Source: Actinomadura syzygii (GTDB taxonomy: Bacteria > Actinomycetota > Actinomycetes > Streptosporangiales > Streptosporangiaceae). Taken from it: a stretch of 64,000 nt of DNA. How positions within the stretch are numbered: position 1 is the stretch's first letter; every line of letters starts with the position of its first letter. This document shows positions 1 through 64,000 of the stretch, piece by piece. A program made the translations under genes and the position numbers. The stretch covers positions 558,001-622,000 of the forward strand of contig NZ_VSFF01000002.1 of NCBI RefSeq assembly GCF_008085905.1, read 5' to 3'. The notes beneath the pieces are model-generated. The model worked only from the letters and a program-made list of their open reading frames with translations. It did not search any database and was not told the origin of the DNA.

Positions 1-1
1 G

Positions 2-1153
2 CTGGTCATGCTGGTGACGCTGCCGCTGATCCCGCTGTTCGGGGCGCTGATCGGACGCGCCACCCAGGCCCGCACGAGGGCCCGCCTGCGCGCCCTCACC
101 CGGATGAGCGGACACTTCCTGGACGTCGTCACCGGCCTGCCCACCCTGCGCGCCTATCGCCGGGGACGCGCCCAGGCCGAGACGGTCGCCGACAACACCG
201 AGCGCTACCGCCGGGAGACGATGGGGGTCCTGCGGGTCGCGTTCCTGTCGGCGTTCGTCCTGGAACTGGCCGCCACGCTCGGGACGGCGCTGGTCGCGGT
301 GGGGATCGGGCTCCGGCTCGTCACCGGCGGCCTCGGACTGGACGCGGGCCTAGCGATCCTCGTCCTCGCGCCCGAGCTGTACGGGCCGTTGCGCGGTCTC
401 GCGGCCGAGTACCACGCGGGCGCGGACGGGATGGCCGCGGCGCGGCGGATCGGCGACCTTCTCGCGCTGCCGCCCGCCGTCCCGCCGCCTGGCGGCCCGC
501 CTCGCCCGGTGCGGTTCGGGGTCGTCCGGTTGGAGGACGTCACCGTCCGCTACGACGGCGGCCCGCCCGTGCTGGAGGACGTCTCCCTGGAGATCCGTCC
601 GGGGGAGCGCACGGTCGTCCTCGGGGAGAGCGGCGCGGGCAAGAGCACCCTGCTGGCCGTGCTGCTGCGGTTCGTCGCGCCGTCGTCCGGGCTGATCACC
701 GTGGACGGAGCCGACCTCTCCGCCGTCGACCCGGACGAGTGGCGGCGGCTCGTGGCGTGGCTGCCGCAGCGTCCCCGGCTGCGTCCCGGCCCGGCGCTCC
801 AAGCCATCGGCTCCGCCGATTCCCGCAGCCCGGTCGCCGCCGCCGAGCTGGTCGGGGCCGGGGCACTGCTTCACCGGACGGTGGGAGAGAACGGCGCCGG
901 GCTCTCCGCCGGAGAGGTGCGCCGCCTCGCGCTGGCACGGGCGCTGGCCCGTCCGGCGCCGCTCCTCCTCCTGGACGAGCCCACCGCCCATCTCGACGCG
1001 GCCGCCGCACGGCTCGCGATCGACGCCCTCCGCACCCTCCCCGGCCGGACGGTCGTCGTCGCCACCCACGACGCCCGGCTAGCTGAGGGCGCCGACCAGG
1101 TGGTCGAACTGGCGTCGGGCCGCGCCCAACGAGGCGCGGACGCGATGACATGA
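2..1153 (+). CDS. cydD: CydD, cytochrome bd assembly ABC exporter subunit (3' part)
   Basis: This is the C-terminal 383 residues of an ABC exporter half-transporter; the 5' end lies outside the window and the frame is open to the left edge. The visible part begins inside the membrane domain (two hydrophobic stretches before the nucleotide-binding domain). The ATPase domain shows Walker A GESGAGKS near residue 205, a signature LSAGEVRRLALARAL, and Walker B LLLLDEPTAHLD followed by the switch His in VATHD. CydDC is known to export cysteine/glutathione-type thiols and to be needed for cytochrome bd maturation. Identification rests on the tandem pairing with a second, CydC-like half-transporter that starts inside its stop codon (ATGA overlap). 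cydAB, if present, must lie upstream of the window. Confidence 0.88.
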   Translation: MVMLVTLPLIPLFGALIGRATQARTRARLRALTRMSGHFLDVVTGLPTLRAYRRGRAQAETVADNTERYRRETMGVLRVAFLSAFVLELAATLGTALVAVGIGLRLVTGGLGLDAGLAILVLAPELYGPLRGLAAEYHAGADGMAAARRIGDLLALPPAVPPPGGPPRPVRFGVVRLEDVTVRYDGGPPVLEDVSLEIRPGERTVVLGESGAGKSTLLAVLLRFVAPSSGLITVDGADLSAVDPDEWRRLVAWLPQRPRLRPGPALQAIGSADSRSPVAAAELVGAGALLHRTVGENGAGLSAGEVRRLALARALARPAPLLLLDEPTAHLDAAAARLAIDALRTLPGRTVVVATHDARLAEGADQVVELASGRAQRGADAMT

Positions 1154-2940
1154 CCAAACCCCCGCCGCCCGAACGCTTGCGGCCCGAACGCTTGCGGCCC
1201 GAACGTGCCATGCGCGGACGACTGCGGCCCGGACGCCCACTGCCCGAGCGTCGGCTGCCCGGACGTCCGCTGGCCGCGCTGCTGGCGGCGGCGCGGCCGT
1301 CGGCGCACCGGTTCGCCGCCGCCGCGCTCTGCGGCGCACTCGCCCTCGGCGCGGGCGTCGCGCTGATGGGCACGTCCGGCTACCTCATCTCGCGAGCGGC
1401 GCTCCGCCCCGAGCTCGTCACGCTCGCCATGGTGATCACGGCGGTGCGGGCGCTCAGCTTGGCGCGGGCGGTGTTCCGCTACGCCGAGCGGCTCGTCGCG
1501 CACGACGCGAGCCTGCGGCTGCTCGCCGCGCTGCGGGTGCGCTGGTTCCGGCGGCTGGAGCCGCTCGTCCCGGCCGGGCTGCCGGGAGCCCGCAGCGGCG
1601 ACCTGCTCACCGGATTCGTCGCCGACGTCGACGCGACCCAGCACCTCTACCTGCGCGGACTCGTCCCGCCGCTGATCGCGCTCACCGTCGGCGCGGGCTC
1701 GGCCGCCGCGCTGGCCGGGCTCCTCCCCATCGCCGGGCTCTGGCTGGCGCTCGGACTGCTGCCCGCCGCGCTGCTGATCCCCGCCGTGACCGTCGCGCTC
1801 ACCCGCGCCACCGCCCGCCGCCGCGCCGACGCCCGGGGCACGCTCGACGCCGAGACCGTCGAACTCGTCCACGCCGCGCCCGACCTGGTCGCGTTCGACG
1901 TGGTGGACGGCCAACTCGCCCGGATCGCCGCCGCCGACACCGTGCTGGAGCGGGTCGCGCGCCGGGACGCCCGCGTCGCCGCGTCCGGCACCGCCGCGAC
2001 GGTCCTGCTCACCTCGGCCACGATCCTCGCCGTGCTGGTCGCCGGGCTGTCCGCCGTCCAGCAGGGGGCGCTACCAGGCGTGCTACTCGCGGCGCTTGCG
2101 CTGGTCACGATGGCCGCGTTCGACGCCGTCCGGCCGCTGCCCGACGCGGCCCGCGACCTCCTCACCGCGCACGGCGCGGCCGTCCGGCTGGCCGTGCTCA
2201 CCGCTCCGACGCCACCCGCCGCCGACCCACCTTCCCCGCTACCCGCGCCGCGCGGCGACCTGCTGCGGGTCCAGGACGTTCACGTTCGCTACGGCCCCGA
2301 CTCACCCTGGGTGCTGGCCGGCGTCGATCTCGACCTGCGCCCCGGCCGCCGGATCGCGCTGCTCGGACCGAGCGGCAGCGGGAAGACGACCCTTGCCCAC
2401 CTGCTCGTCCGCTTCCGCGACCCAGACCACGGCCGCGTCACCCTGGACGGCCACGACCTCCGGGACTACGCGCAGGACGACGTCCGGCGGGTCGTCGTCC
2501 TGGTCGACCAGGACGCGCACCTGTTCACCACCACCATCCGCGCCAACGTCCAGTTGGCCAGACCGGACGCTTCCGAACCCGACATCGTCGCCGCGCTGCG
2601 CCGCGCCCGCGTATGGGACTGGATCGCGAGCCTGCCCGAGGGTCTCGACACCGAGGTGGGGGAGCACGGCGTCCGCGTCTCCGGCGGCCAGCGGCAGCGC
2701 ATCGCGCTCGCCCGAGCGTTCCTGACCGGCGCGCGGATCCTCGTGCTGGACGAGCCCACCGCCCACCTAGATCCCGGTACTGCTCACGAACTCGTCACCG
2801 ACATCCTCAACGACGCCGCCTCCGGCCCCGGCATCCTCCTGATCACCCACACGCCCCCGCCACCCGGCACCGTGGACGAAATCGTGAACCTGACCCCCGA
2901 CACAGCCGACGCGCCGCCCTACCGAGACCGACGTGGGTGA
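1150..2940 (+). CDS. cydC: CydC, cytochrome bd assembly ABC exporter subunit
   Basis: A 596-residue ABC exporter half-transporter and partner of the upstream CydD, with which it overlaps by 4 bp. After an Arg/Pro-rich N-terminal tail it has a six-helix-type membrane domain (for example the ALALGAGVALMGTSGYLIS region), then an ATPase with Walker A GPSGSGKT near residue 405, signature VSGGQRQRIALARAF, and Walker B ILVLDEPTAHLD. The GTSGYLISRAAL motif at the start of the membrane domain is typical of CydC. Odd feature: the first ~40 codons contain tandem RPERL-type repeats encoded by direct copies of CTTGCGGCCCGAACG. The true start could be downstream of this repeat, but the overlap with cydD favours the ATG given. 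Confidence 0.88.
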   Translation: MTKPPPPERLRPERLRPERAMRGRLRPGRPLPERRLPGRPLAALLAAARPSAHRFAAAALCGALALGAGVALMGTSGYLISRAALRPELVTLAMVITAVRALSLARAVFRYAERLVAHDASLRLLAALRVRWFRRLEPLVPAGLPGARSGDLLTGFVADVDATQHLYLRGLVPPLIALTVGAGSAAALAGLLPIAGLWLALGLLPAALLIPAVTVALTRATARRRADARGTLDAETVELVHAAPDLVAFDVVDGQLARIAAADTVLERVARRDARVAASGTAATVLLTSATILAVLVAGLSAVQQGALPGVLLAALALVTMAAFDAVRPLPDAARDLLTAHGAAVRLAVLTAPTPPAADPPSPLPAPRGDLLRVQDVHVRYGPDSPWVLAGVDLDLRPGRRIALLGPSGSGKTTLAHLLVRFRDPDHGRVTLDGHDLRDYAQDDVRRVVVLVDQDAHLFTTTIRANVQLARPDASEPDIVAALRRARVWDWIASLPEGLDTEVGEHGVRVSGGQRQRIALARAFLTGARILVLDEPTAHLDPGTAHELVTDILNDAASGPGILLITHTPPPPGTVDEIVNLTPDTADAPPYRDRRG

Positions 2941-3010
2941 GAGCGACGGCCAGACCTGGTACGCCCACCGAAACTGGCCCGTGACCCGGATGCCCGGCCG
3001 ACGCGGCCGG

Positions 3011-3205
3011 TCAGCCCGCTTGGGGCCGCCGCACCGGCGGCAGGCCGACCTCGTCGTTCGGCGTCCGCAACAACGCGACGGTCGCGGACGCCAAGCCCAC
3101 GGCGTTCAGCACCCAGGCGACGCCGGGCTGGAGGTCGCCGCCGAGCACGTTGACGAACTCGACCGGCGCGGTCACGCCCGCGGCGACCGCCATCCAGCAG
3201 GGCAC
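3011..3205 (-). CDS. Short hydrophobic ORF, possibly a gene remnant
   Basis: A 64-codon frame with a GTG start. It has hydrophobic stretches (GVAWVLNAVGLASATVALL) and reads more like protein than the other frames here, but I cannot assign it to a family and there is no clear ribosome-binding site. It may be the tail of a decayed membrane-protein gene between cydC and the tRNA. The rest of the 2941-3270 stretch shows no gene I can support. Confidence 0.25.
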   Translation of the reverse strand: MPCWMAVAAGVTAPVEFVNVLGGDLQPGVAWVLNAVGLASATVALLRTPNDEVGLPPVRRPQAG

Positions 3206-3274
3206 TCACCAACGTGGCTCGGCACTCCACCGCCGCCTTGGCGACCCTCATACCGGCGTCCGGGCCCATCGAAA

Positions 3275-3303
3275 AGGGCGTTCTTCGCAACGAAGAACGC
3301 CCT
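3275..3303 (-). terminator. Rho-independent terminator of tRNA-Lys
   Basis: A perfect inverted repeat (AGGGCGTTCTTCG and its complement around the loop CAA, 13-bp stem). On the minus strand it is followed by TTTTCG, a U-run that is rare for this GC-rich genome. It lies 19 nt beyond the 3' end of the tRNA. Confidence 0.8.
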
Positions 3304-3322
3304 GTCAGAGAAGAGTCACGGG

Positions 3323-3395
3323 TGCGCCGTCAGGGACTTGAACCCCGAACCCGCGGATTAAGAGTCCGCTGCTCTGCCAATTGAGCTAACGGCGC
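3323..3395 (-). tRNA. tRNA-Lys (CTT)
   Basis: The minus strand folds as a 73-nt tRNA: acceptor GCGCCGT pairs with ACGGCGC, the D-arm is AGCTCAATTGGCAGAGC, the anticodon stem is GCGGA/TCCGC with loop CTCTTAA giving anticodon CTT, and the T-loop is GTTCAAG. The CCA end is not encoded (the next bases are CCC). A strong terminator follows. Confidence 0.95.
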
Positions 3396-3429
3396 CTGTC
3401 GGCGGGCCTCCGGGGGCCCTTGCGACAGG
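3395..3429 (-). terminator. Hairpin after the response-regulator gene
   Basis: Outer arms CCTGTCG/CGACAGG and inner arms GGGCC/GGCCC form one interrupted stem-loop between the end of the response-regulator gene and the tRNA-Lys 5' end. No U-run, as usual in GC-rich actinobacteria. Confidence 0.5.
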
Positions 3430-3469
3430 AGGAACAGTATCAGGAGCTGCGGACCTAGTGCGAATCGGT

Positions 3470-4039
3470 TTAGTCCCGCGCGGGGAGGACGCTGACCATG
3501 CCGCGCCAGAGGGCGATGGCGGTGGCGCGGGAGCTGACGCCGAGCTTGGCGTAGATGCGGTTGACGTGGTTCTTGACCGTCTTCTCGCTGAGGAAGAGCT
3601 GGCGGGCGATCTCGCCGTTGGAGCGACCGGTGGCGATGAGGTCCATGACCTCCGACTCGCGGGCGGACAGGCCGAGCGAGGTCCGGGACGCGTCCCGGAC
3701 GCTGCGCATGAGCTCGGGGATGGTGAAGTCGCCGGGTACGAGGTGCCCGCACGCGCCGGCGCTGAGGGCTTCCTGGACGGCGGGGCTGTCCCGCTGGGCG
3801 AGGACGAAGACCCGCGAGGTGTGGCTGAGCGGGCCCGCGTGGTCGGCGGACGCGGCGTCCAGCAGGACGATGTCAGGCCGCAGCTGACCTGCGAGCGAGC
3901 GGACCGCGCCGGGGTCGGGCGTCTCGGCGACGACCTGGAGTTCGTCGCTGGAGTCGAGCAGGGAGGTCACGTCAGCTCGGACATTGGGGTCGCCGTCCAC
4001 CACGAGGACGCGAAGTGGGGCCGTCTCGTCGACACTCAT
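3470..4039 (-). CDS. NarL/LuxR-family response regulator
   Basis: A 189-residue response regulator. The N-terminal receiver domain carries the acidic pocket VVDGDPN and the phosphorylation-site Asp in IVLLDAA. The C-terminal LuxR-type helix-turn-helix is [20 protein letters not shown] followed by [21 protein letters not shown]. The ATG at 4039 is preferred over one nine codons upstream because AAGGGC stands 7 nt in front of it. No histidine kinase lies next to it, so it is an orphan and its signal is unknown. The receiver is short and lacks a clear conserved Lys near its end, so phosphorylation-independent action is possible. Confidence 0.85.
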
Positions 4040-4169
4040 CCGTTGCCCTTGGGGTGTCGTTGGCATTTATAGGGTCGGAGCATAACCGGCCGGTCTTCCC
4101 GAGTCGATGGACCGCGCCGATGGGACAACCCCCAGGCTGGACGGCTGCGCCTACAGCAGGCGGGGACGG

Positions 4170-4207
4170 CACGAGCCCTGGCCGCCTTGCGGTGGCCAGG
4201 GCTCGTG
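4170..4207 (-). terminator. Strong hairpin terminator
   Basis: A 14-bp perfect stem (CACGAGCCCTGGCC and complement) with a 10-nt loop. It lies 24 bp downstream of the small helical-protein gene and probably ends the GTPase operon. Confidence 0.65.
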
Positions 4208-4231
4208 GTGGTTCCGGCGTGGGCGGAGCCG

Positions 4232-4429
4232 CTACCGGCGGTTGTGCCGGTCCAGCATCTCCAGGATCTCCTTCATGATCTTGGCGACGTTGACCATGAC
4301 TCCGGTGATCTCCTTGATGGTCCTCGCCCATTTCTCCAGGGAGGACTCCGTGCGGGCGAGCTGCTGCTGCTCGCTCTGGCTGTACATGCCCATCTGCCTG
4401 ATGATCTTCGCCCGGTCGGCGGCGTCCAT
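4232..4429 (-). CDS. Small helical protein downstream of the GTPase gene
   Basis: A 65-residue, charged, probably all-helical protein (MDAADRAKIIRQMGMY... ending in EILEMLDRHNRR) with no membrane segment or signal peptide. I do not recognise the family. It follows the GTPase gene on the same strand with a 64-bp gap, and a strong terminator follows it, so the two are likely co-transcribed and may interact. Amphipathic heptads in the second half would suit a short coiled coil. Confidence 0.6.
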   Translation of the reverse strand: MDAADRAKIIRQMGMYSQSEQQQLARTESSLEKWARTIKEITGVMVNVAKIMKEILEMLDRHNRR

Positions 4430-4493
4430 GAACTGCCCCCTGCTCGTTCACTTGGTGAAACTCGATCGTTGGGGTGAATCGTCGCGCGCTTCG

Positions 4494-5279
4494 TCAGTCG
4501 CGCTTCTTGCGGAACAGCCCGGAGAATCCGCTCTGGCCCGCGCTCCGCGAGGATTCGGATCGGCCTTCGCGAAAGCCCTCGGGGATCCAGTCGTCCACGG
4601 TGAAGGCTTTCAAGAGGGCGATCATCCAGGCCCGCTCGTCTGGAGACCTCTCCAAAAGCTCCGTGAAGAGGGGCTGCAGGTTGTACCGCTTGCCCGACGA
4701 GACCGGGATGAAGGCGACGTCTTCTCCGAGAGCATCGGAAAACTTCGCGGCGCGGTCCTGGCAGATCTCGCGGATGTTCCGTTCCTGGGTCTCGGAAGGG
4801 AGATTCACCGTGGAATCCCAGTCGAGCGGATCCACGAGATCGGCCTGGCTCAGCCCGAAGACCGTGCGGTCACCGAACTCGGCCAACTCCTGGAGATACC
4901 GCTGCTCCAGCGCGACGGCGCGGTTCCTGGCCGCGCTGAGCCAGAGGACGACGTCGCATTTCGGCAGCTCCGAGCGGTACATCGCGAGGTACTCGGGGTC
5001 CTTGTCGACGCTCTCCCCGAGCCCCGGAGCGTCGACGATCCTGAGCTTCGCGCGGTAATCCCGGACCGAGCCGTCCTGTGCGTTCAGGACGACGTCCTGC
5101 GCCTCGAACTCCTTCGTGCAGGCGACGGTCGCGCTCGTCGGCAAGTCGGTATTGCAAATGGTGTTGACCAAGGTCGACTTTCCCACCCCGGAGACGCCGA
5201 CGACCCCGATCGTCAGCGGCCTGGCGGACAGCTCCTTTTGCAGTTCGGCGAGAACTCGTTCATTTTCGTCGTCCGCCAT
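4494..5279 (-). CDS. Era/YfjP-type small GTPase
   Basis: A 261-residue P-loop GTPase. G1 is GVSGVGKST (residues 28-36), a Thr in the following segment could serve as G2, G3 is DAPG in RIVDAPGLGES, G4 is the variant SQAD in place of NKxD, and G5 is PVSSGK. The C-terminal tail SGLFRKKRD is basic, as in membrane-contacting GTPases. The ATG at 5279 is chosen because GGGGGGAAG precedes it. A guanine-specificity motif beginning SQAD is unusual and may alter nucleotide choice. Cellular role unknown; it is paired with the small helical protein downstream. Confidence 0.8.
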   Translation of the reverse strand: MADDENERVLAELQKELSARPLTIGVVGVSGVGKSTLVNTICNTDLPTSATVACTKEFEAQDVVLNAQDGSVRDYRAKLRIVDAPGLGESVDKDPEYLAMYRSELPKCDVVLWLSAARNRAVALEQRYLQELAEFGDRTVFGLSQADLVDPLDWDSTVNLPSETQERNIREICQDRAAKFSDALGEDVAFIPVSSGKRYNLQPLFTELLERSPDERAWMIALLKAFTVDDWIPEGFREGRSESSRSAGQSGFSGLFRKKRD

Positions 5280-5512
5280 CTTCCCCCCGAACGACTCTGG
5301 CGAGTCGATAACAACCCCTACCCCGTTGGAGGCAAAAATTACCAACCCCCCGCGCGCCCGCACAACCTGCCCTATTGACCTTATGCGGCCACCGCTTTCC
5401 GGTGAACTTCATATATGGGCAACCGTCGACATCCGGAATTGATCAAGAAGGTTCCGCTCGCGACTTCAGGGGGTTTTTCAATTTCGGTCGCACCATTAAG
5501 GGCCGAGCCGCG

Positions 5513-5552
5513 GAGCCCCTGCCCCAAGACGCGGGCCTTGGCACAGGGGCTC
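5513..5552 (-). terminator. Terminator of the MFS exporter gene
   Basis: Arms GAGCCCCTG/CAGGGGCTC (9 bp) plus inner CCAAG/CTTGG make a long interrupted stem 30 bp beyond the exporter stop codon. The bases from about 5280 to 5512 hold no gene I can support. Confidence 0.65.
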
Positions 5553-5581
5553 GACTCCACATGCTCGGAGTCCGTCGATCG

Positions 5582-7186
5582 CTATCCCGCGCTGATCGGC
5601 GTGTCGAGGACCCCGGCCTCGCGGTCGGCGCCCGTCCGGTCGGCCGCCGCCGCGCCGACCTGACGTCCTGGCGCCTTGGCGTTGATGAGGACGCCCGCGA
5701 TCACCGCGGCCAGCAGCATGATGCCCGCGGAGGTCCACGTCGCCACCGAGTAGCCGTGCACCGTCGCCTCCGCCAGTGCCGCCCTCACCTGCGGCGTCCG
5801 CTCGACGGGAATGATCCGGTGGCTCGCCAGCCAGTCCGTGGTGGCCCCGGCGGCGATCGTGTTGAGCAGCGCGGTGCCGACCGACCCGCCCACCTGCTGC
5901 ATGGTGTTGAGGGTGGCGGAGGCCGCCCCCTGCTCGTGCGGGGCGACGCGGCCGGTGGCCGTGGCGATGGCCGCCATGAAGGTGGTGCCCATGCCGAGGC
6001 CCATCAGGCAGACGCCGGGCAGGACGTGGCCGAGGTAGGTGCTGTCGACGTCCATCGAGGCCAGGAAGGCGAGCCCGCAGACGCCCAGCGCCAGGCCCGG
6101 CACGATCAGCGCCCGCGCCGGCGCCCGCCGCAGGAGCCGCGCCGAGATCTGGGTGGAACCGATGATCATGCAGGCGGTCATCGGCAGGTAGGCCACGCCG
6201 GTCTTCAGCGGCGACCAGCCCTTGATGCCCTGCATGTAGTAGGTCAGGAACAGGAAGACGCCGAACATGGCGACGGTCACCAGGCCCATCGTCAGGTAGG
6301 CGCCCGCCCGCTGGCGGTCCTTGACGATGTGCAGGGGCAGCAGCGGCGTCCGGGCGCGGGTCTGCCACAGGGCGAAGACCCCGAGGAGCGCCACGCCGCC
6401 GACCAGCAGGGCCGAGACCCTGGGGTCGCCCCAGTCGCGCGACTCGGCCTCGCTGAAGCCGTAGACGATGGACAGCGCACCGGCGGAGCCGAGCACGGCG
6501 CCGAGGACGTCCAGCCGGGACCCGGCCCTGCGGCCCGGCTCCTTGAGCATCACGACCGCGCCCAGTACCGCGATGGCGGCGACCGGGACGTTGACGTACA
6601 GGCACCAGCGCCAGTCCAGGTACTCGGTCAGGGATCCGCCGACCAGCATGCCGACGGCGCTCCCGGCGCCGGCGATGGCGCCGAACACGCCGAACGCCTT
6701 GCCGCGGTCGCGCGGGTCGGTGAACGTCGTGGTCATCAGGGACAGCGCGGCGGGGGCCAGCAGCGCGGCGAAGACGCCCTGGAGGGCGCGGGCCGCGAAG
6801 AGCATGCCGGGTCCGGTGGCGGCGCCCCCGAGCGCGGACGCCGCGGCGAATCCGGTCAGGCCGACGATGAAGGCGCGCTTCCGTCCGAACAGGTCGCCGA
6901 CGCGGCCGCCGACCAGCAGCAGGCCGCCGAAGGCCAGGGTGTAGGCGGTGATGGCCCACTGCCGGTTGCCGTCGGTCATGCCGAGGTCCCGCTGCGCGGA
7001 CGGCAGGGCGATGTTGACGATGGTCATGTCCAGCATCACGACCAGCTGGGCGAGGGCGATGACCGCCAAGGCCCACCAGCGGCGAGGATCGGGCCGCGGC
7101 GAGCCGTCCCCTCCTCCTCCGGGGACGGGGCCATTCGGGTTGACGTGACTTCCGGGGACGTTCTCGGGCAGGGCTTTGTCGGCCAT
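5582..7186 (-). CDS. MFS drug:H+ antiporter, DHA2 (EmrB/QacA) family
   Basis: A 534-residue multidrug-exporter-type membrane protein, about 14 hydrophobic segments, the size expected for DHA2. Family signatures are LDMTIVNIALPSAQRDLG in helix 1, GGRVGDLFGRKRAF (motif A) between helices 2 and 3, and GAIAGAGSAVGMLVGGSLTEYLDWRW (motif C region) in helix 5. The ATG at 7186 has AGAAGG upstream. It is transcribed away from an ECF41-type sigma gene across a 208-bp spacer, so joint control is plausible. Substrate unknown. Confidence 0.9.
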   Translation of the reverse strand: MADKALPENVPGSHVNPNGPVPGGGGDGSPRPDPRRWWALAVIALAQLVVMLDMTIVNIALPSAQRDLGMTDGNRQWAITAYTLAFGGLLLVGGRVGDLFGRKRAFIVGLTGFAAASALGGAATGPGMLFAARALQGVFAALLAPAALSLMTTTFTDPRDRGKAFGVFGAIAGAGSAVGMLVGGSLTEYLDWRWCLYVNVPVAAIAVLGAVVMLKEPGRRAGSRLDVLGAVLGSAGALSIVYGFSEAESRDWGDPRVSALLVGGVALLGVFALWQTRARTPLLPLHIVKDRQRAGAYLTMGLVTVAMFGVFLFLTYYMQGIKGWSPLKTGVAYLPMTACMIIGSTQISARLLRRAPARALIVPGLALGVCGLAFLASMDVDSTYLGHVLPGVCLMGLGMGTTFMAAIATATGRVAPHEQGAASATLNTMQQVGGSVGTALLNTIAAGATTDWLASHRIIPVERTPQVRAALAEATVHGYSVATWTSAGIMLLAAVIAGVLINAKAPGRQVGAAAADRTGADREAGVLDTPISAG

Positions 7187-7324
7187 GTTCGTCTTACCTT
7201 CTAGGTGGTGCGGCGGCGCGCCGGACTTGCGGTTCGGGTGTTGCGCGCAGGGTTCTGACGAGACGGCGGCGCCCCGGCCCCCGTAACGGCCGATGACATG
7301 TGACGTAGGCCACCTGGCCGCGGG

Positions 7325-7351
7325 TGTTACGAATTGGCGGGGGCCGACGTC
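7325..7351 (+). promoter_or_regulatory. Candidate ECF41 promoter of the sigma gene
   Basis: TGTTACG, then 16 nt, then CGTC, located 44 bp before the sigma-factor start codon. ECF41-type promoters are described as TGTCACA-N16-CGTC, so the -35 has two mismatches and the spacing and -10 match exactly. This would be autoregulation. Confidence 0.55.
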
Positions 7352-7394
7352 CAGTGTGTGCAAGGGGCTGAGAACCAGCGGCTAGGAGCCGGGT

Positions 7395-8369
7395 ATGAGC
7401 GAGCGCAGCGAACGAACGCCGGGCACGGCCGAGCCGCTCGACCGCGCCGACCGGATGGACGCGCCGGAAGTGGCGGACGCGCCGGAAGTGGTGGACGAGG
7501 CGACCGAGGTGTTCGTCGCCCACCGCAACCTGCTCTTCACCGTCGCCTACGAGATGCTCGGTTCGGCCGCCGACGCCGAGGACGTCCTCCAGGAGACCTG
7601 GCTGCGCTGGGTGGACGTCGACCTGTCCGCCGTGCGGGAGCAGCGGGCCTACCTGGTGCGGATCGTCACCCGGCAGGCGCTGGACCGCCTGCGCGCGCTC
7701 GGGCGGCGCAAGGAGTCCTACGTCGGTCCGTGGTTGCCCGAGCCGCTGCTGACCGCGCCGGACGTGGCCGAGGACGTCGAACTCGCCGACAGCGTCTCCA
7801 TGGCGATGCTGCTGGTGCTGGAGACGCTCGCGCCGACCGAGCGGGCGGTGTTCGTGCTGCGCGAGGTGTTCGACCTGGCCTACGAGGAGATCGCCGAAGC
7901 CGTCGGCAAGAGCCCGGCCGCCGTCCGCCAGCTCGCCTACCGGGCACGGGGCCACGTCGCCGCGCGCCGACCCCGCGGCGTCGCCTCCCCGGCTGAGACC
8001 AGAGCCGCGCTCCGCGCCTTCCAGCGAGCGGTCGAGACCGGCGAGTTGCAGAGCCTGCTCGACATCCTCGCGCCGGATGTCGTCGCCCTGAGCGACGGCG
8101 GCGGAGTCAGACACGCCCTCCCGCGTCCCATCGTGGGCGCCGACAAAGTGGCTCGCCTACTGGCCGGCGGCTGGTGGAAGGACGACGTGGAAAGGTCGGT
8201 CGAACTGGTGCAGGTCAATGGCGGCCCGGGGCTGCTCGTCCGCGCCGATGGGGAGATCGACGGCGTGGTGGCGGTACGGGTCGAGAACGGCTATGTCACC
8301 GGCGCCTATCACGTCCGCAATCCGGAGAAACTGTCGCGCGTGGAGCAGGAGACCACCCTGAGCCGCTGA
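7395..8369 (+). CDS. ECF41/SigJ-type RNA polymerase sigma factor with SnoaL-like C-terminus
   Basis: A 324-residue ECF sigma factor. Sigma-2 region: FVAHRNLLFTVAYEMLGSAADAEDVLQETWLRW; sigma-4 region: LAPTERAVFVLREVFDLAYEEIAEAVGKSPAAVRQLAYRAR. The C-terminal ~120 residues form a SnoaL/NTF2-like domain, including VNGGPGLLVR, which matches the NGxPGL-type motif of the ECF41 group. In that group the extension regulates activity in cis and there is no separate anti-sigma factor. Usual ECF41 neighbours (carboxymuconolactone decarboxylase, oxidoreductase) are absent; the only close partner is the divergent MFS exporter. Confidence 0.88.
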   Translation: MSERSERTPGTAEPLDRADRMDAPEVADAPEVVDEATEVFVAHRNLLFTVAYEMLGSAADAEDVLQETWLRWVDVDLSAVREQRAYLVRIVTRQALDRLRALGRRKESYVGPWLPEPLLTAPDVAEDVELADSVSMAMLLVLETLAPTERAVFVLREVFDLAYEEIAEAVGKSPAAVRQLAYRARGHVAARRPRGVASPAETRAALRAFQRAVETGELQSLLDILAPDVVALSDGGGVRHALPRPIVGADKVARLLAGGWWKDDVERSVELVQVNGGPGLLVRADGEIDGVVAVRVENGYVTGAYHVRNPEKLSRVEQETTLSR

Positions 8370-8395
8370 ACCCGAACGGTTAAGACCAGCCGAGG

Positions 8396-9250
8396 CTACA
8401 GCCTCAGAACGCCACCGTATTCATAGAGGTTGGAGTCTTGAGCGCGGCCCTCGAACGGCTTGAGTGCAGGATCGATGGAGGGGAGCGGCGGCTGGTCGGG
8501 GTCGGGCCGCCATTCCTTGAGATTCACCAGTCCCGGGTCGAGAGGGGTGAGGCCGTCCAGCAGGTCCGCGAACTCCTTTGGTGTTCGGGACTGCCAGGGA
8601 ATACCGGCGGCGTCGATGGCGGAGCCGAATGCCAGGCCGCGGTCCGGGTCGTCGCAGACGACCTGGGACGCGGCGATGTAGCTGCCGGGCGCGGCATGGT
8701 CGATGACGGCGTGCAAGGTGTCGCGCGCCCCCGCCAGACCACCGCCAGGGGCGTCCTTGAGATGGTGCCCGACCGAGAGGTACAGCACCGCCACCGGCTG
8801 AGTGAAGTCGATCAGGCGAACCAGTTCCGGATGCTTCAGGACGGCCGGGTCGCGCATGTCGGCCTGGATGATGGTGGTGGACTCGTCGGCAGCTAGGAGG
8901 GCCCGGCCGTGCGCCAGCACGATGGGGTCGATGTCGGCGTACACGACCCGCGCGTCGGCGCTGAACCGCTTGGCGACCTGGTGCACGTTGTCGCCGGACG
9001 GCAGCCCGCAGCCGAAATCGATGAACTGGGAGATACCCGGTCCACCCCTTTCAGGGGGAGCGGCCAGGTAGCTCACGACCCGGTACAGAAACTGCCGGTT
9101 CTGGCGAGAGATGTCCAGGCACTCGGGGAAGTTCGGTAGCAGATTGAGCAGGAACTCCCGGTCGGCGGAAAAATTGTCCTTTAACCCCAACATCCACCCA
9201 TAGGCGCGCGCCGAGTGGGGGAGTGTTGTGTCTACCTCAATCGACGTCAT
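8396..9250 (-). CDS. SAM-dependent methyltransferase, DUF574 (SAV2177-like) family
   Basis: A 284-residue protein of a family abundant in filamentous actinomycetes. It starts MTSIEVDTTLPHSARAYGWMLGLKDNF, the family's usual opening (variants of '..HSARVYDYLLGGKDNF'). The SAM-binding loop is FIDFGCGLPSGDNVHQVA, followed by the acidic strand VVYADIDPIVLAHGRALL and ADMRDP. The start at 9250 matches family starts; a frame-open upstream extension to 9322 has no support. Substrate unknown. It diverges from a P-loop kinase gene. Confidence 0.82.
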   Translation of the reverse strand: MTSIEVDTTLPHSARAYGWMLGLKDNFSADREFLLNLLPNFPECLDISRQNRQFLYRVVSYLAAPPERGGPGISQFIDFGCGLPSGDNVHQVAKRFSADARVVYADIDPIVLAHGRALLAADESTTIIQADMRDPAVLKHPELVRLIDFTQPVAVLYLSVGHHLKDAPGGGLAGARDTLHAVIDHAAPGSYIAASQVVCDDPDRGLAFGSAIDAAGIPWQSRTPKEFADLLDGLTPLDPGLVNLKEWRPDPDQPPLPSIDPALKPFEGRAQDSNLYEYGGVLRL

Positions 9251-9436
9251 GCGTCCAGACCGACCCATCCAAGTGATCTTGTGAGCCACATGCGGGCTCC
9301 CCAGCCGAGCGATGTCCGCCACTACACACCACAGACCTTAGGGCCCAGCAGAATGCGACGGCTACGCAAAGGTACGTCTCTTCACCGCGCGCATGACTTC
9401 TGGACACCTTCACCTCCAACCCCGAGGACCGCGTGA

Positions 9437-10216
9437 GTGGCGCGCACGGACCGTCCAGGGCGCCACCCTGTGACGCTCGCCCCTGGAGACTGGATGATCT
9501 ACGCGCAGACGTCGCGGCCGCACCCGAGGAGACCTGTGACCAGAAACGACTTGTGGGACCCCTTCGGCACGCTTCGCCGGGCCCTCTGGATCAGCGGCGG
9601 GCAATGGGCGGGCAAGTCCACCGTCGCCCGGCTGCTCGCTCACCGTTACGGGCTGACCGCCTACCACTACGACCACCACGATGCCCGCGGCCACAACGAC
9701 CGCCGGATCGCCCGCCGCGTCAAGCTCGGCCAGTCACCCGCCGACCCGGACCCCGACCACACATGGGTGAACACAACCCCACAGGAAATGGCCGCTGGGA
9801 CCCTGGAAGGCTTCCCGGTCCGGTTCGAATGGGCCCTGGACGACCTGCGCTGCCTGGTCTCCGGGCGTCCCGTCATCGCCGAAGGGTGGGGGCTCCGCCC
9901 CGAACTGGTCGCTCCGATCATCGACTCGCCCCGGCGAATGGTCGTCATGGTGCCCACCCAGGAATTCCGCGAGCGCCAGCTCCGCGAACTCCCACGGACC
10001 GCCACCGTCAGCGGTGGCGTCAGCGACCCCGAACGGGCGCAACGCAACCGCCTGGAGCGGGACCGCCTCGTCGCCGACGATGCCGTCCGCTCCGCACAAC
10101 GCCTCGGCATCCGGGTGATCGAAGTCGACGGATCTCAGGACGCCCCCGCCATCGCCGCCATCGTCGCCGACCACTTCGGCCCCTACCTACCACCACCAGA
10201 CGACCACAACGCCTGA
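9437..10216 (+). CDS. P-loop nucleotide kinase-like protein
   Basis: A 259-residue protein with a Walker A motif SGGQWAGKSTVARLLA near residues 53-68, a YHYDHHDA segment like the lid/NMP-binding part of shikimate/uridine-type kinases, and late motifs RDRLVADDAV and VIEVDGSQDAPAIAAIVADHF typical of AAA_18/33-like small-molecule kinases. Substrate unknown. GTG start; an upstream in-frame alternative is not evident. It is a single gene, divergent from the methyltransferase. Confidence 0.65.
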   Translation: MARTDRPGRHPVTLAPGDWMIYAQTSRPHPRRPVTRNDLWDPFGTLRRALWISGGQWAGKSTVARLLAHRYGLTAYHYDHHDARGHNDRRIARRVKLGQSPADPDPDHTWVNTTPQEMAAGTLEGFPVRFEWALDDLRCLVSGRPVIAEGWGLRPELVAPIIDSPRRMVVMVPTQEFRERQLRELPRTATVSGGVSDPERAQRNRLERDRLVADDAVRSAQRLGIRVIEVDGSQDAPAIAAIVADHFGPYLPPPDDHNA

Positions 10217-10249
10217 TCGGCACCATTTGGGGGCGCCGCCGTGGAGTGC

Positions 10250-10879
10250 TCAGGAGGTCAGCCCGGCGCGGTGGGTGAGGATCACCAGTTGGATGCGGTC
10301 GCGGGCCTTGAGTTTGCTGAGCAGGGCGGCGACATGGGCGCGGACGGTGCCCGGGGCGATGCCGAGTTCCGCGGCGATCTCGGCGTTCGACAGGCCGTCC
10401 GCCACCAGGAGGAGGACGTCGCGTTCCCGCGCGGTGAGGTGGGGGAGGGAGCCCGGATCGGGCGGGGACGGCCGGGCGGTGAACGCGCCGATGAGGCGTC
10501 GGGTGATGGACGGGGACAGCAGCGCGTCCCCGCGGTCGACGATCCTGATCGCGTCGAGGAGGTCGCGAGGCGGGGCGTCCTTGAGCAGGAAGCCGCTGGC
10601 GCCCCCGCGAAGGGCCGCGTAGACGTACTGGTCCAGGTCGAAGGTGGTGAGGATCAGGACGCGGGAGCCGGTGATCCGCCGGGTGGCCTCCAGGCCGTCC
10701 ATGCCGGGCATCCGGATGTCCATGAGCACGACGTCGGGGCGCAGTTCGTCCGCCAACGCGACGGCCCCGGCCCCGTCGGCCGCTTCGCCGACGACCTGGA
10801 GATCGGGCGCGGTGCCGATGATCCCGGCCAGGCCCGCCCGCACGAGCGCCTGGTCGTCGGCCACGAGGACCCTGATCAT
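10250..10879 (-). CDS. NarL-type response regulator of a two-component system
   Basis: A 209-residue response regulator. Receiver: acidic pair in VLVADDQALVRAGL, phospho-acceptor Asp in VVLMDIRMPGMDG, conserved Thr in VLILTTFD and Lys in GFLLKDAPP. LuxR-type HTH: LTARERDVLLLVADGLSNAE followed by IAAELGIAPGTVRAHVAALLSKL. It overlaps the histidine kinase stop by 4 bp (ATGA), so they are translated together. By family precedent it should control the divergent ABC exporter at 12225-13702. Confidence 0.93.
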   Translation of the reverse strand: MIRVLVADDQALVRAGLAGIIGTAPDLQVVGEAADGAGAVALADELRPDVVLMDIRMPGMDGLEATRRITGSRVLILTTFDLDQYVYAALRGGASGFLLKDAPPRDLLDAIRIVDRGDALLSPSITRRLIGAFTARPSPPDPGSLPHLTARERDVLLLVADGLSNAEIAAELGIAPGTVRAHVAALLSKLKARDRIQLVILTHRAGLTS

Positions 10880-12060
10880 GCGGTCAGCGGGAGGACGGCC
10901 CTGACACGGAAGCCGCCCTCGGGGAGCGGGGCCGCGTCGAGCGTGCCGCCGTGGACGAGCGCGCGTTCCCGCATGCCCAGCAGGCCGTGTCCGGGACGGT
11001 ATCCGCGCCCCGCCCCGCCGCCGTGGTCGGTGACCTGGACGGTGAGGGCGTCGGGCGTGCGCCGGATCAGGAGGTGAGCGTGATCGATCCCGGCGTGTCT
11101 GACCACGTTGGTGAGGGCCTCCTGCGCGATCCGGTAGGCCGACAGGTCGAGGGCCGGCGGCAGACCGGCGAGCGGGCCGTCCAGTTCGAGCGCGGTTCGG
11201 ACACCGGCCTGGGCCGTCCGGTCGACCAGTCGTCGGAGCTCGCCCAGGCCGGGGGCGGGTTCGAGATGGACGTCGGCGCCCGTGCCGGTGGGACCGTTAC
11301 CCGTGTCGACGGGACGCAGGACGTGCAGGAGCGCGCGTAGCTCCGTGAGCGTCTGCCGTCCCGTCGTCTCGATCGTGGTCAGCGCGGCCTGGGCCTTGTC
11401 GGGCTGGTCGAGGGCGATCAGCGCGCCGTACCCGGCCTGGACGGTGATGACGCTCATGCCGTGCGCGAGCAGGTCGTGCATCTCCCGGGCGATCCGGAGC
11501 CGTTCGTCGGTCGCCGCCTGCTCCACGCGGTTCCGAGCCTGGCGGCGCTGGATGCCCAGCGCGTGCCCGGCCGTCCAGATCACCAGGTAGAGCACGGTGA
11601 ACGCGACCGCGCCGCCCCGGTGCCGGAAGTCGGGCAACGCCGTCGTCCAGGCGCAGGCCACCGCCAAGGCGAGGGCGGCGTAGGCGTACGGCCCCGCCGC
11701 CAGCGGCCACAGGACGTAGCCGAGCGCCGTCAACCCGGCCACCATCGAGGGCGGGTCGGCCGCGCCGACCAGGCCGAGCCCGGTCAGCAGCAGTCCGAGC
11801 GCGAGCAGCGGACGGCGGCGTCCGAGGGCGATCGGCAGCGAGAACAGCACGACCCCGGCGGCGAGCGCGAGCGCCCTGAGCACACCCTGGTCGGCGTGGT
11901 TGCCCATCATCAGCGTCGCGGGCACCGCGAACCCGACCGCCGCCACCCGGTCTCGCACGTTCGGTGCGAGGACGGCCCTGACGGCGGCCTTCACCCGATC
12001 CGCCGAGCGCGCGGCCGAGGTCGTCTCCTGCCCCTGCGCGATCCCCGGACGATCGTTCAT
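10876..12060 (-). CDS. Sensor histidine kinase, HisKA_3 family
   Basis: A 394-residue membrane kinase. The N-terminal half has about five hydrophobic helices. The phospho-acceptor His is in RIAREMHDLLAHGMSVITVQ, and the ATP-binding domain shows IAQEALTNVVRHAG (N box) and VTDHGGGAGRGYRPGHGLLGMRERA (G boxes). This is the DesK-like, NarL-partnered class. The ATG at 12060 is used; another ATG 36 bp upstream sits directly against its GGAGGG, too close to work well. It forms one operon with the response regulator. Confidence 0.92.
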   Translation of the reverse strand: MNDRPGIAQGQETTSAARSADRVKAAVRAVLAPNVRDRVAAVGFAVPATLMMGNHADQGVLRALALAAGVVLFSLPIALGRRRPLLALGLLLTGLGLVGAADPPSMVAGLTALGYVLWPLAAGPYAYAALALAVACAWTTALPDFRHRGGAVAFTVLYLVIWTAGHALGIQRRQARNRVEQAATDERLRIAREMHDLLAHGMSVITVQAGYGALIALDQPDKAQAALTTIETTGRQTLTELRALLHVLRPVDTGNGPTGTGADVHLEPAPGLGELRRLVDRTAQAGVRTALELDGPLAGLPPALDLSAYRIAQEALTNVVRHAGIDHAHLLIRRTPDALTVQVTDHGGGAGRGYRPGHGLLGMRERALVHGGTLDAAPLPEGGFRVRAVLPLTA

Positions 12061-12224
12061 CGCCCCAGCGTAAGCGGGCTCTCGCGGGGGCCGCATCCCT
12101 CCGGAGGTCTATGCCCGCAGGCAGAGGACCGGGCCCGCGGGCAGGGTGCGGAGACCGCCCCGAGGACCGACGCGCCCCACGTCCCCCGACCGACACCGTG
12201 GAGGCACCTACGAAGGAGGTACGA

Positions 12225-12941
12225 GTGCTCGAACTACGCGAGGTCACCAAGACCTACGGGCGGACCACCGCCGTCGACCGGCTGTCGATCACGATCCACC
12301 CCGGCCGGGTCACCGGTTTCCTCGGCCCGAACGGCGCTGGCAAAACCACCACGATGCGGCTCCTGCTCGGCCTCGAACGGCCGGACACCGGTGCCGCGCT
12401 GGTCAACGGCCGCCCCTACCACGCGCTCGCCCGTCCCCTCCAGGAGGTCGGGGCCCTCTTGGACGCGGGCGCCGTCCATCCAGGACGGACCGCGCGGGCC
12501 CACCTGGGCTGGCTTGCGGCCGCCGCCGGGCTGGAGCGGTCGCGCATTGCCGAAGTCCTGGAGCTCACCGGGCTGACCGGGGTCGCGGGCCGCCGCGTCG
12601 GCGGCTTTTCGCTGGGCATGCGACAGCGGCTGGGCCTGGCCTCCGCGCTGCTGGCCGACCCGCCGATCCTCATCCTGGACGAACCGGTCAACGGCCTGGA
12701 CCCCGAGGGCGTCCGCTGGACCCGCGACCTGCTGCGCGGCCTGGCCGCGCGAGGCCGGACGGTCCTGATCTCCAGCCACCTGATCAGCGAGATGGCCCTG
12801 ACCGCCGACCACCTGGTGGTGATCGGCCGCGGCCGGCTGCTCGCCGACGGGCCACCGGACGCGCTCGGCGAGGGATCGCTCGAAGACGCCTACCTGCGGC
12901 TGACCGACCAGGCCGTCGAATACCGGGCGGGTGACCGGTGA
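12225..12941 (+). CDS. ABC exporter ATP-binding subunit
   Basis: A 238-residue ATPase of the BcrA/DrrA type. Walker A is GPNGAGKTT, signature FSLGMRQRLGLASALL, Walker B LILDEPVNGLDPEG, switch His in SSHLISEM. The GTG at 12225 is chosen because AAGGAGGT precedes it by 4 nt, although the frame is open further upstream. The next gene, a permease, starts inside this stop codon. Such modules export antibiotics, peptides or lipids; the substrate cannot be told here. Confidence 0.92.
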   Translation: MLELREVTKTYGRTTAVDRLSITIHPGRVTGFLGPNGAGKTTTMRLLLGLERPDTGAALVNGRPYHALARPLQEVGALLDAGAVHPGRTARAHLGWLAAAAGLERSRIAEVLELTGLTGVAGRRVGGFSLGMRQRLGLASALLADPPILILDEPVNGLDPEGVRWTRDLLRGLAARGRTVLISSHLISEMALTADHLVVIGRGRLLADGPPDALGEGSLEDAYLRLTDQAVEYRAGDR

Positions 12942-13702
12942 AGACCGCGCTCCGGGCCGAATGGGCCAAGTTCCGGACGGTCCGCTCGACCGTCCTCATT
13001 CCCGGCGTCGCGATCCTGCTGGGCCTGGGCGTCGGGCTCCTGGACGTCTCCTCGATCGACTGGACGTCCACCGACCCGGCCTCGCTCGACCCGGTCAGCG
13101 AGTCGTTCGCCGGATTCCAGTTCGCCGAACTGGCGTTCGCGGCACTCGGCGTGCTGGCGATCAGCTCCGAGTACGGGACGGGCCTGATCGACACCACCTT
13201 CCTGGCCGTGCCGCGACGACGCACCGTGTACGCCGCCAAGATCGTCGTCCTCGCGGCCTTCACGCTGGCGATCTGCACGGTCACCACGTTCACCGCGTTC
13301 CTGCTCGGCCAGGCCGTCCTGTCCGGGCACCACGCGTCGGTATCGCTGGGCGACCCCGGCGTGCTGCGGGCCGTCGTGTGCGCCGCCGTCTACATGACCG
13401 TGGTGACGCTGGTCGGTTTCGCGGTCGGCGCGCTGATCCGGCACACCGCAGGGGCGATGGCCGTCATGTTCGGACTCGTGTTCCTGGCCTGGCCGGTCGC
13501 ACGGGCGGTCGAGGGAATCTCGACCCTGCCGAGCAAACTACTGCTGGTCAACGCAGCCGGGGCCCTGACCGCGATCCGCCCGATCACGGGCCCACCCGCC
13601 GCCCGCACCCCGTCCCTCGCCCTGGCCGCCGCAACCCTGCTCGGCTACACCGTCCTCTTCCTGACAACCGCCTACTGGAGATTCCGAAACGGCCGCAGAT
13701 GA
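12938..13702 (+). CDS. ABC-2 type exporter permease
   Basis: A 254-residue membrane protein with six hydrophobic segments, starting with KTALRAEWAKFRTVRSTVL, a common opening for actinobacterial ABC-2 permeases. SSEYGTGLIDTTFLAVPRR is another typical segment of this family. GTG start overlaps the ATPase stop (GTGA), so the two are translationally coupled. Divergent from the two-component system that probably regulates it. The stop is 24 bp from the stop of the convergent NACHT-KAP gene. Confidence 0.9.
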   Translation: MKTALRAEWAKFRTVRSTVLIPGVAILLGLGVGLLDVSSIDWTSTDPASLDPVSESFAGFQFAELAFAALGVLAISSEYGTGLIDTTFLAVPRRRTVYAAKIVVLAAFTLAICTVTTFTAFLLGQAVLSGHHASVSLGDPGVLRAVVCAAVYMTVVTLVGFAVGALIRHTAGAMAVMFGLVFLAWPVARAVEGISTLPSKLLLVNAAGALTAIRPITGPPAARTPSLALAAATLLGYTVLFLTTAYWRFRNGRR

Positions 13703-13726
13703 AGGCACGTGTTCACGAATCTCGAT

Positions 13727-16700
13727 TCAGCTTCCTGACGATGGGACGAACGGTGGCAGGGAAACGGGCCACGCCGCCTCGCGGCGGAGTCTGAGCACCG
13801 CGTGCCACGCCAGTTGCGGATGGTTCGCGAGCAGCCCTCTGATCTCGGCGAGCCTGTCGAGCGGATGCTGCTCGTCGGGCCGTCCGGCCAGGTCGCGCAG
13901 CCAGTTCGCGGACTCCGACGGGTTCTCGACGAACAACCGCACGAGGATCGCGGTGATCGCGAGATAGGCCCGGGTCTGCACCGCGAAGGTCCGCGCGTTG
14001 AGGCTGAGGCCGTGCTCCGGCATGTCGGCGACACTCGCCTCAAGGAGCGCCGAGGCGATGGGGACGTCGGCGCAGGCGGCCAGCCATTCCAGCAGGACGG
14101 CCGTCCCCTCCTCCTCGGCGGCGGCCGCCCCGCGCAGTTGGGCCTCCATGACCTCGGCCACGTCCCGGGCGATCATCTTGTGGGCGAGGTACGCGAGGTC
14201 GCGGCGGGCTTCGCCGGACGTCCCGTCCGGGCGCGGCCGCCGGACGCCCTCGGCCGACGCGGCGGCGAGTCCGCGCACCAGGCGGATGAGGTCGCGTGCC
14301 AGGCCCGCGGTCATCACGTGGCAGAGCCACACGTACGGCGCCGGGAGGGGGACGCCGCGCCGGCTCAGCAGGGCGAGGGCTTCGTTCCCGCGCAGCGGCG
14401 GGATCGCCACGACCGTGTCGAAGGCGCTGTCGAAGGTGTCGCGGACCGAGAGGGTGCGCCGTCCGAACGCGGCGAGGGCGTCCTCCGAGACGGTCACCAG
14501 GAAGTAGCAGCCGGGCACCCCGAAGATCACCTTGAGGTCGTTGAGGAACTGCTCCGCCTCGCCCGCCGTCGCGATCTTGTCGAGTTCGTCCACCCCGATG
14601 ACGACCTTGTTGCGGTCCGCGCGCCGCTCGGTCCCGACCAGCGTGAGCAGCTCCTTGAGATCGGAGACCATGCCGGGCAGGCTCTGGCTCTGCTCGGTCT
14701 GCTGGACGGCGAACTGCCCGCCGGCCTTGGCGCCTCCGGGGAGCCCCAGCTCCCCGAGCGATGTCCGGGTCACGGCCTGCTGGTACCTCAGCCGCCGCAG
14801 GTGGGCGTATGCGGAGACCTGCGCGCGCGTCATGCTCCGCAACTGCGGCCGACGGTTCAGCAGCAGGGCGACGGCGAGTCCCGCCACGATCAGCACACCG
14901 CCGGTGACGAGCAGGTAGACCCGCGCGCCGTCCGGCAGATGACGCACCAGATCACGGATCCTGCCTCGGTAGAGCGTCCCGACGATCAGGGCGAGCCCGG
15001 CGACGATGGAGGCCCAGGGAAGAGCCTTCATCGTCAGCATCCGGATCCGCCGCGCCGGGGCCGGCTTGGGCGCCTGGTCCCCCACGATCCGCTCGCAGAC
15101 GCGGACGAACAGGTGCGTCAGGAACTCGCGCGAATCGTAGGCGGTCGGGGCGTGGACGAGCAGCCGCAGGTCGTCGTCCGGATGCCGTTCCGGGTCGCAG
15201 AGCTGCCGCAGGACGGTGCTCTTGCCCGCGCCGCGAGCGCCGCTGATCCCGATGCTGGCGCTGCTCAGCTCCTCGATGAGGAGGGCGGCATGGCGGCTGG
15301 CGGCGGTCTCGACGAAATGGTCGTCGCGGTCGTCGGTCCCGCTGAGCGGTTCGAGCTCCAAGCCGTGAAGCTCGGTCGTGTACGTGGGCGGATCCTCGCC
15401 CAGACGCGCGGTCAGGAGGGGGAGGAGGCCGTCCCGGGCCATGGCCCTGATCCAGTCGCGATAGGTGCGGTCCAGGACGAGCCGCAGGTGCGGGAGCTCG
15501 TCCAGTTGGAGCCACTCGGCCGGATCGCGCGAACGCAGCGCCCGGCGCTGTGCCGCGTGCCTGCGGAACGACACCCACAGGAACACCGACAGGAGCAGCG
15601 CCACCGACGTGGCGAAGATGGCGTCGGGCACCCACGGCCACTGGCTCCGGGCGGCGAACAGCCCGACGAGCGCCGTGCCCGCCGATCCGGCGGCGACGAG
15701 GTAGGCGGTGCCGAACCGGCTCAGGAACGGCAGATCCGCCGCCTTCTCGAACGCCTGCAGCGCCTCGTCGAACCGCTGCCCCCGGTCGCGGGCCGGGGAC
15801 TCCACGGCGAGCGGGTCGTCATCAAGTAGCGAGGCGGCCAGCGCCCGCAGCCGCGCGCGGGACTCCAGGGGGGAGCGCTGGTCGACCCGCCGCAACACCT
15901 CCGGCAGGACGAGAACCTCCCGCAACACCGCTTCGCGCGCGAACACGTCGAGGCGCTCGGGCCGGGACACGGGGGCGTCGCCGTCCGGCGCATGGGAAAC
16001 GGGCGGGGGCGCGGGCCGGGGCGTCCGCCGGTACGAAGGGTCCGACTCGCGCACGGACCTTTCGAGGACCGCAGGGGTGTCCGGCCGCGTCACGCCGTCC
16101 CCGATCCGGGGACCGGTTTCCTGTGGCTGTCCGGGTCCAGGAGGCGTCCATACGCGACGATCGGGTTCGGGCGCGGCGAGCAGGTCCTGGATCTCCCGGA
16201 GCCGGAACTGGTAGGCGCCGCCCATGGCGCGCATCACGCCTTGTCGTCGCGCTCTCTCCAGGAACGACAGCGGCCGGAACGGCAGCGCGCCCCGGACGGC
16301 GAGGACCGCGACCGTCATCGCGTAGAACCAGACGGCCGAGGCCAACATGACGCCCCAAGCGGTCCACACGCCCAGGAAGAGGCCGGTTCGGGGCCCGGCC
16401 TCCGGCCCCAGGAAACCGGTCATGAGCCCGACGCCGGCACCGGTGACGACCGCGACGCCGCCCCGCAGGAGGACCCTGCGGCGCAACCACGCACGCGGCT
16501 CGGCGTTCCGCCGCGGCACCGGGTTTCTGATCTTGGCGAACTCGTCCCAGAGACCGGCCAAGGCCATCAGGGCCAGCCACCTCGCCCCTGCAACGTCCGA
16601 GACGACGTCGCTGGGGCCGCCTGCTCCGTAGCACGCCGCCATCAGGGTCGAGCCCACGACGGCATCGAGAACTCCGACCGACAGGACTCGGGCCCAGCGA

Positions 16701-17884
16701 GGTTGCAGCCGGTACAGGCGCCACCACATGAATCCGGTGTTGTCCCGCTCGGTCAGACGGGCCACCCTGCTCAACCAGAGCCGCTCCTTCTCCCCGGCTG
16801 GATACAGCCGCTCGATCCAGTCGGAGTACAAACGCTCGATGATCTGCGACGCGGTCAGGGAACCTAGATCGGGCAGCGGAATCCGAGCGTCCAGGTAGGC
16901 CGCGCGGACGAGACCGATGGCCGCCGGTCGGCTCAGCGCCCACCCGAGAGCCGCACCCGACTCGCGGACGAGCTGTTCGCGCCACCGATCCCAGCCGGGG
17001 TACTCCGCTTGCGGAAGGATGCCCTCCAGGTAACGGACGACCTGCGCGGGAGTGACCGGTTCCAGTCGCAGAACGGTGGCGCGCTGAAGGTTCTCGCCCT
17101 GCCTGCTGCGGACGGCGAGTCCGAGGGCGGCGTCCCGTCCGACGACCACCAGGGGGTCGTCCTCGTGTAGTACCGCGTTCATCCGTCGCAGCGCCTGCCC
17201 GGCCTTCTGGACGGGCAGTTCGTCGAAGCCGTCCAGGATCGGGATGACCTGACGTCGGCCGACGAGATCCCGGGCGGCTGCGGAGGAAAGCGGGTAGGTC
17301 TCGGCGATCTGCTCGGCCAGCCAGTCCTCGAAGGGCCGCTGAGCGGGATCCCAGGTCGCCATGGGAACCAAGACCGGGACCGGTTCACCGGGTGCCCGGT
17401 GGGCCAGGAGGTCCCGCACCAGGAGGAACGCGGCCGTCGTCTTCCCGGACCCCGGCGGCCCGGTGAGCACGAGCCGCCGCGGTCTCAAACCGCGAAAGAT
17501 CTCGCCGATATGCGCTAACTCTCCGATGAATGCAGTCTGGCTTTCCTGTGCGGCTGCTTCATTTGGTCCGAGCATTGTCAGCGAAATCGCCAACGCCTCA
17601 CTGCCGCCCACCTCTGACCTGGCCAGCTCCGCTCTCCACTGCACGTGGACGGCCAGTTCCAGTGCCTGTAGCGCCACACCCGGATCCCCAGGCACCTGCT
17701 GCGGACCTCGCATCGAAACCGCGGCTACGACGAGCGATGCCACCCCTGCCAGCACACCCACGACGCTGGACAGCTTGTCCGCGTTCCCCAGTGAGAAACC
17801 GTCCGTCAGCAGGTAGCCGACGACACCCCCCACAGCGAGGAGAGCCCCTCCCACCTCCAGGGCAAGCCGCAACGACCGGTTCAT
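13727..17884 (-). CDS. Giant membrane NTPase fusing NACHT and KAP modules
   Basis: A 1385-residue protein with two separate P-loop NTPase modules. N-terminus: two membrane helices (residues ~6-26 and ~40-58). NACHT module: Walker A TGPPGSGKTT near 142 and Walker B IPILDGFDELP near 215, followed by the family's VVVGRD sensor strand. Then several membrane helices (about residues 400-530) and a Pro-rich stretch. Second module: Walker A GISGARGAGKST near 885, two further membrane helices, then Walker B VVIGVDELDKIA near 1095; membrane helices inserted between Walker A and B are the hallmark of KAP NTPases. NACHT and KAP proteins include phage-defence proteins (Avs-like, PifA), but a role here is inference. 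ATG at 17884 is preferred over a TTG 57 bp upstream. Confidence 0.85.
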   Translation of the reverse strand: MNRSLRLALEVGGALLAVGGVVGYLLTDGFSLGNADKLSSVVGVLAGVASLVVAAVSMRGPQQVPGDPGVALQALELAVHVQWRAELARSEVGGSEALAISLTMLGPNEAAAQESQTAFIGELAHIGEIFRGLRPRRLVLTGPPGSGKTTAAFLLVRDLLAHRAPGEPVPVLVPMATWDPAQRPFEDWLAEQIAETYPLSSAAARDLVGRRQVIPILDGFDELPVQKAGQALRRMNAVLHEDDPLVVVGRDAALGLAVRSRQGENLQRATVLRLEPVTPAQVVRYLEGILPQAEYPGWDRWREQLVRESGAALGWALSRPAAIGLVRAAYLDARIPLPDLGSLTASQIIERLYSDWIERLYPAGEKERLWLSRVARLTERDNTGFMWWRLYRLQPRWARVLSVGVLDAVVGSTLMAACYGAGGPSDVVSDVAGARWLALMALAGLWDEFAKIRNPVPRRNAEPRAWLRRRVLLRGGVAVVTGAGVGLMTGFLGPEAGPRTGLFLGVWTAWGVMLASAVWFYAMTVAVLAVRGALPFRPLSFLERARRQGVMRAMGGAYQFRLREIQDLLAAPEPDRRVWTPPGPGQPQETGPRIGDGVTRPDTPAVLERSVRESDPSYRRTPRPAPPPVSHAPDGDAPVSRPERLDVFAREAVLREVLVLPEVLRRVDQRSPLESRARLRALAASLLDDDPLAVESPARDRGQRFDEALQAFEKAADLPFLSRFGTAYLVAAGSAGTALVGLFAARSQWPWVPDAIFATSVALLLSVFLWVSFRRHAAQRRALRSRDPAEWLQLDELPHLRLVLDRTYRDWIRAMARDGLLPLLTARLGEDPPTYTTELHGLELEPLSGTDDRDDHFVETAASRHAALLIEELSSASIGISGARGAGKSTVLRQLCDPERHPDDDLRLLVHAPTAYDSREFLTHLFVRVCERIVGDQAPKPAPARRIRMLTMKALPWASIVAGLALIVGTLYRGRIRDLVRHLPDGARVYLLVTGGVLIVAGLAVALLLNRRPQLRSMTRAQVSAYAHLRRLRYQQAVTRTSLGELGLPGGAKAGGQFAVQQTEQSQSLPGMVSDLKELLTLVGTERRADRNKVVIGVDELDKIATAGEAEQFLNDLKVIFGVPGCYFLVTVSEDALAAFGRRTLSVRDTFDSAFDTVVAIPPLRGNEALALLSRRGVPLPAPYVWLCHVMTAGLARDLIRLVRGLAAASAEGVRRPRPDGTSGEARRDLAYLAHKMIARDVAEVMEAQLRGAAAAEEEGTAVLLEWLAACADVPIASALLEASVADMPEHGLSLNARTFAVQTRAYLAITAILVRLFVENPSESANWLRDLAGRPDEQHPLDRLAEIRGLLANHPQLAWHAVLRLRREAAWPVSLPPFVPSSGS

Positions 17885-18040
17885 CCCAGCATGCTCGCAG
17901 GACTCCCTCCCCGAACACGCCCAAACACCACTACCGGCCAATCAGCCTTCGCCGGTCCGCCCAACCGCGAGGAGCGGAATTTAAAGATCAACTTCTTTGG
18001 CTCGGGGGCCGGAAATCAGGGCCCCCTAGAGGCGTCCATT

Positions 18041-18054
18041 GGGCCCTAGGGCCC
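18041..18054. promoter_or_regulatory. 14-bp perfect palindrome, possible operator
   Basis: GGGCCCTAGGGCCC is a perfect palindrome 80 bp before the first secreted-protein gene; a related half, AGGGCCCCCTAG, lies 22 bp upstream. It sits where an operator for the secreted-protein genes would be. No matching regulator is known. Confidence 0.35.
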
Positions 18055-18133
18055 TAACGGGTGCGGGGGCGGCCGCATAACTTCCTCCCATCGCTGGACG
18101 GCGAATCGGAACGCCGTCGACGGAGGAGTACAG

Positions 18134-18559
18134 ATGCGTTCACGAACGGCAATGGCCGCCCTCGCCATGGCTTCCGCCGGAATCGCGCTCCCGCTGGCCT
18201 TCACCTCTCCCGCGTACGCCGACGCCTCCGGGGCCTCTCCCTGGGGCGAGCAGTCCGCCGGTGGGGTGACGATCCCCGCGGGCGTGCTAGGGCACGACAT
18301 CAGCGGCTCCGGACTGAAGATCAACTACGAGAAGGGCACCTTCCGCGCGATCGCGTGTATCAGCGAATGGCGGATCGACTTCTACTACACCAGCAACGGG
18401 AAGCGGTACAAGACCAGCAAGGGCGCCACGCACGACTCCTGCTCGCGGACCGGGGTGCGGACGATCGGCAAGGCCACCCTCAAGAAGGGCCTGGCCTGCG
18501 CGGTGATCTACTCGCACGGCCGCAAGCTCACCGAGCAGTGCCACCAGATCACCAAGTGA
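18134..18559 (+). CDS. Small secreted protein with four cysteines
   Basis: A 141-residue protein with a clear Sec signal peptide (MRSRTAMAALAMASAGIALP... with a cleavage site after AYA). The mature part is basic with four Cys, suited to two disulphides, and a segment IDFYYTSNGKRYKTSKGATH resembling YIRKDG-type strands of the two following proteins. GGAGGAG lies 5 nt before the ATG. No recognised family. It is first of three consecutive secreted-protein genes, with a 25-bp gap to the next, suggesting one operon. Confidence 0.8.
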   Translation: MRSRTAMAALAMASAGIALPLAFTSPAYADASGASPWGEQSAGGVTIPAGVLGHDISGSGLKINYEKGTFRAIACISEWRIDFYYTSNGKRYKTSKGATHDSCSRTGVRTIGKATLKKGLACAVIYSHGRKLTEQCHQITK

Positions 18560-18584
18560 CCGGCGACCGCCACAGGAGACCGAT

Positions 18585-18962
18585 ATGAACAGACCAGCAC
18601 GGGCACTGATCATCGCCGTCACCGGGGCCGCGGCGACCCTGACGTTCGCCACCGCCGCCCACGCGGGACGCGGCGCGACCTCGTCGATGACCGGATCACG
18701 GGTCACCTTCGACCCCAACGGCGACAAGTTCACCGTCTGCGACACCTCCTGGGACGGCTGGGACCCGTACGTCAGGTACGAGTACATCCGCAAGGACGGG
18801 ACCCTCCAGAAGGGCGAGCACTACGTCCACTCCGGCGACGGCACCTGCGACACGTTCAGCCACAAGTTCACGCCCGGACGTTCTGTCCAGTTCGTGGCGT
18901 GCGTGGACATCTGGAGCAACAACGACATGTGCGCCCGCGAGTGGGCCACCGGCGTGGCCTAG
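18585..18962 (+). CDS. Small secreted protein, paralogue 1
   Basis: 125 residues with a signal peptide ending AAHA|GRGA. The mature domain shares the layout NGDKFxxCDT, YVxYxYIRKDGxxQKGxHY, C-x-TF, PVQF/SVQF and a final C-x(4-8)-C with the next gene product. Four conserved Cys predict two disulphides. Start ATG has AGGAGA upstream. Function unknown; secretion and disulphides suggest an extracellular effector, inhibitor or peptide. Confidence 0.8.
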   Translation: MNRPARALIIAVTGAAATLTFATAAHAGRGATSSMTGSRVTFDPNGDKFTVCDTSWDGWDPYVRYEYIRKDGTLQKGEHYVHSGDGTCDTFSHKFTPGRSVQFVACVDIWSNNDMCAREWATGVA

Positions 18963-18981
18963 CCGACCCGGAAGGCATTCC

Positions 18982-19356
18982 ATGAAGAAGTACGGAAAAG
19001 TGCTGTCGGTCGGCGCCGTCGCCGCCGCCGTCCTGCTGGGCTCCTCGACGGCCGCCTACGCCGGGCGGGACATGAAGTCCACCATCGAAGGCTCCTACAC
19101 GGAGTTCCACAGCAACGGCGACAAGTTCTACAACTGCGACACCGACTACGACCTGTTCACGGCGTACGTCGATTACTCATACATCCGGAAGGACGGCTCC
19201 GTCCAGAAGGGAAAGCACTACAATCCCGGCGGCCGGGGTGAGTGCGCGACCTTCGACCACGATTTCGGCGAGGGGCGTCCCGTGCAATTCCGCTCCTGCG
19301 TGGACGTCCCGATCGGCATCGACCCGTGCGACCGCTGGAGGGAAGGCATCGCCTGA
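18982..19356 (+). CDS. Small secreted protein, paralogue 2
   Basis: 124 residues with signal peptide (MKKYGKVLSVGAVAAAVLLGSSTAAYA). The mature part aligns along its whole length with the preceding protein (NGDKFYNCDT, YSYIRKDGSVQKGKHYNPGG, four Cys). A tandem duplication produced the pair; divergence is large enough to suggest separate targets or arms-race evolution. A clear terminator follows. Confidence 0.8.
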   Translation: MKKYGKVLSVGAVAAAVLLGSSTAAYAGRDMKSTIEGSYTEFHSNGDKFYNCDTDYDLFTAYVDYSYIRKDGSVQKGKHYNPGGRGECATFDHDFGEGRPVQFRSCVDVPIGIDPCDRWREGIA

Positions 19357-19371
19357 CCGTTCCTGAACAAC

Positions 19372-19407
19372 GCGAAAACCGGGCGGGGTTCCCTGCCCAG
19401 TTTTCGC
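19372..19407 (+). terminator. Terminator of the secreted-protein genes
   Basis: Arms GCGAAAACCGGGC and GCCCAGTTTTCGC (12 of 13 pairs) form a stem 15 bp past the last stop codon. Confidence 0.7.
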
Positions 19408-19433
19408 TTGTCGTCAAGTGTCGGCGTAGCACG

Positions 19434-19463
19434 CGGCGGGGCCGTGGCGGCACGGCCCCGCCG
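19434..19463 (-). terminator. Terminator of the flavoprotein gene
   Basis: A 13-bp perfect stem (CGGCGGGGCCGTG and complement) with loop GCGG, 28 bp beyond the end of the oxidoreductase gene, back to back with the previous terminator. Confidence 0.65.
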
Positions 19464-19490
19464 TCCCCCGTGACTACCCCGACACCGCCG

Positions 19491-20888
19491 CTACCCGGCG
19501 GCGGAGTCCGGGACGCCGATCGAGTGGCCGAACCGGAACATCCCGGCCGGGTCGTACACGGCCTTCAACTCCATGAGCCGCAGGTGGACGTCGGGCGGCC
19601 AGGCACCCGCGACCTGCGCGGGCGCGGTGGCGGCGCCCTGGAAGTTGAGCAGCGCGCCGCCGGTCGTCCACGGACGGACGGCGTCGAGGACACGCTCGCC
19701 GAGCGGTCGCACCAGACCCGCCATGTCCTGCGGGGGCGGCGGGGCGAGCACGAGCAGGGAGTACGCGGCGTCCCGTCCGCCGACCGCGTTGGGGACCCGC
19801 GGCGCGCGCGCCATCGCGCCGCCGAGTTGGCGCACCTCGACCACATGCGGCGGGGCCTCCGCGCCCGGCCCGGCCGCGTCCAGCAAGGCCTGGACGGCGC
19901 CCTCGGTCAGCTCGCGGAACAGCCCGCCGCCCTCCCAGTAGGGCATCGGGTCGGTCGGGTCGTTGTGAATGGCGCCGATCGCCGTGTACGGCATCATGCC
20001 GACCATGTCGATGATCGCCGGGGCGGCCGATCGCATCGGCGCGAGCAGCCGCTCGCCCTCGGCCTGGTCGCCGACGTGCGCGACGCGCAGGTGGACGACG
20101 AACCGGCCGCGCAACGGCGGCGGCAGCTCCTCCACGGGCGGCAGCCGCAGCAGCGCGACGGACGTGGTGATCGACTCCGGCAGGTCCCGGGACCACTCGC
20201 GGTAGGCGTGCAGCACCTGCGCCGAGTGCTCGCCGGGGTAGAAGATCCCGCCGCCGTACAGCATCGCGATCGGGAACAGGTCGATCGTCATCGCGGTGAC
20301 GATGCCGAAGTCGCCCTTGCCGCCGCGCAGCGCCCAGAACAGGTCGGGCTCGATGTCCGCGTCGGCGGTCAGCGTCCGGCCGTCGGCGGTCACGACCTCC
20401 AGGGACCGGACGTGGTCGGCGGCGAAGCCGTAGGTCCGGGCGACCGGCCCGCAGCCGCCGCCGAGCGTGTAGCCGACGGCGCCGACCGCGGGCGCCGACC
20501 CGCAGAGCGGGGCGAGCCCGAAGGGCGCGGTCGCCTCGACCACCTCGGCCCAGCGGACACCCGCCTCGACCCGGGCGGTCCGGGCGGCCGCGTCGACGGT
20601 GAGGCCGCGCATGCGGCTGGTGTTGACGACCAGGGCCCCTTCCACGGGGGCCGCGGAGCCGTGCCCGGTGGCGTGGACGGCGACGGGCAGCCCGTTCCGC
20701 CGGGCGAACCCGACCGCCGCCGCCACGTCGGCCGCGCCGGTCGCGCCGACGACGACCGCCGGACGGTGCCGGACCGTCAGGTTGAACGTCGCGACCTCCC
20801 CGTCGAGGCCGGGGTGGCCGGGGGCGAGGACGGGGCCGGAGACCTGCTCGCGAAGGCCGTCGAGATCCGGCGGGGACATGAGGGTCAC
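19491..20888 (-). CDS. FAD-linked oxidase, berberine-bridge-enzyme type
   Basis: A 465-residue flavoprotein. N-terminal FAD_binding_4 domain: VVVGATGAADVAAAVGFARR, VHATGHGSA (His of the kind that is flavin-linked), GYTLGGGCGPVARTYGFAADHV (normally Tyr after GGG; here Cys), and DLFWALRGGKGDFGIVTAM. The C-terminus has the BBE segment PAGMFRFGHSIG (usual form DPxNxFR). The GTG at 20888 is chosen because AGGAGAG precedes it by 6 nt. Probably a secondary-metabolite or sugar/alcohol oxidase. It diverges from a SARP regulator, which is its likely controller. Confidence 0.85.
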   Translation of the reverse strand: MTLMSPPDLDGLREQVSGPVLAPGHPGLDGEVATFNLTVRHRPAVVVGATGAADVAAAVGFARRNGLPVAVHATGHGSAAPVEGALVVNTSRMRGLTVDAAARTARVEAGVRWAEVVEATAPFGLAPLCGSAPAVGAVGYTLGGGCGPVARTYGFAADHVRSLEVVTADGRTLTADADIEPDLFWALRGGKGDFGIVTAMTIDLFPIAMLYGGGIFYPGEHSAQVLHAYREWSRDLPESITTSVALLRLPPVEELPPPLRGRFVVHLRVAHVGDQAEGERLLAPMRSAAPAIIDMVGMMPYTAIGAIHNDPTDPMPYWEGGGLFRELTEGAVQALLDAAGPGAEAPPHVVEVRQLGGAMARAPRVPNAVGGRDAAYSLLVLAPPPPQDMAGLVRPLGERVLDAVRPWTTGGALLNFQGAATAPAQVAGAWPPDVHLRLMELKAVYDPAGMFRFGHSIGVPDSAAG

Positions 20889-21094
20889 GATGTTCTCTCC
20901 TGACTTGATCTTCTCGGCGGGGCCGAGCGGCGGGCGGCACGTCCTTTCTCGCAGGCGACACTTGGGGCACGGTTCGGGGTGAGTTACATTTGGCCTGTTC
21001 GGCACCGTTAAGGCCGGACGCAAGCCGTCCTAAAGTGGCGGCCGGGCGGCCGGGCGGCCGGCGCAGGGACACCGGGGGGACCACGGCGGGACGG

Positions 21095-24000
21095 GTGGAA
21101 GGCGATTTCGAACGCGAGTCCGGCGCTGCCGCCGGAGCGCCGCGATTCCGGGTGCTGGGGCCGCTCGAGGTGACCGACGCGGCGGGAACGCCCGTCGTCG
21201 TCGGATCGGGCAAGCTGCGCGCGCTGCTGACCCTGCTGATCGCGGACGCCGGCCGGGTCGTGTCGGTCGACCGTCTGGTGGACAGGCTGTGGGCGGGCGA
21301 TCCTCCGGCCTCCGCGGTGGGAACGCTCCAGGTCTATGTCTCGCAGGCGCGGCGGCTGCTCGACCCGTCCCGCCGGGCCCGCACCGACGCGGGCGCGATC
21401 GTGACCCGTCCGCCCGGATACCTGCTGGACGCGGCGGACGGCGAGGTCGACACCGGACTGTTCGCCGCCCTGGTCGCGGACGGCGAGCGCCTGGCCGAAC
21501 AGGCCGCCCACGCCGCCGCGCTGGAGGCCGTCGACCGCGCCCTGGTGCTGTGGCGCGGACGTCCCTTCTCCGACGTCGCCGAAGATCCCGACCTCGCCGG
21601 TCACGCCGAGGCCATGATGGAGCTGCGGCTGCGCGCGCTGGACTGCAAGGCCGCCGCGCAGCTCGGCCGCGGCCGTCCCGACCTGGCCGCCGCGACCGCC
21701 GAGACGCTCGTCCGCGAACAGCCGCTCCGGGAGCGGTACTGGGCGCGGCTCATGCTCGCCGCCTACCGCGCCGGGCGGCAGGCGGACGCGCTGAACGCCT
21801 ACCAGGACTGCCGCAAACTGCTGGACGAGGAACTGGGGCTCGTCCCGGGCCCGGAGCTGGTCGCCTTGCAGGGCGCGATCCTGCGCCGCGACCCCGCGCT
21901 CGGCGAGGTCGCCACCGCCGCGACCCCCGCCCCGGACGCGCCGGAGCCGTCCGGAGGCTCGGAGCAGACGACCCGACCGTCCGAGCCCGCCGCCGACTCC
22001 GTGCCGGGGCTCGTCGGACGCGACCGCGAACTCGGCGAGCTGCGGGCCGGGATCGAGGCCGCCCGCCGGGGCACCGCGACGATGGTCCTGCTCGAAGGCG
22101 AAGCCGGGATCGGTAAGACCACGCTCGCCGAGGCGTCCGCCTGGATCGCCCGCGACCAGGGCATGAACGTCGTGTGGGCGCGGGCGGTCGAAGACCTCGG
22201 CGCCCCGCCCTTCTGGCTCTGGGAACAGGTGCTCCAGGAACTGGGCGCGGAACGTCCCGCGTTCGTGGGCGGCATGGCCGCGGACGACCAGGCCGACCCC
22301 GCCCGGGACCCGGCGATCGAACGCTTCCGTCTGCTGGAGGCCATCGCCCGCGCCGTCGTCGACGTCGCCCGCACCGGGCCGCTCCTTCTCGTCCTGGACG
22401 ACCTGCAATGGGCCGACGCGGGATCACTGCAGGCGTTGCGGCTGCTCATCGGCCGGTTGCGCGGCCTGCCGTGCGGCATCGTGGCGACGTGCAGGTCCGC
22501 CGACGCGCTCGACGCGGCGGCGCTGGAGCACACGCTGGCGCTGCTGGGACGCGAGCGCGCCGTCCAGCGGCTCCCGCTGTCCGGGCTGTCCGTCCCCGAG
22601 ATCGAGGCGCTGCTCAGCGGGCACGGCGACGGCCTGCCGGACGCGGCGGCGATGCGGGAGCGCACCGGCGGCAACCCGTTCTTCCTCGCCGAGCTGCTCC
22701 GGTTCCACCACGACGCGGACTCGCGCTCCCGGCCGCAGGTGCCCGCCACCGTCCGCGACGTCGTGGAGCGCCGCTTCGAGCGGCTGCCCGAACGCACCCG
22801 CGTGCTCGTGCGGCTGGCGGCGCTCGCGGGCGCGGAGATCGACGTCGCGATCCTCGCCCACGCCGTCCGGCTGGACTCGGCGCGGGTCGTGACCGCGCTG
22901 GAACCGGCGCTGGACAGCGGACTCCTCCGCCACGACGAGGAGACATGGCGGTGGCGGTTCGCCCACGACATCTCCCGGGACGCCCTGTCGGCGCGGCTCG
23001 CCCCGGGCGAGCGGACGCAACTGCACGCGCTCCTCGCCGACGCCATCGAGGCCGTCCACGGCGAGGACGCCCACCTGGACGACCTGGCGCGGCACCGGTT
23101 CCACGCCGCCGGGGGCACCGCGTCCGAGCCCGCCTTCCGCACCTGCTCCCGGGCGGCCGACGAGGCCCGCCGGCGGCTCGCGTTCGACCAGGCGGCCCGG
23201 CACCGGGAGCGGGCCCTGGCGGTGCTGCCGCCGGGCGGGGACGGCGAGGACCGCCGCTACCGGACGCTGCTGACCCTCGTCAAGGAACTGCGGCTGGCGG
23301 GCGACGTGCGCCGCGCCGCGTCGGTGCTGAACGAGGCGGTGGAGATCGCCCGGCGGGCCGGGGACCGGGAGCGGCTCGCGGAGGCCGTGTCCGTCCTCGG
23401 CGGCGTGGCGCTGTGGAACTGGCGCTCCTACGGCACCGTCGACCCCGCCTTCGTCGCGCTGCTGCGGGACCTGATCGCCGAGACGCGCGACCCGCGCCGC
23501 CGCGCTGAACTGCTGGGCACCCTCGCCGTCGAGCTGTACTACGGCCCCGACCGTCCGGAGGGCGAGCGGCTGGCCGAGGAGGCGGTCGAGATCGCCCGGC
23601 GGATCGGCGACCCGGAGCTGCGCGGCCGGACGCTGAACAACTACGTCATGGCCTCCTGGGTTCCCGAGCGGGAGCCCGCGCGGATCGCCGCGCTGGAGGA
23701 GTCGCTCGCGCTGGCGGGCTCGGGCCTGCCCGCCGTCACCGAGGTGATCGCGCGCATGCACCTGCTGTCGGCGCATCTGAAGTTCGGCCGGATCGCCGAG
23801 TACGAGGACGGCATCGAACGGTCCCGGGACACGGTGCGGGCCCTCGGCATACCCGAGCTGGAGGTCCAGCTGACCTACCAGGAGGCCGGGTACGCGATCT
23901 TCCGCGGCGACGACGACACGGCCGTCGAGCTGATCGAGCAGGCGCACCGGCAGCACCGCCGGATCAGCGTGTGGGGCGCGCAATGGGCCCGCCTCATGCA

Positions 24001-24448
24001 GCTCACCGTGCTGGACCGGATCAGGGGACGGGTCCCCGCCCGGCTCGACGAGCTTCTCGCCGCGGCGCCGCTCGCGGAGAACGCGGCGCTGCGTCCGACC
24101 ACCGTCCTGGCCCTGCTGGACGCGGGGGAGCGGGAGCGCGCCCGTCATCTGCTCCGCCGCTGGGGGCTGGAGCGGGTTCCTCGCGAGCTGACCTGGGCCT
24201 CGGACTTCGAGCACGGCCAGCTCGGGGAGATCGCCGCCGTTCTCGGGACCCCTGCCCCGGACGCCATGTACCGGATGCTTCATCCGTACCGGGACCGGCT
24301 CCAGGTCGTCGGCTCGGCGCTGGCCTGCGCCGGCTCCACTCACTTGATCCTTGCGAGGCTCGCCCGGCGGCTCGACCGTCCGGACGCGGCGGCCGAGCAC
24401 CTGGCATGCGCCGCCACCGCACCGGGCCCCGCCTCTATGGGGCCGTAA
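21095..24448 (+). CDS. SARP-family transcriptional activator with AAA/STAND ATPase and TPR-like tail
   Basis: A 1117-residue AfsR-like regulator. Residues ~15-100 are an OmpR-type winged helix (FRVLGPLEVTDAAGTPV... LRALLTLLIADAGRVVSVDRLVDRLW). Residues ~105-260 are a bacterial transcriptional activation domain (TPR-like). The ATPase follows after VPGLVGRDREL, with Walker A LLEGEAGIGKTTLAEA and Walker B LLLVLDDLQWAD. The C-terminal ~500 residues are helical repeats. The likely start is the GTG at 21095; the frame is open to 20990 but that extension is Arg/Gly-rich and unlike the family. Divergent from the flavoprotein gene, 206 bp apart. Confidence 0.88.
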   Translation: MEGDFERESGAAAGAPRFRVLGPLEVTDAAGTPVVVGSGKLRALLTLLIADAGRVVSVDRLVDRLWAGDPPASAVGTLQVYVSQARRLLDPSRRARTDAGAIVTRPPGYLLDAADGEVDTGLFAALVADGERLAEQAAHAAALEAVDRALVLWRGRPFSDVAEDPDLAGHAEAMMELRLRALDCKAAAQLGRGRPDLAAATAETLVREQPLRERYWARLMLAAYRAGRQADALNAYQDCRKLLDEELGLVPGPELVALQGAILRRDPALGEVATAATPAPDAPEPSGGSEQTTRPSEPAADSVPGLVGRDRELGELRAGIEAARRGTATMVLLEGEAGIGKTTLAEASAWIARDQGMNVVWARAVEDLGAPPFWLWEQVLQELGAERPAFVGGMAADDQADPARDPAIERFRLLEAIARAVVDVARTGPLLLVLDDLQWADAGSLQALRLLIGRLRGLPCGIVATCRSADALDAAALEHTLALLGRERAVQRLPLSGLSVPEIEALLSGHGDGLPDAAAMRERTGGNPFFLAELLRFHHDADSRSRPQVPATVRDVVERRFERLPERTRVLVRLAALAGAEIDVAILAHAVRLDSARVVTALEPALDSGLLRHDEETWRWRFAHDISRDALSARLAPGERTQLHALLADAIEAVHGEDAHLDDLARHRFHAAGGTASEPAFRTCSRAADEARRRLAFDQAARHRERALAVLPPGGDGEDRRYRTLLTLVKELRLAGDVRRAASVLNEAVEIARRAGDRERLAEAVSVLGGVALWNWRSYGTVDPAFVALLRDLIAETRDPRRRAELLGTLAVELYYGPDRPEGERLAEEAVEIARRIGDPELRGRTLNNYVMASWVPEREPARIAALEESLALAGSGLPAVTEVIARMHLLSAHLKFGRIAEYEDGIERSRDTVRALGIPELEVQLTYQEAGYAIFRGDDDTAVELIEQAHRQHRRISVWGAQWARLMQLTVLDRIRGRVPARLDELLAAAPLAENAALRPTTVLALLDAGERERARHLLRRWGLERVPRELTWASDFEHGQLGEIAAVLGTPAPDAMYRMLHPYRDRLQVVGSALACAGSTHLILARLARRLDRPDAAAEHLACAATAPGPASMGP

Positions 24449-24453
24449 CGTTT

Positions 24454-25284
24454 TCAGGGCTTCGGGCAGACGGGCAGAACTTTATAGTCCGTGAAGTTGC
24501 GCATTATCGGGCGCTTGAGGGGCGACCACACGGATTTGGATTGCTGTGATCCGGTCCTGCAATCCGCTCGCTCCTGTATCTCGTCGACCCGCACGCGGCG
24601 TATCTGCTTTGGGTCGTCGACCAGAATCGTGGCCCAGCCGCCCTGATCGGCGTTTACGACGTATCCGGCGAGAGTCTCGTTGGTCTTCAGTTTTATCGCT
24701 TCGACGGGAAGCCACTGCGGCGCGAGGACGGGCGACAGGATCACGTGGAGCGCCACGCCGAGCAACGAGAATCGGAGCAGGTTGCCGTGCTGTTGCTGCA
24801 CATCGCCGTCCGACGCCAGGGAAAGCAGGTTCGCGATCAATGCCATCGACGCGAAGGCCGCCATGAGAGGGTCGACGAAGACCAGGAGCAAGGCGAAGGC
24901 CACCACGTAGCCGAAGCCGATGATCCCTTGGTCGCCGGCGTCCATCCCACTCGTGGCTCGCTTCAGGATTCCTGGGCCCGACCAAGCCATCACCAGGATC
25001 AGCAGGCCGGGTACTTGCGGAACCAGGACGCCGAACAGGAGTGCGCGGGTGTCCGCACTGGAGGTGAGCGCATAGATGATCTCTTTGTTGCCGTCGGCCA
25101 TGCGGAATAGCTGCAGCCCGGCGAGCACGAAAGGGATCAGCACCCAGACGTAGCCCGCGACGTCCTTGGTCGTCCAGCCCTGCGGTGGATCATTTGCCTG
25201 TCGGGTTCGCCGTCGCTCAAGCAGGCGTAAGTGAACCAGGTCGCGTGTTCCATAACGAGATCTTTCTCGGCTGCCCCCGCGCAT
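24454..25284 (-). CDS. Membrane protein of unknown function
   Basis: 276 residues with about five hydrophobic segments (VWVLIPFVLAGLQLF, ALLFGVLVPQVPGLLILVMAW, IIGFGYVVAFALLLVFVDPL, MAAFASMALIANLLSL, LLGVALHVILSPVLA). These are followed by a soluble C-terminal region (LAGYVVNADQGGWATILVDDPKQIRRV) resembling a small beta domain. No family recognised. ATG at 25284 is used; sequence further upstream is not protein-like. Its stop lies 6 bp from the stop of the convergent SARP gene. Confidence 0.65.
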   Translation of the reverse strand: MRGGSRERSRYGTRDLVHLRLLERRRTRQANDPPQGWTTKDVAGYVWVLIPFVLAGLQLFRMADGNKEIIYALTSSADTRALLFGVLVPQVPGLLILVMAWSGPGILKRATSGMDAGDQGIIGFGYVVAFALLLVFVDPLMAAFASMALIANLLSLASDGDVQQQHGNLLRFSLLGVALHVILSPVLAPQWLPVEAIKLKTNETLAGYVVNADQGGWATILVDDPKQIRRVRVDEIQERADCRTGSQQSKSVWSPLKRPIMRNFTDYKVLPVCPKP

Positions 25285-25403
25285 AAAGCGAGTATGCCAG
25301 GGGCGGAGGGTTCTTGTTCGGAATACGAATAGCCGTTGATTATTGACGCCAGGCCGAGGCAGGCGCGGCTCGACGGGCTGGGCCGGTCCCTCCGGGTTGA
25401 CGC

Positions 25404-25419
25404 ATGCCGATATGGGCAT
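25404..25419. promoter_or_regulatory. Candidate operator of the ArsR-type gene
   Basis: ATGCC, 6 nt, GGCAT: an inverted repeat 12 bp before the regulator start codon, within an AT-richer patch. Spacing fits a dimeric winged-helix repressor; autoregulation is inferred. Confidence 0.35.
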
Positions 25420-25430
25420 ATGATGAGGCC

Positions 25431-25772
25431 ATGGCACGAGCAGCGACGACGTCGGACGTCTTCAACGCGATCGCCGAGCCGCAGCGCCGCCAGATCCTGG
25501 TGCTGCTGCGGGCGGGCGAGCGGCCGGTGACCGAGTTGGCCCGGGAGTTGGGGATGACTCAGCCGGGGGCGTCCAAACACCTGCGGGTGCTCCGGGAGGT
25601 CGGGCTGGTTCGGGACCGCAGGGCGGGAAAACAGCGCTTGTACGGCCTCGACGCCCGGGGGCTGCGACCGGTCCACGAGTGGACCGGCGGATTCGAGCGG
25701 TTCTGGAACGAGAGCTTCGACCGGCTGGACGCGTACGTGCAGGACCTGAAGCAGGAAAGGCAGGAGGAATAG
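25431..25772 (+). CDS. ArsR-family transcriptional regulator
   Basis: A 113-residue winged-helix protein: VFNAIAEPQRRQILVLLRAG, the recognition region MTQPGASKHLRVLREVGLV, and the wing RDRRAGKQRLYGLD. It has no metal-binding Cys, so it is the type that accompanies SRPBCC/AHSA1 genes rather than a metal sensor. ATG at 25431 gives a normal family N-terminus. It is followed after 3 bp by an SRPBCC gene and then a RibD-like gene, a common three-gene arrangement. Confidence 0.88.
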   Translation: MARAATTSDVFNAIAEPQRRQILVLLRAGERPVTELARELGMTQPGASKHLRVLREVGLVRDRRAGKQRLYGLDARGLRPVHEWTGGFERFWNESFDRLDAYVQDLKQERQEE

Positions 25773-25775
25773 CTG

Positions 25776-26282
25776 ATGAGTGCGACAAGACGAGGAGCAC
25801 CGGGCCGGTCCGCGACGGCCGACCGCGAGATCGTCATCTCCCGGGTCATCGACGCTCCGCCAGAGCTGGTGTTCGAGGCGTTCACCGAGGTCCGGCATTT
25901 GTCGCGGTGGTGGGGGCCGGACGGGTTCACCACGACCACGCGCGCGTTCGAGTTCCGCGTCGGAGGAGAGTGGGCCTTCGTGATGCACGGACCGGACGGG
26001 ACGGACTACAGCGAATGGATCTCCTGGACCGAGATCGCCCGTCCGGAGCGGATCGCGTTCGTGCACGGTGAGTCCCACGACGACCCGAACGCCTTCGAGT
26101 CGGTCCTGACGTTCGAGCCCGAAGGCGCGGCGACCCGGATCGAGATGAGCACGATTTTCCCCACCAAGGAATTGCGAGACGAAGCTGCCGAGAAGTACCA
26201 CGCGGTCGAGGCCGGGCAGCAGACCCTCGGCAACCTTGCCGCCTACGTCAGCGAGATCGTTCAGAACGGGGTTGAGGACTGA
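25776..26282 (+). CDS. SRPBCC/AHSA1-family protein
   Basis: 168 residues with the AHSA1 pattern: REIVISRVIDAPPELVFEAFTEVRHLSRWWGPDGF at the front, FEFRVGGEWAFVMHGPDGTDY in the middle, and a C-terminal helix. These START-like proteins bind hydrophobic ligands; the ligand is unknown. AGGAGG precedes the ATG. The stop overlaps the next start by one base, so the two are coupled. Probably repressed by the preceding ArsR-type protein. Confidence 0.88.
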   Translation: MSATRRGAPGRSATADREIVISRVIDAPPELVFEAFTEVRHLSRWWGPDGFTTTTRAFEFRVGGEWAFVMHGPDGTDYSEWISWTEIARPERIAFVHGESHDDPNAFESVLTFEPEGAATRIEMSTIFPTKELRDEAAEKYHAVEAGQQTLGNLAAYVSEIVQNGVED

Positions 26283-26902
26283 TGGCTGGAAAAGTGTTCT
26301 TCAGCGTGTCGATGTCGCTGGACGGGTTCATCGCGCCGTCGTCCATCGACGAACTGATGGGGCAGCAGTGGATGGAACTGCAGCGGTGGGTCTTTCCACA
26401 GCGGTTCTTCCGGGAGAACCTGAAGCTCGGCGCGGGCGGCGAGGAAGGGCGCGACAACGACATCCTGCGGGAGACGTTCGAGCGCACCGGCGCGAGCGTG
26501 ATGGGCAAGCGCATGTTCGACGCCGGTGAGCAGGCGTGGCCGGAGGAGGCGCCGTTCCACACGCCGGTCTTCGTCGTGACGCACGAGAAGCGCGACCCCT
26601 GGGAGCGGCCGGGCGGGACAACCTTCCACTTCGTCAACGACGGCATCGAGACCGCCCTCGACCAGGCCCGCGAGGCCGCCGGCGACCGCGACGTCCGCGT
26701 CGCGGGCGGCGCCGCGACGATCCTGGAGTACCTGAACGCCGGCCTGATCGACGAGTTCTCGATCGCGGTGTCGCCCGTGCTGTTCGGCTCCGGAATCCGC
26801 CTGTTCGAGGACGTGGACGCGACCCGCGTGGCCCTGGACCCGGTCCGCACCGAGCCGTCCCCGAGGACGACGCACCTGACCTACACCGTCCGAAAGCGCT
26901 AG
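26282..26902 (+). CDS. Dihydrofolate-reductase-like (RibD C-terminal) protein
   Basis: 206 residues. The family opening is VFFSVSMSLDGFIAPS, and FERTGASVMGKRMFDAGE and RVAGGAATILEYLNAGLIDEF are typical NADPH-binding segments of the RibD_C reductases. These are usually uncharacterised reductases, not the housekeeping folate enzyme. Third gene of the ArsR/SRPBCC/RibD cassette; ATG overlaps the previous stop by one base. Confidence 0.88.
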   Translation: MAGKVFFSVSMSLDGFIAPSSIDELMGQQWMELQRWVFPQRFFRENLKLGAGGEEGRDNDILRETFERTGASVMGKRMFDAGEQAWPEEAPFHTPVFVVTHEKRDPWERPGGTTFHFVNDGIETALDQAREAAGDRDVRVAGGAATILEYLNAGLIDEFSIAVSPVLFGSGIRLFEDVDATRVALDPVRTEPSPRTTHLTYTVRKR

Positions 26903-26926
26903 CCCAGCCGTCGCCAGAGGCGGAAC

Positions 26927-27010
26927 TCAGCCGAGTTCGATGACCACATTGCCGACCTTCTGGCCCGTCTCGACGTACCGATTTGGTTGGTTGTGCGCCA
27001 TCGCCTCGTA
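26927..27010 (-). pseudogene. C-terminal remnant of an alcohol dehydrogenase/quinone reductase
   Basis: The minus strand reads AYEAMAHNQPNRYVETGQKV then GNVVIELG and a stop. This looks like the last ~28 residues of a zinc-type NAD(P)-dependent dehydrogenase. Further upstream the frame turns into Arg/Pro-rich sequence with none of the preceding dehydrogenase motifs, so only the tail survives. It sits at the left edge of the arsenic/secreted-protein region and may mark a past rearrangement. Confidence 0.5.
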
Positions 27011-27164
27011 GGCGCCGCCGGATGGGGACGGGCGCATGGCGCGGGTTCCTGCCGCGCCATGCGCACCGTCCAGCGCATCAACCAGGCTGCGCCTGCGAGC
27101 CCATCGGTCGGGGTAGCTGAGCCGGGGCCGCTGTTACTTTCGGGGGTTGGTTGGTCCGGGTGGG

Positions 27165-27473
27165 TCAGCGGACTTCGACGAAGGTGTTGGTGACTCGGTC
27201 AGGGGGGCAGTAGGTGGTGGAGGTTTCACCGACCGGCTTCCACGGCCCGTAGCCCTGGATGGTTCCCACGCCGGGAATGTGATGGGTGTAGAAGCAGACG
27301 ATCCGGTGCTCTCCGGTGCCGCCGAGGCAGGTGCTGGAGGCGATGCTGGCATTGAAGCCGACGCTGCATTGCGACGGGCTGGCCGAGGCGGGCCCCGACA
27401 TTGTGATCAAGCCCGTCAGTGCGCCGAGGGCCAGAACGGAGGCTGAGGCGGCCTTGCGGGAGAAGAACTTCAC
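27165..27473 (-). CDS. Small secreted protein
   Basis: 102 residues: an N-terminal signal peptide (VKFFSRKAASASVLALGALTG... cut after ASA) and a mature part of about 70 residues with four Cys. The GTG at 27473 has AGGAGG 4 nt upstream, which decides the start. I do not recognise the family. The mature part (HRIVCFYTHHIPGVGTIQGYG...) resembles no protein in this window. Confidence 0.75.
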   Translation of the reverse strand: MKFFSRKAASASVLALGALTGLITMSGPASASPSQCSVGFNASIASSTCLGGTGEHRIVCFYTHHIPGVGTIQGYGPWKPVGETSTTYCPPDRVTNTFVEVR

Positions 27474-27742
27474 ACGTCCTCCTGAAAAATGGGTGAGCGG
27501 TTGGTCGCTCACCTATTCGCCCGCACAGGGCGCTCTGGATGTCTGGACCACCCCACGAATCCGGCGCCGTGGTCGTTCGCGGGTGGTGTCCCGCCGCTTG
27601 GCCTAGTTGTGCGGCCCGGCCGCGTGGTCGGATGGGGGCGCCTCGGCGGTTCTGCGTTGAACGGCCTCGTTTTGGCTGAGACGCCGGAACGGCACCCCCC
27701 GGGCGGAGCGGTCGGGGAGGTGCCGTTTGTCGAAGGCTGTGA

Positions 27743-28213
27743 TCAGCAGCAGGTGGATCCTGCTGTGACCTTCTCACCCTCGGTGGTCTCCTCGGCCTGC
27801 TGGTCGGTGGCGCAGCATGCGGAGTTCTCCTGCTTGGCCAAGGTGTCGGCGTCGCCCTTGACCACGTAGACCTCCCATGGCTCCTGGCCGGGACCGTGTA
27901 CCCAGACCTTGTCCTGGAGTGCGTAGCAGCACGAGGTGTCGTCTTCGGTCAGGGTCACCAGACCGGCGTCGGTGAGGCGCTGTGTGGCCTCGTGAACGCG
28001 GGCGGTGTCCTCGACCTCCACGCCTAGGTGGTCCATGCGGGTGGGTTCGCCGGCGTCGCCCTCGATCAGGACGAGCTTGAGCGGCGGCTCGGCGATGGCG
28101 AAGTTGGCGTAGCCGGGACGCAGCTTGGCGGGCTCGGCCCCGAACAGCTTGCTGTAGAAGGCGATGGAGCCTTCCAGGTCGGACACGCGAAGGGCGAGCT
28201 GGACGCGAGACAT
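27743..28213 (-). CDS. arsI: ArsI/CadI-type glyoxalase-fold C-As lyase
   Basis: A 156-residue vicinal-oxygen-chelate protein. It carries the putative Fe ligands Gln5, His62 (RMDHLGVEV) and Glu114 (PWEVYVV), and the vicinal pair Cys95-Cys96 in DDTSCCYAL that binds trivalent organoarsenicals in ArsI lyases. Cysteines near the end (ACCATD and STCC) add further thiol ligands. ArsI breaks the C-As bond of methyl- or aryl-arsenicals; CadI homologues of M. tuberculosis share the fold. It diverges from arsR/acr3/arsC, with AGGAGGT before the ATG. Placement next to arsM fits a methylate/demethylate pair. Confidence 0.85.
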   Translation of the reverse strand: MSRVQLALRVSDLEGSIAFYSKLFGAEPAKLRPGYANFAIAEPPLKLVLIEGDAGEPTRMDHLGVEVEDTARVHEATQRLTDAGLVTLTEDDTSCCYALQDKVWVHGPGQEPWEVYVVKGDADTLAKQENSACCATDQQAEETTEGEKVTAGSTCC

Positions 28214-28282
28214 CGGGACCTCCTGTTTTGATGTTCATCGAATCAGGTCGACGGCTTTGAGTTTGCGCTCCTGCCTAGATGG

Positions 28283-28300
28283 ATGTCAAATTAGAGACAT
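28283..28300. promoter_or_regulatory. Candidate ArsR operator overlapping the arsR start
   Basis: ATGTC, 8 nt, GACAT: inverted repeat whose right arm overlaps the arsR start codon. It lies between the divergent arsI and arsR genes, so one dimer could act on both. Confidence 0.4.
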
Positions 28301-28688
28301 GTCGAAACAAGGTCTGCCGGTCCTGGATCTCTCGCCGGTCGCCTCCGGGGACGCGGAGTGCTGCGTCCCGCTGGCCTGCGAGCCGCTCGACGCGCGGGAG
28401 GCCGCGGCGCTAGCGCCGCTGTTCAAGGCGCTGGGCGACCCGGTCCGGCTGCGGCTGCTGTCACTGATCGCCTGCCATGAGGGCGGCGAGGCGTGCGTGT
28501 GCGACCTGACGGCGGCGTTCGACCTGTCCGGCCCGACGATCTCCCACCACCTGAAGGTGCTGAAGCAGACCGGGCTGATCGACTCCGAGCGGCGCGGGAC
28601 CTGGGTGTACTACTGGCTCCAACCACAGGTGCTGGAGCGGCTCGCGGCGATCCTCGGACCACGGCTCGCCACGATGACGGCCTCGTGA
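28299..28688 (+). CDS. arsR: ArsR arsenite-responsive repressor
   Basis: A 129-residue winged-helix repressor. HTH: FDLSGPTISHHLKVLKQTGLI; wing: DSERRGTWVYYWL. Likely As(III) ligands are the N-terminal Cys21-Cys22 and Cys27, and Cys59, Cys66 and Cys68 (ACHEGGEACVCDL), a cluster found in actinobacterial ArsR proteins. No ribosome-binding site stands before the ATG at 28299, so translation may be leaderless. The acr3 gene starts within its stop codon. Confidence 0.92.
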   Translation: MSKQGLPVLDLSPVASGDAECCVPLACEPLDAREAAALAPLFKALGDPVRLRLLSLIACHEGGEACVCDLTAAFDLSGPTISHHLKVLKQTGLIDSERRGTWVYYWLQPQVLERLAAILGPRLATMTAS

Positions 28689-29788
28689 CCAGCGCTGAGC
28701 CCGGTCTGCGCCCGGGGGATTCCGCCGAACCCGGCGCGGCGGGGCCGGGTTCGGCGGGACTGTCCCGGCTGGACCGCTTCCTCCCGGTGTGGATCGGCGC
28801 GGCGATGTTGGCGGGCCTGGCGGCCGGGCGCGCCGTTCCCGGCCTCGGGTCGGCGCTGGAGGCGGTGAAGGTCGACGGGATCTCGCTGCCGATCGCGCTG
28901 GGACTGCTGGTCATGATGTATCCGGTGCTGGCCAAGGTCCGCTATGACCGCTTGGACGCCGTCACCGGAGATCGGCGGCTGCTGGCGGCGTCCCTGGTGG
29001 CGAACTGGGTCGTCGGACCGGCGGTGATGTTCGCGCTCGCCTGGATCTTCCTCCCCGACCTGCCGGAATACCGGACAGGACTGATCATCGTGGGCCTGGC
29101 CCGGTGCATCGCCATGGTGATCATCTGGAACGACCTGGCCTGCGGCGACCGGGAGGCCGCCGCCGTCCTGGTCGCGCTCAACTCGCTGTTCCAGGTCGTG
29201 GCGTTCGCCGGGCTGGGCTGGTTCTACCTGGAGGTCCTGCCCGGCTGGCTCGGCCTGGACCAGGCCCGCTTGGACGTGTCGGCCTGGGACATCGCGCGTA
29301 GCGTGCTGGTCTTCCTCGGCGTCCCGCTTGCCGCCGGATATCTGTCGCGTCGCCTGGGCGAACGAGCGCGGGGCCGCGCCTGGTACGAGGGGACGTTCCT
29401 GCCGCGCATCGGCCCGGTCGCCCTGTACGGGCTGCTGTTCACGATCGTCGTCCTGTTCGCCCTGCAAGGCGAGGCGATCACCTCCAAGCCCCTCGACGTG
29501 GCCCGGATCGCGTTGCCGCTGCTGGCGTACTTCGCCGTCATGTGGGCCGGGGCCTTCGCGCTGGGCCGCGTGAGCGGACTCGGCTACCCGCGCACCGCGA
29601 CCCTGGCGTTCACCGCCGCGGGCAACAACTTCGAACTCGCCATCGCCGTCGCCATCGCGACCTTCGGCGCGGCGTCCGGACAGGCGCTGGCCGGGGTCGT
29701 CGGGCCGCTCATCGAGGTTCCCGTCCTGGTCGGCCTCGTCTACGTCTCGCTGATGCTGCGCCGCCGCCTCACCGCAGAGGAGTCATGA
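28685..29788 (+). CDS. acr3: Acr3-family arsenite efflux permease
   Basis: A 367-residue membrane protein with about ten hydrophobic segments. Family marks: DRFLPVWIGAAMLAGLAAGR at the start, PIALGLLVMMYPVLAKVRY, the conserved Cys in GLARCIAMVIIWNDLACGD, and TLAFTAAGNNFELAIAVAIA near the end. Acr3 extrudes As(III) by proton motive force. GTG start overlaps the arsR stop (GTGA), and its own stop overlaps the arsC start (ATGA). So arsR-acr3-arsC is one tightly coupled operon. Confidence 0.93.
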   Translation: MTSAEPGLRPGDSAEPGAAGPGSAGLSRLDRFLPVWIGAAMLAGLAAGRAVPGLGSALEAVKVDGISLPIALGLLVMMYPVLAKVRYDRLDAVTGDRRLLAASLVANWVVGPAVMFALAWIFLPDLPEYRTGLIIVGLARCIAMVIIWNDLACGDREAAAVLVALNSLFQVVAFAGLGWFYLEVLPGWLGLDQARLDVSAWDIARSVLVFLGVPLAAGYLSRRLGERARGRAWYEGTFLPRIGPVALYGLLFTIVVLFALQGEAITSKPLDVARIALPLLAYFAVMWAGAFALGRVSGLGYPRTATLAFTAAGNNFELAIAVAIATFGAASGQALAGVVGPLIEVPVLVGLVYVSLMLRRRLTAEES

Positions 29789-30207
29789 TGTCCGACGAGC
29801 CCCAGGTCCCCGAGGTGCTGTTCGTCTGCGTGCACAACGCCGGGCGTTCCCAGATGGCCGCCGCGTTGCTGGACCACCATGCCGCCGGACGCGTCCGGGT
29901 GCGCTCGGCCGGTTCCGCGCCCGCCGACACGATCAACACGGCCGTGGTGGACGCGATGGCCGAACTCGGGCTCGACCTGACCGGGGAACACCCCAAGCCG
30001 CTGACCGGCGACACGGTCAAGGCCGCCGACGTCGTCATCACCATGGGCTGCGGGGACGCCTGCCCGGTCTTCCCCGGCAAGCGCTACCTGGACTGGCAAC
30101 TCCCCGACCCCGCCGGACGTCCCGTGGCCGAGGTCCGACCGATCCGCGACGAGATCGACCGCCGCGTCCGGGCCCTCCTCGCCGAACTGGCGCCCGACGC
30201 CTCTTAG
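29785..30207 (+). CDS. arsC: ArsC arsenate reductase (LMW-phosphatase type)
   Basis: 140 residues. The P-loop CVHNAGRSQMAAALL holds the nucleophilic Cys; WQLPDPAG holds the general-acid Asp. GCGDACPVFPGKRYLDW carries extra Cys typical of thiol-relayed ArsC. The redox partner (mycothiol or thioredoxin) cannot be decided from sequence. ATG at 29785 overlaps the acr3 stop; a second ATG follows one codon later, with GAGGAG in front. Converts arsenate to arsenite for Acr3. Confidence 0.92.
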   Translation: MMSDEPQVPEVLFVCVHNAGRSQMAAALLDHHAAGRVRVRSAGSAPADTINTAVVDAMAELGLDLTGEHPKPLTGDTVKAADVVITMGCGDACPVFPGKRYLDWQLPDPAGRPVAEVRPIRDEIDRRVRALLAELAPDAS

Positions 30208-30257
30208 GCGGGTCGCCGTGCGAGCACGCGCCGCCGGGCCTTCCCTCTGACCGACTT

Positions 30258-30282
30258 CATCGTCTATCGTCGATTAACGATG
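30258..30282. promoter_or_regulatory. Operator-like inverted repeat at the second arsR
   Basis: CATCGT...ACGATG (6-bp arms at 30258-30263 and 30277-30282) with a nested ATCGT-N6-ACGAT (30266-30281). The right arm runs into the start codon at 30280, so binding would block a leaderless start. Confidence 0.5.
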
Positions 30283-30636
30283 GATGAGCAGAGCGGGCCA
30301 CTCGACCGACCGACCGCAACCGAGTACGCGTCCTGGTTCAAGGCACTGGCCGACCCGACGCGGATCCAGATCGTGTCCTTGCTGGCCCGCCGTGGTCGGC
30401 CGATGAACGTGGGCGAGATCGTCCAAGCCGTCCAGGTCGGCCAATCCACCGTGTCAGCCCACCTCAAAGTGCTGGCCGAGGTGCGGTTCGTCCTGGCCGA
30501 CCAGAACGGCACCGCGCGCTACTACCGGATCAACCAGGAGTGCGTGGCCTGCTTCCCCACCGCCGCGGACGTCGTCATGGGACAACCCGCGCCCGCCCCG
30601 CCCACCTGCGGCCCCCCCGAGCGAACACAGACATAG
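30280..30636 (+). CDS. ArsR/SmtB-family repressor (second ArsR)
   Basis: A 118-residue winged-helix protein: WFKALADPTRIQIVSLLARR, HTH VQVGQSTVSAHLKVLAEVRF, wing VLADQNGTARYYRIN. Cys88 and Cys91 (ECVACFP) and a Cys near the end are likely metalloid ligands, placed differently from those of the first ArsR. No ribosome-binding site precedes it. It lies 12 bp before arsM and presumably controls it, giving the locus two independent sensors. Confidence 0.88.
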   Translation: MDEQSGPLDRPTATEYASWFKALADPTRIQIVSLLARRGRPMNVGEIVQAVQVGQSTVSAHLKVLAEVRFVLADQNGTARYYRINQECVACFPTAADVVMGQPAPAPPTCGPPERTQT

Positions 30637-30648
30637 GGAGCACACACC

Positions 30649-31407
30649 ATGGCCGATCCTCACCGCCAGACCCGTGCAGCGATCGTGGACCGCTATGGCG
30701 CCTTGGCGCGGGCAGCCTCCGACGGCCTCCCCGTCATCGACTGCGGCCCCGACACCGCATGCTTCGGAGCCGCCGCCTACGACGACACCGACCAGCTGCC
30801 AGAGGCGGCCGTCCGGGCGAGCCTGGGCTGCGGCAACCCCACCGCCGTGGCCCACATGCAGCCGGGAGACACGGTCCTTGACCTGGGCTCGGGTGGCGGC
30901 ATCGACGTACTGATCTCAGCTCGCCGCGTTGCCCCCGGCGGCATCGCCTACGGCCTGGACGCCAGCGAAGACATGCTCACCCTGGCCCGCACCAACGCCG
31001 CCCAGGCCGGAGCCGACAACGCCCGATTCCTACACGGCCACATCGAGAACATCCCACTGCCCGACGCATCCATCGACGTCGTCATCTCCAACTGCGTCAT
31101 CAACCTCTCGACCGACAAATCTCAAGTACTCCGCGAAGCACACCGAGTACTGCGTCCCGGCGGCCGACTAGGCATAAGCGACGTCATCTCAGACGACGCG
31201 GTCTCAGAAACCGACCACACAGAGCACCTAGCCGCCGAACAACGCGTCGGATGCGTCAACGGCACGCTCACGGCCGCCCAATACCACCAACTGCTGCACC
31301 AGGCCGGATTCACCGACATCACCATCACACCGACCAGCAATGCGGACGTCCGGCTGCACACGGCAATCGTCCAAGCGACCAAGCCCGGGGCTTACGACCG
31401 CTCGTAG
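30649..31407 (+). CDS. arsM: ArsM arsenite S-adenosylmethionine methyltransferase
   Basis: 252 residues. The SAM-binding core is VLDLGSGGGIDVLISARRV, with GYGLDASEDML-like strand AYGLDASEDMLTLAR. As(III)-binding cysteines are recognisable: Cys32 and Cys38, SLGCGNP (Cys61), VISNCVINLSTDKSQVLREA and EQRVGCVNG. These match the conserved Cys set of ArsM. It methylates As(III) to volatile or more diffusible forms. Its product is the substrate class handled by the ArsI-like lyase nearby. GGGAG lies upstream of the ATG. Confidence 0.9.
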   Translation: MADPHRQTRAAIVDRYGALARAASDGLPVIDCGPDTACFGAAAYDDTDQLPEAAVRASLGCGNPTAVAHMQPGDTVLDLGSGGGIDVLISARRVAPGGIAYGLDASEDMLTLARTNAAQAGADNARFLHGHIENIPLPDASIDVVISNCVINLSTDKSQVLREAHRVLRPGGRLGISDVISDDAVSETDHTEHLAAEQRVGCVNGTLTAAQYHQLLHQAGFTDITITPTSNADVRLHTAIVQATKPGAYDRS

Positions 31408-31571
31408 CACGATCCACGCCCAGGTTCTCCCGCGCCGCGCCTGATTGGAGCGAGTGGGGCAGGCGCACAAGCGAAAAAGTTGTCCGTATGGCAGGCATCC
31501 GGCGGCGGCCGGCGGGCGAACCATGGGTGATCGGGCAGCGGCCCGGTCTTTTGTCGACCGGAGGATCCACG

Positions 31572-32351
31572 ATGCGCTTGCCCATCATCCGTTCCGGCCG
31601 CCGCCGGCGGTCCGTCACCAGCGCCGCAATGCCCCGGGCGGGTCGCCGTCGTGGCGCTCGCATCGGTGCGACCCTGGCGCTGGCCATCTCCACCACCGGC
31701 GTCGGAGTGGGTGTCGGCGCCGCGCCCGCCAGCGCCGACGAATACTGCTACACCGAGTACCTCACGAGCCTGTGCGTGGAGGATGTCCTCGTCACCGCCA
31801 AGCGGCCGAACCCCTTCGGACCGGAGATCGATCTCGGGTTCTTCGGCTCGATCGGCGCCTTCCTCTTCGGCCCGCCCAAGCCGCCGAAGCCACCCCGGCA
31901 GCCCGTACTCGCCGCCTACGACAGCGTCAACCAGATGCTCTTCAACAACCAGAAGTGCGTCGATCTCCTCACCGGGCCGAACCCGTTCGTGTACCCGGAC
32001 GGAACCCGGCGGACCGCGTATACCGACTTCTTGTTCACCCGGATCGAGGACACCGGCCTGCCCGGGGTCCTGGACCCCCTCAGCGGTGACTTCGCCTACG
32101 CAGCCGCGTCCGAACAGGGGATCCGCGCCGGCGGCACGATCCGGATCTTCGAACCGTTCCTCACCGTGAACGATCCTGGGCTGTTCGGCGGGGCGAGGCT
32201 CAACCGGACGCCCACCCGGCTGGACACCCAGCGACTGATCCTGCTCCACGAGTTCGGCCACCTCACCGGAGTCACAGAGCACAAGCGGAACGAGATCGCG
32301 GCGATCAACGCCAAGATCGCCGACGACTGCCTGGGAATGGTCTCGCACTGA
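31572..32351 (+). CDS. Secreted putative metalloprotease-like protein (HEFGH)
   Basis: 259 residues with an Arg-rich N-terminus and a signal/TAT-like hydrophobic stretch (IGATLALAISTTGVGVGVGAAPASA). The zinc-binding-like LILLHEFGHLTGVTEHK near the C-terminus is the HExxH motif with a downstream His. An upstream segment VLVTAKRPNPFGPEIDLGF is not from a known family to my knowledge. Short, so probably a minimal zincin domain; catalysis unproven. Start at ATG 31572; a later ATG (MPRAGRRR) is possible. Confidence 0.65.
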   Translation: MRLPIIRSGRRRRSVTSAAMPRAGRRRGARIGATLALAISTTGVGVGVGAAPASADEYCYTEYLTSLCVEDVLVTAKRPNPFGPEIDLGFFGSIGAFLFGPPKPPKPPRQPVLAAYDSVNQMLFNNQKCVDLLTGPNPFVYPDGTRRTAYTDFLFTRIEDTGLPGVLDPLSGDFAYAAASEQGIRAGGTIRIFEPFLTVNDPGLFGGARLNRTPTRLDTQRLILLHEFGHLTGVTEHKRNEIAAINAKIADDCLGMVSH

Positions 32352-32357
32352 TCACCC

Positions 32358-32388
32358 GCCCCGGGCGGACCGCGCCTCCGCCCGGGGC
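32358..32388 (+). terminator. Terminator after the HEFGH protein gene
   Basis: Arms GCCCCGGGCGG and CCGCCCGGGGC (11-bp perfect stem), 6 bp after the stop codon. Confidence 0.7.
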
Positions 32389-32954
32389 TCCTCGTCAGTA
32401 CGTCATCAAGCCGCTGACCGAACTCACCGATCCCGCGCGGCCCATGCACCCCCGCTGACGCTTGACCAGGCATTTCTCGCGTTGCGCAGGTGCCGGTGGA
32501 GCGCGATGCGAACTGCTGCTCTCACCCTCGGTTGATGCCTGCACGGCCTAAGGTCGGCGAGTCGGTGAACCAGTACGAGAGCGGGCCTCACCGCGGTCCG
32601 GGCGCGCCCCCTGATCAGGTGCCTCGGCCGCGGTGAGGCCCTCCGGAGTGGTTCTGCCAGCAGGCGTTAAACCTGCGATGTGGGAACAGTTGGGTCGCGC
32701 CGCTCGGCTTGCGCGGTGACTGAACTCAGAACGTCCGGCGCTCCAAGCATTTCCAATAAGGCTGGGGTGGTGACTAACGCAGAACTCGCCATTATTGTCT
32801 GAGTGGTCATTGATTCTTTTCCCGTGCTCTAGATAGCGCGGACCCGTCGGCCCTCGGGCTCACCAAGCGGTGCATCTGATCGCTGAACGTAGTCGGATGG
32901 GCCGCAGGGTGGTGCGCCGGACCGCGTTTGGCTCGCCCACGGGACGGGAGTCGA
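32389..32954. other. Non-coding stretch with one large inverted repeat
   Basis: No reading frame here looks like protein. The only structure I see is the inverted repeat listed separately at 32583-32641. An AT-rich patch (TTTCCAATAAGG to TTGATTCTTTTCC, about 32748-32822) may hold a promoter for the following gene. Confidence 0.4.
32583..32641. repeat. 14-bp perfect inverted repeat with a 31-nt loop
   Basis: Arms GGGCCTCACCGCGG (32583-32596) and its exact complement (32628-32641); the loop includes CTGATCAG. Too large a loop for an ordinary terminator and not adjacent to a stop codon. Could be a structured RNA, a cruciform/binding site or a mobile-element relic. Confidence 0.55.
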
Positions 32955-33788
32955 ATGTCGCGGTGGTCGCGGTGCTCGTATTCGATCGTCGTGCTGAGAT
33001 TCCACCGGCGAAATGGTGCTCAGGGAACCATTCTGGTAACAATTGGGCCGTACGGGCTGGCGGTCACGGCGTTCGCGCCGGATCCTACGGATATGGGTGG
33101 GACCGGTGGCCTGCGGATCTCTCTGGCCGACTATGTGGTGGGGCAACTGAACGGCTGGCCGGCACTGAGACTGTGCCAGGCCGATTGCGGGTTCGGGCAG
33201 GCTTTCGCCTGTGACGGCGATCAGATCGTCCACCTGCACGGGTGTGATCAAGCTGAGTTGTATCTGACCTGGCCGCTCGTCCAACGCTTACGCGGGCCGT
33301 TGGGAGAGCGGGCCTCGGTGCGAATCCGGCCTGGCAGCGGCTGGGTGGAGATGTTCCTGGGCGGCCATGGCGACGTCGCGTTATTGGTCTCGCTTGTCAG
33401 TGTCGCCATCAAGGCGCATTCAGCGGCCGTGGACACGGCGCCGCCGCAGCTGGGGCCCTGCCCGCTCGGATACTCGCATCTGGCGGAGAAGCTCATGCCT
33501 CAGCCGCCTCCCGGTCGCGGCGGGTTGACCATCACCCCGTCCGGGAATCCGGTAGAACGCGAGGAGCACGTCATGCGCACGGTGACCGATCGCCTCATCC
33601 GCAGCTTCGCCGACCATCACGGCCCCGCACAGGTGACCCACGCCATCGACGCGATCTATCGCCGCTTCGACCACAGACCCGTCCGGGACTTCGTGCCCGT
33701 GCTTGTCGAGCGGCTCGCTCGCCAGGCGCTCACCTCCGACCTACCGGATCGAGCCGCTCCGCAACGGGAACTCACCCAGAGTCGGTGA
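32955..33788 (+). CDS. Luciferase-like (DUF5519) domain read through to a three-helix-bundle domain
   Basis: A 277-residue frame with two parts. Residues ~45-160 fit the DUF5519/'luciferase' family pattern: RISLADYVVGQLNGWPA, IVHLHGCDQAELYLTWPL, then RIRPGSGWVEMFL. Residues ~207-265 (MRTVTDRLIRSFADHH... PVRDFVPVLVERLARQAL) look like the three-helix-bundle dimerisation domain that accompanies actinobacterial ArsC/ArsR proteins. An ATG at 33573 with AGGAG 7 nt upstream could start the second part as a separate 71-residue protein. So this may be a fusion, two overlapping starts, or a truncated arsC-type gene. Start at 32955 rests on GGGAG; an ATG at 33093 is also possible. Confidence 0.5.
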   Translation: MSRWSRCSYSIVVLRFHRRNGAQGTILVTIGPYGLAVTAFAPDPTDMGGTGGLRISLADYVVGQLNGWPALRLCQADCGFGQAFACDGDQIVHLHGCDQAELYLTWPLVQRLRGPLGERASVRIRPGSGWVEMFLGGHGDVALLVSLVSVAIKAHSAAVDTAPPQLGPCPLGYSHLAEKLMPQPPPGRGGLTITPSGNPVEREEHVMRTVTDRLIRSFADHHGPAQVTHAIDAIYRRFDHRPVRDFVPVLVERLARQALTSDLPDRAAPQRELTQSR

Positions 33789-34183
33789 AGTCGGCCGCTG
33801 GGGGCTCGACTGGTACGTCGCCTTCATTCGACGGTCAGGCGACCATCCGCAGTTACTGTCCTGGCTGGTCGTTCTTTGGCTATTCACGTTTTGTTGTCGT
33901 AGAGGTGCGCCATTCCAGGATCTCCGTTCATCTCGCCGTTGCTGGGGGACCGAGTACCCGGTGGAGCGCGATCCGACTTGATGGGGGCCGGGAATCGAAA
34001 TGGGCGGACCGGAGTGATCGGCGATGTCGATGAGCCGGGCGCTTGGCAAGCTGTCTGCCAGTGTCGGCCAGGGGTGTTCAACGGACGGGATTGGCGGCTC
34101 GTCAGGATTAGCGTGGCCGCCAGGACCGTGTTCGGCGGCCGATAAAGGCGGTCGTCGACCTTCAGGGGAAAGGGCTGGCGGGC
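33789..34183. other. Intergenic stretch without a supported gene
   Basis: Short frames occur on both strands, but none has a plausible start site or family resemblance. If the preceding gene is a truncated ArsC-type gene, its missing catalytic domain would have been here; I see no P-loop Cys motif in any frame. Confidence 0.4.
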
Positions 34184-34627
34184 ATGGAGATGAGGCTTGA
34201 GGTCGTGGTGGTCCCGGTCGCTGATGTGGATCGTGCCAAGACCTTCTACGAGGGGCTGGGCTGGCGGCTGGACGCTGATGTGATCACCGGTCCCGACTTC
34301 CGGGTCGTGCAGGTGACGCCTCCCGGCTCGGGCTGCTCCGTCATCTTCGGCAGCGGCGTCACCCGCGCTTGGCCCGGGTCGGCGCAGGGCCTGCAACTCG
34401 TCGTGGACGACATCGAGGCGGCGCGAGCCGAATTGGCCGGTCGCGGCGTCCAGGTGAGCGAGGTGTTCCACGACGAGGGCGGAGTGTTCCACCATGCCGG
34501 CGCCGAAGCCCGGGTGGCCGGCCCGGCCCCGGACCGGACGAGTTACGGCTCATTCGTCTCGTTCGCCGATCCAGACGGCAACCAATGGTTCGTTCAGGAG
34601 GTCACCACCCGTCTGCCGGGCCGTTGA
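34184..34627 (+). CDS. VOC (glyoxalase/bleomycin-resistance-like) family protein
   Basis: 147 residues with the VOC pattern: LEVVVVPVADVDRAKTFYEGLGWRLDAD at the front, LQLVVDDIEAARAELAGRGVQV in the middle, and SFVSFADPDGNQWFVQEVT at the end, one ligand position being the final Glu. This family includes many actinobacterial proteins annotated only as glyoxalase-like. Stop codon overlaps the likely TTG start of the acyl-CoA synthetase gene, suggesting coupling. Confidence 0.85.
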   Translation: MEMRLEVVVVPVADVDRAKTFYEGLGWRLDADVITGPDFRVVQVTPPGSGCSVIFGSGVTRAWPGSAQGLQLVVDDIEAARAELAGRGVQVSEVFHDEGGVFHHAGAEARVAGPAPDRTSYGSFVSFADPDGNQWFVQEVTTRLPGR

Positions 34628-36471
34628 ACGCACATGCCGAGTGGCTGGGCGATCCTGAGGCGTTCTGGGAGCGCCAAGCGGCCAGACTCGTCTGGGAAAA
34701 GCCGTGGAAAACGCCTCTGGACGCGGCCAGCGCTCCGCTTTACCGGTGGTTCCCCGACGGAATGATCAACGCGGCGGAGAACTGCCTGGACGTCCACCTC
34801 GCCGAAGGCCGCGGCGACGCCCCCGCGCTGATCTTCGACAGTCCGCAGACCGGGACCAAGGACGTCTACACCTACCGGCGCCTGCACCAGGAGGTCGTGG
34901 CGTTCGCCGCGGCCCTCGACGGCCTCGCCCCGAACGCCGATGACACGGTCCTGATCTTCATGCCCGCGATCGCGCGGACCGTCGTCGCGATGCTCGCCTG
35001 CGCGCGGCTCGGACTCACCCACTCGGTGGTGATCACCTCGGTGCCCGTGAGCGTCCTGCGGGACCGCATCGAGGACGCGCGGCCAGCGATCGTCCTCACC
35101 GCGTCCGGCGGGTTCGACGGCCCGGACGCCACCGACTACCAGCCGCTCCTCGAAGCCGCGCTCGCCGGGGCCGCCCACCATCCGAACCACATCGTTGTTC
35201 TGCAGCGGCCGGAGGCGGGCCGGTGGACGCCGGCCGCCGGACGCGACCTCGATTGGAGCGGTCTCGTCGCCGGGTCGGCGACGGCACGGTCGCGGCTGGT
35301 CCACGTGCCGTCCACCCACCCGCTCTACCTGCTCTACACCTCGGGTTCGACCGCGCGGCCCAAGGCCGTCACCCGCGACACCGGCGGCTACCTCACCGCA
35401 CTGCGCTGGGCCGTGCAGAACGTCTTCGGCGTCGGTCCCGGCGACGTCTTCTGGACCGACTCCCACCCCGGCTGGGTGATGGGCCACTCCTTCACCGTCT
35501 ACGGTGCGCTGGTCAGCGGTGCCACGACCATCGTCCATGAAGGACCACAGGTCGACACCTCCGGCTCTTCGGTGTTCCCTCGGATCATCTCCGAGTACGG
35601 GGTGAGCGTCCTGTTCACCACGCCCATGACTCTGCGCCGCATGCGTCGGGCGTCCCACCGGCACCGGCCGTTCGGGGCGGACGGCTCACCGCTGCGCGCG
35701 GTGTTTTTGGCCAGCGAACGGGTCGAGCCCGACCTCATGGCCTGGACGGGGGAGTTCTTCGACTGTCCCGTCGTGGACAACTGGTGGCAGACCGAGACCG
35801 GGTGGCCCATCGCGTCCAACTGCCTGGGCTCGGGCCTCCTGCCGGTCAAGCCCGGCTCGGTGTCGCGGCCGCTGCCCGGCTACCGGATCGAGGTCCTGGA
35901 CGACGAAGGCCGACCATTACCGACCGGGGAGCAGGGCCACCTCGCCGTGAAACTGCCGCTGCCGCCCGGCTGCCTGACCACGCTGTGGGACGACGACCAA
36001 CGATTCATCGACACCTACCTCACGAACTTCCCCGGCTACTACGACACCTCCGACGCCGGACACATCGACGAAGACGGATACCTGTGGATCGCCGGGCGCA
36101 CCGACGACATCATCAACGTCGGCGGCGACAGCCTCTCCGGCATCGACGTCGAACACGTCCTGGGACGCCATCCGGCCGTCGAACGCTGCGCCGTCGTCGC
36201 CGCGCCCGACCCGTTCTACACGCAGGTGCCCGTCGCGTTCGTCGTCCCGCGCCACGAGAACTTCGACCCGGCGAACCTGGCCCACGAACTGCGCGGCCTG
36301 GTGGACGAACGCATCGGCGAATGGGCCCGCCTTAACCGCCTGGTCTTCGTCCGCACGCTCACCTACACCACGTCCAGGAAGATCAAACGCTCTGACCTAC
36401 GCGCCTGGCTGTCCGTCGGCACTGGTCTCGACATCGTCGCCGACATTGGCTTACCCGGCCGCATCTCTTAG
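34624..36471 (+). CDS. Acetyl/propionyl-CoA synthetase-like adenylating enzyme
   Basis: A 615-residue AMP-forming acyl-CoA synthetase, closest in pattern to PrpE: DPEAFWERQAARLVWEKPW, RDTGGYLTALRW, DSHPGWVMGHSF, DNWWQTETGWPIA, GYYDTSDAGHIDEDGYLWI, GRTDDIINVGGDSLSG. Two key motifs deviate: the P-loop is YTSGSTARPKAV instead of YTSGTTGxPKGV, and the acylation-site motif is TSRKIKR instead of SGKxxR, though the catalytic Lys is kept. Start is taken as TTG 34624, overlapping the VOC stop; the N-terminus then matches family starts. Substrate unknown. Confidence 0.8.
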   Translation: MNAHAEWLGDPEAFWERQAARLVWEKPWKTPLDAASAPLYRWFPDGMINAAENCLDVHLAEGRGDAPALIFDSPQTGTKDVYTYRRLHQEVVAFAAALDGLAPNADDTVLIFMPAIARTVVAMLACARLGLTHSVVITSVPVSVLRDRIEDARPAIVLTASGGFDGPDATDYQPLLEAALAGAAHHPNHIVVLQRPEAGRWTPAAGRDLDWSGLVAGSATARSRLVHVPSTHPLYLLYTSGSTARPKAVTRDTGGYLTALRWAVQNVFGVGPGDVFWTDSHPGWVMGHSFTVYGALVSGATTIVHEGPQVDTSGSSVFPRIISEYGVSVLFTTPMTLRRMRRASHRHRPFGADGSPLRAVFLASERVEPDLMAWTGEFFDCPVVDNWWQTETGWPIASNCLGSGLLPVKPGSVSRPLPGYRIEVLDDEGRPLPTGEQGHLAVKLPLPPGCLTTLWDDDQRFIDTYLTNFPGYYDTSDAGHIDEDGYLWIAGRTDDIINVGGDSLSGIDVEHVLGRHPAVERCAVVAAPDPFYTQVPVAFVVPRHENFDPANLAHELRGLVDERIGEWARLNRLVFVRTLTYTTSRKIKRSDLRAWLSVGTGLDIVADIGLPGRIS

Positions 36472-36572
36472 GAGCGAGGCTGTTGTCGTGTCTGCACGTT
36501 CGTTGGTCGGCCGTCGGCTCATGGACAACCGACCGACACCGGTACGGGAACCGCACCTGCCGATAATCGCCA

Positions 36573-37538
36573 ATGCGTATTTCCACGTTCATGAAGAGTG
36601 CCCTCACCGCGGCCCTGGTGGTCGGATTCATGGCGCCTACCGCCGCGACCGCCAAGGTGACCGGTGGGCATCCGGAGACCTTCGCGCTGATCGGCGACAC
36701 CCCGTACGGCGATGCCCAGAGGGCCGCGTTCCCCCAGCTGGTCAAGGACATCAACGCCGACCCCGGAGTGCGTTACGTGCTGCACGCCGGTGACGTCAAG
36801 AACGGATCGTCGACGTGTGACGACGCCCGCTTCGCCGACCTGGCGGGACTGTACGGCACCTTCAAGGACCCGTTCGTCCTCACCCCTGGCGACAACGAGT
36901 GGACCGACTGCCACCGCGCGGCGGCGGGCGGTTACTTGCCGACCGAGCGCTTGCAGGCGGTCCGCCGGGTGTTCTACCCCAGAGTGGGCCACACCCTGGG
37001 CCGCCGCTCGATGCCGGTACGGTCCCAGGCCCGCGACCCCCGACACCGGGACTACCGCGAGAACGTGCTGTTCACCAGCGCCAAGGTCGTCATCGGCACC
37101 GTCCATGTCGTGGGCAGCCAGAACGACCTGGCGCCGTGGGCCGAACTCCCCGGGGGCGACCGGCCCGACCTGCGCTTGGCCGAGTTCGAGGCCCGCAAGG
37201 CCGCCGCGCTCGACTGGATCGACACCGCCTTCGCCCAAGCAGCCCGCACCCGCGCTCCCGGCGTGCTGCTCATGATGCAGGCCGAGCCCACCGACACCCC
37301 CGGGTTCGCCGACATCCGCGCACGGATCGTCGAACGCTCCCGTGCCTTCGGCAAGCCGGTTCTGCTCGTACACGGTGACGAGCACGTGTACGAGGTGGAG
37401 CCGGGCTATGCCGGGGTGGCCAACCTGACCCGGCTGGAAACCTTCGGCGACACCGCTAGCACCTGGCTCCGCGTCACCATCGATCCGCGCTCGCCCAAGG
37501 TCTTCTCCTGGCAGCCGCGGACGGTGCCCACGCCGTGA
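36573..37538 (+). CDS. Secreted metallophosphoesterase-like protein
   Basis: 321 residues with a signal peptide (FMKSALTAALVVGFMAPTAATA). Phosphoesterase blocks: ALIGDTPYGDAQ (metal-binding GD), VLHAGDVKNGSSTCDD, VLTPGDNEWTDCH (GDNE), and LLVHGDEHVYE near the C-terminus (GDxH). The order matches calcineurin-like enzymes of the extracellular class. ATG at 36573; another Met six codons later would also leave a signal peptide. Stands alone, substrate unknown. Confidence 0.82.
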   Translation: MRISTFMKSALTAALVVGFMAPTAATAKVTGGHPETFALIGDTPYGDAQRAAFPQLVKDINADPGVRYVLHAGDVKNGSSTCDDARFADLAGLYGTFKDPFVLTPGDNEWTDCHRAAAGGYLPTERLQAVRRVFYPRVGHTLGRRSMPVRSQARDPRHRDYRENVLFTSAKVVIGTVHVVGSQNDLAPWAELPGGDRPDLRLAEFEARKAAALDWIDTAFAQAARTRAPGVLLMMQAEPTDTPGFADIRARIVERSRAFGKPVLLVHGDEHVYEVEPGYAGVANLTRLETFGDTASTWLRVTIDPRSPKVFSWQPRTVPTP

Positions 37539-37725
37539 CCGTCTCGGAGATCGACGGTCGGCTTACGACGGATCTCCGACCGGTCATGTCGTGTGGTGAG
37601 AAGCTCGAGGACATTGACTGGGGCGACTTGCCGGAGCTTCGCTGACGCCTCAGCCGGCAACATCGACAGTGTGCTCGACCAATTGATATCCGACTTCTGA
37701 ACCCGCCCACGCGTGGGGTCGATTG

Positions 37726-38073
37726 TCAATGGAGGAGGGCGGCCAGGCGGGCGTGCAGAGTCGGCAGCCTGCCGGGGGAGGCGGTCAATGTCGTGGGCAG
37801 TTCTTCTTCGGAGAGGATCTCGAAGAGGACGGCGAGTTGTCGCGGGTCCTCGTCCGCCAGGAGTTCGTCGGCGCGCACCACGATGAGGGCCGGACGGTCG
37901 AGATCGCGCAGGCAGTCCAGGAAGGCGTCCCAGTTCTGCCCGAAGTAGGCGGGGAATCCGAGGGCCCGCGCCGCCTCGCGGAAGAAGGCGGCGCGGGTCC
38001 GGCAGGCGTGCCCGTCGACGACGGCTGGCGCCGGGTCGCTGGTCACCGTCAGCCAAGGCGGCAGCGAGGTCAT
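37726..38073 (-). CDS. Barstar-family RNase inhibitor
   Basis: 115 residues. The barstar core is ALGFPAYFGQNWDAFLDCLRDLD, which contains the inhibitor helix that plugs the barnase active site, followed by ALIVVRADELL. No signal peptide, so it stays in the cytosol. Its gene is 15 bp downstream of the secreted RNase gene on the same strand, the usual order for a toxin and its immunity protein. Confidence 0.88.
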   Translation of the reverse strand: MTSLPPWLTVTSDPAPAVVDGHACRTRAAFFREAARALGFPAYFGQNWDAFLDCLRDLDRPALIVVRADELLADEDPRQLAVLFEILSEEELPTTLTASPGRLPTLHARLAALLH

Positions 38074-38088
38074 CGGACGGGCCCCGTT

Positions 38089-38499
38089 CTAGGAGATCTT
38101 GTAGAAGTTGGAGTAGTGGTCCGGGGAGAAATAGACCGCGCCGGTGCTGCCGTGAACGATGCGGTAGGCATCGCGAGAAGCGCCCTTTGCCCGCGAGTAG
38201 ACGTCGTATTCGTGGTAGGAGGCGCTCGCCGGAAGTTGACCATCGTAGTTGTGGTAGACGCCGCCGGTGTAGTTGTAACGGCCGTCCGGCCAGGTGTACC
38301 AGCCGCTGCTGGACGGCCATCCCTTCCCGGCCCACACCGAGGCGGCAGAGCGGCCGTCAGAGCAGCGCGAGATGGTGCAGGAGTTGTAGACGGTCGCACT
38401 TGCGGGGACGTCGACCGCGACGCCCGTCGCGCACATCACACTGATCAGAATGACGGCGGCCCGCTTTGGCCAGGACGTCTGGGAACGCACTTCGAGCAC
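38089..38499 (-). CDS. Secreted barnase/RNase Sa-type guanyl ribonuclease
   Basis: 136 residues: signal peptide (AAVILISVMCATGVAVDVPASA) and a mature ribonuclease of about 100 residues. The active-site pattern is SYHEYDVYSRAKG (Glu general base), DAYRIVHG (Arg) and SPDHYSNFYKIS (His), as in RNase Sa. NSCTISRCSDG may form a disulphide. GTG 38499 is preceded by GGGAGG, which decides the start. It cleaves RNA 3' of guanosine; secretion points to competition or nutrient scavenging. Barstar follows. Confidence 0.85.
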   Translation of the reverse strand: MLEVRSQTSWPKRAAVILISVMCATGVAVDVPASATVYNSCTISRCSDGRSAASVWAGKGWPSSSGWYTWPDGRYNYTGGVYHNYDGQLPASASYHEYDVYSRAKGASRDAYRIVHGSTGAVYFSPDHYSNFYKIS

Positions 38500-38746
38500 G
38501 GAACCTCCCACGAACGAATGCCTACCGAGGGGACATTTCACTTCCCCTGGATTGGACTCTGCGAACAGCCGTCATGATGGCTTCGTTGATCAGCGCTATC
38601 AACAAGAAGCGGACAAAGACTGCATGAACACTGGTCCAGGATCGTCGATCTCACGGCAGCCCGCGATGCCCCGCGGAACCTGCTGAGGGCCGCGCGGCAC
38701 TGCCGGTGCCGTAGTGCCCCGAGCGGGTGGCTCTGCTGCTCTGAGC

Positions 38747-38767
38747 AGATCTGCCGCCGGCAGATCT
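38747..38767. promoter_or_regulatory. PopR-type operator before the clpP pair
   Basis: A perfect palindrome with arms AGATCTGCC and GGCAGATCT around GCC. It contains TCTGCC-N3-GGCAGA, the motif I recall for PopR binding at the Streptomyces clpP3 clpP4 promoter. An adjacent imperfect repeat (TCTGCT, 6 nt, AGCAGA at 38732-38749) overlaps it. It lies 39 bp before the first clpP start. Confidence 0.7.
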
Positions 38768-38805
38768 GGCCGTGACCGGTGCGCGCCTCGACGCAGAGTT
38801 GAAGC

Positions 38806-39435
38806 ATGAGCGAAGAGGAGAAGGTCCCGGTATTCAACGAGCGAGTGCGGCGCGAGCTCTATCAGCAACGCGTCCTGGTGCTGGACGGCCCGCTCGACGA
38901 CGACAACGGCACGCTTCTGGCAACGCAACTGATCACTCTGGCGAAGGAGGATTCCTCGACCGACATCGCGCTGTGGATCCATTCCCCCGGCGGGTCGGTT
39001 CCGTCGATGCTCGCCATTCGCGACGTCATGCGCCTTGTCCCGTGCGACGTGTCCACGATGGTGCTGGGCATCGCCTACAGCGCCGGCCAGTTCCTGCTGT
39101 CGTCCGGAACCCGCGGAAAGCGCCGCGCCATGCCGCACGCCCGCGTGCTGATGCACCAGGGCTCCGCCGGAATCGCCGGCGCCGCCGTCGACATCGAACT
39201 GCAGGCCAACGACCTGCGCCATACTCGCGACACCGTCCTCGGGCTCATCGCCGAAGACACCGGTCAACCCGTCGAGCGCGTCTTCGAGGACTCCCTGCAC
39301 GATCGCTGGTACACGGCGCAGGAAGCACTCGAATACGGCTTCATCGACGCGATCGTCGGCGCCTTCGACGAGGTCGTGCCGACCAGTCATCGCACCATCG
39401 GACTCGGCGGCCCTTCCGAAGGAGCCGCCCGATGA
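38806..39435 (+). CDS. ClpP protease subunit, active-type paralogue (ClpP3-like)
   Basis: 209 residues of the ClpP serine peptidase family. The nucleophile is Ser92 in GIAYSAGQFLLSSG, a variant of GxAASMGAFLL; the catalytic His is in ARVLMHQGS (His117), and the Asp region is DSLHDRWYTAQEALEYGFIDAIVG. ClpP rings degrade proteins unfolded by ClpX or ClpC. The downstream paralogue starts in its stop codon (ATGA), so the two are made together. The Ser motif differs from the housekeeping consensus, fitting a secondary ClpP such as Streptomyces ClpP3. Confidence 0.88.
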   Translation: MSEEEKVPVFNERVRRELYQQRVLVLDGPLDDDNGTLLATQLITLAKEDSSTDIALWIHSPGGSVPSMLAIRDVMRLVPCDVSTMVLGIAYSAGQFLLSSGTRGKRRAMPHARVLMHQGSAGIAGAAVDIELQANDLRHTRDTVLGLIAEDTGQPVERVFEDSLHDRWYTAQEALEYGFIDAIVGAFDEVVPTSHRTIGLGGPSEGAAR

Positions 39436-40034
39436 GCTCTTACACGATTCCGAACGTCATCGCGCAGCACCCTCGCGGTGAACGGATAATGGACGTCTAT
39501 TCGCACCTTCTGACGGAGCGGATCATCTATCTCGGCACCGCCATCGACGCGGGAGTCGCGAACGCTCTCGTCGCGCAGTTGCTTTACCTGGAGGCCGACA
39601 GCCCCGACCGCGACATCCAGCTGTACATCAACTGCGAAGGCGGCGACCCCAGCGCGATGCTGGCCGTTTACGACACGTTGCGCTATATCCGCCCGCAGGT
39701 CGCGACGACCTGCGTGGGACAGGCGGTCGCCGTCGGCGCCGTGCTCCTCGCCGCGGGCGCTCCCGGCAAGCGTGCCGCGCTGCCGCACACCCGCGTCGTC
39801 CTGCACCAACCGGTCGGGCAGAGTCGCGGCGCGATTCCCGACCTCATCCTTCAGGCGGACGAGGTCGTCCGCGTGCGCGCGGACATCGAGCACATCCTTT
39901 CCCGGCACACCGGGCAGGACGTCGCGACGCTGCGCGCCGACACGGACCGCGACCGCGTGTTCACCGCGAAGACGGCCCTGGACTACGGCCTCATCGACCA
40001 GGTGATCGAGGAAAAGCAGCCCTTCACCGCGTAG
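39432..40034 (+). CDS. ClpP paralogue lacking the catalytic serine (ClpP4/ClpR-like)
   Basis: 200 residues with the full ClpP fold signature (RIIYLGTAID, DIQLYINCEGGDPSAMLAVYDTLRYI, LPHTRVVLHQP, DTDRDRVFTAKTALDYGLIDQVI). The His (HQP) and Asp region remain. The nucleophile motif reads CVGQAVAVGAVLLAAG, where the normal sequence is GQAASMGA; the Ser position is Ala100, codon GCC. The subunit should be unable to hydrolyse peptides by the usual mechanism. Like cyanobacterial and plastid ClpR, it may be a structural partner in mixed rings with the upstream ClpP. Confidence 0.85.
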   Translation: MSSYTIPNVIAQHPRGERIMDVYSHLLTERIIYLGTAIDAGVANALVAQLLYLEADSPDRDIQLYINCEGGDPSAMLAVYDTLRYIRPQVATTCVGQAVAVGAVLLAAGAPGKRAALPHTRVVLHQPVGQSRGAIPDLILQADEVVRVRADIEHILSRHTGQDVATLRADTDRDRVFTAKTALDYGLIDQVIEEKQPFTA

Positions 40035-40043
40035 AAACCCGCT

Positions 40044-40436
40044 CTACGCGGCCAGCGCGTAGGCGGCCCGGCAGGTCGCGCCCATCGGAGCGGTTCCGGT
40101 CGGCGCGGCCAGCAGGGTCGTCGCGACCGCGAGCGCCAGGTCGGCGAGCGTCGTCTCCAGGGCGCCGGCGACCGCGGCGATCATCTCGCTCGACGGCTCC
40201 TTGACGCCGCGCTCCATCTCGGAGAGGTACTGCGGCGACACCCCGGCGCGGCGGGCGGTCTCGACCAGCGTCTCGCCGCGGTCGAGGCGCCGGCGCCGCA
40301 GGCAATGGCCGAGCGCGTCGCGCCACAAGGGCTCCGCCTCCCGGCGCGCGGCGGCCCGCTCGTGCGGCTTCTCGTCGGTCGGCATGGGCGGTCGGACGGT
40401 CTCGGCCATGCGCACATCGTAAGTCGGCACCGCCAT
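40044..40436 (-). CDS. popR: PopR/ClgR-like XRE-family regulator with a C-terminal degron
   Basis: 130 residues. The HTH region (ETLVETARRAGVSPQYLSEM then ERGVKEPSSEM) matches ClgR/PopR activators of clp genes. The protein ends in TCRAAYALAA; the last five residues are those of the ssrA tag (YALAA), the kind of tail that makes ClgR and PopR substrates of Clp proteases. Its gene is convergent with the clpP pair, stop codons 10 bp apart. Together with the operator before clpP3, it supports a feedback loop. ATG at 40436 is used; a second ATG nine codons later (MAETVRPP) is possible. Confidence 0.8.
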   Translation of the reverse strand: MAVPTYDVRMAETVRPPMPTDEKPHERAAARREAEPLWRDALGHCLRRRRLDRGETLVETARRAGVSPQYLSEMERGVKEPSSEMIAAVAGALETTLADLALAVATTLLAAPTGTAPMGATCRAAYALAA

Positions 40437-40450
40437 CAGGTCCTATGCAT

Positions 40451-40465
40451 TCCGCCGACCGCAGA
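40451..40465. promoter_or_regulatory. Degenerate PopR-type box before popR
   Basis: TCCGCCGACCGCAGA matches TCTGCC-N3-GGCAGA at 10 of 12 defined positions and lies 15 bp before the popR start. Suggests autoregulation. Confidence 0.35.
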
Positions 40466-40568
40466 ACGACGGCCCAGGGCCGGTACAGCCACGTCACAAA
40501 GGAAAAGGGACGATCCGAAGACCGTCCCACAGAATTCCCACAGGGGAGCGTCCCTGCCCTCCGTGCCA

Positions 40569-40584
40569 AGCCCCGAAAGGGGGC
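40569..40584 (-). terminator. Hairpin downstream of tRNA-His
   Basis: GCCCCcgaaaGGGGGC-type short GC stem 8 bp beyond the tRNA end. Modest support. Confidence 0.35.
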
Positions 40585-40591
40585 CTGACCT

Positions 40592-40667
40592 TGGGGTGAG
40601 TGAGGGGACTTGAACCCCCGACATCTTGGACCACAACCAAGTGCTCTGCCAACTGAGCTACACCCAC
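40592..40667 (-). tRNA. tRNA-His (GTG), CCA encoded
   Basis: Minus strand folds as a tRNA with acceptor GTGGGTG/CACTCAC, D-arm AGCTCAGTTGGCAGAGC, anticodon loop TTGTGGT (anticodon GTG) and T-loop GTTCAAG. The base before position 1 is G and the discriminator is C, giving the G-1:C73 pair that identifies tRNA-His. CCA is encoded at 40594-40592. Confidence 0.95.
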
Positions 40668-40721
40668 CGTGGCCGGGAACGTGCCCGGCTCCCAGTAGTG
40701 TAGCGGTTCCCGTGGCGTGGG

Positions 40722-41318
40722 TCAGCCCGCGGCCACGCGGGCGGCGACGGCGCGGGCCGTCTCGGAGTCGGGGCCGGGCTGCGGGACGAAGACCGCCGCG
40801 CGGTAGTAGCGCAGTTCCTGGATGCTCTCGGTGATGTCGGCGAGGGCGCGGTGGCCGCCCTTCTTCTCCGGGCTGGCGAAGTAGACGCGCGGGTACCAGC
40901 GGCGGGCCAGCTCCTTGATGGACGAGACGTCCACCATGCGGTAGTGCAGGTGGGAGTCGAGGGCCGGCATGTCGCGGGCGAGGAACGAGCGGTCGGTGGC
41001 GATGGAGTTGCCGCAGAGCGGGGCCTTGTTCGGCTCCTTGACGTGGCTCTTGACGTACTTGAGGACGATGTCCTCGGCCTCGGCGAGGGTGACGCCGGAC
41101 GGGAGGGCCTCCAGCAGGCCGGACACGGTGTGCATGTCGCGGACGACCTGCTTCATCTGGGTGAGCGACTCGGGCGGGGGTTTGATCACGATGTCGACGC
41201 CGCGGTCGAGGATGTTCAGCTCGCTGTCGGTGACCAGTGCGGCTATCTCGATCAGCGCGTCGTTCCGCAGGTCGAGGCCCGTCATCTCGCAATCCACCCA
41301 CACAAGCCGCTCGTTCAT
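40722..41318 (-). CDS. orn: Oligoribonuclease
   Basis: 198 residues, the usual size. DEDDh exonuclease residues: Asp and Glu in [11 protein letters not shown], Asp in [11 protein letters not shown], and His and Asp in [18 protein letters not shown]. It hydrolyses 2-5-nt RNAs and pGpG-type dinucleotides left by other nucleases. The tRNA-His gene lies 54 bp downstream on the same strand and may share its transcript. Confidence 0.95.
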
Positions 41319-41370
41319 GGATTCACCCTACGACCATGAGCGACTGCGCGGGGCATTGAGTTGGAACGAA

Positions 41371-42021
41371 TTAGGAGGTCACGCGCCGCGCGATGTGCGC
41401 CGGGACGGGGATTCCCGCACGCAGCACAGGGTCGGGGTCGGGAGAACCGAACGTCTGGTAGATCGGGACGACGCCCGCCCAGACGCCCAGGGCGTAGTCC
41501 TCGTCGTCGTCGCTGGGGCCGCCCTCGCGGACCTTGACGGACGCCTCGTCCAGGGAAAGGGCCAGTACGGAGACGGCGGCCATTTCCTTGCGGGTGGGCT
41601 TGCGGGCCACGTCCCATTGGCCGGGGGTCAGGTTCTCGGTGACCACGCGGAGTCCGGTGAGTTTCTCGTCGGGATCGGTGACGAGGCGGGGCGTCCCGTA
41701 GACGACGGCGCTGCGGTAATTGATGGAGTGGTGGAACAGGGACCGGGCGATGACGAGCCCGTCCAGGTGGGTGACCGTCACGCAGATCTCCTGGGACGGC
41801 CCCGCCCGGAGGCTGCTCGCGCCGCTGGACCCGTGGACGTAGAGGGTGTCGCCGAGGCGGCCGTAGGCGGTGGGGATGACGCGGGGGGAGCCGTCCACGA
41901 CGACGCCGAGGTGGCAGATCATGCCGTCGTCGAGGATCTCGTGGAGGACGGAGCGATCCTCGGTGGAGCGCTCCGGAAGCCTGCCGAGGCGTGTCCGGGC
42001 GGTCGACGAGAGTGGGTTCAT
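41371..42021 (-). CDS. Pyridoxamine-5'-phosphate oxidase-like FMN-binding protein
   Basis: 216 residues of the flavin-nucleotide-binding PPOX family: RSVLHEILDDGMICHLGVVVDGSPRVIPT at the front, LYVHGSSGASSL, and IARSLFHHSINYRSAVVYG. It lacks the full PdxH pattern, so it is probably a flavin-dependent reductase or an F420/FMN-binding relative, not PdxH itself. It is divergent from a MocR/PdxR regulator across a spacer holding a 9-bp inverted repeat, and is its likely target. Confidence 0.85.
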   Translation of the reverse strand: MNPLSSTARTRLGRLPERSTEDRSVLHEILDDGMICHLGVVVDGSPRVIPTAYGRLGDTLYVHGSSGASSLRAGPSQEICVTVTHLDGLVIARSLFHHSINYRSAVVYGTPRLVTDPDEKLTGLRVVTENLTPGQWDVARKPTRKEMAAVSVLALSLDEASVKVREGGPSDDDEDYALGVWAGVVPIYQTFGSPDPDPVLRAGIPVPAHIARRVTS

Positions 42022-42039
42022 GGCCGTTTACGCTAGAAG

Positions 42040-42069
42040 TCGAGTGGCCTGGTCGGTAGTGCCACTCGA
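42040..42069. promoter_or_regulatory. Candidate operator between the PPOX-like gene and the MocR gene
   Basis: Arms TCGAGTGGC (42040-42048) and GCCACTCGA (42061-42069), 12-nt spacer. Centred between the two divergent start codons, so one regulator could act on both. Confidence 0.5.
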
Positions 42070-42090
42070 AGCGCAAAGCGGGAGACCACT

Positions 42091-43467
42091 TTGTCGATCG
42101 ACCTGCCCCTCGCCGTGGACCGGGACGCGGACGAGCCGATGAGCGCCCAGCTCGTGGGCCAGTTGCGGACGGCCATGGGGGAGGGGCGGCTCGCGGCGGG
42201 CGAGCGGCTCCCGGCCAGCAGGGCGCTCGCGGCCCTGCTCGGCGTGAGCCGGACCGTCGTGACGGAGGCGTACGAGCAGCTCTACGCGGAGGGCTGGCTC
42301 GAAGGGCGGCACGGGTCCGGGACGTACGTCACGGAGGGCGTCGCCGCCCCGCCCATGCCGAGACCACGGCCGGTGGAGGCGAGGTCGGTGAAGCGGGCCG
42401 CGGCCCCGCACGAGATCGACCTGCGGGCGGGGCTCCCCTGGGTCGGGGCGCTGGACACGCCCGCGTGGCGGCGGGCCTGGCGGCTCGCGTCCGGGATGGC
42501 GCCGCAGCAGCGGCAGGATCCGCACGGCCTGCCGGGGCTGCGCGCCGCCCTCGCCGACTACGTCCGGCGTAGCCGCGGCGTCGCGTGCCCGGTGGACGGC
42601 CTCCTGATCACGCGCGGCGCGACGAACGGGCTCGACCTCCTCGCCGCGACCGTGCTGCGGCCGGGGGACCGGGTCGGGGTCGAGGAGCCCGGCTACCGGC
42701 GGGCCCACGCCGTTCTCGCCGGGCGCGGCGCCGAGGTGGTGCCGTGCCCGGTCGACGAGCACGGCCTGATCGTGGACGCTCTCCCGGACGGTCTCCGTCT
42801 CGTCCACACGACGCCGTCGCACCAGTTCCCGATGGGCGGGGTGCTGCCCGTCCCGAGGCGGCAGGCCCTGCTCGCGTGGGCCCGGCGGAACGGAGCGCTC
42901 GTCGCCGAGGACGACTACGACGGCGAGTTCCGCTACGACGTGGCGCCGCTGCCCGCCCTCTACGGCCTCGACCCGGACGTGGTCGTCTACCTCGGCACGA
43001 CCGCGAAGATCCTCACGGCGGACATGGGGGTGGGCTGGCTCGCGGGGCGTCCCGCGCTGGTCAAGGAGATCGCGCTGCGCCGGGAGGAGCTGAACGACCG
43101 GACGGCCGTCGTCCCGCAGGACGCGCTGCGCCTGCTGCTGGAACGCGGCGACCTCGACCGGCACGTCCGGCGGATGCGCGGGGAGTACGCGCGGCGGCGG
43201 GACGTGGTCGTCCGCGCCCTGGACGGCCTGGTCCTGCGCGGCGACACGGCGGGGATGCACCTCGTCGTGGACGTCCCGGCGCCCGTGGCCGCCGGGGTGG
43301 AGCGCGCGGCGGCGGAGCGCAGCGTCCTCGTGGAGACGCTGCGGCACCACCACGCGGGGCCGCTCGGAGCGCCCGGCCTGGTCATCGGCTACGGCGCCGC
43401 GGCGAACCCGGCGGAGCTGCGCGCGGGGTGCGAGATCGTCCGGGAGCTCGTCGGCACCGGGCGATAA
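42091..43467 (+). CDS. MocR/PdxR-type regulator: GntR HTH plus aminotransferase domain
   Basis: 458 residues. N-terminal GntR winged helix: QLVGQLRTAMGEGRLAAGERLPASRALAALLGVSRTVVTEAYEQL. Fold-type-I aminotransferase domain follows, with the PLP Lys in VVYLGTTAKILTADMG, plus VAEDDYDGEFRYD and MARSER-like C-terminal part. Such regulators sense PLP or amino acids. TTG start with GGGAG 7 nt upstream. It may regulate the divergent PPOX-like gene. Confidence 0.9.
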   Translation: MSIDLPLAVDRDADEPMSAQLVGQLRTAMGEGRLAAGERLPASRALAALLGVSRTVVTEAYEQLYAEGWLEGRHGSGTYVTEGVAAPPMPRPRPVEARSVKRAAAPHEIDLRAGLPWVGALDTPAWRRAWRLASGMAPQQRQDPHGLPGLRAALADYVRRSRGVACPVDGLLITRGATNGLDLLAATVLRPGDRVGVEEPGYRRAHAVLAGRGAEVVPCPVDEHGLIVDALPDGLRLVHTTPSHQFPMGGVLPVPRRQALLAWARRNGALVAEDDYDGEFRYDVAPLPALYGLDPDVVVYLGTTAKILTADMGVGWLAGRPALVKEIALRREELNDRTAVVPQDALRLLLERGDLDRHVRRMRGEYARRRDVVVRALDGLVLRGDTAGMHLVVDVPAPVAAGVERAAAERSVLVETLRHHHAGPLGAPGLVIGYGAAANPAELRAGCEIVRELVGTGR

Positions 43468-43478
43468 GGCCGGCGCCG

Positions 43479-44195
43479 TCAGTTGGACATGGCCGACTGG
43501 CCCACCCGCACCGGTTCGGACGCCGGTCGCGGCCGCGCCGGGTCGCTCTGCGCCGGCAGGACGGGCTCGGCCGCCCGCGCGTTCCGAGGCACCCGCCGCG
43601 GCGGCCCGGCGTCGCCGAGCGGGGCGCGCGGGCGCGGGATCGGCGCGACCGGGGTGTCGGGTCCGGTGATGCGCCGGATGTCGATGCCGCCCGGGTCGGG
43701 ACGCTCGGCCAGCGGCACCTGGGAGGCCCCGTAGTGCCCGCCGTGCGCCCAGTCCCGGCGGCTGCGCCGCGCGTGGTAGGACTGCGGCGACGGCAGCGGC
43801 GGCCCGGCGGGCCAGCGCCGCGCGACGCCCCACGAGTCGAGCCACTGGACGATCGCGTCCAGCCCGGCGAGCAGCGCGCCGGTGAACGGCGCCCGGGACT
43901 GCCCGATCACCATGATCTGCACGCAGACGCGGCCCTCGTGGCCGATCCGGTCGCCGAGCAGCCGGGCGGCGCGGGTGACCGGCAGCAGCTGGACGATCTC
44001 GCCGGTGCCGGGATGCCACACCAGGTGCGGCGGCCGGTCCTCCTTGATCATGTCCGCGGCCACCGAACGGGCTGAGACGGTGCGCGGGTCGTGCTCGCCG
44101 GCGCACCACACGGCCCTCGGCGCCCCCCCTCGCAGAGCCCCGCCGTCCTTACGGGCCGGCATGCGTCCGGCTCCCGGCAGCCATGCGTCTGCCAC
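43479..44195 (-). CDS. Peptidoglycan amidase-like protein with Pro/Arg-rich tail
   Basis: 238 residues. The first ~165 follow a pattern of actinobacterial N-acetylmuramoyl-amidase-like proteins: PPHLVWHPGTGEIVQLLPVTRAARLL, GRVCVQIMVIG, LDAIVQWLDSWGVARRWPAGPP, GGHYGASQVPLAERPDPGGID (the last usually GHSQVPxNxHxDPG). In this copy the final metal-binding His of HxDPG is replaced by Arg-Pro, so activity is doubtful. No signal peptide. C-terminal ~70 residues are Pro/Arg-rich and unstructured. GTG 44195 is preceded by GGGGGGA. Confidence 0.6.
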   Translation of the reverse strand: MADAWLPGAGRMPARKDGGALRGGAPRAVWCAGEHDPRTVSARSVAADMIKEDRPPHLVWHPGTGEIVQLLPVTRAARLLGDRIGHEGRVCVQIMVIGQSRAPFTGALLAGLDAIVQWLDSWGVARRWPAGPPLPSPQSYHARRSRRDWAHGGHYGASQVPLAERPDPGGIDIRRITGPDTPVAPIPRPRAPLGDAGPPRRVPRNARAAEPVLPAQSDPARPRPASEPVRVGQSAMSN

Positions 44196-44589
44196 GGTGC
44201 GTCCCCCCAATCGGGTGGTCTAGCCCCCGAATGGTCTAGTCCTCGTCTCATGGCCCGGCGGGACCTGTGGTCCAACCCGCCGCCATGGGCCGGAAATGGC
44301 GGCTATCGACCTCCGCGCCGGGTAGCGACCACTCTGCTCGGGTGTCGGTGCAGATGCGTACCCCGGGTGTCCGATGAATCCACCTTGCGTCCCTCAAGTT
44401 CCTGTAGTCACCCTGGTTGGACAATCGTCCGATATCGGTCATTCTAGCGTTGTCGCAGGTCAGGGGCCATGCTGAAGGTTGGGTGAAGCCCAGCTGGAAG
44501 TCGGCCGGAAGTGGCCGGGAGGGCGGGGCCGCGGACTGGTAGGGGGGCGGGTTCGCGCGCCGAACCGAGCCGCGTTCTAATAGGGCGTC
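44196..44589. other. Divergent intergenic region
   Basis: No coding frame supported. It holds direct repeats TGGTCTAG at 44216-44223 and 44232-44239 (16-bp period) and a CGGCGGG/CCCGCCG inverted repeat at about 44267-44293. It must contain the promoters of the amidase-like gene and the phosphotransferase gene. Confidence 0.4.
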
Positions 44590-45702
44590 ATGACCCTTGA
44601 CGCAGAGTCTCCGGCGGGGCCGCCGCCCGAGGTCCCGGGCATCGACGTGCCCCGGCTCGCGGCCTGGCTGGCCCGCGAGCTGCCCGGCTCCGGCCGCGTC
44701 GGGGCGATCGAGTTGATCGCCGGCGGACGCTCCAACCTCACCTACGGGATCACCCTGGACGGCGGCCGCCGCGTCGTGCTGCGCAGGCCGCCGCTCGGGC
44801 ACGTCCAGCCGACGGCCCACGACATGGGCCGCGAGCACCGGGTGCTGACCGCGCTCGGCGGCGGGACGGGCGTGCCCGTGCCGCGCACGCTGGCGTTCTG
44901 CGCCGACCCGTCCGTGCTCGGCGCGCCCTTCTACCTCATGGACTTCGTCGACGGGCGCGTCCTGCGCACCCGCGAGGACGCCGCCGACCTCGCCCCGGGG
45001 CAGGCGCGCGGCCTCAGCGAGGCGCTGGCCGCCGCGCTCGCCGCGATCCACACCGTCGACGTGGCGGCCGTCGGCCTGGACGACTTCGGGCGCCCGGCCG
45101 GCTACATGGAGCGCCAGCTCAAGCGGTGGGGCAAGCAGTGGGACGGGTCGCGGGAGGCGATCCGCGCGACCGGCGCCGTCCGCGACCTGCCCGAGTACGA
45201 CCGGCTCGCCGCGCGGCTCGCCGAGCGGCTCCCGGCGGACGCCGCCGCGCGGGGGGAGCGGGCGCGGCTCGTCCACGGCGACTTCCGGCTCGACAACGCG
45301 CTCGCCGGGCTGGAGCCGCGGCCGGAGATCGCGGCCGTGGTCGACTGGGAGATGTCGACGCTCGGCGACCCGCTGTCCGACCTCGGGCTGACGCTCGTCT
45401 ACTGGGCCGAGGCGGCGGACGCCGAGGAACTGCCCGTCGGCGCCACGATCACCGCCGCGCCCGGCTTCTTCACCCGCCGCGAGTTCGCCGACCGGTACGC
45501 CGCGCTGACCGGCTTCGACCTCGCCGACCTCGACTTCTACGTGGCGTTCGCGTGCTTCAAGCTCGCCGTCATCCTGGAGGGCATCCACGCCCGCTACCTG
45601 CAGAAGGCGACGGTCGGGCAGGGGTTCGACCAGATCGGGGACGCCGTCCCGCTCCTGCTGGGGCGCGCGCACCGCATCCTCGACGCCCGCTCACCCTGGT
45701 GA
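44590..45702 (+). CDS. Aminoglycoside-phosphotransferase-fold kinase (ACAD10/FadE-associated type)
   Basis: 370 residues of the APH/choline-kinase fold: GGRSNLTYGITLDGGRRVVLRRPP (nucleotide loop and Lys/Arg strand), catalytic LVHGDFRLDN, and metal-binding VVDWEMSTLGDPLSDLG. The acidic start MTLDAESPAG... and the size fit the family found next to acyl-CoA dehydrogenases (ACAD10-like). Here it stands alone. It probably phosphorylates a 4-hydroxyacyl-CoA or similar; not an antibiotic-resistance gene on this evidence. Confidence 0.85.
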   Translation: MTLDAESPAGPPPEVPGIDVPRLAAWLARELPGSGRVGAIELIAGGRSNLTYGITLDGGRRVVLRRPPLGHVQPTAHDMGREHRVLTALGGGTGVPVPRTLAFCADPSVLGAPFYLMDFVDGRVLRTREDAADLAPGQARGLSEALAAALAAIHTVDVAAVGLDDFGRPAGYMERQLKRWGKQWDGSREAIRATGAVRDLPEYDRLAARLAERLPADAAARGERARLVHGDFRLDNALAGLEPRPEIAAVVDWEMSTLGDPLSDLGLTLVYWAEAADAEELPVGATITAAPGFFTRREFADRYAALTGFDLADLDFYVAFACFKLAVILEGIHARYLQKATVGQGFDQIGDAVPLLLGRAHRILDARSPW

Positions 45703-45707
45703 GGGCC

Positions 45708-45734
45708 GGGACGCCCGCCGCGCGCGGGCGTCCC
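45708..45734. terminator. Bidirectional terminator
   Basis: An 11-bp perfect stem (GGGACGCCCGC / GCGGGCGTCCC) with loop CGCGC, between the convergent phosphotransferase and sigma-fusion genes. Confidence 0.65.
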
Positions 45735-45760
45735 CGGTCAGCACCGGTGGGACGTTCCGG

Positions 45761-47224
45761 TCAGCACCAGTAGGACACCGACGCGGTGCCGCCCGGCGAG
45801 ACGGTCACGCTGCCGGACTGGCGTCCCAGGCAGAGGCCGCTGTCGCGCGACACCCGCACGCCGCCGACCTGCCCCGCTTCGAGACGGCCCGCGCCGCCCG
45901 CCGCGACGGGACCGGACGTCCCGGTCACGCGCCAGTTCACCGGCCCGCCGACGGCGGTGATCCGGATGACGCAGGAGTCCTGGCCGTTCCCCATGCTGCA
46001 CCCCTGCACCGACAGGCGTCCGGCCCGCGGCGGTTCCGGCCGGTCCGGCGGGGGCGGCGTCTTCGAGGGAGTCTTCGACGGGGTCTTGGACGGCGACGGC
46101 GACTTCGACGGCGACTTCGACGCGGTCGGGGACGGCGACGTCACCGACGGGTCGAGGCCGCTCGGCGACGGGTCGGGGTCGCTCGACTCGCCGCCCGGGG
46201 AGCCGCTGCCGCCGGTGACCGGACCGCCCGCCGCCGCGCCCGTGTCGTCGCCGCCGAGCCAGGACATCGCGCCGACCAGCAGCACCACCGCGCCGACGGC
46301 CACCGCGACGGCGGCGATCAGCGGGCCGCGGCGGCGCGGCGACCGGTCGCGGGACCGCGCGGGCGAGGGCTCGTAGGGGAGCGGCCAGCCGTACTCGTCG
46401 AACGGCTCCGTCCAGGCGGCGATGGCGCGGCGGTTGGCGCTGCGGTCCTCGGCGGTGGCGGCGGTGAGGACGTCCAGCCGCAGGTCGCCGGGGATCGCCG
46501 CGATCGGCAGCACCGACAGCAGCCGGTCGGTCTGCAGCGGCGGCGTCTCCCGCTCGCCGCACACCGGGCAGCTCGCGACGTGCCGGACGAGCGACGTCGC
46601 CGCCTGCGGCGACAGCGGCCACGACTCCGTCAGCGCCGAGACGCTCGGGCATTCCTTCCAGTGGTTCTGCGCGATGAGGGCGGCGTGCAGCGCGGCGCCG
46701 AGGTCCTCGCGGGACTTCTCGACGAGCGCGAGCGTCTCCTCCAGCGGCATCCCGAAGATGCCGGAGAGGTCGACCTCGTCCAGCTCGTGCCGCACCGACA
46801 GGTCGATCGCCTCGCGCTGGCGGCCGTTCAGCGCGGCGAGCGCGCTGTGCGCGAGCAGCCGGCGCTCCTCGCGGCGGGCGAGCTGCTCGTCGGTCAGGTC
46901 GTCGTCGGCCTCCGGCGCCTCCTGGCCGGTGTGCCGGTTCGGGCTGTCGCGGCGCCGCATGCACTCCTTGCGGGCGATCGCGTACAGCCAGCCGCGCAGC
47001 CGGTCCGGCTCGGTGAGCCGGTCGATGTGCTCGCGGGCCTGGATGACGATGTTGCGCAGGGCCCCCGCGGCCTCGACGCGGTCACGGAGCAGGCCGTGGC
47101 AGTAGTCGTAGAGGAACGGCGCGTACGTGTCGTACACCTCGGTCAGGGCGATGACGTCCCCGGCTCGCAGCGAGTTCGCCAGCCTGAGGTCGTCTTCCTG
47201 CCCGGGCCCTGGCTCACCGGCCAC
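45761..47224 (-). CDS. Membrane-tethered ECF sigma factor fused to anti-sigma-like and extracellular domains (copy 2)
   Basis: 487 residues. Cytosolic sigma-2: LTEVYDTYAPFLYDYCHGLL then EPDRLRGWLYAIARKECMRR; sigma-4: ALAALNGRQREAIDLSVRHELDEVDLSGIFG. A zinc anti-sigma-like motif follows, HVASCPVC (H-x3-C-x2-C), near residue 216. One membrane helix (LIAAVAVAVGAVVLLVGAM) near 310, then a Ser/Thr/Pro/Lys linker (SKSPSKSPSPSKTPSKT) and an outer domain of about 100 residues with four Cys (GCSMGNGQDSCVIRI... VSYWC). Sigma, inhibitor and sensor therefore sit in one chain. GTG start with GGGAGG. The upstream paralogue has the same architecture. Confidence 0.82.
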   Translation of the reverse strand: MAGEPGPGQEDDLRLANSLRAGDVIALTEVYDTYAPFLYDYCHGLLRDRVEAAGALRNIVIQAREHIDRLTEPDRLRGWLYAIARKECMRRRDSPNRHTGQEAPEADDDLTDEQLARREERRLLAHSALAALNGRQREAIDLSVRHELDEVDLSGIFGMPLEETLALVEKSREDLGAALHAALIAQNHWKECPSVSALTESWPLSPQAATSLVRHVASCPVCGERETPPLQTDRLLSVLPIAAIPGDLRLDVLTAATAEDRSANRRAIAAWTEPFDEYGWPLPYEPSPARSRDRSPRRRGPLIAAVAVAVGAVVLLVGAMSWLGGDDTGAAAGGPVTGGSGSPGGESSDPDPSPSGLDPSVTSPSPTASKSPSKSPSPSKTPSKTPSKTPPPPDRPEPPRAGRLSVQGCSMGNGQDSCVIRITAVGGPVNWRVTGTSGPVAAGGAGRLEAGQVGGVRVSRDSGLCLGRQSGSVTVSPGGTASVSYWC

Positions 47225-47438
47225 GGGAATCCTCCCAGTCGAGTTCGGTGTTCTTGATCGTGCCCCCGGCGAGCCCCGACGTCCGTCGGCCGACTCTGGT
47301 TGCCAGATCTTGCCACCAAGTCTCTGAGATTTCTCCCTTATGAGCGGATTTCAGTGACGGATTAGGTACGCCCCGTGGCCGTCTCGCCTAGTGAATCGCC
47401 CCTTGGACCACAAAAATGTGATCTGAGCCACGTTGACG
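47225..47438. other. Spacer between the two sigma-fusion genes
   Basis: 214 bp, no coding frame supported. It is long enough for a separate promoter for the second copy; I see no clear -35/-10 pair. Confidence 0.35.
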
Positions 47439-48932
47439 TCAGTTGCCCCCGCCGCCCCCGCCGCCTCCGCAGTCCCAGGAGACCTGCCGGCTCTCGCCGC
47501 CGGGGGAGAAAGTGACCGTGGTGGACCCCGACGGGTCGTCGCAGGAGCCCAGCGTGAACGTGGCCGCGCCGCCCTGTCCCGGGGCGAGCGTGCTGCCGCC
47601 GCCCCCGCTGACCGGGCCCCCGCCCGCGACGGACCAGGTCACCTGGCCGCCGACCGCGCGCACCGGGATCGAGCAGCTGTTCCCGGCGCCGTTGATGGTG
47701 CAGCCGCCGCCGACCTGCAACGTCCCCGTCCTGGGCTTTGTGCGGGTCGGAGTCGGGGTCGGAGTGCGGGACGGACGGCGCGTCCGCGTCGGGGTCGGCG
47801 TGGGGGACGTCGTGGTGGGCGTCGGGGTCGCGGTCTCGGTGGGCGTCGGGGTCTCCGACGGCTGCTCGCTCTCGCTCGGCTCGGCCGAGTCCGGCGCGAC
47901 CGAGGCCGGCCCGGTCGGCTTGTCCTGGGCGGCCGGCCCGCTGGACGAGCCCGGCATGATGAAGAACGCCCCGGCGACGATCACGACCACGGCGGCGACG
48001 GCGGCGAGCACCGGCCAGAGCGCGCGGGGCGCGCCGCGCCGGCCTCCGCCGGACCCCTGCTCCGCGCGGTCGACGGTCACCGGCCAGCCCCAGGCGTCGA
48101 ACGGCTCGGCCCGGTGCGCGATCTCGGCCAGGTCGGGGGCGAGGGACGGGTCGGTCGCCGTCGCCATGACGAGCCCGCGCAGGTCGGTCGGCATCATCGC
48201 GACGGGCAGCACCTGGAGGAGCCGGGCCGCGGAGATCGTCCGGTCGCGGCGCGGGATGCAGGTCGGGCACGTCTCGATGTGGTGGACGAGTTTGCGCACG
48301 ACCGGCGGCGGCAGCGGGTTCGGGCCGTCGTCGGCGAGGGCGGCGACGCTCGGGCAGTCGCGCCCGTGCCGGGCGAGGTGGGCGGCGGCGAGCGCGTCGT
48401 CGAGGCGGGCGCGCGCGGCGCCGGTCACGTCGGCGGCCTCCTGCGGGTCCAGGCCGAGGACGCCGCCGACCTCCACCGGGTCCAGGCCGTGCCGGAGGTT
48501 GAGGTCGAGCGCCTCGCGCTCGCGTCCGCGCAGCGCGGCGAGCGCGCTGTGGATGAGGCGGCGGGCCTCCTCGCGGTTCGCGACGTCGACGTCCTTGAGG
48601 AAGACGTCCTCGACCTCGGGGGCCTCGTGCCGCTCGGCCGGACGGGCGGGATCGCGCAGCCGCCGCGTGCACTCGTTGCGCACGAGCGCGTACAGCCAGC
48701 CGCGGAACCGGTCCGGCTCGCGGACGACGGACACGTGCGCGTACGCGGCGATGAGCGCGTCGTGCAGGGCGCCCGCCGCCTGCTCCTGGTCGCGGAGCAG
48801 CGCGTGGCAGTAGTCGTACAGGCGGGCCGCGTAGCGATCCATGACCTGGATGAGGGCGCTGGGATCACCAGCCGCCAGCGACCGGGCGAGACGTTCGTCG
48901 TCAGCGCGGTCGAGATTGGGCCATCCGGACAC
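47439..48932 (-). CDS. Membrane-tethered ECF sigma factor fused to anti-sigma-like and extracellular domains (copy 1)
   Basis: 497 residues, a full-length paralogue of the next gene. Sigma-2: IQVMDRYAARLYDYCHALLR, EPDRFRGWLYALVRNECTRR; sigma-4: SALAALRGREREALDLNLRH. Zinc-type motif HHIETCPTC. Membrane helix LAAVAAVVVIVAGAFFIM, then a Thr/Pro repeat linker (TPTPTETATPTPTTTSPTPT) and an outer domain (GCTINGAGNSCSIPV... VTFSPGGESRQVSWDC) that ends in a glycine run. The outer domain fits an Ig/BACON-like fold. Probable signal: an extracellular ligand or wall stress, releasing sigma by proteolysis or by motion of the zinc motif. GTG start with GGGAGG. Confidence 0.82.
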   Translation of the reverse strand: MSGWPNLDRADDERLARSLAAGDPSALIQVMDRYAARLYDYCHALLRDQEQAAGALHDALIAAYAHVSVVREPDRFRGWLYALVRNECTRRLRDPARPAERHEAPEVEDVFLKDVDVANREEARRLIHSALAALRGREREALDLNLRHGLDPVEVGGVLGLDPQEAADVTGAARARLDDALAAAHLARHGRDCPSVAALADDGPNPLPPPVVRKLVHHIETCPTCIPRRDRTISAARLLQVLPVAMMPTDLRGLVMATATDPSLAPDLAEIAHRAEPFDAWGWPVTVDRAEQGSGGGRRGAPRALWPVLAAVAAVVVIVAGAFFIMPGSSSGPAAQDKPTGPASVAPDSAEPSESEQPSETPTPTETATPTPTTTSPTPTPTRTRRPSRTPTPTPTRTKPRTGTLQVGGGCTINGAGNSCSIPVRAVGGQVTWSVAGGGPVSGGGGSTLAPGQGGAATFTLGSCDDPSGSTTVTFSPGGESRQVSWDCGGGGGGGGN

Positions 48933-49327
48933 AGGGTCCTCCCGCGGGCTGGGGGATGAGAAAGTCCGCGTCCGCGATGTCAGGGACGGGACTGAAGATC
49001 AATTGGGGAGCGCTGCGCTCTCCCTGGGTCCCGGCCTCCCGGCCGGCGGCCCCTGAGCCGCCTCGTCAGGTGCGGCTCCGCCCCCCGTCACGGTTCGGGG
49101 AGGGAGAGCGGGTCGGAGGCCCGACGGCCCCGCTCCCCGTCGGGCCTCCACATGAATTGACGATCGACGGAGGCGCCAGGTTGACACGAATCGCCGGAAA
49201 AAACCGGGAACTACCAGGCGCATTCACATGATCACCGAGTGCGGAGTGTTGTGCAATTCTCACCAGATCCTCGCCGGCCCGGCCGCGGCGAGCTGACCTG
49301 CGCGACGCTGCCGAGGGTGAGGGACGC
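48933..49327. other. Intergenic stretch
   Basis: No supported gene. It contains the promoter side of the sigma-fusion gene and the terminator listed next; a long frame on either strand here has no start site or family resemblance. Confidence 0.4.
49115..49149 (-). terminator. Terminator downstream of the VWA gene
   Basis: A 13-bp perfect stem (GGAGGCCCGACGG and complement) with a 9-nt loop, no U-run. It lies 180 bp beyond the VWA gene. Confidence 0.6.
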
Positions 49328-51772
49328 TCACTCGATGCGCCTGGAGAGCATCTTCAGGAAGATCTTCTTGATCTCGTCCGGGGTCATCGCGATCTCCACG
49401 TTGCCGTACGTGACGTTCGCGATCTGCTGGAGCTCGTTGCGGTCCACGCCCTTGCCGAACCCGATCATGTTGACCTGGATGGGCTTGTTCGGGTCCTGCA
49501 TGCCCTTGAGCTGCTTCAGCGTGTCCTGGAGCGACGGGCCGCCCGGGTCGTCGTTCTTGCCGTCCGTGAGCAGCAGGATCGAGTTGCCGAACTCCGGCTT
49601 GTAGGTCTTGTTCATCGTCTTGTAGGCGGCGAGCAGCGTCCGGTAGAGGCCGGTGTCGCCGCTCGGCTTCGGCTGCATCTGGTTGAGCGCCGACAGGAAC
49701 AGGCCGCGCCGCGTGGTCGAGCCGACCCGCTCGCCGAGCGGCCCGATCGAGATCGTCTCCTTGTACGGGGTGGAGCCGTTCATGTCGGTCGAGAACAGCC
49801 ACTGGCCGAGCTCGGTGTCGTTCGACATCATGCTCAGCCCGCTCTGCGACACCTGCGCGATCGCCTGGAGGCGGTTCAGGCTCGGCCCGACCTGCTCCGC
49901 CATCGAGCCGGACACGTCGATCAGCGTCAGCATGCGCAGCCCGAGCGTCAGCTTCGCCCACGCCTGCATGGTCTTCGCGACGGCCTCGGTCTGCGGCGCG
50001 GGGAGCTGGCGCGGCCGGGCCGGGCTGACGCCCGCCTTCTGGTCGAACCCGCCGGGGGCCTTGCCGTCCGGCGTGCGGAAGCCCAGCTCCAGGACGTCGC
50101 CGCGGGTGGCCTCCGTGCTCATCGCCTTCTCCAGCAGGCGCGCGCCCTCCGCCTTGGCGTCGTCCTTGGCGGTGATGGTGAACGGGTAGTCCATCGACAG
50201 CGTGCCCTCGAGCGGGTACAGCGCGACCGCGGGCTCGTCCGGCTTCGACTGGTTGTACTGCCAGAGCGCCTGCTCCGACGACAGCGAGATCGGCTGCTTG
50301 CCCGCCCGCCCCTTGCGGAACTGCCCGAACTCGGCCGCCACGTTCGGGACGGTGCTCTCCCGCACCGTCCGCACGATGCCGGTGAAGATCGTGTCGCGGT
50401 TCGGGTCGTTCGCCAGCAGCGTGCTGGTGATCATCAGCGAGCCCATGCCCGCCGCGTTCTTCGTCGGGTCCGGCACGACCAGCCGCACCGTGCCCGCCGG
50501 GATCATCTGGTTCTTGGTCACCGCGCCGCCCGCGACGCCGCCCGCCGCCTTGAGCAGGTTGTCCCAGGACGGGGCGGCCGTGATGCCCTGCTGCTTGAGC
50601 TGCTGCGCGAGCGACTGCGGCAGCCCGACCACGATCGGGCTCGTCGCGACGGACGTCTTCGTGGGAGTGATGCCGCCCCTGCCGATGCCGCCGCCGCTCG
50701 CGGACTGGGCGAGGGCCGTCCACAGCGACGAGTCGGGGATCCACACGTCCGGCCGCTCGTTGGCCGCGTCCGTCACCCCCTGCCCGGACAGCAGCGTCGA
50801 CACCGTCGCGGGCTCGGTCTTCTTCACGGTGGCCCTGACGCACTTGCCGCCGGACTTGTGCTTGGCGTCGTTGAACCGTCCGGCCGCCTTCTCCACGACC
50901 GGCGCGATGTCCGGCGCGGCCGCGACCGTGAGGTTCATCGCGCCGTCGCCGGAGCAGCCGCCGCTCTCGGCGAAGGCGTACACGCCGACGCCGAGCAGGA
51001 GCGCGAGGCCCGCCGCTCCCGCCATCGGCCCGATCAGCGCGGTCGCGCTGCGTTTGCGCCTGCGCCTGCCGTACTCGTAACCGCCGGACCCGCCGCCGTA
51101 GGAGCCGGACCCGCCCGACCCTCCGTAGCCGCCGGAGTCACCGGACCCGCCGGAGTCGCCGCCGCCCGTCCCGCCGCCGAAGTAGCCGGACGGGCCTCCG
51201 TCCGAACTGCGGATCGAGTCGTACTCGCTGTACCCGGTCCCGGCGAGCGGCGAGCGGGTGCTCTCGGACGGCGCGCCCGGCTCCCCGTACCCGCCCGGCT
51301 CTCCGTACCCGCCCGGCGTGCCGTACTCGCTCGGCGGGTTGTACTCGCTGGGTTGGGTGTACTCGCTCGGTGGACCGTACTCGCCGGGTGGGGGGTACTC
51401 GCTCGGTGGGCCGTACGGTCCGCTTTCAGACGCGCCCGCGGCCGTGCCGTAGTCGCCGGACCCGTAAATGGGCTGCTCGCCCGTTCCGTAGACGGGCTGC
51501 TCGCCGGACTGGCGCGGCGTGAACCACTGGGGCGTCTCGCCGGACGCCCCCGGCGGCGGGCTCTGCGGGCTTTGCGAACTCTGCGGGCCCGGGGGCGGGG
51601 TGGCTTGCGCTTGCGCGGGCGGCTGGATGGGCGGCTGGGCGAGCTGTCCGCTGTCGCGTGTTCCGAACCAGTCCGAGGAGCCGTCGTTGGCCGGCCCGAA
51701 GACAGGGGTGGACGGGTCGTACCCGCCGCCTCCCGTCCCGTCGGGGAAGTCATTGCGATGACGTCCGCTCAT
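49328..51772 (-). CDS. Membrane-anchored solute-binding/VWA-domain protein
   Basis: 814 residues. The N-terminal ~240 residues are cytosolic and low-complexity: Gln/Pro-rich, then tandem EYGPPSEY/GGYGEPGG-type repeats and a Gly/Ser-rich stretch. Basic RRRRKR precedes the membrane helix (LIGPMAGAAGLALLLGVGVYAF, ~247-267). Outside are a type-II periplasmic-binding-like domain (NLTVAAAPDIAPVVEKAAGRF, VWIPDSSLW) and a VWA domain with the MIDAS motif DVSGSM near 615, plus a TDGKND segment. Such proteins are seen in actinobacterial envelopes; their ligand is unknown. Start M 51772 has GAGGGCAGG upstream. Confidence 0.78.
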   Translation of the reverse strand: MSGRHRNDFPDGTGGGGYDPSTPVFGPANDGSSDWFGTRDSGQLAQPPIQPPAQAQATPPPGPQSSQSPQSPPPGASGETPQWFTPRQSGEQPVYGTGEQPIYGSGDYGTAAGASESGPYGPPSEYPPPGEYGPPSEYTQPSEYNPPSEYGTPGGYGEPGGYGEPGAPSESTRSPLAGTGYSEYDSIRSSDGGPSGYFGGGTGGGDSGGSGDSGGYGGSGGSGSYGGGSGGYEYGRRRRKRSATALIGPMAGAAGLALLLGVGVYAFAESGGCSGDGAMNLTVAAAPDIAPVVEKAAGRFNDAKHKSGGKCVRATVKKTEPATVSTLLSGQGVTDAANERPDVWIPDSSLWTALAQSASGGGIGRGGITPTKTSVATSPIVVGLPQSLAQQLKQQGITAAPSWDNLLKAAGGVAGGAVTKNQMIPAGTVRLVVPDPTKNAAGMGSLMITSTLLANDPNRDTIFTGIVRTVRESTVPNVAAEFGQFRKGRAGKQPISLSSEQALWQYNQSKPDEPAVALYPLEGTLSMDYPFTITAKDDAKAEGARLLEKAMSTEATRGDVLELGFRTPDGKAPGGFDQKAGVSPARPRQLPAPQTEAVAKTMQAWAKLTLGLRMLTLIDVSGSMAEQVGPSLNRLQAIAQVSQSGLSMMSNDTELGQWLFSTDMNGSTPYKETISIGPLGERVGSTTRRGLFLSALNQMQPKPSGDTGLYRTLLAAYKTMNKTYKPEFGNSILLLTDGKNDDPGGPSLQDTLKQLKGMQDPNKPIQVNMIGFGKGVDRNELQQIANVTYGNVEIAMTPDEIKKIFLKMLSRRIE

Positions 51773-52457
51773 GGCCTGCCCTCGATTCACCAGAAACCCG
51801 CCGATGTTCCCCGGCACTGTAGTAGTACGAACCAGAGGTTACAAAGAACTCAAAAGTGATAATGACGCAGGTCATCAGCGCCTGTCTCGACGTTCCCGTT
51901 GCTGGTCAGAGCCGTGACGGTCCGCGAGCACGGGGGTGCGGACGGTGGCGTGCCGCGCGGAACGGTCACCGCCCGTCCGGAGGTGATCGCAACGGTCCAC
52001 ATATATAAGGCGTGCGGCGGCGCGCCGATACCGTCCGTGTGCGATCACATGGGACGAGTGACGGTCGGTTCGGCGGCGACCATGGAAATGCCATGACGTG
52101 AAAATGGCCATTCTCGGCCGTGCGGCGCGTGGTGTCGGCCGTTCTGGTAATGGCGTTCCATTCCCTTCCGTGACCTTCTGGATCTCGTTCTGGAACGTGC
52201 CCGCCACGCCATTCGCTAGGGTGCGGCCGGGGCGCCGATCCGCTGTGCCGCGGCCACGTCCGGGACGGTCGGCCCGTCGTCGGGAGTCACCTCCGAGCGG
52301 ATGCATCAGGAGCCTCATCCATCACATTCGACGGAATACAAGACTCTTTCCCGCAGATTCCGACAACGGACGGCGGTGAAATTCGGGCGTGCGAGTGGGG
52401 CCGCTGTTGCGGGTGGTCGCGGCGAGGTCGGCGGACGCGGGTTGGCAGACTTGGGGG
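51773..52457. other. Long divergent intergenic region
   Basis: 685 bp without a supported gene. It includes an AT-rich patch CACATATATAAGG near 51998-52010 that could be a -10 element, and several imperfect repeats of GGCCATT/AATGGC-type. It separates the VWA gene from the methyltransferase gene. Confidence 0.4.
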
Positions 52458-53282
52458 ATGGCCAGCCTGGTTCCCGTCACCGACCCCGCCGACCCGCGCC
52501 TCGCCGACTACGTGCGGCTCCGCGACATGAACCTGCGCAAGAGCCTGGAGGCCGAGCACGGCCTGTTCATCGCCGAGGGCGAGAAGGTCATCCGGCGCGC
52601 GGTCGCCGCGGGGCACCCCGTCCGGTCGATGCTGATGGCCGGCCGCTGGTTCGAGCCGCTCGCCGACCTCCTGGACGGCGTCGACGCCCCCGTCTACGTC
52701 GCCGACGACGCGGCCCTGGAGGCGATCACCGGCTTCCAGGTGCACCGGGGCGCGCTCGCGTCCCTCGAACGGCTCCCGCTGCCGGGCATGGACGCCGTCG
52801 TCGCGGACGCCCGGCGCGTCCTCGTCCTGGAGGACCTCGTCGACCACGCGAACGTCGGCTCCATCTACCGGTGCGCCGCCGCGCTCGGGGTCGACGCGAT
52901 CGTCCTGTCCCCGAGGTGCGCCGACCCGCTGTACCGCCGCGCGATCAAGGTCTCCATGGGAGCGGTGTTCGCGATCCCCTACGCCCGCATGACCAACCGG
53001 CACGACGACCTGGCCGAACTGCGCGCCACCGGGTTCACGCTGCTGGCGCTCACCCCCGACCAGGCGGCCACGCCCCTGGACGGCGCGGCGACCGGCGGCC
53101 GCGTCGCCCTAATGCTCGGCTCGGAGGGCGACGGCCTCTCGTCCCGCTGGCTGGACGAGGCCGACCAGCGCGTGTGCATCCCGATGAGCGCGCAGGCCAT
53201 GGCGAACGGCGTCGACTCGCTCAACGTCACCGCGGCGGCCGCGATCGCCTGCCACGCGCTCGTCCGCGACGTGCCGTCCTGA
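52458..53282 (+). CDS. SpoU/TrmH-family RNA 2'-O-methyltransferase
   Basis: 274 residues. N-terminal substrate-binding domain: DYVRLRDMNLRKSLEAEHGLFIAEGEKVIRRA. SPOUT knot motifs: VLVLEDLVDHANVGSIYRCAAALGVDAI, VALMLGSEGDGLSSRWLDEAD, and VCIPMSAQAMANGVDSLNVTAAAAIACHAL (the NGV-SLNV motif binds SAM). It methylates rRNA or tRNA ribose; the target is unknown. ATG at 52458 is preferred to an upstream frame extension. Confidence 0.92.
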   Translation: MASLVPVTDPADPRLADYVRLRDMNLRKSLEAEHGLFIAEGEKVIRRAVAAGHPVRSMLMAGRWFEPLADLLDGVDAPVYVADDAALEAITGFQVHRGALASLERLPLPGMDAVVADARRVLVLEDLVDHANVGSIYRCAAALGVDAIVLSPRCADPLYRRAIKVSMGAVFAIPYARMTNRHDDLAELRATGFTLLALTPDQAATPLDGAATGGRVALMLGSEGDGLSSRWLDEADQRVCIPMSAQAMANGVDSLNVTAAAAIACHALVRDVPS

Positions 53283-53306
53283 CCCTCGCTCGGGCTCAGG
53301 CGCCGG

Positions 53307-54347
53307 TCACTTGCCGAAGACGCCCTTGCGCGGACGGCGGTGCGTCCCCTTGAGCCGCTTCGGGTCCTCGACGGGCTGCCGCCGGCGGCCCAGCCGCACC
53401 TGCGTCAGCAGCAGCGAGAACGCCACCATCAGCGCCGCGAGCCACGCGATCTGCGTGCTCGCGATCCGCTCGAACGTGAGGTCCTGCGCGACGGGCGCGT
53501 TGTTGCCCTGCAACCGGCTCTGCGGCGCCATCGCCGGACTCGGCGCCACGGACGGGTTCTGCGGGACGGGACTCGCGATCGGCGGCAGCGCCACCTGCGG
53601 GTTCCGCGGGTCGAACGACGAGTTCGGCGCGGGCGGCAGCACGCCCCCCGTCCCGGACCCGGACCCGGATCCACCGCTCCCGGACCCGCCCGACCCGCCG
53701 CTGGACCCGCCGCCCCCGGAGCCGCCCCCATTGTGCGACGGCGACTTGGTGGGCTTCTTGGTCGGCTTCGGAGGCTTCTTCGTCGGCTTGTCGGTCGGCG
53801 GCGGCGTGGTCGGCGGCTTGTTGTTGTGCGTCACCGTGTAGGTGACCTTCGCCTCACCGGTCTGGTCCGTCGTCACATTGGTCGCGCTGACCGTGACCGT
53901 CACCGTGACCGTGACCGTCTTGGACGTGGTATCCGGAACGGACAGCGTCAGCTTGACGGGTTCGGAGGTCTTCCCACTCGCGAGGTCGCCGATCGTGCAG
54001 CGCTCCGCGGTGTACGGGTCTGGGCACTCCCCGCCGACCTTCGCCTGGGCGGTGGTCGGACTCGTCACGACACCCTTCACCTTGACCCCGGCCAAGGCGC
54101 CGTTCTCGGCCGTGATCTTCACGTCCAGATTGGCGGGCTTTGTGGACCCGGGAACGGCGTCCTGCTTCAGAGGTGTGACGGTCACCTTGAGCGTGCCGGC
54201 CTGAGCGGGCGGTGAGGACGGGTCCGTGGCGGGGGGCGACGTTGTGGGGGAGTCGGTTACGGCGATGGCGGACGCACCGCCCGTGGCCAGGATGGCGGCC
54301 GTCCCGAGCCCCACAAAGATCGGTTTCACCGCTGGTCGGCAGATCAC
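53307..54347 (-). CDS. Secreted, membrane-anchored surface protein with Ig-like region
   Basis: 346 residues. Signal peptide-like start (VKPIFVGLGTAAILATGGASAIAV), a Thr/Val-rich beta region (TLKVTVTPLKQDAVPGS... TVTVTVTVTVSATNVTT) with a Cys pair (GECPDPYTAERCTIG), a Thr/Lys/Pro linker, a Gly/Ser tract, then a C-terminal membrane helix (IAWLAALMVAFSLLLTQV) and a basic tail. This is a wall-spanning anchor architecture, with no sortase motif visible. GTG 54347 has GGAGGTG upstream, which decides the start. Function unknown. Confidence 0.7.
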   Translation of the reverse strand: MICRPAVKPIFVGLGTAAILATGGASAIAVTDSPTTSPPATDPSSPPAQAGTLKVTVTPLKQDAVPGSTKPANLDVKITAENGALAGVKVKGVVTSPTTAQAKVGGECPDPYTAERCTIGDLASGKTSEPVKLTLSVPDTTSKTVTVTVTVTVSATNVTTDQTGEAKVTYTVTHNNKPPTTPPPTDKPTKKPPKPTKKPTKSPSHNGGGSGGGGSSGGSGGSGSGGSGSGSGTGGVLPPAPNSSFDPRNPQVALPPIASPVPQNPSVAPSPAMAPQSRLQGNNAPVAQDLTFERIASTQIAWLAALMVAFSLLLTQVRLGRRRQPVEDPKRLKGTHRRPRKGVFGK

Positions 54348-54461
54348 TGCCGCAGCACCTCCGTCGCGTCGCCGTTGTACGCATGCGCCGTTCTGGGTCG
54401 AGGGTTCGCCTCGGGAGCCATGCGAACACGGATCAATGGACCAAATCAACCCCGTTCAGGA

Positions 54462-54830
54462 TTAGATCATCTCTTCCCGGACGTCTTCGACTTCTGACCT
54501 CGGCGCCCAGGATTGCCAGACCCCCAGGTCGACCCGGTCGAGCCCGAGACCCTCGGCGACCGTCGCGCGTCCGCCCGCGAATTCGACGCGCAACCAGGTC
54601 TCGTGCTCACCGACGATGACGAACCGCTCACCGCGCCAGCGGCACGTGGTGCGGACGTACCGCAGCTCCTCCACCTCGGACGCGGGGACGATCCGCCGGA
54701 ACCGTCCGGCGCGGATCTCCTCGAAGCCGTCGGTCGGGGCGGGCGCGTAGAGCCTGACCTCGCCGTCCGCGCCGGGCGCCGCCTCGAAGTCGCGGCCGAG
54801 CCAGCGCGCGACGTAGCCGTCCCGGATCAC
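54462..54830 (-). CDS. Small partner gene overlapping the SseB-repeat gene
   Basis: 122 residues, no signal peptide or membrane segment. Pattern: VIRDGYVARWLGRDFEAAPGADGEVRLYAP, FEEIRAGRFRRIVPASEVEELRYVRTTCRWRGERFVIVGEHETWLRVEFAGG. No known family I can name. The GTG overlaps the stop of the preceding gene by 4 bp (GTGA), with GGAGG upstream. Small, acidic-leaning and downstream of a large multidomain gene: this is how immunity genes sit, but that is inference. Confidence 0.7.
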   Translation of the reverse strand: MIRDGYVARWLGRDFEAAPGADGEVRLYAPAPTDGFEEIRAGRFRRIVPASEVEELRYVRTTCRWRGERFVIVGEHETWLRVEFAGGRATVAEGLGLDRVDLGVWQSWAPRSEVEDVREEMI

Positions 54831-57800
54831 TCCGCGGCCTCCGTCCGTCCGTTCCATGACTGGGCGTTCGCGTCCGGACGCAGCCAGGCGAGCCGGTCCG
54901 GGTCGTACATGGCCACGAACCGCTCGGTCCGGTCGCCGGAGAGGTAGTACATCTCCGCGCCGTAGGGGAGGCGGACGCTGTCCACCTTGTACTCGCGGAT
55001 GGACCCGGCGCTGCCCGGCGCGAAACCCGTGCCGAGGAACGGCGGCCGTTCGATGACCCAGCCCGCCTCGCCCCAGGACGCCATCTCGTCCTCGTTCCGC
55101 CCGCCGAAGGGGATCCGGTAGAGGTCGGGGCAGTACGCGGGCCAGCGGATCACGTACACGCCCTCGTCGCCGGGCGAGAACGGCGACCCCTCGTAGAGCA
55201 GCCCCAGCGCCTCGTACAACTGGCCGGGCGTCTGCAACTCGCCGACGTCGTTCGTCGAGTGGACGAACCCGCCGACCCTGTCGTAGCCCTGCTCCAGGTA
55301 CCAGGGGACGTGCCCGTGCGGCACGACCTTCTGCATGATCGTCGGGGACGCGACCCGATCGTCGAGATCGGTCGGCGGCTGCGGCTCGGGAACGGGCTCA
55401 CGCTCGGAGGCGAACCCCGGCTCGGACAGGAACTCCGGTTCGGGCTCAGGCCGCGCCGGAGCCGGAACCTCAGGACGCGCCAAAGCCTCGGACCGGTCGT
55501 GGACGTCCGGCCGGTCTGGAACCACCGGCTCGCTCGAAACCTCGGGATGACCGTGGTCCGCCGGTAGCGCCGGGACCTCGGACAGGCCCGGAACCTCCGG
55601 CCGAGTCGGAACCTCGGACTGGTCGGTGAACTCGGGGCGGCTCTGGACCTCGGGCGAAGGCGCCGAGTTCTCCGGCCTATCTGGGACCTCGGGTCGGGCC
55701 GGGACCTCGGGCCGAGGGGACGAGACGTCCAGCTGGGCGCCCGCCGCCGAGCCCAGCGCGTCTGGACGCGCCAACGCTTCGGACTGGCCAGGGATCTCCG
55801 GTCCCGTCGGGACTTCGGAGCCGCCCAAGACCTCCGGCCCACCCGGGACCTCGGGTCGAGGAGCTGAGACGTCCGACCGCGCATCCGACGCCGAGCCCAG
55901 GTCGTTTGGACGTCCCAATGCCTCGGACTGGGCGGTAACCTCCGGTCGGGTCGGGACTTCGGAGTAGGCCGAACCCTCCGGTCCACTCGGAGCCTCGGAC
56001 TGGGGCGGGGCCTCGGATCGGCCGGCGGACTCGGGGCGGGTCGGGACCTCTGGGTGGGTGGTGGCGAGGCCGACGCGGGCCGCCCACTGGCTGAGTTCCC
56101 GTACCTGGTCGCCGAGCAGGGACGCGCCGATGTGCGTGCCCGGGTTGAGGAGCATCGTCCACTCGTCGCGGGGCCAGCCGCTGATCAGCTCCCGGAAGTC
56201 GGCGTACACGAAGCGCGACTGCGGCAGCACCTCGCGCAGCCGCACCAGCGAGGTGAACACCTGCACCGCCGACTCGGTGCGCAGCGCCGCGTCCCAGCGG
56301 AAGTCGCGCTGGATCGGGGTGACTTCGAGGGGGGCGTCGTCCGGGATCGGGACCAGCACGTTTGCGTTGAGCAGCACCCGCAGGAACCCGTCGGAGTCGC
56401 CGCCGGACGCCGCCTCGTACAACTCCTGGTCGATCCGGTTCCCGGGCTCGAACGCGGGCTCGGGCTCCGGGACGGGGTGCGGCGGCCGGACGTCGTCCCG
56501 CGCGTCGGCGGTCTCCTCGGAGACGGCGGGCACCGGGCCCGCCACGTCCCGCGGCTCGATGCGCTCGTCGTGCGGTTCGGGTGCGCTCGACCGGGCGGAC
56601 GGCTCCGGGACGTCCTGCAGCGTCTCGTTCGGATTGGCGGAGGGGACGGCGACGGCGTGCCGTCCAGCCGATCGTGGCGCGGTCGGCTCGGGGGCGTCCC
56701 GCAAAGGCTCCTCGGCGGGCGCGCTCGGCACGGCCGCCTCGGGCTCGACCGGTGCGGCAGGCACCGGTGGGGCGGACGCCGGAACGGGGGGCGCCACCGG
56801 GACCGCGGGCGCCTCCGGGGGCGGCGGAGTCGCGGCGGCCGGAGCGGCGGCGGGGGACGCGGCCGGGATCTCCGGGCCGCGCAGCGCGCGGACCTGGTCG
56901 CCCGGCAGGGTCGCGTCGATCGGCGTCCCCGGGTTGAGGACGAGGCTCCACCCCGTCTCCGGCCACGCCGCGACGACGTCCACCAGCGTCGGCATCACGA
57001 ACCGGGACGAGCCGATCGCCTCGTTCATCCACTTCAACGACGTGAAGATCTGGATGGACGTCCGCCCGTGCACCGACACCGGCCGCCACGGGAACCCCGA
57101 ATCGGACGGGTCGATGCCCCACGGGGTGTCCGGGTCGGCGGGGACGAGCACCTGCGCGCCGAGCAGGATCGAGTAGAAGGCGTCGGTGTCGCGGCGGCGC
57201 GCCGCGTCGAACAGGCGCTGCTCGATGTCGTTCTGCGGCTCGAAGTCGGCGGTCATGCGCTGCGCGGCGCGCTGGTCGGCCCAGGCGGCGAGGCCGGGCA
57301 ACTGCTGCGCGAGGACGGTGCCGCCCGCGGGCGACCCGGAGTTGATGGCGAGCAGCCAGCCGTGGTCGGGCCAGTAGCGCAGGACGACGGTGAACGGCAG
57401 CCTGATGTACTCGGTGCCGGTCCCGGCGGCGTGGGCGGCCTCGATGAGGCGCTCGGGCGAGGTGAAGACGGGGACGACGGTCGCCCCGTCCACCTCCCGC
57501 GTCTGCCAGGGGAACCCGGGACGGCCCGGACGCAGCGCGTAGTCGGTGTCGTCCGGGATGGGCAGCAGCACGTCCGTCGCGGCGAGCGTCTGCAGGAACA
57601 GGTCGTGGTCGTTGTTGGCGGCGGCGCGGAGCAGTTCGCGCTCCACGTCGTTGGCGGGCTGGAACTCCGCCCGCGCCGTGCTCCCCTGGACCTCGCCCGC
57701 TCGCTCGGCGACCGGCTCCGGCGCCTGTTCGGAAATCCGCTCGGGCAGGGGGACCGGCTCCGGCTCCTGCCCGAGCGTCGGCTCGGACGCCGCTTCGGGC

Positions 57801-58330
57801 GCCGCTTCAGGCGCGGGCTCGGCGGCCGGTTCGCGGGGGAGGCCGCGGTGCTGTCCGCGCAGCTCCTCCCAGGGCGGGGACGCGCGGCCGACCTGCGGCG
57901 GGCGGCCGTCCCCGGCAGCGACCTGCCGGACGAACCAGGCGGGCAGCCGCGACTCGATCGGCAGCGCGGCCGTCGCGCCGCGGGCGGGCGCGTCGACGGC
58001 GAGCCACCAGCGGTCGTCCGGCCACGTCTCCGCGATGTCGCCGAACCGGACGGTCACGAAGTGCTGGTAGGACGGCCCGAGGCAGGCGCGCATCGCCGAC
58101 GCCGACGTGTACGCGAGCACGTGGACGCGGCCGTCCTCCTCCTGGGTCGGCCAGGACGGCTGCGCCTCGCCCGCGAGCATCGCGTCCGCGATGTCGGGAG
58201 GCACCGGGACGACGAGCTCGCTGTCCGCGAGGAGGCGGAAATAGCTCTCCTGGTCCCCGGCCCGGACTGTCTCCTGGAGCCGGCGCTCCAGTTCCGACGT
58301 GGGACGCCACGCGTCGGCCACGGTCGCCAC
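54827..58330 (-). CDS. Large SseB-repeat protein with Pro/Glu-rich linker and unassigned C-terminal domain
   Basis: 1167 residues. Four SseB-like units start near residues 12, 225, 367 and 627, each beginning like NDIEQRLFDAARRRDTDAFY and continuing with a VLVPIPDD-type strand. Between units 3 and 4 and after unit 4 lie disordered stretches, the second (about 755-990) built of EVPTRPEVP/SEALARP-type repeats. The last ~165 residues (VPWYLEQGYDRVGGFVHSTN... GLLYEGSPFSP) form a folded domain I cannot assign. No signal peptide or membrane segment. GTG start with GGAGG. The overlapping downstream gene suggests a two-protein unit. Confidence 0.75.
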   Translation of the reverse strand: MATVADAWRPTSELERRLQETVRAGDQESYFRLLADSELVVPVPPDIADAMLAGEAQPSWPTQEEDGRVHVLAYTSASAMRACLGPSYQHFVTVRFGDIAETWPDDRWWLAVDAPARGATAALPIESRLPAWFVRQVAAGDGRPPQVGRASPPWEELRGQHRGLPREPAAEPAPEAAPEAASEPTLGQEPEPVPLPERISEQAPEPVAERAGEVQGSTARAEFQPANDVERELLRAAANNDHDLFLQTLAATDVLLPIPDDTDYALRPGRPGFPWQTREVDGATVVPVFTSPERLIEAAHAAGTGTEYIRLPFTVVLRYWPDHGWLLAINSGSPAGGTVLAQQLPGLAAWADQRAAQRMTADFEPQNDIEQRLFDAARRRDTDAFYSILLGAQVLVPADPDTPWGIDPSDSGFPWRPVSVHGRTSIQIFTSLKWMNEAIGSSRFVMPTLVDVVAAWPETGWSLVLNPGTPIDATLPGDQVRALRGPEIPAASPAAAPAAATPPPPEAPAVPVAPPVPASAPPVPAAPVEPEAAVPSAPAEEPLRDAPEPTAPRSAGRHAVAVPSANPNETLQDVPEPSARSSAPEPHDERIEPRDVAGPVPAVSEETADARDDVRPPHPVPEPEPAFEPGNRIDQELYEAASGGDSDGFLRVLLNANVLVPIPDDAPLEVTPIQRDFRWDAALRTESAVQVFTSLVRLREVLPQSRFVYADFRELISGWPRDEWTMLLNPGTHIGASLLGDQVRELSQWAARVGLATTHPEVPTRPESAGRSEAPPQSEAPSGPEGSAYSEVPTRPEVTAQSEALGRPNDLGSASDARSDVSAPRPEVPGGPEVLGGSEVPTGPEIPGQSEALARPDALGSAAGAQLDVSSPRPEVPARPEVPDRPENSAPSPEVQSRPEFTDQSEVPTRPEVPGLSEVPALPADHGHPEVSSEPVVPDRPDVHDRSEALARPEVPAPARPEPEPEFLSEPGFASEREPVPEPQPPTDLDDRVASPTIMQKVVPHGHVPWYLEQGYDRVGGFVHSTNDVGELQTPGQLYEALGLLYEGSPFSPGDEGVYVIRWPAYCPDLYRIPFGGRNEDEMASWGEAGWVIERPPFLGTGFAPGSAGSIREYKVDSVRLPYGAEMYYLSGDRTERFVAMYDPDRLAWLRPDANAQSWNGRTEAAE

Positions 58331-58431
58331 CCCCTGTTTCCTCCGTGCTCGTCCCCGCGCGTCTGCCTACGCTACATGGGCGAACAGCACCAAAGCGCAC
58401 CATCACCTGACAGTGCGGGTGAGCGCGCTGG

Positions 58432-59718
58432 TCAGCGTCCCGTCAGTCCGGCGAGGGCGGCGAGGAGCCGATCGACGTGCTCCTCGCTCGTGCCGATGCC
58501 GAGGCTGGCGCGGACGGCGGTGTCCCGGCCCCCTGCCGAGCACCCCGTGCCGTCCCCGTCCAGCAGATGCCGGACGAGGGGGTGGGCGCAGAACCTCCCG
58601 TCCCGGACGCCGACGCCGTACTCCTCGGACAGCGTAAGCGCCACGTCCGACGCGTTCCAGCCGTCCACGATGAACGACACGATCCCGACACGTGGCGCGC
58701 GGTCGCCCCACAGGGTCAGCTCCCGGACGGACGGCAGCTCCGCGACCCCCGCGCGGAGCCGTCCGAGGAGCGATTCCTCGCGGGCGCGGACCGCGTCCCA
58801 CGACCCGCTCAGCGTCTCGCAGGCGGCGGCCAGCGCGATCGCGCCCAGCACGTTCGGGGAGCCCGCCTCGTGCCGCTGCTCGGCGGACGCGGCCCAGCGG
58901 GTCGTCCGGCCGACGGACGCGCTCGCCCCGCCGCCCTTCAGGTACGGCTCGGCGGCGCGCAGCCAGTCCGCGCGCCCGGCGAGGACGCCGGTGCCGAACG
59001 GCGCGTACAGCTTGTGCCCGGAGAACGCGATGTAGTCGAGGCCGAGCGCCGTCATGTCCAGCGGCCGGTGCGGGACGAGCTGCGCCGCGTCCACCACGAT
59101 CCGCGCGCCGTTGCGGTGCGCGACCTTCGCCAGCTCCTCGACCGGCCACAGCTCGCCGGTGACGTTGGACGCGGCGGTGACGACGAGCAGCCGCGACCCG
59201 ATCGGCGACTCGCGCAGCGCCCGGTCGGCGGCGGAGACCGCCTCGGCCGCGGTGGCGGGCGCGGGCAGCCGCACGGCCCGCCGCCACGGCAGCAGGGAGG
59301 CGTGGTGCTCGGTCTCGAAGACGACGACGCTCGTCCCGCGCGGGACGGCGTGCGCGAGCAGGTTCATCGCGTCCGTCGTGTTGCGGGTGAACACGACCGC
59401 CGAGCGTCGCCACGCGCCGAGGAACGACCGGACGGCGTCCCGCGCGTCCTCGTACGCCCGCGTCGTCACCTGCGACGCGTACCCGGCGCCGCGGTGGACG
59501 CTGCTGTAGTACGGCAGCGCGCGGGTGACGGCCTCGTGCGCCGCCTCCAGACACGGCGCGCTCGCCGCGTAGTCGAGGTTGGCGTAGGGGACGTGTCCGC
59601 CGCCCTTCACGGGCACGGGGACGTCCGCGCCGATGATCCGGGGGATCGGGCGAACCCGGACCCCTTCGACGCGCGTCACAGCAGGAGTGATGGGGGAGGG
59701 GGCGAGCAGCGTGGACAC
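58432..59718 (-). CDS. Class-V aminotransferase/cysteine-desulfurase-like enzyme under SAM-IV riboswitch control
   Basis: 428 residues, PLP-dependent. Family marks: YANLDYAASAPCLEAAHEAV, FTRNTTDAMNLLAHAV, HHASLLPWRR, IVVDAAQLVPHRPLDM, and the PLP Lys in YIAFSGHKLYAPFGTG. It lacks the Cys-rich active loop of classical IscS but has a late GTGCSAGGRDTAVRASLG segment like SufS/CsdA-type loops. The GTG 59718 has GGAAGG 7 nt upstream; a longer reading frame upstream is the riboswitch read as protein and is rejected. A SAM-sensing leader implies a role in sulphur or methionine metabolism. Confidence 0.85.
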   Translation of the reverse strand: MSTLLAPSPITPAVTRVEGVRVRPIPRIIGADVPVPVKGGGHVPYANLDYAASAPCLEAAHEAVTRALPYYSSVHRGAGYASQVTTRAYEDARDAVRSFLGAWRRSAVVFTRNTTDAMNLLAHAVPRGTSVVVFETEHHASLLPWRRAVRLPAPATAAEAVSAADRALRESPIGSRLLVVTAASNVTGELWPVEELAKVAHRNGARIVVDAAQLVPHRPLDMTALGLDYIAFSGHKLYAPFGTGVLAGRADWLRAAEPYLKGGGASASVGRTTRWAASAEQRHEAGSPNVLGAIALAAACETLSGSWDAVRAREESLLGRLRAGVAELPSVRELTLWGDRAPRVGIVSFIVDGWNASDVALTLSEEYGVGVRDGRFCAHPLVRHLLDGDGTGCSAGGRDTAVRASLGIGTSEEHVDRLLAALAGLTGR

Positions 59719-59754
59719 ACCGGAGCCTTCCGGGTCAGGGACCCCGGGGAGTGG

Positions 59755-59875
59755 CCAGGGTCCGCGCTTGCCGGGACGCGGTACCGCGTCCGGCCAGGTC
59801 CTCACCCGGGGCACCCCATCGCGGACGAAGGGTTGCCGGCCAGCAAGCCGGGGCTTGACGCTGGCGCTCATGACC
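59755..59875 (-). ncRNA. SAM-IV riboswitch
   Basis: On the minus strand the leader begins GGTCATGAGCGCCAGCGTCA and continues with AAGCCCCGGCTTGCTGGCCG, GCAACCC, GGGGTGCCCCGGGTGAGGACC and GGCAAGCGCGGACC, near-identical to the conserved SAM-IV aptamer. P1 closes as GGTC/GACC, and the extra 3' hairpin (GGACGCGG/CCGCGTCC) of SAM-IV is present. A further hairpin (GGGTC/GACCC, about 59729-59744) next to the GGAAGG site could be the expression platform that hides it. High SAM should turn the downstream gene off. Confidence 0.9.
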
Positions 59876-59884
59876 TAATGCGGA

Positions 59885-59912
59885 ATTATATGCGGGTCTG
59901 GTCGGGGATCAA
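59885..59912 (-). promoter_or_regulatory. Sigma-70-type promoter of the SAM-IV transcript
   Basis: TTGATC, 16 nt, TATAAT on the minus strand, with the aptamer beginning 9 nt after the -10 hexamer, so the transcript starts almost at the first aptamer base. One of the few near-consensus promoters in the window. Confidence 0.7.
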
Positions 59913-59945
59913 GATGGCCGGACGGGGACCGAGTTGGAGGGTGCG

Positions 59946-60326
59946 ATGCGGTACGGGGTTGTTCGGGCGCTGGCGGCGGGCGTCGCCGCGCTCGGCGCGG
60001 CCGGCCTGCTGGGCGGATGCGGCGCGCTGGGCGGCGACTCCGGCAAGGTGTGCGACGACACCAGGCAGGCGTTCCAGCAGTACATCACGCAGGTGCGGAG
60101 CGTCCCCGCGGCGGAGCCCGCGCAGTGGCGGCAGGCGACGGAGAAGCTCGCCGGACGCCTGGACGCCCTGGCGAAGGACACCGGCGACAGCGACCTGCGC
60201 AAGGCCCTGAAGGCCGAGGCGGACCGGCTCCGCGCCGCCGCCCCGGCCGTCGGCGGCGGCGACGTCGCGCAGCTCGACACCGTGCTGAAGGAGACCCCGG
60301 CCAAGATCGGCAAAGCCTGCGACTGA
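59946..60326 (+). CDS. Small lipoprotein
   Basis: 126 residues with a lipoprotein signal: MRYGVVRALAAGVAALGAAG followed by LLGGC lipobox (Cys at about residue 24). The mature protein is helical and charged (TRQAFQQYITQVRSVPA, LAKDTGDSDLRKALKAEADRL) with a second Cys near each end that may form a disulphide. GGAGGG precedes the ATG. No family recognised. Confidence 0.75.
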   Translation: MRYGVVRALAAGVAALGAAGLLGGCGALGGDSGKVCDDTRQAFQQYITQVRSVPAAEPAQWRQATEKLAGRLDALAKDTGDSDLRKALKAEADRLRAAAPAVGGGDVAQLDTVLKETPAKIGKACD

Positions 60327-60354
60327 CCCGGCCGGGGCCCCGGTTCCCGCCGGG
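60327..60354. terminator. Weak convergent terminator
   Basis: CCCGGC/GCCGGG 6-bp stem in the 33-bp gap between the convergent lipoprotein and PBP genes. Confidence 0.3.
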
Positions 60355-60359
60355 CGGGG

Positions 60360-62933
60360 CTAGTCGTGCTGGGCGGGACGGCCGCCGCCCCCGCCGTCGC
60401 CCGGACCGTCGGTCGGTTCGCCGCCTCCGCCGTCGCCGCCGCCCCCGCCCGGCGGGGTGGGCAGCAGCGTCGGCAGGTCGGTGGGCGGGGTCGGCAGGTC
60501 GGGGCCCTCCGTCCCGTTGGACGGCGGCGGCTCCTCCGGCCCGGTCGAGGGCGGCTCGTCCGTCCCGCCGGGGCCGGTCGAGTCGGGCGGGGTGCCCCAG
60601 CCGCCGCCGGGCCGCATCGACGGCGACCCGAACGACTCGGGGTCGTAGCCCTTGATGTTGACCGCCTCGCTCATGTACGACCGCCAGATCTGCGCGGGGA
60701 GCTGCCCGCCGTACGCGCCGAAGCCCGGGATCTGGAGGGGCTTGCCGTCGCTGCGGAACATCGCCACCGACGTCGCCATCTGCGGGATGAAGCCGTTGAA
60801 CCAGATCGCGCGCCCCTGGTCGGTCGTGCCGGTCTTGCCCGCGACGTCGCGGCCGTCGGGGAGCTGCGCGCCCGTCCCGGTGCCGCCCTGGACGACCTGC
60901 TGCATCGCGTACGTCGCGTCCAGCGCGTTCTGCTCGCTCAGGGCCCGCTTGCCCTTCTCGCTGAACGTGCGCTTGTGGCCGCCGTCGTCGGTGACGGACT
61001 TCACCACGAACGGCGTCCGGTGCACGCCCTCGGCCGCGAACGTCGCGTAGACCCCCGCCTGCTGGACGGGATGCAGCGACACGACCCCGAGCGGGAACGT
61101 CGCCGCGGACCGCTGCGCCGCGTTCATCTGCGCCGCCGGGATGCCCATCTTCTCCGCCATCGCGGCGATCTTCTCGTTGCCGATGTCGCGGCCGAGGTTC
61201 ACGTAGGCGGTGTTGACGGAGTGCTCGGTCGCGGTGACGAGGTTGATCGTCCCGAAGTTCTCGCCGCTGTCGTTCTCGATGCGGGTGCCGTTGAAGTACT
61301 GCGGCGAACTGCCGTCGTAGGACGTGCTGAGGGACTTGCCGTCCTCCAGCGCGGCGGCCAGCGCGATCGGCTTGAACCCCGACCCGGCCTGCGCCCAGTC
61401 GCCGAACGCGCTGCTCAGCGCCTCGTCCAGGTAGCCGCGGCCGCCGTAGAACGCGAGGACCTGCCCGGTGGCCGGGTCGACCGACACCGCGCCCGTCCGG
61501 ATCTTCTTGCTCATCCCGCTCGGCGCGTTCTGCGCCACGGCCTGCTTCAGCGCGTCCATCAGCCGCCGGTCGAACGTCGTGGTGATCTTGAGGCCGCTGC
61601 GGTTGATCTCGTCCTCGCTGTAGCCGCGCCGCTCGACCAGCTCCTTCTTGGCCACGTTGACCATGTAGCCCTTCTGGCCCCTGAGGACGTCGGTGAGCCG
61701 TTCCTTGCGCGGCACGGGGAACGCCAGCGAGGCGGACTGGGCGGGGCTCAGCACGCGGTCCCTGACCATGTTGCCGAGGACCGAGTGCCAGCGCTGCTCG
61801 GCGTACCCGCGGCGCGCCCCGGTCGGGTCGGCGAAGTTGCTCGGCTGCTGGATCGCGGCGGCGAGGTAGGCGCCCTCGGCCGGGGTCAGCTCGGAGACGT
61901 CCTTGCCGTAGTACGCCTTGGCGGCGGCCTGCACGCCGTAGGCGTCGCGGCCGAAGTAGATGGTGTTGAGGTACTGCTCGAGGATCCAGTCCTTGTTCTT
62001 CTCGCGGCCGACCTTCAGGGAGACCATGATCTCCTTGAGCTTGCGGGTGACCGACCGCTCCTTGCCGATGCCGCCGTAGTAGTTGCGGACCATCTGCTGC
62101 GTGATCGTCGACCCGCCCTGGAGCTGCGAACCCGTCACCGTCGACCAGAGCGCCCGCGAGGTGCCCGAGACCGACACGCCCGGGTCGTCGTAGAAGCTGC
62201 GGTTCTCCGCGGCGATCACCGCGTCCCGGGTGCTCTTCGGGATCTTGTCGAGCTTGACCGACTCGCGGTTGACGCCGGTCTTCGCGATCTGCGTCTTGCC
62301 GTCGGAGTAGTAGAACGTCGGGCCCTGCGCGACCGCCTGCTCCTGCGGCGACGGGACGGGCGTGAGCAGGTACGCGATCGCGAACGCGCCGATGAAGAAG
62401 GCGATGAGGCCGAGCAGGGTGAACAGCGTCCGGCGGAGGAAGCGGCGCTTGCGGCTGCGCGGTTTGCGTGGCTTGCGCGGCCCCTTGCCGCCCGGGCCGC
62501 CGGGGCCTTCCGGGCCGCCACGTCCGCCGCCCGGGCCGTGCCCGGGCGGTTCTCCTGGGGTGGACGAGGCGGAAGACATGATCCTGGTATCTCCGTTCGG
62601 GGACGTCTCGACACGCGCGGCGCCCTCGTCGCCGGACGCCCGTCCCGCGGGCGGGCCGTCGTGGACGGCGTTATCGCCGTCCGCATCGACGTCGGTGGAA
62701 TCGCCGTCACCCCCGGCGGAGGCGTCCTCCGTGGGCGTCTTGTCGCCGTTCCGAGATATGTCGGCCTGGTCCGGGAATTCCGGGTCATGGGCGGTTTCTT
62801 CGGTGGGCGCGGTCAGCGTGGCGGGCGGGCCGCCGTCCCGTCCGACCTGCGGCGCCGCCTCGGCGCCCGGCCGGTCGGTTTCGGCGGGAGCGGTGTCCTC
62901 CGTGCCCTCCGCACCCTTTTCTGCGTTGCTCAC
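60360..62933 (-). CDS. Class A penicillin-binding protein (bifunctional)
   Basis: 857 residues. Long charged/Gly-Pro-rich cytosolic N-terminus, basic cluster and membrane helix (LFTLLGLIAFFIGAFAIAYLL). Glycosyltransferase 51 domain: AAENRSFYDDPGVSVSGTSRAL with the catalytic Glu, GGSTITQQMVRNYYGG, and KEIMVSLKVGREKNKDWILEQYLNTIYFGR. Transpeptidase: SxxK box AGSGFKP, SxN box SVNTAYV, and KTG box AGKTGTT. Extracellular tail is Pro/Gly/Ser-rich. It polymerises and cross-links peptidoglycan. GTG 62933 has GGGGGG upstream. Confidence 0.93.
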   Translation of the reverse strand: MSNAEKGAEGTEDTAPAETDRPGAEAAPQVGRDGGPPATLTAPTEETAHDPEFPDQADISRNGDKTPTEDASAGGDGDSTDVDADGDNAVHDGPPAGRASGDEGAARVETSPNGDTRIMSSASSTPGEPPGHGPGGGRGGPEGPGGPGGKGPRKPRKPRSRKRRFLRRTLFTLLGLIAFFIGAFAIAYLLTPVPSPQEQAVAQGPTFYYSDGKTQIAKTGVNRESVKLDKIPKSTRDAVIAAENRSFYDDPGVSVSGTSRALWSTVTGSQLQGGSTITQQMVRNYYGGIGKERSVTRKLKEIMVSLKVGREKNKDWILEQYLNTIYFGRDAYGVQAAAKAYYGKDVSELTPAEGAYLAAAIQQPSNFADPTGARRGYAEQRWHSVLGNMVRDRVLSPAQSASLAFPVPRKERLTDVLRGQKGYMVNVAKKELVERRGYSEDEINRSGLKITTTFDRRLMDALKQAVAQNAPSGMSKKIRTGAVSVDPATGQVLAFYGGRGYLDEALSSAFGDWAQAGSGFKPIALAAALEDGKSLSTSYDGSSPQYFNGTRIENDSGENFGTINLVTATEHSVNTAYVNLGRDIGNEKIAAMAEKMGIPAAQMNAAQRSAATFPLGVVSLHPVQQAGVYATFAAEGVHRTPFVVKSVTDDGGHKRTFSEKGKRALSEQNALDATYAMQQVVQGGTGTGAQLPDGRDVAGKTGTTDQGRAIWFNGFIPQMATSVAMFRSDGKPLQIPGFGAYGGQLPAQIWRSYMSEAVNIKGYDPESFGSPSMRPGGGWGTPPDSTGPGGTDEPPSTGPEEPPPSNGTEGPDLPTPPTDLPTLLPTPPGGGGGDGGGGEPTDGPGDGGGGGRPAQHD

Positions 62934-63092
62934 AAGCCCCCCGTGATTAATGCGTGACCGACGATACCTGAGGGGATCAGTGGGATGAGCCGCCCGTGAA
63001 CCTTCCCATGGCCTCCCATTAGGAGGACGGGCAATGCGGCGTCCCGGTTGTCGTGACGGACGTCGCATCGCCGGAATCCCCTGGAACGCCGA

Positions 63093-63121
63093 ACGGCGGG
63101 GACCCGCCGGGTCCCCGCCGT
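63093..63121 (-). terminator. Terminator of the FKBP gene
   Basis: A 13-bp perfect stem (ACGGCGGGGACCC and complement) with loop GCC, 46 bp beyond the FKBP stop codon. Confidence 0.65.
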
Positions 63122-63166
63122 CCTGTGGCCGCGCGGCGGTCTCGTGTCACCGCCGGGCCGTACGGC

Positions 63167-64000
63167 TCACTTCTTGAGCTTGGCGAGAATGTCCACCACG
63201 AAGACGAGGGTGTCGGTGCCCTTGATCGCGGGCGGGCTGCCCTTCTTGCCGTAGCCGTCCTCCGGCGGGACGACGAGCAGCACCCGGCTGCCGACCTTCG
63301 CTCCGGTCAGGCCCTTGTCGAAGCCGGGGATGGTGCCCCCGGTGCCGATCGGGAACTTGGCGGGGGAGCCGCCGGCCTTGAAGCTGGAGTCGAACTCCTT
63401 GCCGGTGTTCCAGATCGTGCCCTGGTAGTTGACGATCGCCTCGTCGCCCTTGGCGAGCGCCGGGCCCGTCCCCTCGACGAGGGTCTTGATCTGGAGCTTG
63501 TCCGGGGCCTTCTTGTCGGGGACCGTCACCTTCGGGGCCTTGCCGGCGCCCTTGTCCTCGACCTTCGGCAGGCTCTTGTCGTCGAGCGGCTTCGCCGTCC
63601 CCTGCGGGCCGGGGTTCTTGTGGAGGACCGCCTGGACGTCCACCACGAACACCACCCAGTCGGTCTTGGTCAGCCCGAGCTGCGTGCCCTGTTCGCCGAA
63701 GCCCTGCGACGGCGGGATCTGCAGCACCACCCGGCTGCCGGACTTCTGGCCGATCATCCCCTGGTCGAAGCCCTTGATGCCGCTCTTGCCGACGGTGAGC
63801 GGCTGCGTCCCCTGGCCCTGCGCCTCCTGCTTGTAGGACGACCCGAGCTGCTTGCTCTTGCTCTTCTTGGAGCTGTCGTCCTCGTCCTTGTCCTTGGACC
63901 ACTGGTAGAAGACGTACTTGACGTAGAGCGTGTCGCCGTCCGCGATGGGGGTGCCGTCGCCCGCGATGGGCGCGGTGACCTTGCGACCGCCCTCGGGAGA
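63167..64000 (-). CDS. Double FKBP-type peptidyl-prolyl isomerase (C-terminal part)
   Basis: The frame is open to the right edge of the window; 277 residues are visible and the N-terminus is outside. Two FKBP domains: the first (GKSGIKGFDQGMIGQKSGSRVVLQIPPSQGFGE, ... DWVVFVVDVQAVL) and the second (TLVEGTGPALAKGDEAIVNYQGTIWNTGKEFDSSF, IPGFDKGLTGAKVGSRVLLVVPPEDGYGKKG, DTLVFVVDILAKLKK). Both keep the GFD/VP-x-GYG pattern. A Lys-rich linker joins them. Double-domain secreted FKBPs in actinomycetes fold exported proteins; a signal peptide cannot be checked here. A strong terminator follows. Confidence 0.88.
   Translation of the reverse strand, partial: SPEGGRKVTAPIAGDGTPIADGDTLYVKYVFYQWSKDKDEDDSSKKSKSKQLGSSYKQEAQGQGTQPLTVGKSGIKGFDQGMIGQKSGSRVVLQIPPSQGFGEQGTQLGLTKTDWVVFVVDVQAVLHKNPGPQGTAKPLDDKSLPKVEDKGAGKAPKVTVPDKKAPDKLQIKTLVEGTGPALAKGDEAIVNYQGTIWNTGKEFDSSFKAGGSPAKFPIGTGGTIPGFDKGLTGAKVGSRVLLVVPPEDGYGKKGSPPAIKGTDTLVFVVDILAKLKK

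What the first reader, a model, noticed from the sequence alone, without database searches (positions are those of the whole stretch)
45761..48932. Tandem sigma/anti-sigma/transmembrane/sensor fusion proteins
Seen: two paralogues, each with sigma-2, sigma-4, an HxxxCxxC zinc motif, one membrane helix, a Ser/Thr/Pro linker and a Cys-containing outer domain. Known: HxxxCxxC is the zinc-anti-sigma signature, normally on a separate protein; some ECF groups carry C-terminal membrane extensions. Inference: one-chain signal transducers sensing something outside, with two diverged sensor domains in one genome.
Basis: partly seen in the sequence, partly recalled or inferred. Interest (0 to 1): 0.75.

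Follow-up and report, generated by a model that had tools for sequence, protein, structure and literature searches.

The report
Twin membrane-tethered sigma factor sensors
Two neighbouring genes of an actinobacterium (probably Actinomadura) each encode one long protein joining a sigma-factor-like part, a conserved motif of the zinc-binding type, a predicted membrane helix and a predicted outer beta-sandwich domain; both genes carry the same conserved promoter-like sequence, so they are likely self-regulating envelope sensors, and the second has lost the residues that sigma factors are known to use to grip RNA polymerase, so it may have become a partner or brake for the first.

Summary
In detail: two tandem paralogues (A, 47439-48932; B, 45761-47224, minus strand) each carry sigma2, a sigma4 fold, C...HxxxCxxC, one membrane helix, a Ser/Thr/Pro linker and a four-Cys outer domain. 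The four zinc-motif residues are invariant in 116 A-set and 56 B-set rows. The architecture is a known kind (ECF48/52/53, SCO4117, IutY) and widespread. I think A is a membrane-tethered, probably protease-released sigma factor driving both genes, and B a remodelled partner.

The parts
47439..48932 (-). Gene A, 497 aa fused sigma/zinc-motif/TM/outer-domain protein (GTG start)
   Evidence: ORF; orthologues; start and ribosome-binding site conserved in the upstream alignment
45761..47224 (-). Gene B, 487 aa paralogue (GTG start)
   Evidence: ORF; orthologues
48633..48911 (-). A sigma2 (residues 8-100)
   Evidence: Pfam PF04542; model; fold match
48372..48593 (-). A sigma4 fold (residues 114-187); recognition helix 162-177 lacks the usual basic residues
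   Evidence: no Pfam sigma4 hit
48258..48356 (-). A zinc-type anti-sigma motif C193..H218xxxC222xxC225
   Evidence: 116 of 116 rows
47958..48020 (-). A membrane helix (305-325), Arg-rich on the sigma side
   Evidence: sequence; helix in model
47733..47954 (-). A Ser/Thr/Pro linker (327-400), mostly pLDDT about 40-50
47466..47732 (-). A outer domain (401-489), PapD/ASH/BACON-like beta-sandwich, Cys 411/420/464/488
46931..47203 (-). B sigma2 (8-98); region 2.2 reads AAGALRN where ordinary ECFs read about AEDLVQE
46670..46891 (-). B sigma4 fold (112-185)
46559..46651 (-). B zinc-type motif C192..H215xxxC219xxC222
   Evidence: 56 of 56 rows
46259..46321 (-). B membrane helix (302-322)
46028..46255 (-). 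B Ser/Thr/Pro linker (324-399)
45764..46027 (-). B outer domain (400-487), Cys 409/418/465/487
49159..49186 (-). Promoter-like site of A: TGTCAACC-N16-CGTC
   Evidence: AACC-N16-CGTC in 60 of 60 A-type upstream regions
49115..49149 (-). Hairpin (13 bp stem, 9 nt loop) just after the A site; start of the A leader and/or terminator of the upstream gene
   Evidence: 5' arm in 59 of the 69 regions; 9-12 nt after CGTC in 59 of the 60 regions where both were found
47278..47305 (-). Promoter-like site of B: TGGCAACC-N16-CGTC
   Evidence: AACC-N16-CGTC exact in 24 of 40 regions (30 of 40 with 7 or more of 8 bases); 5 of the 13 other B-type genes
47298..47317 (-). Imperfect dyad GGTGGCAAGATCTGGCAACC overlapping the B -35; operator-like
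   Evidence: 38 of 40 B regions, control mean 0
47418..47431 (-). Crp-type site (GTGN8CAC) just after the stop of A
   Evidence: 28 of 40 B regions, control mean 4.4; stricter GTGAN6TCAC 17 of 40, control 0.14 (the window itself has only the looser form)
49328..51817 (-). Conserved upstream neighbour: protein with SBP_bac_11 and VWA domains
44590..45702 (+). Conserved convergent neighbour, APH-family phosphotransferase

Best explanation
Gene A encodes a sigma-factor-like protein fused to its own zinc-type anti-sigma motif, a predicted membrane helix and a predicted outer PapD/BACON-like domain, and it likely acts as a membrane-tethered sigma factor that, once cut loose, would switch on both itself and gene B through the promoter-like site they share. 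Steps and status: the domain order and the conserved zinc-type motif are shown; the closed sigma2/sigma4 arrangement, resembling sigma factors bound by their anti-sigma, is predicted (AF2). The shared conserved site AACC-N16-CGTC in front of both genes is shown; that A reads it is inferred from the usual autoregulation of ECFs and from its absence upstream of the other sigma genes checked. Release by site-1 and site-2 proteolysis after the outer domain senses an envelope change or partner protein is inferred from IutY and ECF52; two HExxH site-2-protease-like genes are in the genome. B shares the site and layout, but its sigma2 has replaced the usual RNA-polymerase-contact residues and kept the replacements, so I expect it to be a remodelled partner (second sensor and/or brake on A) rather than an independent sigma factor.
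Confidence: 0.5

Rival explanations
1. Both A and B are ordinary ECF52/53-like tethered sigma factors, each released by its own signal; the odd contact residues are group-specific variation without functional loss.
For: Same layout, same type of upstream site and a retained sigma fold in both. Distant relatives with a canonical region 2.2 also lack basic residues in the sigma4 helix (K/R in 2 of 120), so a changed helix 4.2 is normal for this group. SCO4117 (ECF52) affects transcription and its sigma domain alone can modulate development.
Against: B has none of the three usual region 2.2 residues in 56 of 56 and its replacements sit on a long stem. 24 of the 52 listed B orthologues P0121-P0172 carry no precomputed Pfam sigma2; three of those rescanned score 19.0-23.3 bits, just below the cut-off of 24.
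Confidence: 0.27
2. Neither protein directs RNA polymerase; both are sigma mimics that bind anti-sigma domains in trans (as PhyR binds NepR), and the shared site is read by a different ECF.
Against: The PhyR matches are weak and sigma/anti-sigma complexes rank higher. A keeps the acid of region 2.2 in 111 of 116 and a well-conserved region after it. The 30 other sigma genes looked at lack the site.
Confidence: 0.13
3. The outer domain is a structural, wall-contact or adhesion module and the zinc motif is the sensor (cytoplasmic redox or zinc), the membrane helix serving only as an anchor.
For: Cytoplasmic zinc-type anti-sigmas are often redox sensors (passages); the outer fold is a common sandwich.
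Against: The outer domain is conserved (mean pairwise identity 0.48 in A, 0.61 in B; Cys at least 94%). The same paper argues for a structural zinc role in membrane anti-sigmas.
Confidence: 0.1

Closest known systems
ECF52, SCO4117 of Streptomyces coelicolor (PMC5826349: abstract and sections 15, 20, 21 seen)
   Same: One chain: ECF sigma, zinc finger, membrane helix, proline-rich linker, outer domain; actinobacterial; autoregulation proposed.
   Different: Its outer domain is a carbohydrate-binding module (smart00776), its zinc finger is found by pfam13490, its gene lies next to atrA in most species, its proposed motif is CSGYN-17-SRHA, and it is the only ECF52 of S. coelicolor. Ours: PapD/BACON-like outer domain, no Pfam zinc-finger hit, VWA neighbour, AACC-N16-CGTC, two tandem genes.
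ECF53 and ECF48 (review PMC8999054, passages)
   Same: Actinobacterial ECFs with C-terminal zinc-finger and one or two membrane helices, expected to be activated by proteolysis.
   Different: No reference sequence or group model was available here, so group membership could not be tested.
IutY of Pseudomonas putida, ECF243 (PMC5411451 abstract; review passage)
   Same: Sigma and anti-sigma joined in one membrane protein; processing by two proteases is shown experimentally.
   Different: Answers a siderophore; the abstract places its anti-sigma domain in the periplasm; no tandem paralogue mentioned there.
Widespread sigma + BACON_2 proteins (2521 profile matches among 7990 scored candidates; 108 of the 120 listed carry both PF19190 and PF04542)
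   Same: Same order of domains; outer domains homologous to ours (hhalign about 97%).
   Different: Those aligned are about 27-30% identical to A; region 2.2 still canonical (D in 120, Q in 98, D in 120 of 120).
PhyR (sigma-like domain that titrates NepR; recalled, and search listing)
   Same: A sigma-like fold without sigma function is the precedent for reading B as a mimic.
   Different: Soluble response regulator of alphaproteobacteria (recalled); weak similarity only.

Membership tests
ECF sigma factor (superfamily) | Sigma2 and sigma4, no sigma3 | tested here: met
   TIGR02937 cut-off 42.9: A 58.7 and B 43.0 bits in the genome search, A 55.4 and B 39.7 in the protein scan, so B is borderline; folds
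ECF sigma factor (superfamily) | Usual core-binding residues of region 2.2 (D..QE; role recalled) | tested here: not met
   A: mostly G, H, D; B: G, R, mostly N; ordinary ECFs of the same genome D/E 22, Q 18, E/D 19 of 22
ECF sigma factor (superfamily) | Basic residues in the -35 recognition helix (role recalled) | tested here: not met
   K/R in five columns: A 1 of 116, B 6 of 56, ordinary ECFs 18 of 22
ECF sigma factor (superfamily) | Directs core RNA polymerase | not testable with these tools
   needs in-vitro transcription
Zinc-type class I anti-sigma domain | HxxxCxxC plus upstream ligand | tested here: met
   116 of 116 and 56 of 56 rows
Zinc-type class I anti-sigma domain | Contacts both sigma2 and sigma4 | tested here: inconclusive
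   Sigma parts align to anti-sigma-bound sigma factors; contacts of the zinc segment were not measured, coordinates not available
ECF52 | Carbohydrate-binding module (smart00776) as outer domain | tested here: not met
   No such Pfam match; the outer model matches PapD/ASH-like sandwiches. SMART itself was not searched
ECF52 | Gene downstream of atrA | tested here: not met
   Neighbours are VWA/SBP and APH
ECF53 | Score against the group model of the ECF classification | not testable with these tools
   model not held
BACON_2 / PapD-like outer domain | Homology of the outer domain | tested here: met
   hhalign 96.9% (A) and 97.0% (B) to the outer domains of the relatives; no direct Pfam hit in A or B
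IutY-type (ECF243) | FecR-type cell-surface-signalling anti-sigma domain (label recalled) | tested here: not met
   No such Pfam match in A or B

The most novel reading that the evidence does not exclude
B is a membrane-bound sigma mimic: after duplication its sigma half gave up RNA polymerase and was re-tuned to compete for the zinc anti-sigma segment of A (or to lend A its own), making the pair a two-sensor, partner-switching relay in the membrane, placed under a promoter that A itself would drive.
Probability: 0.25. Interest if true: 0.78.

Novelty: new variant of a known kind. Interest (0 to 1): 0.5.

Why it matters
Sigma factors fused to their own anti-sigma are one-protein signal relays that are easy to test and engineer; the review passages read here name few studied cases (SCO4117, IutY). 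This pair offers a conserved promoter-like site as a ready reporter, a defined outer domain, and a natural experiment: one copy keeps part and the other keeps none of the usual polymerase-contact residues. If B is a sigma mimic, it would show how a sigma factor turns into a regulator in place.

Tried and rejected
Rejected or led nowhere. (1) Regulon: only 7 exact TGKCAACC-N16-CGTC in the genome; the five besides A and B lie inside or antisense to ORFs or in doubtful positions (L118 is about 130 bp before a secreted-protein ORF); over 61 genomes the pattern beats its reversed form anyway (144 against 45). (2) Rfam: three matches at E up to 1, all far below gathering scores. (3) Motif count in the window equals chance. 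(4) Carbohydrate-binding outer domain: not supported. (5) 'The hairpin is only a terminator of the VWA gene': left open; its fixed distance from the A site speaks for a role in the A leader. (6) Distribution over the phylum: 72 of 100 genomes match the profile at E up to 1e-20, but most listed rows cover only the sigma part, so I draw no count of fused genes from it. (7) Literature: searches. One search (sigma factor + BACON domain) listed 4 papers, by title and abstract on Bacteroidota; (Actinomadura + ECF sigma factor) listed 3, none on this by title. I found no paper on a PapD/BACON-type fused sigma factor in these searches; the main ECF classification papers were not seen.

Rows dropped and sets. 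Conservation sets keep proteins over 450 aa: 115 of the 120 listed (of 302 matches) plus the window; 55 of 57 chosen B proteins plus the window. The A set also holds Actinoallomurus and metagenome proteins that the tree puts outside the Actinomadura A group, some of them nearer B (93/97). Upstream set: 68 of 73 loci plus the window; five dropped because the match starts late (L076, L084, L096, L098, L100). Of the 69 rows 60 are A-type and 9 nearer B (L082, L095, L099, L102, L104, L105, L107, L110, L111); the six without the site are all among these 9. The B set of 40 is the window plus 39 of 52 loci with a B-type gene; the other 13 were scanned (5 exact). Ordinary ECFs: 22 of the 30 sigma loci fetched (8 are not ECF), themselves only the best-scoring ones. 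Residue 54: one of 44 A+B loci (L097) could not be read. Contig pairs in the tree were matched by equal contig length, an inference.

Full report
What is there. Two minus-strand genes, A (48932..47439, 497 aa) then B (47224..45761, 487 aa), lie 214 bases apart. They are 47% identical over the first 286 residues. Each has sigma2 (Pfam), a sigma4 fold seen only in the model, C...HxxxCxxC, one hydrophobic helix, a low-confidence Ser/Thr/Pro stretch and a beta-sandwich with four Cys. The nearest proteins are from Actinomadura (93% for A, 98% for B), so the host is probably that genus.

Neighbourhood and history. Of 73 loci from named genomes, 65 hold an A-type gene and 63 of these have the VWA/SBP gene upstream; 44 hold A and B, 36 the whole set VWA, A, B, APH (several contigs are cut); in 8 loci APH follows A directly and B is absent. 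In a tree of the first 290 residues B and B-like metagenome sequences form one group (100/96), and the Actinomadura B group sits on a long stem (0.41, 100/100); the rows I called A are not one clean group, Actinoallomurus proteins falling nearer B (93/97). The pair therefore seems older than Actinomadura. The same genome has two further fusion genes, L003 (592 aa) and L004 (564 aa).

Shared site. Alignment of upstream regions showed AACC and CGTC exactly 16 bases apart before both genes. Exact matches: 63 of 69 and 24 of 40 regions, Markov controls 0.7 and 0.5; sorted by gene type 60 of 60 A-type and, with the 13 left-out genes, 29 of 53 B-type. AACC-N16-CGTC is absent upstream of 30 other sigma genes and the two other fusion genes. 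The longer form TGKCAACC-N16-CGTC occurs 7 times in the 9.7-Mb genome against 1 for the reversed pattern, but that excess is general in the family (144 against 45 in 61 genomes). AAC-type -35 and CGTC-type -10 elements are typical of ECF promoters (recalled). That A reads this site is an inference. The A site is followed after 9-12 bases by a strong conserved hairpin (-31.3 kcal/mol for 60 bases folded from just after the site); B instead has a Crp-type site and an operator-like dyad overlapping its -35. So the two genes share one input and differ in others.

The sigma parts are unusual. Against 22 ordinary ECFs of the same genome (D/E 22, Q 18, E/D 19 at the three region 2.2 positions), A has D in 10 of 116, Q in none, acid in 111; B has none of the three in 56 of 56, with G and R fixed and N in 49. 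In the sigma4 recognition helix, K/R in five columns occur in 18 of 22 ordinary ECFs, 1 of 116 A, 6 of 56 B and 2 of 120 distant relatives (14 of 28 in an in-between set), so that change is spread over the group, while the loss of region 2.2 is stepwise and complete only in B. That these positions contact core polymerase and the -35 element is recalled, not tested. B's sigma2 is nevertheless the most conserved part of the protein (mean pairwise identity 0.83), so B is not simply decaying. In A, residue 54 is Gly in 33 of 43 readable loci that also hold B and in 0 of 8 loci without B, a hint of coupled change that shared ancestry could also explain.

What is known. A review describes ECF48, ECF52 and ECF53 as actinobacterial sigma factors with fused zinc-finger and membrane extensions (passages), so the kind is known. 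ECF52 membership fails on its outer domain and on gene neighbourhood; ECF53 could not be tested. The finding is a new variant of a known kind; its interest lies in the paired design, the conserved shared site and the remodelled B.

Noticed in passing
window 49115-49149: Near-invariant 13-bp-stem hairpin at a fixed distance after the A site; leader element or terminator of the VWA gene.
   Followed up: partly
window 47418-47431: Crp-type site just downstream of the A stop, found before B in 28 of 40 regions.
   Followed up: partly
window 47298-47317: Imperfect dyad overlapping the B -35 element, in 38 of 40 regions; probably an operator of an unknown regulator.
   Followed up: partly
L085 (Actinomadura sp. 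DC4), L089, L092, L093 (Actinoallomurus), about 8450-11500: One or two further fused sigma genes follow A; in L085, L089 and L093 an AMP-ligase-like ORF lies between: a local expansion of the family.
   Followed up: partly
L004 1417-3111 with L019 (G000:C23:9747-10208): A third fusion gene lies directly downstream of a small sigma-factor gene.
   Followed up: no
L079, L087 (P0195, P0197): B orthologues of A. rupiterrae and A. oligospora are 741 and 640 aa; P0195 aligned shows a long insert between the zinc segment and the membrane helix.
   Followed up: no
window 49328-51817: VWA/solute-binding-type protein with a Gly/Pro-rich N-terminus, upstream of A in 63 of 65 loci; a candidate partner of the outer domains.
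   Followed up: no
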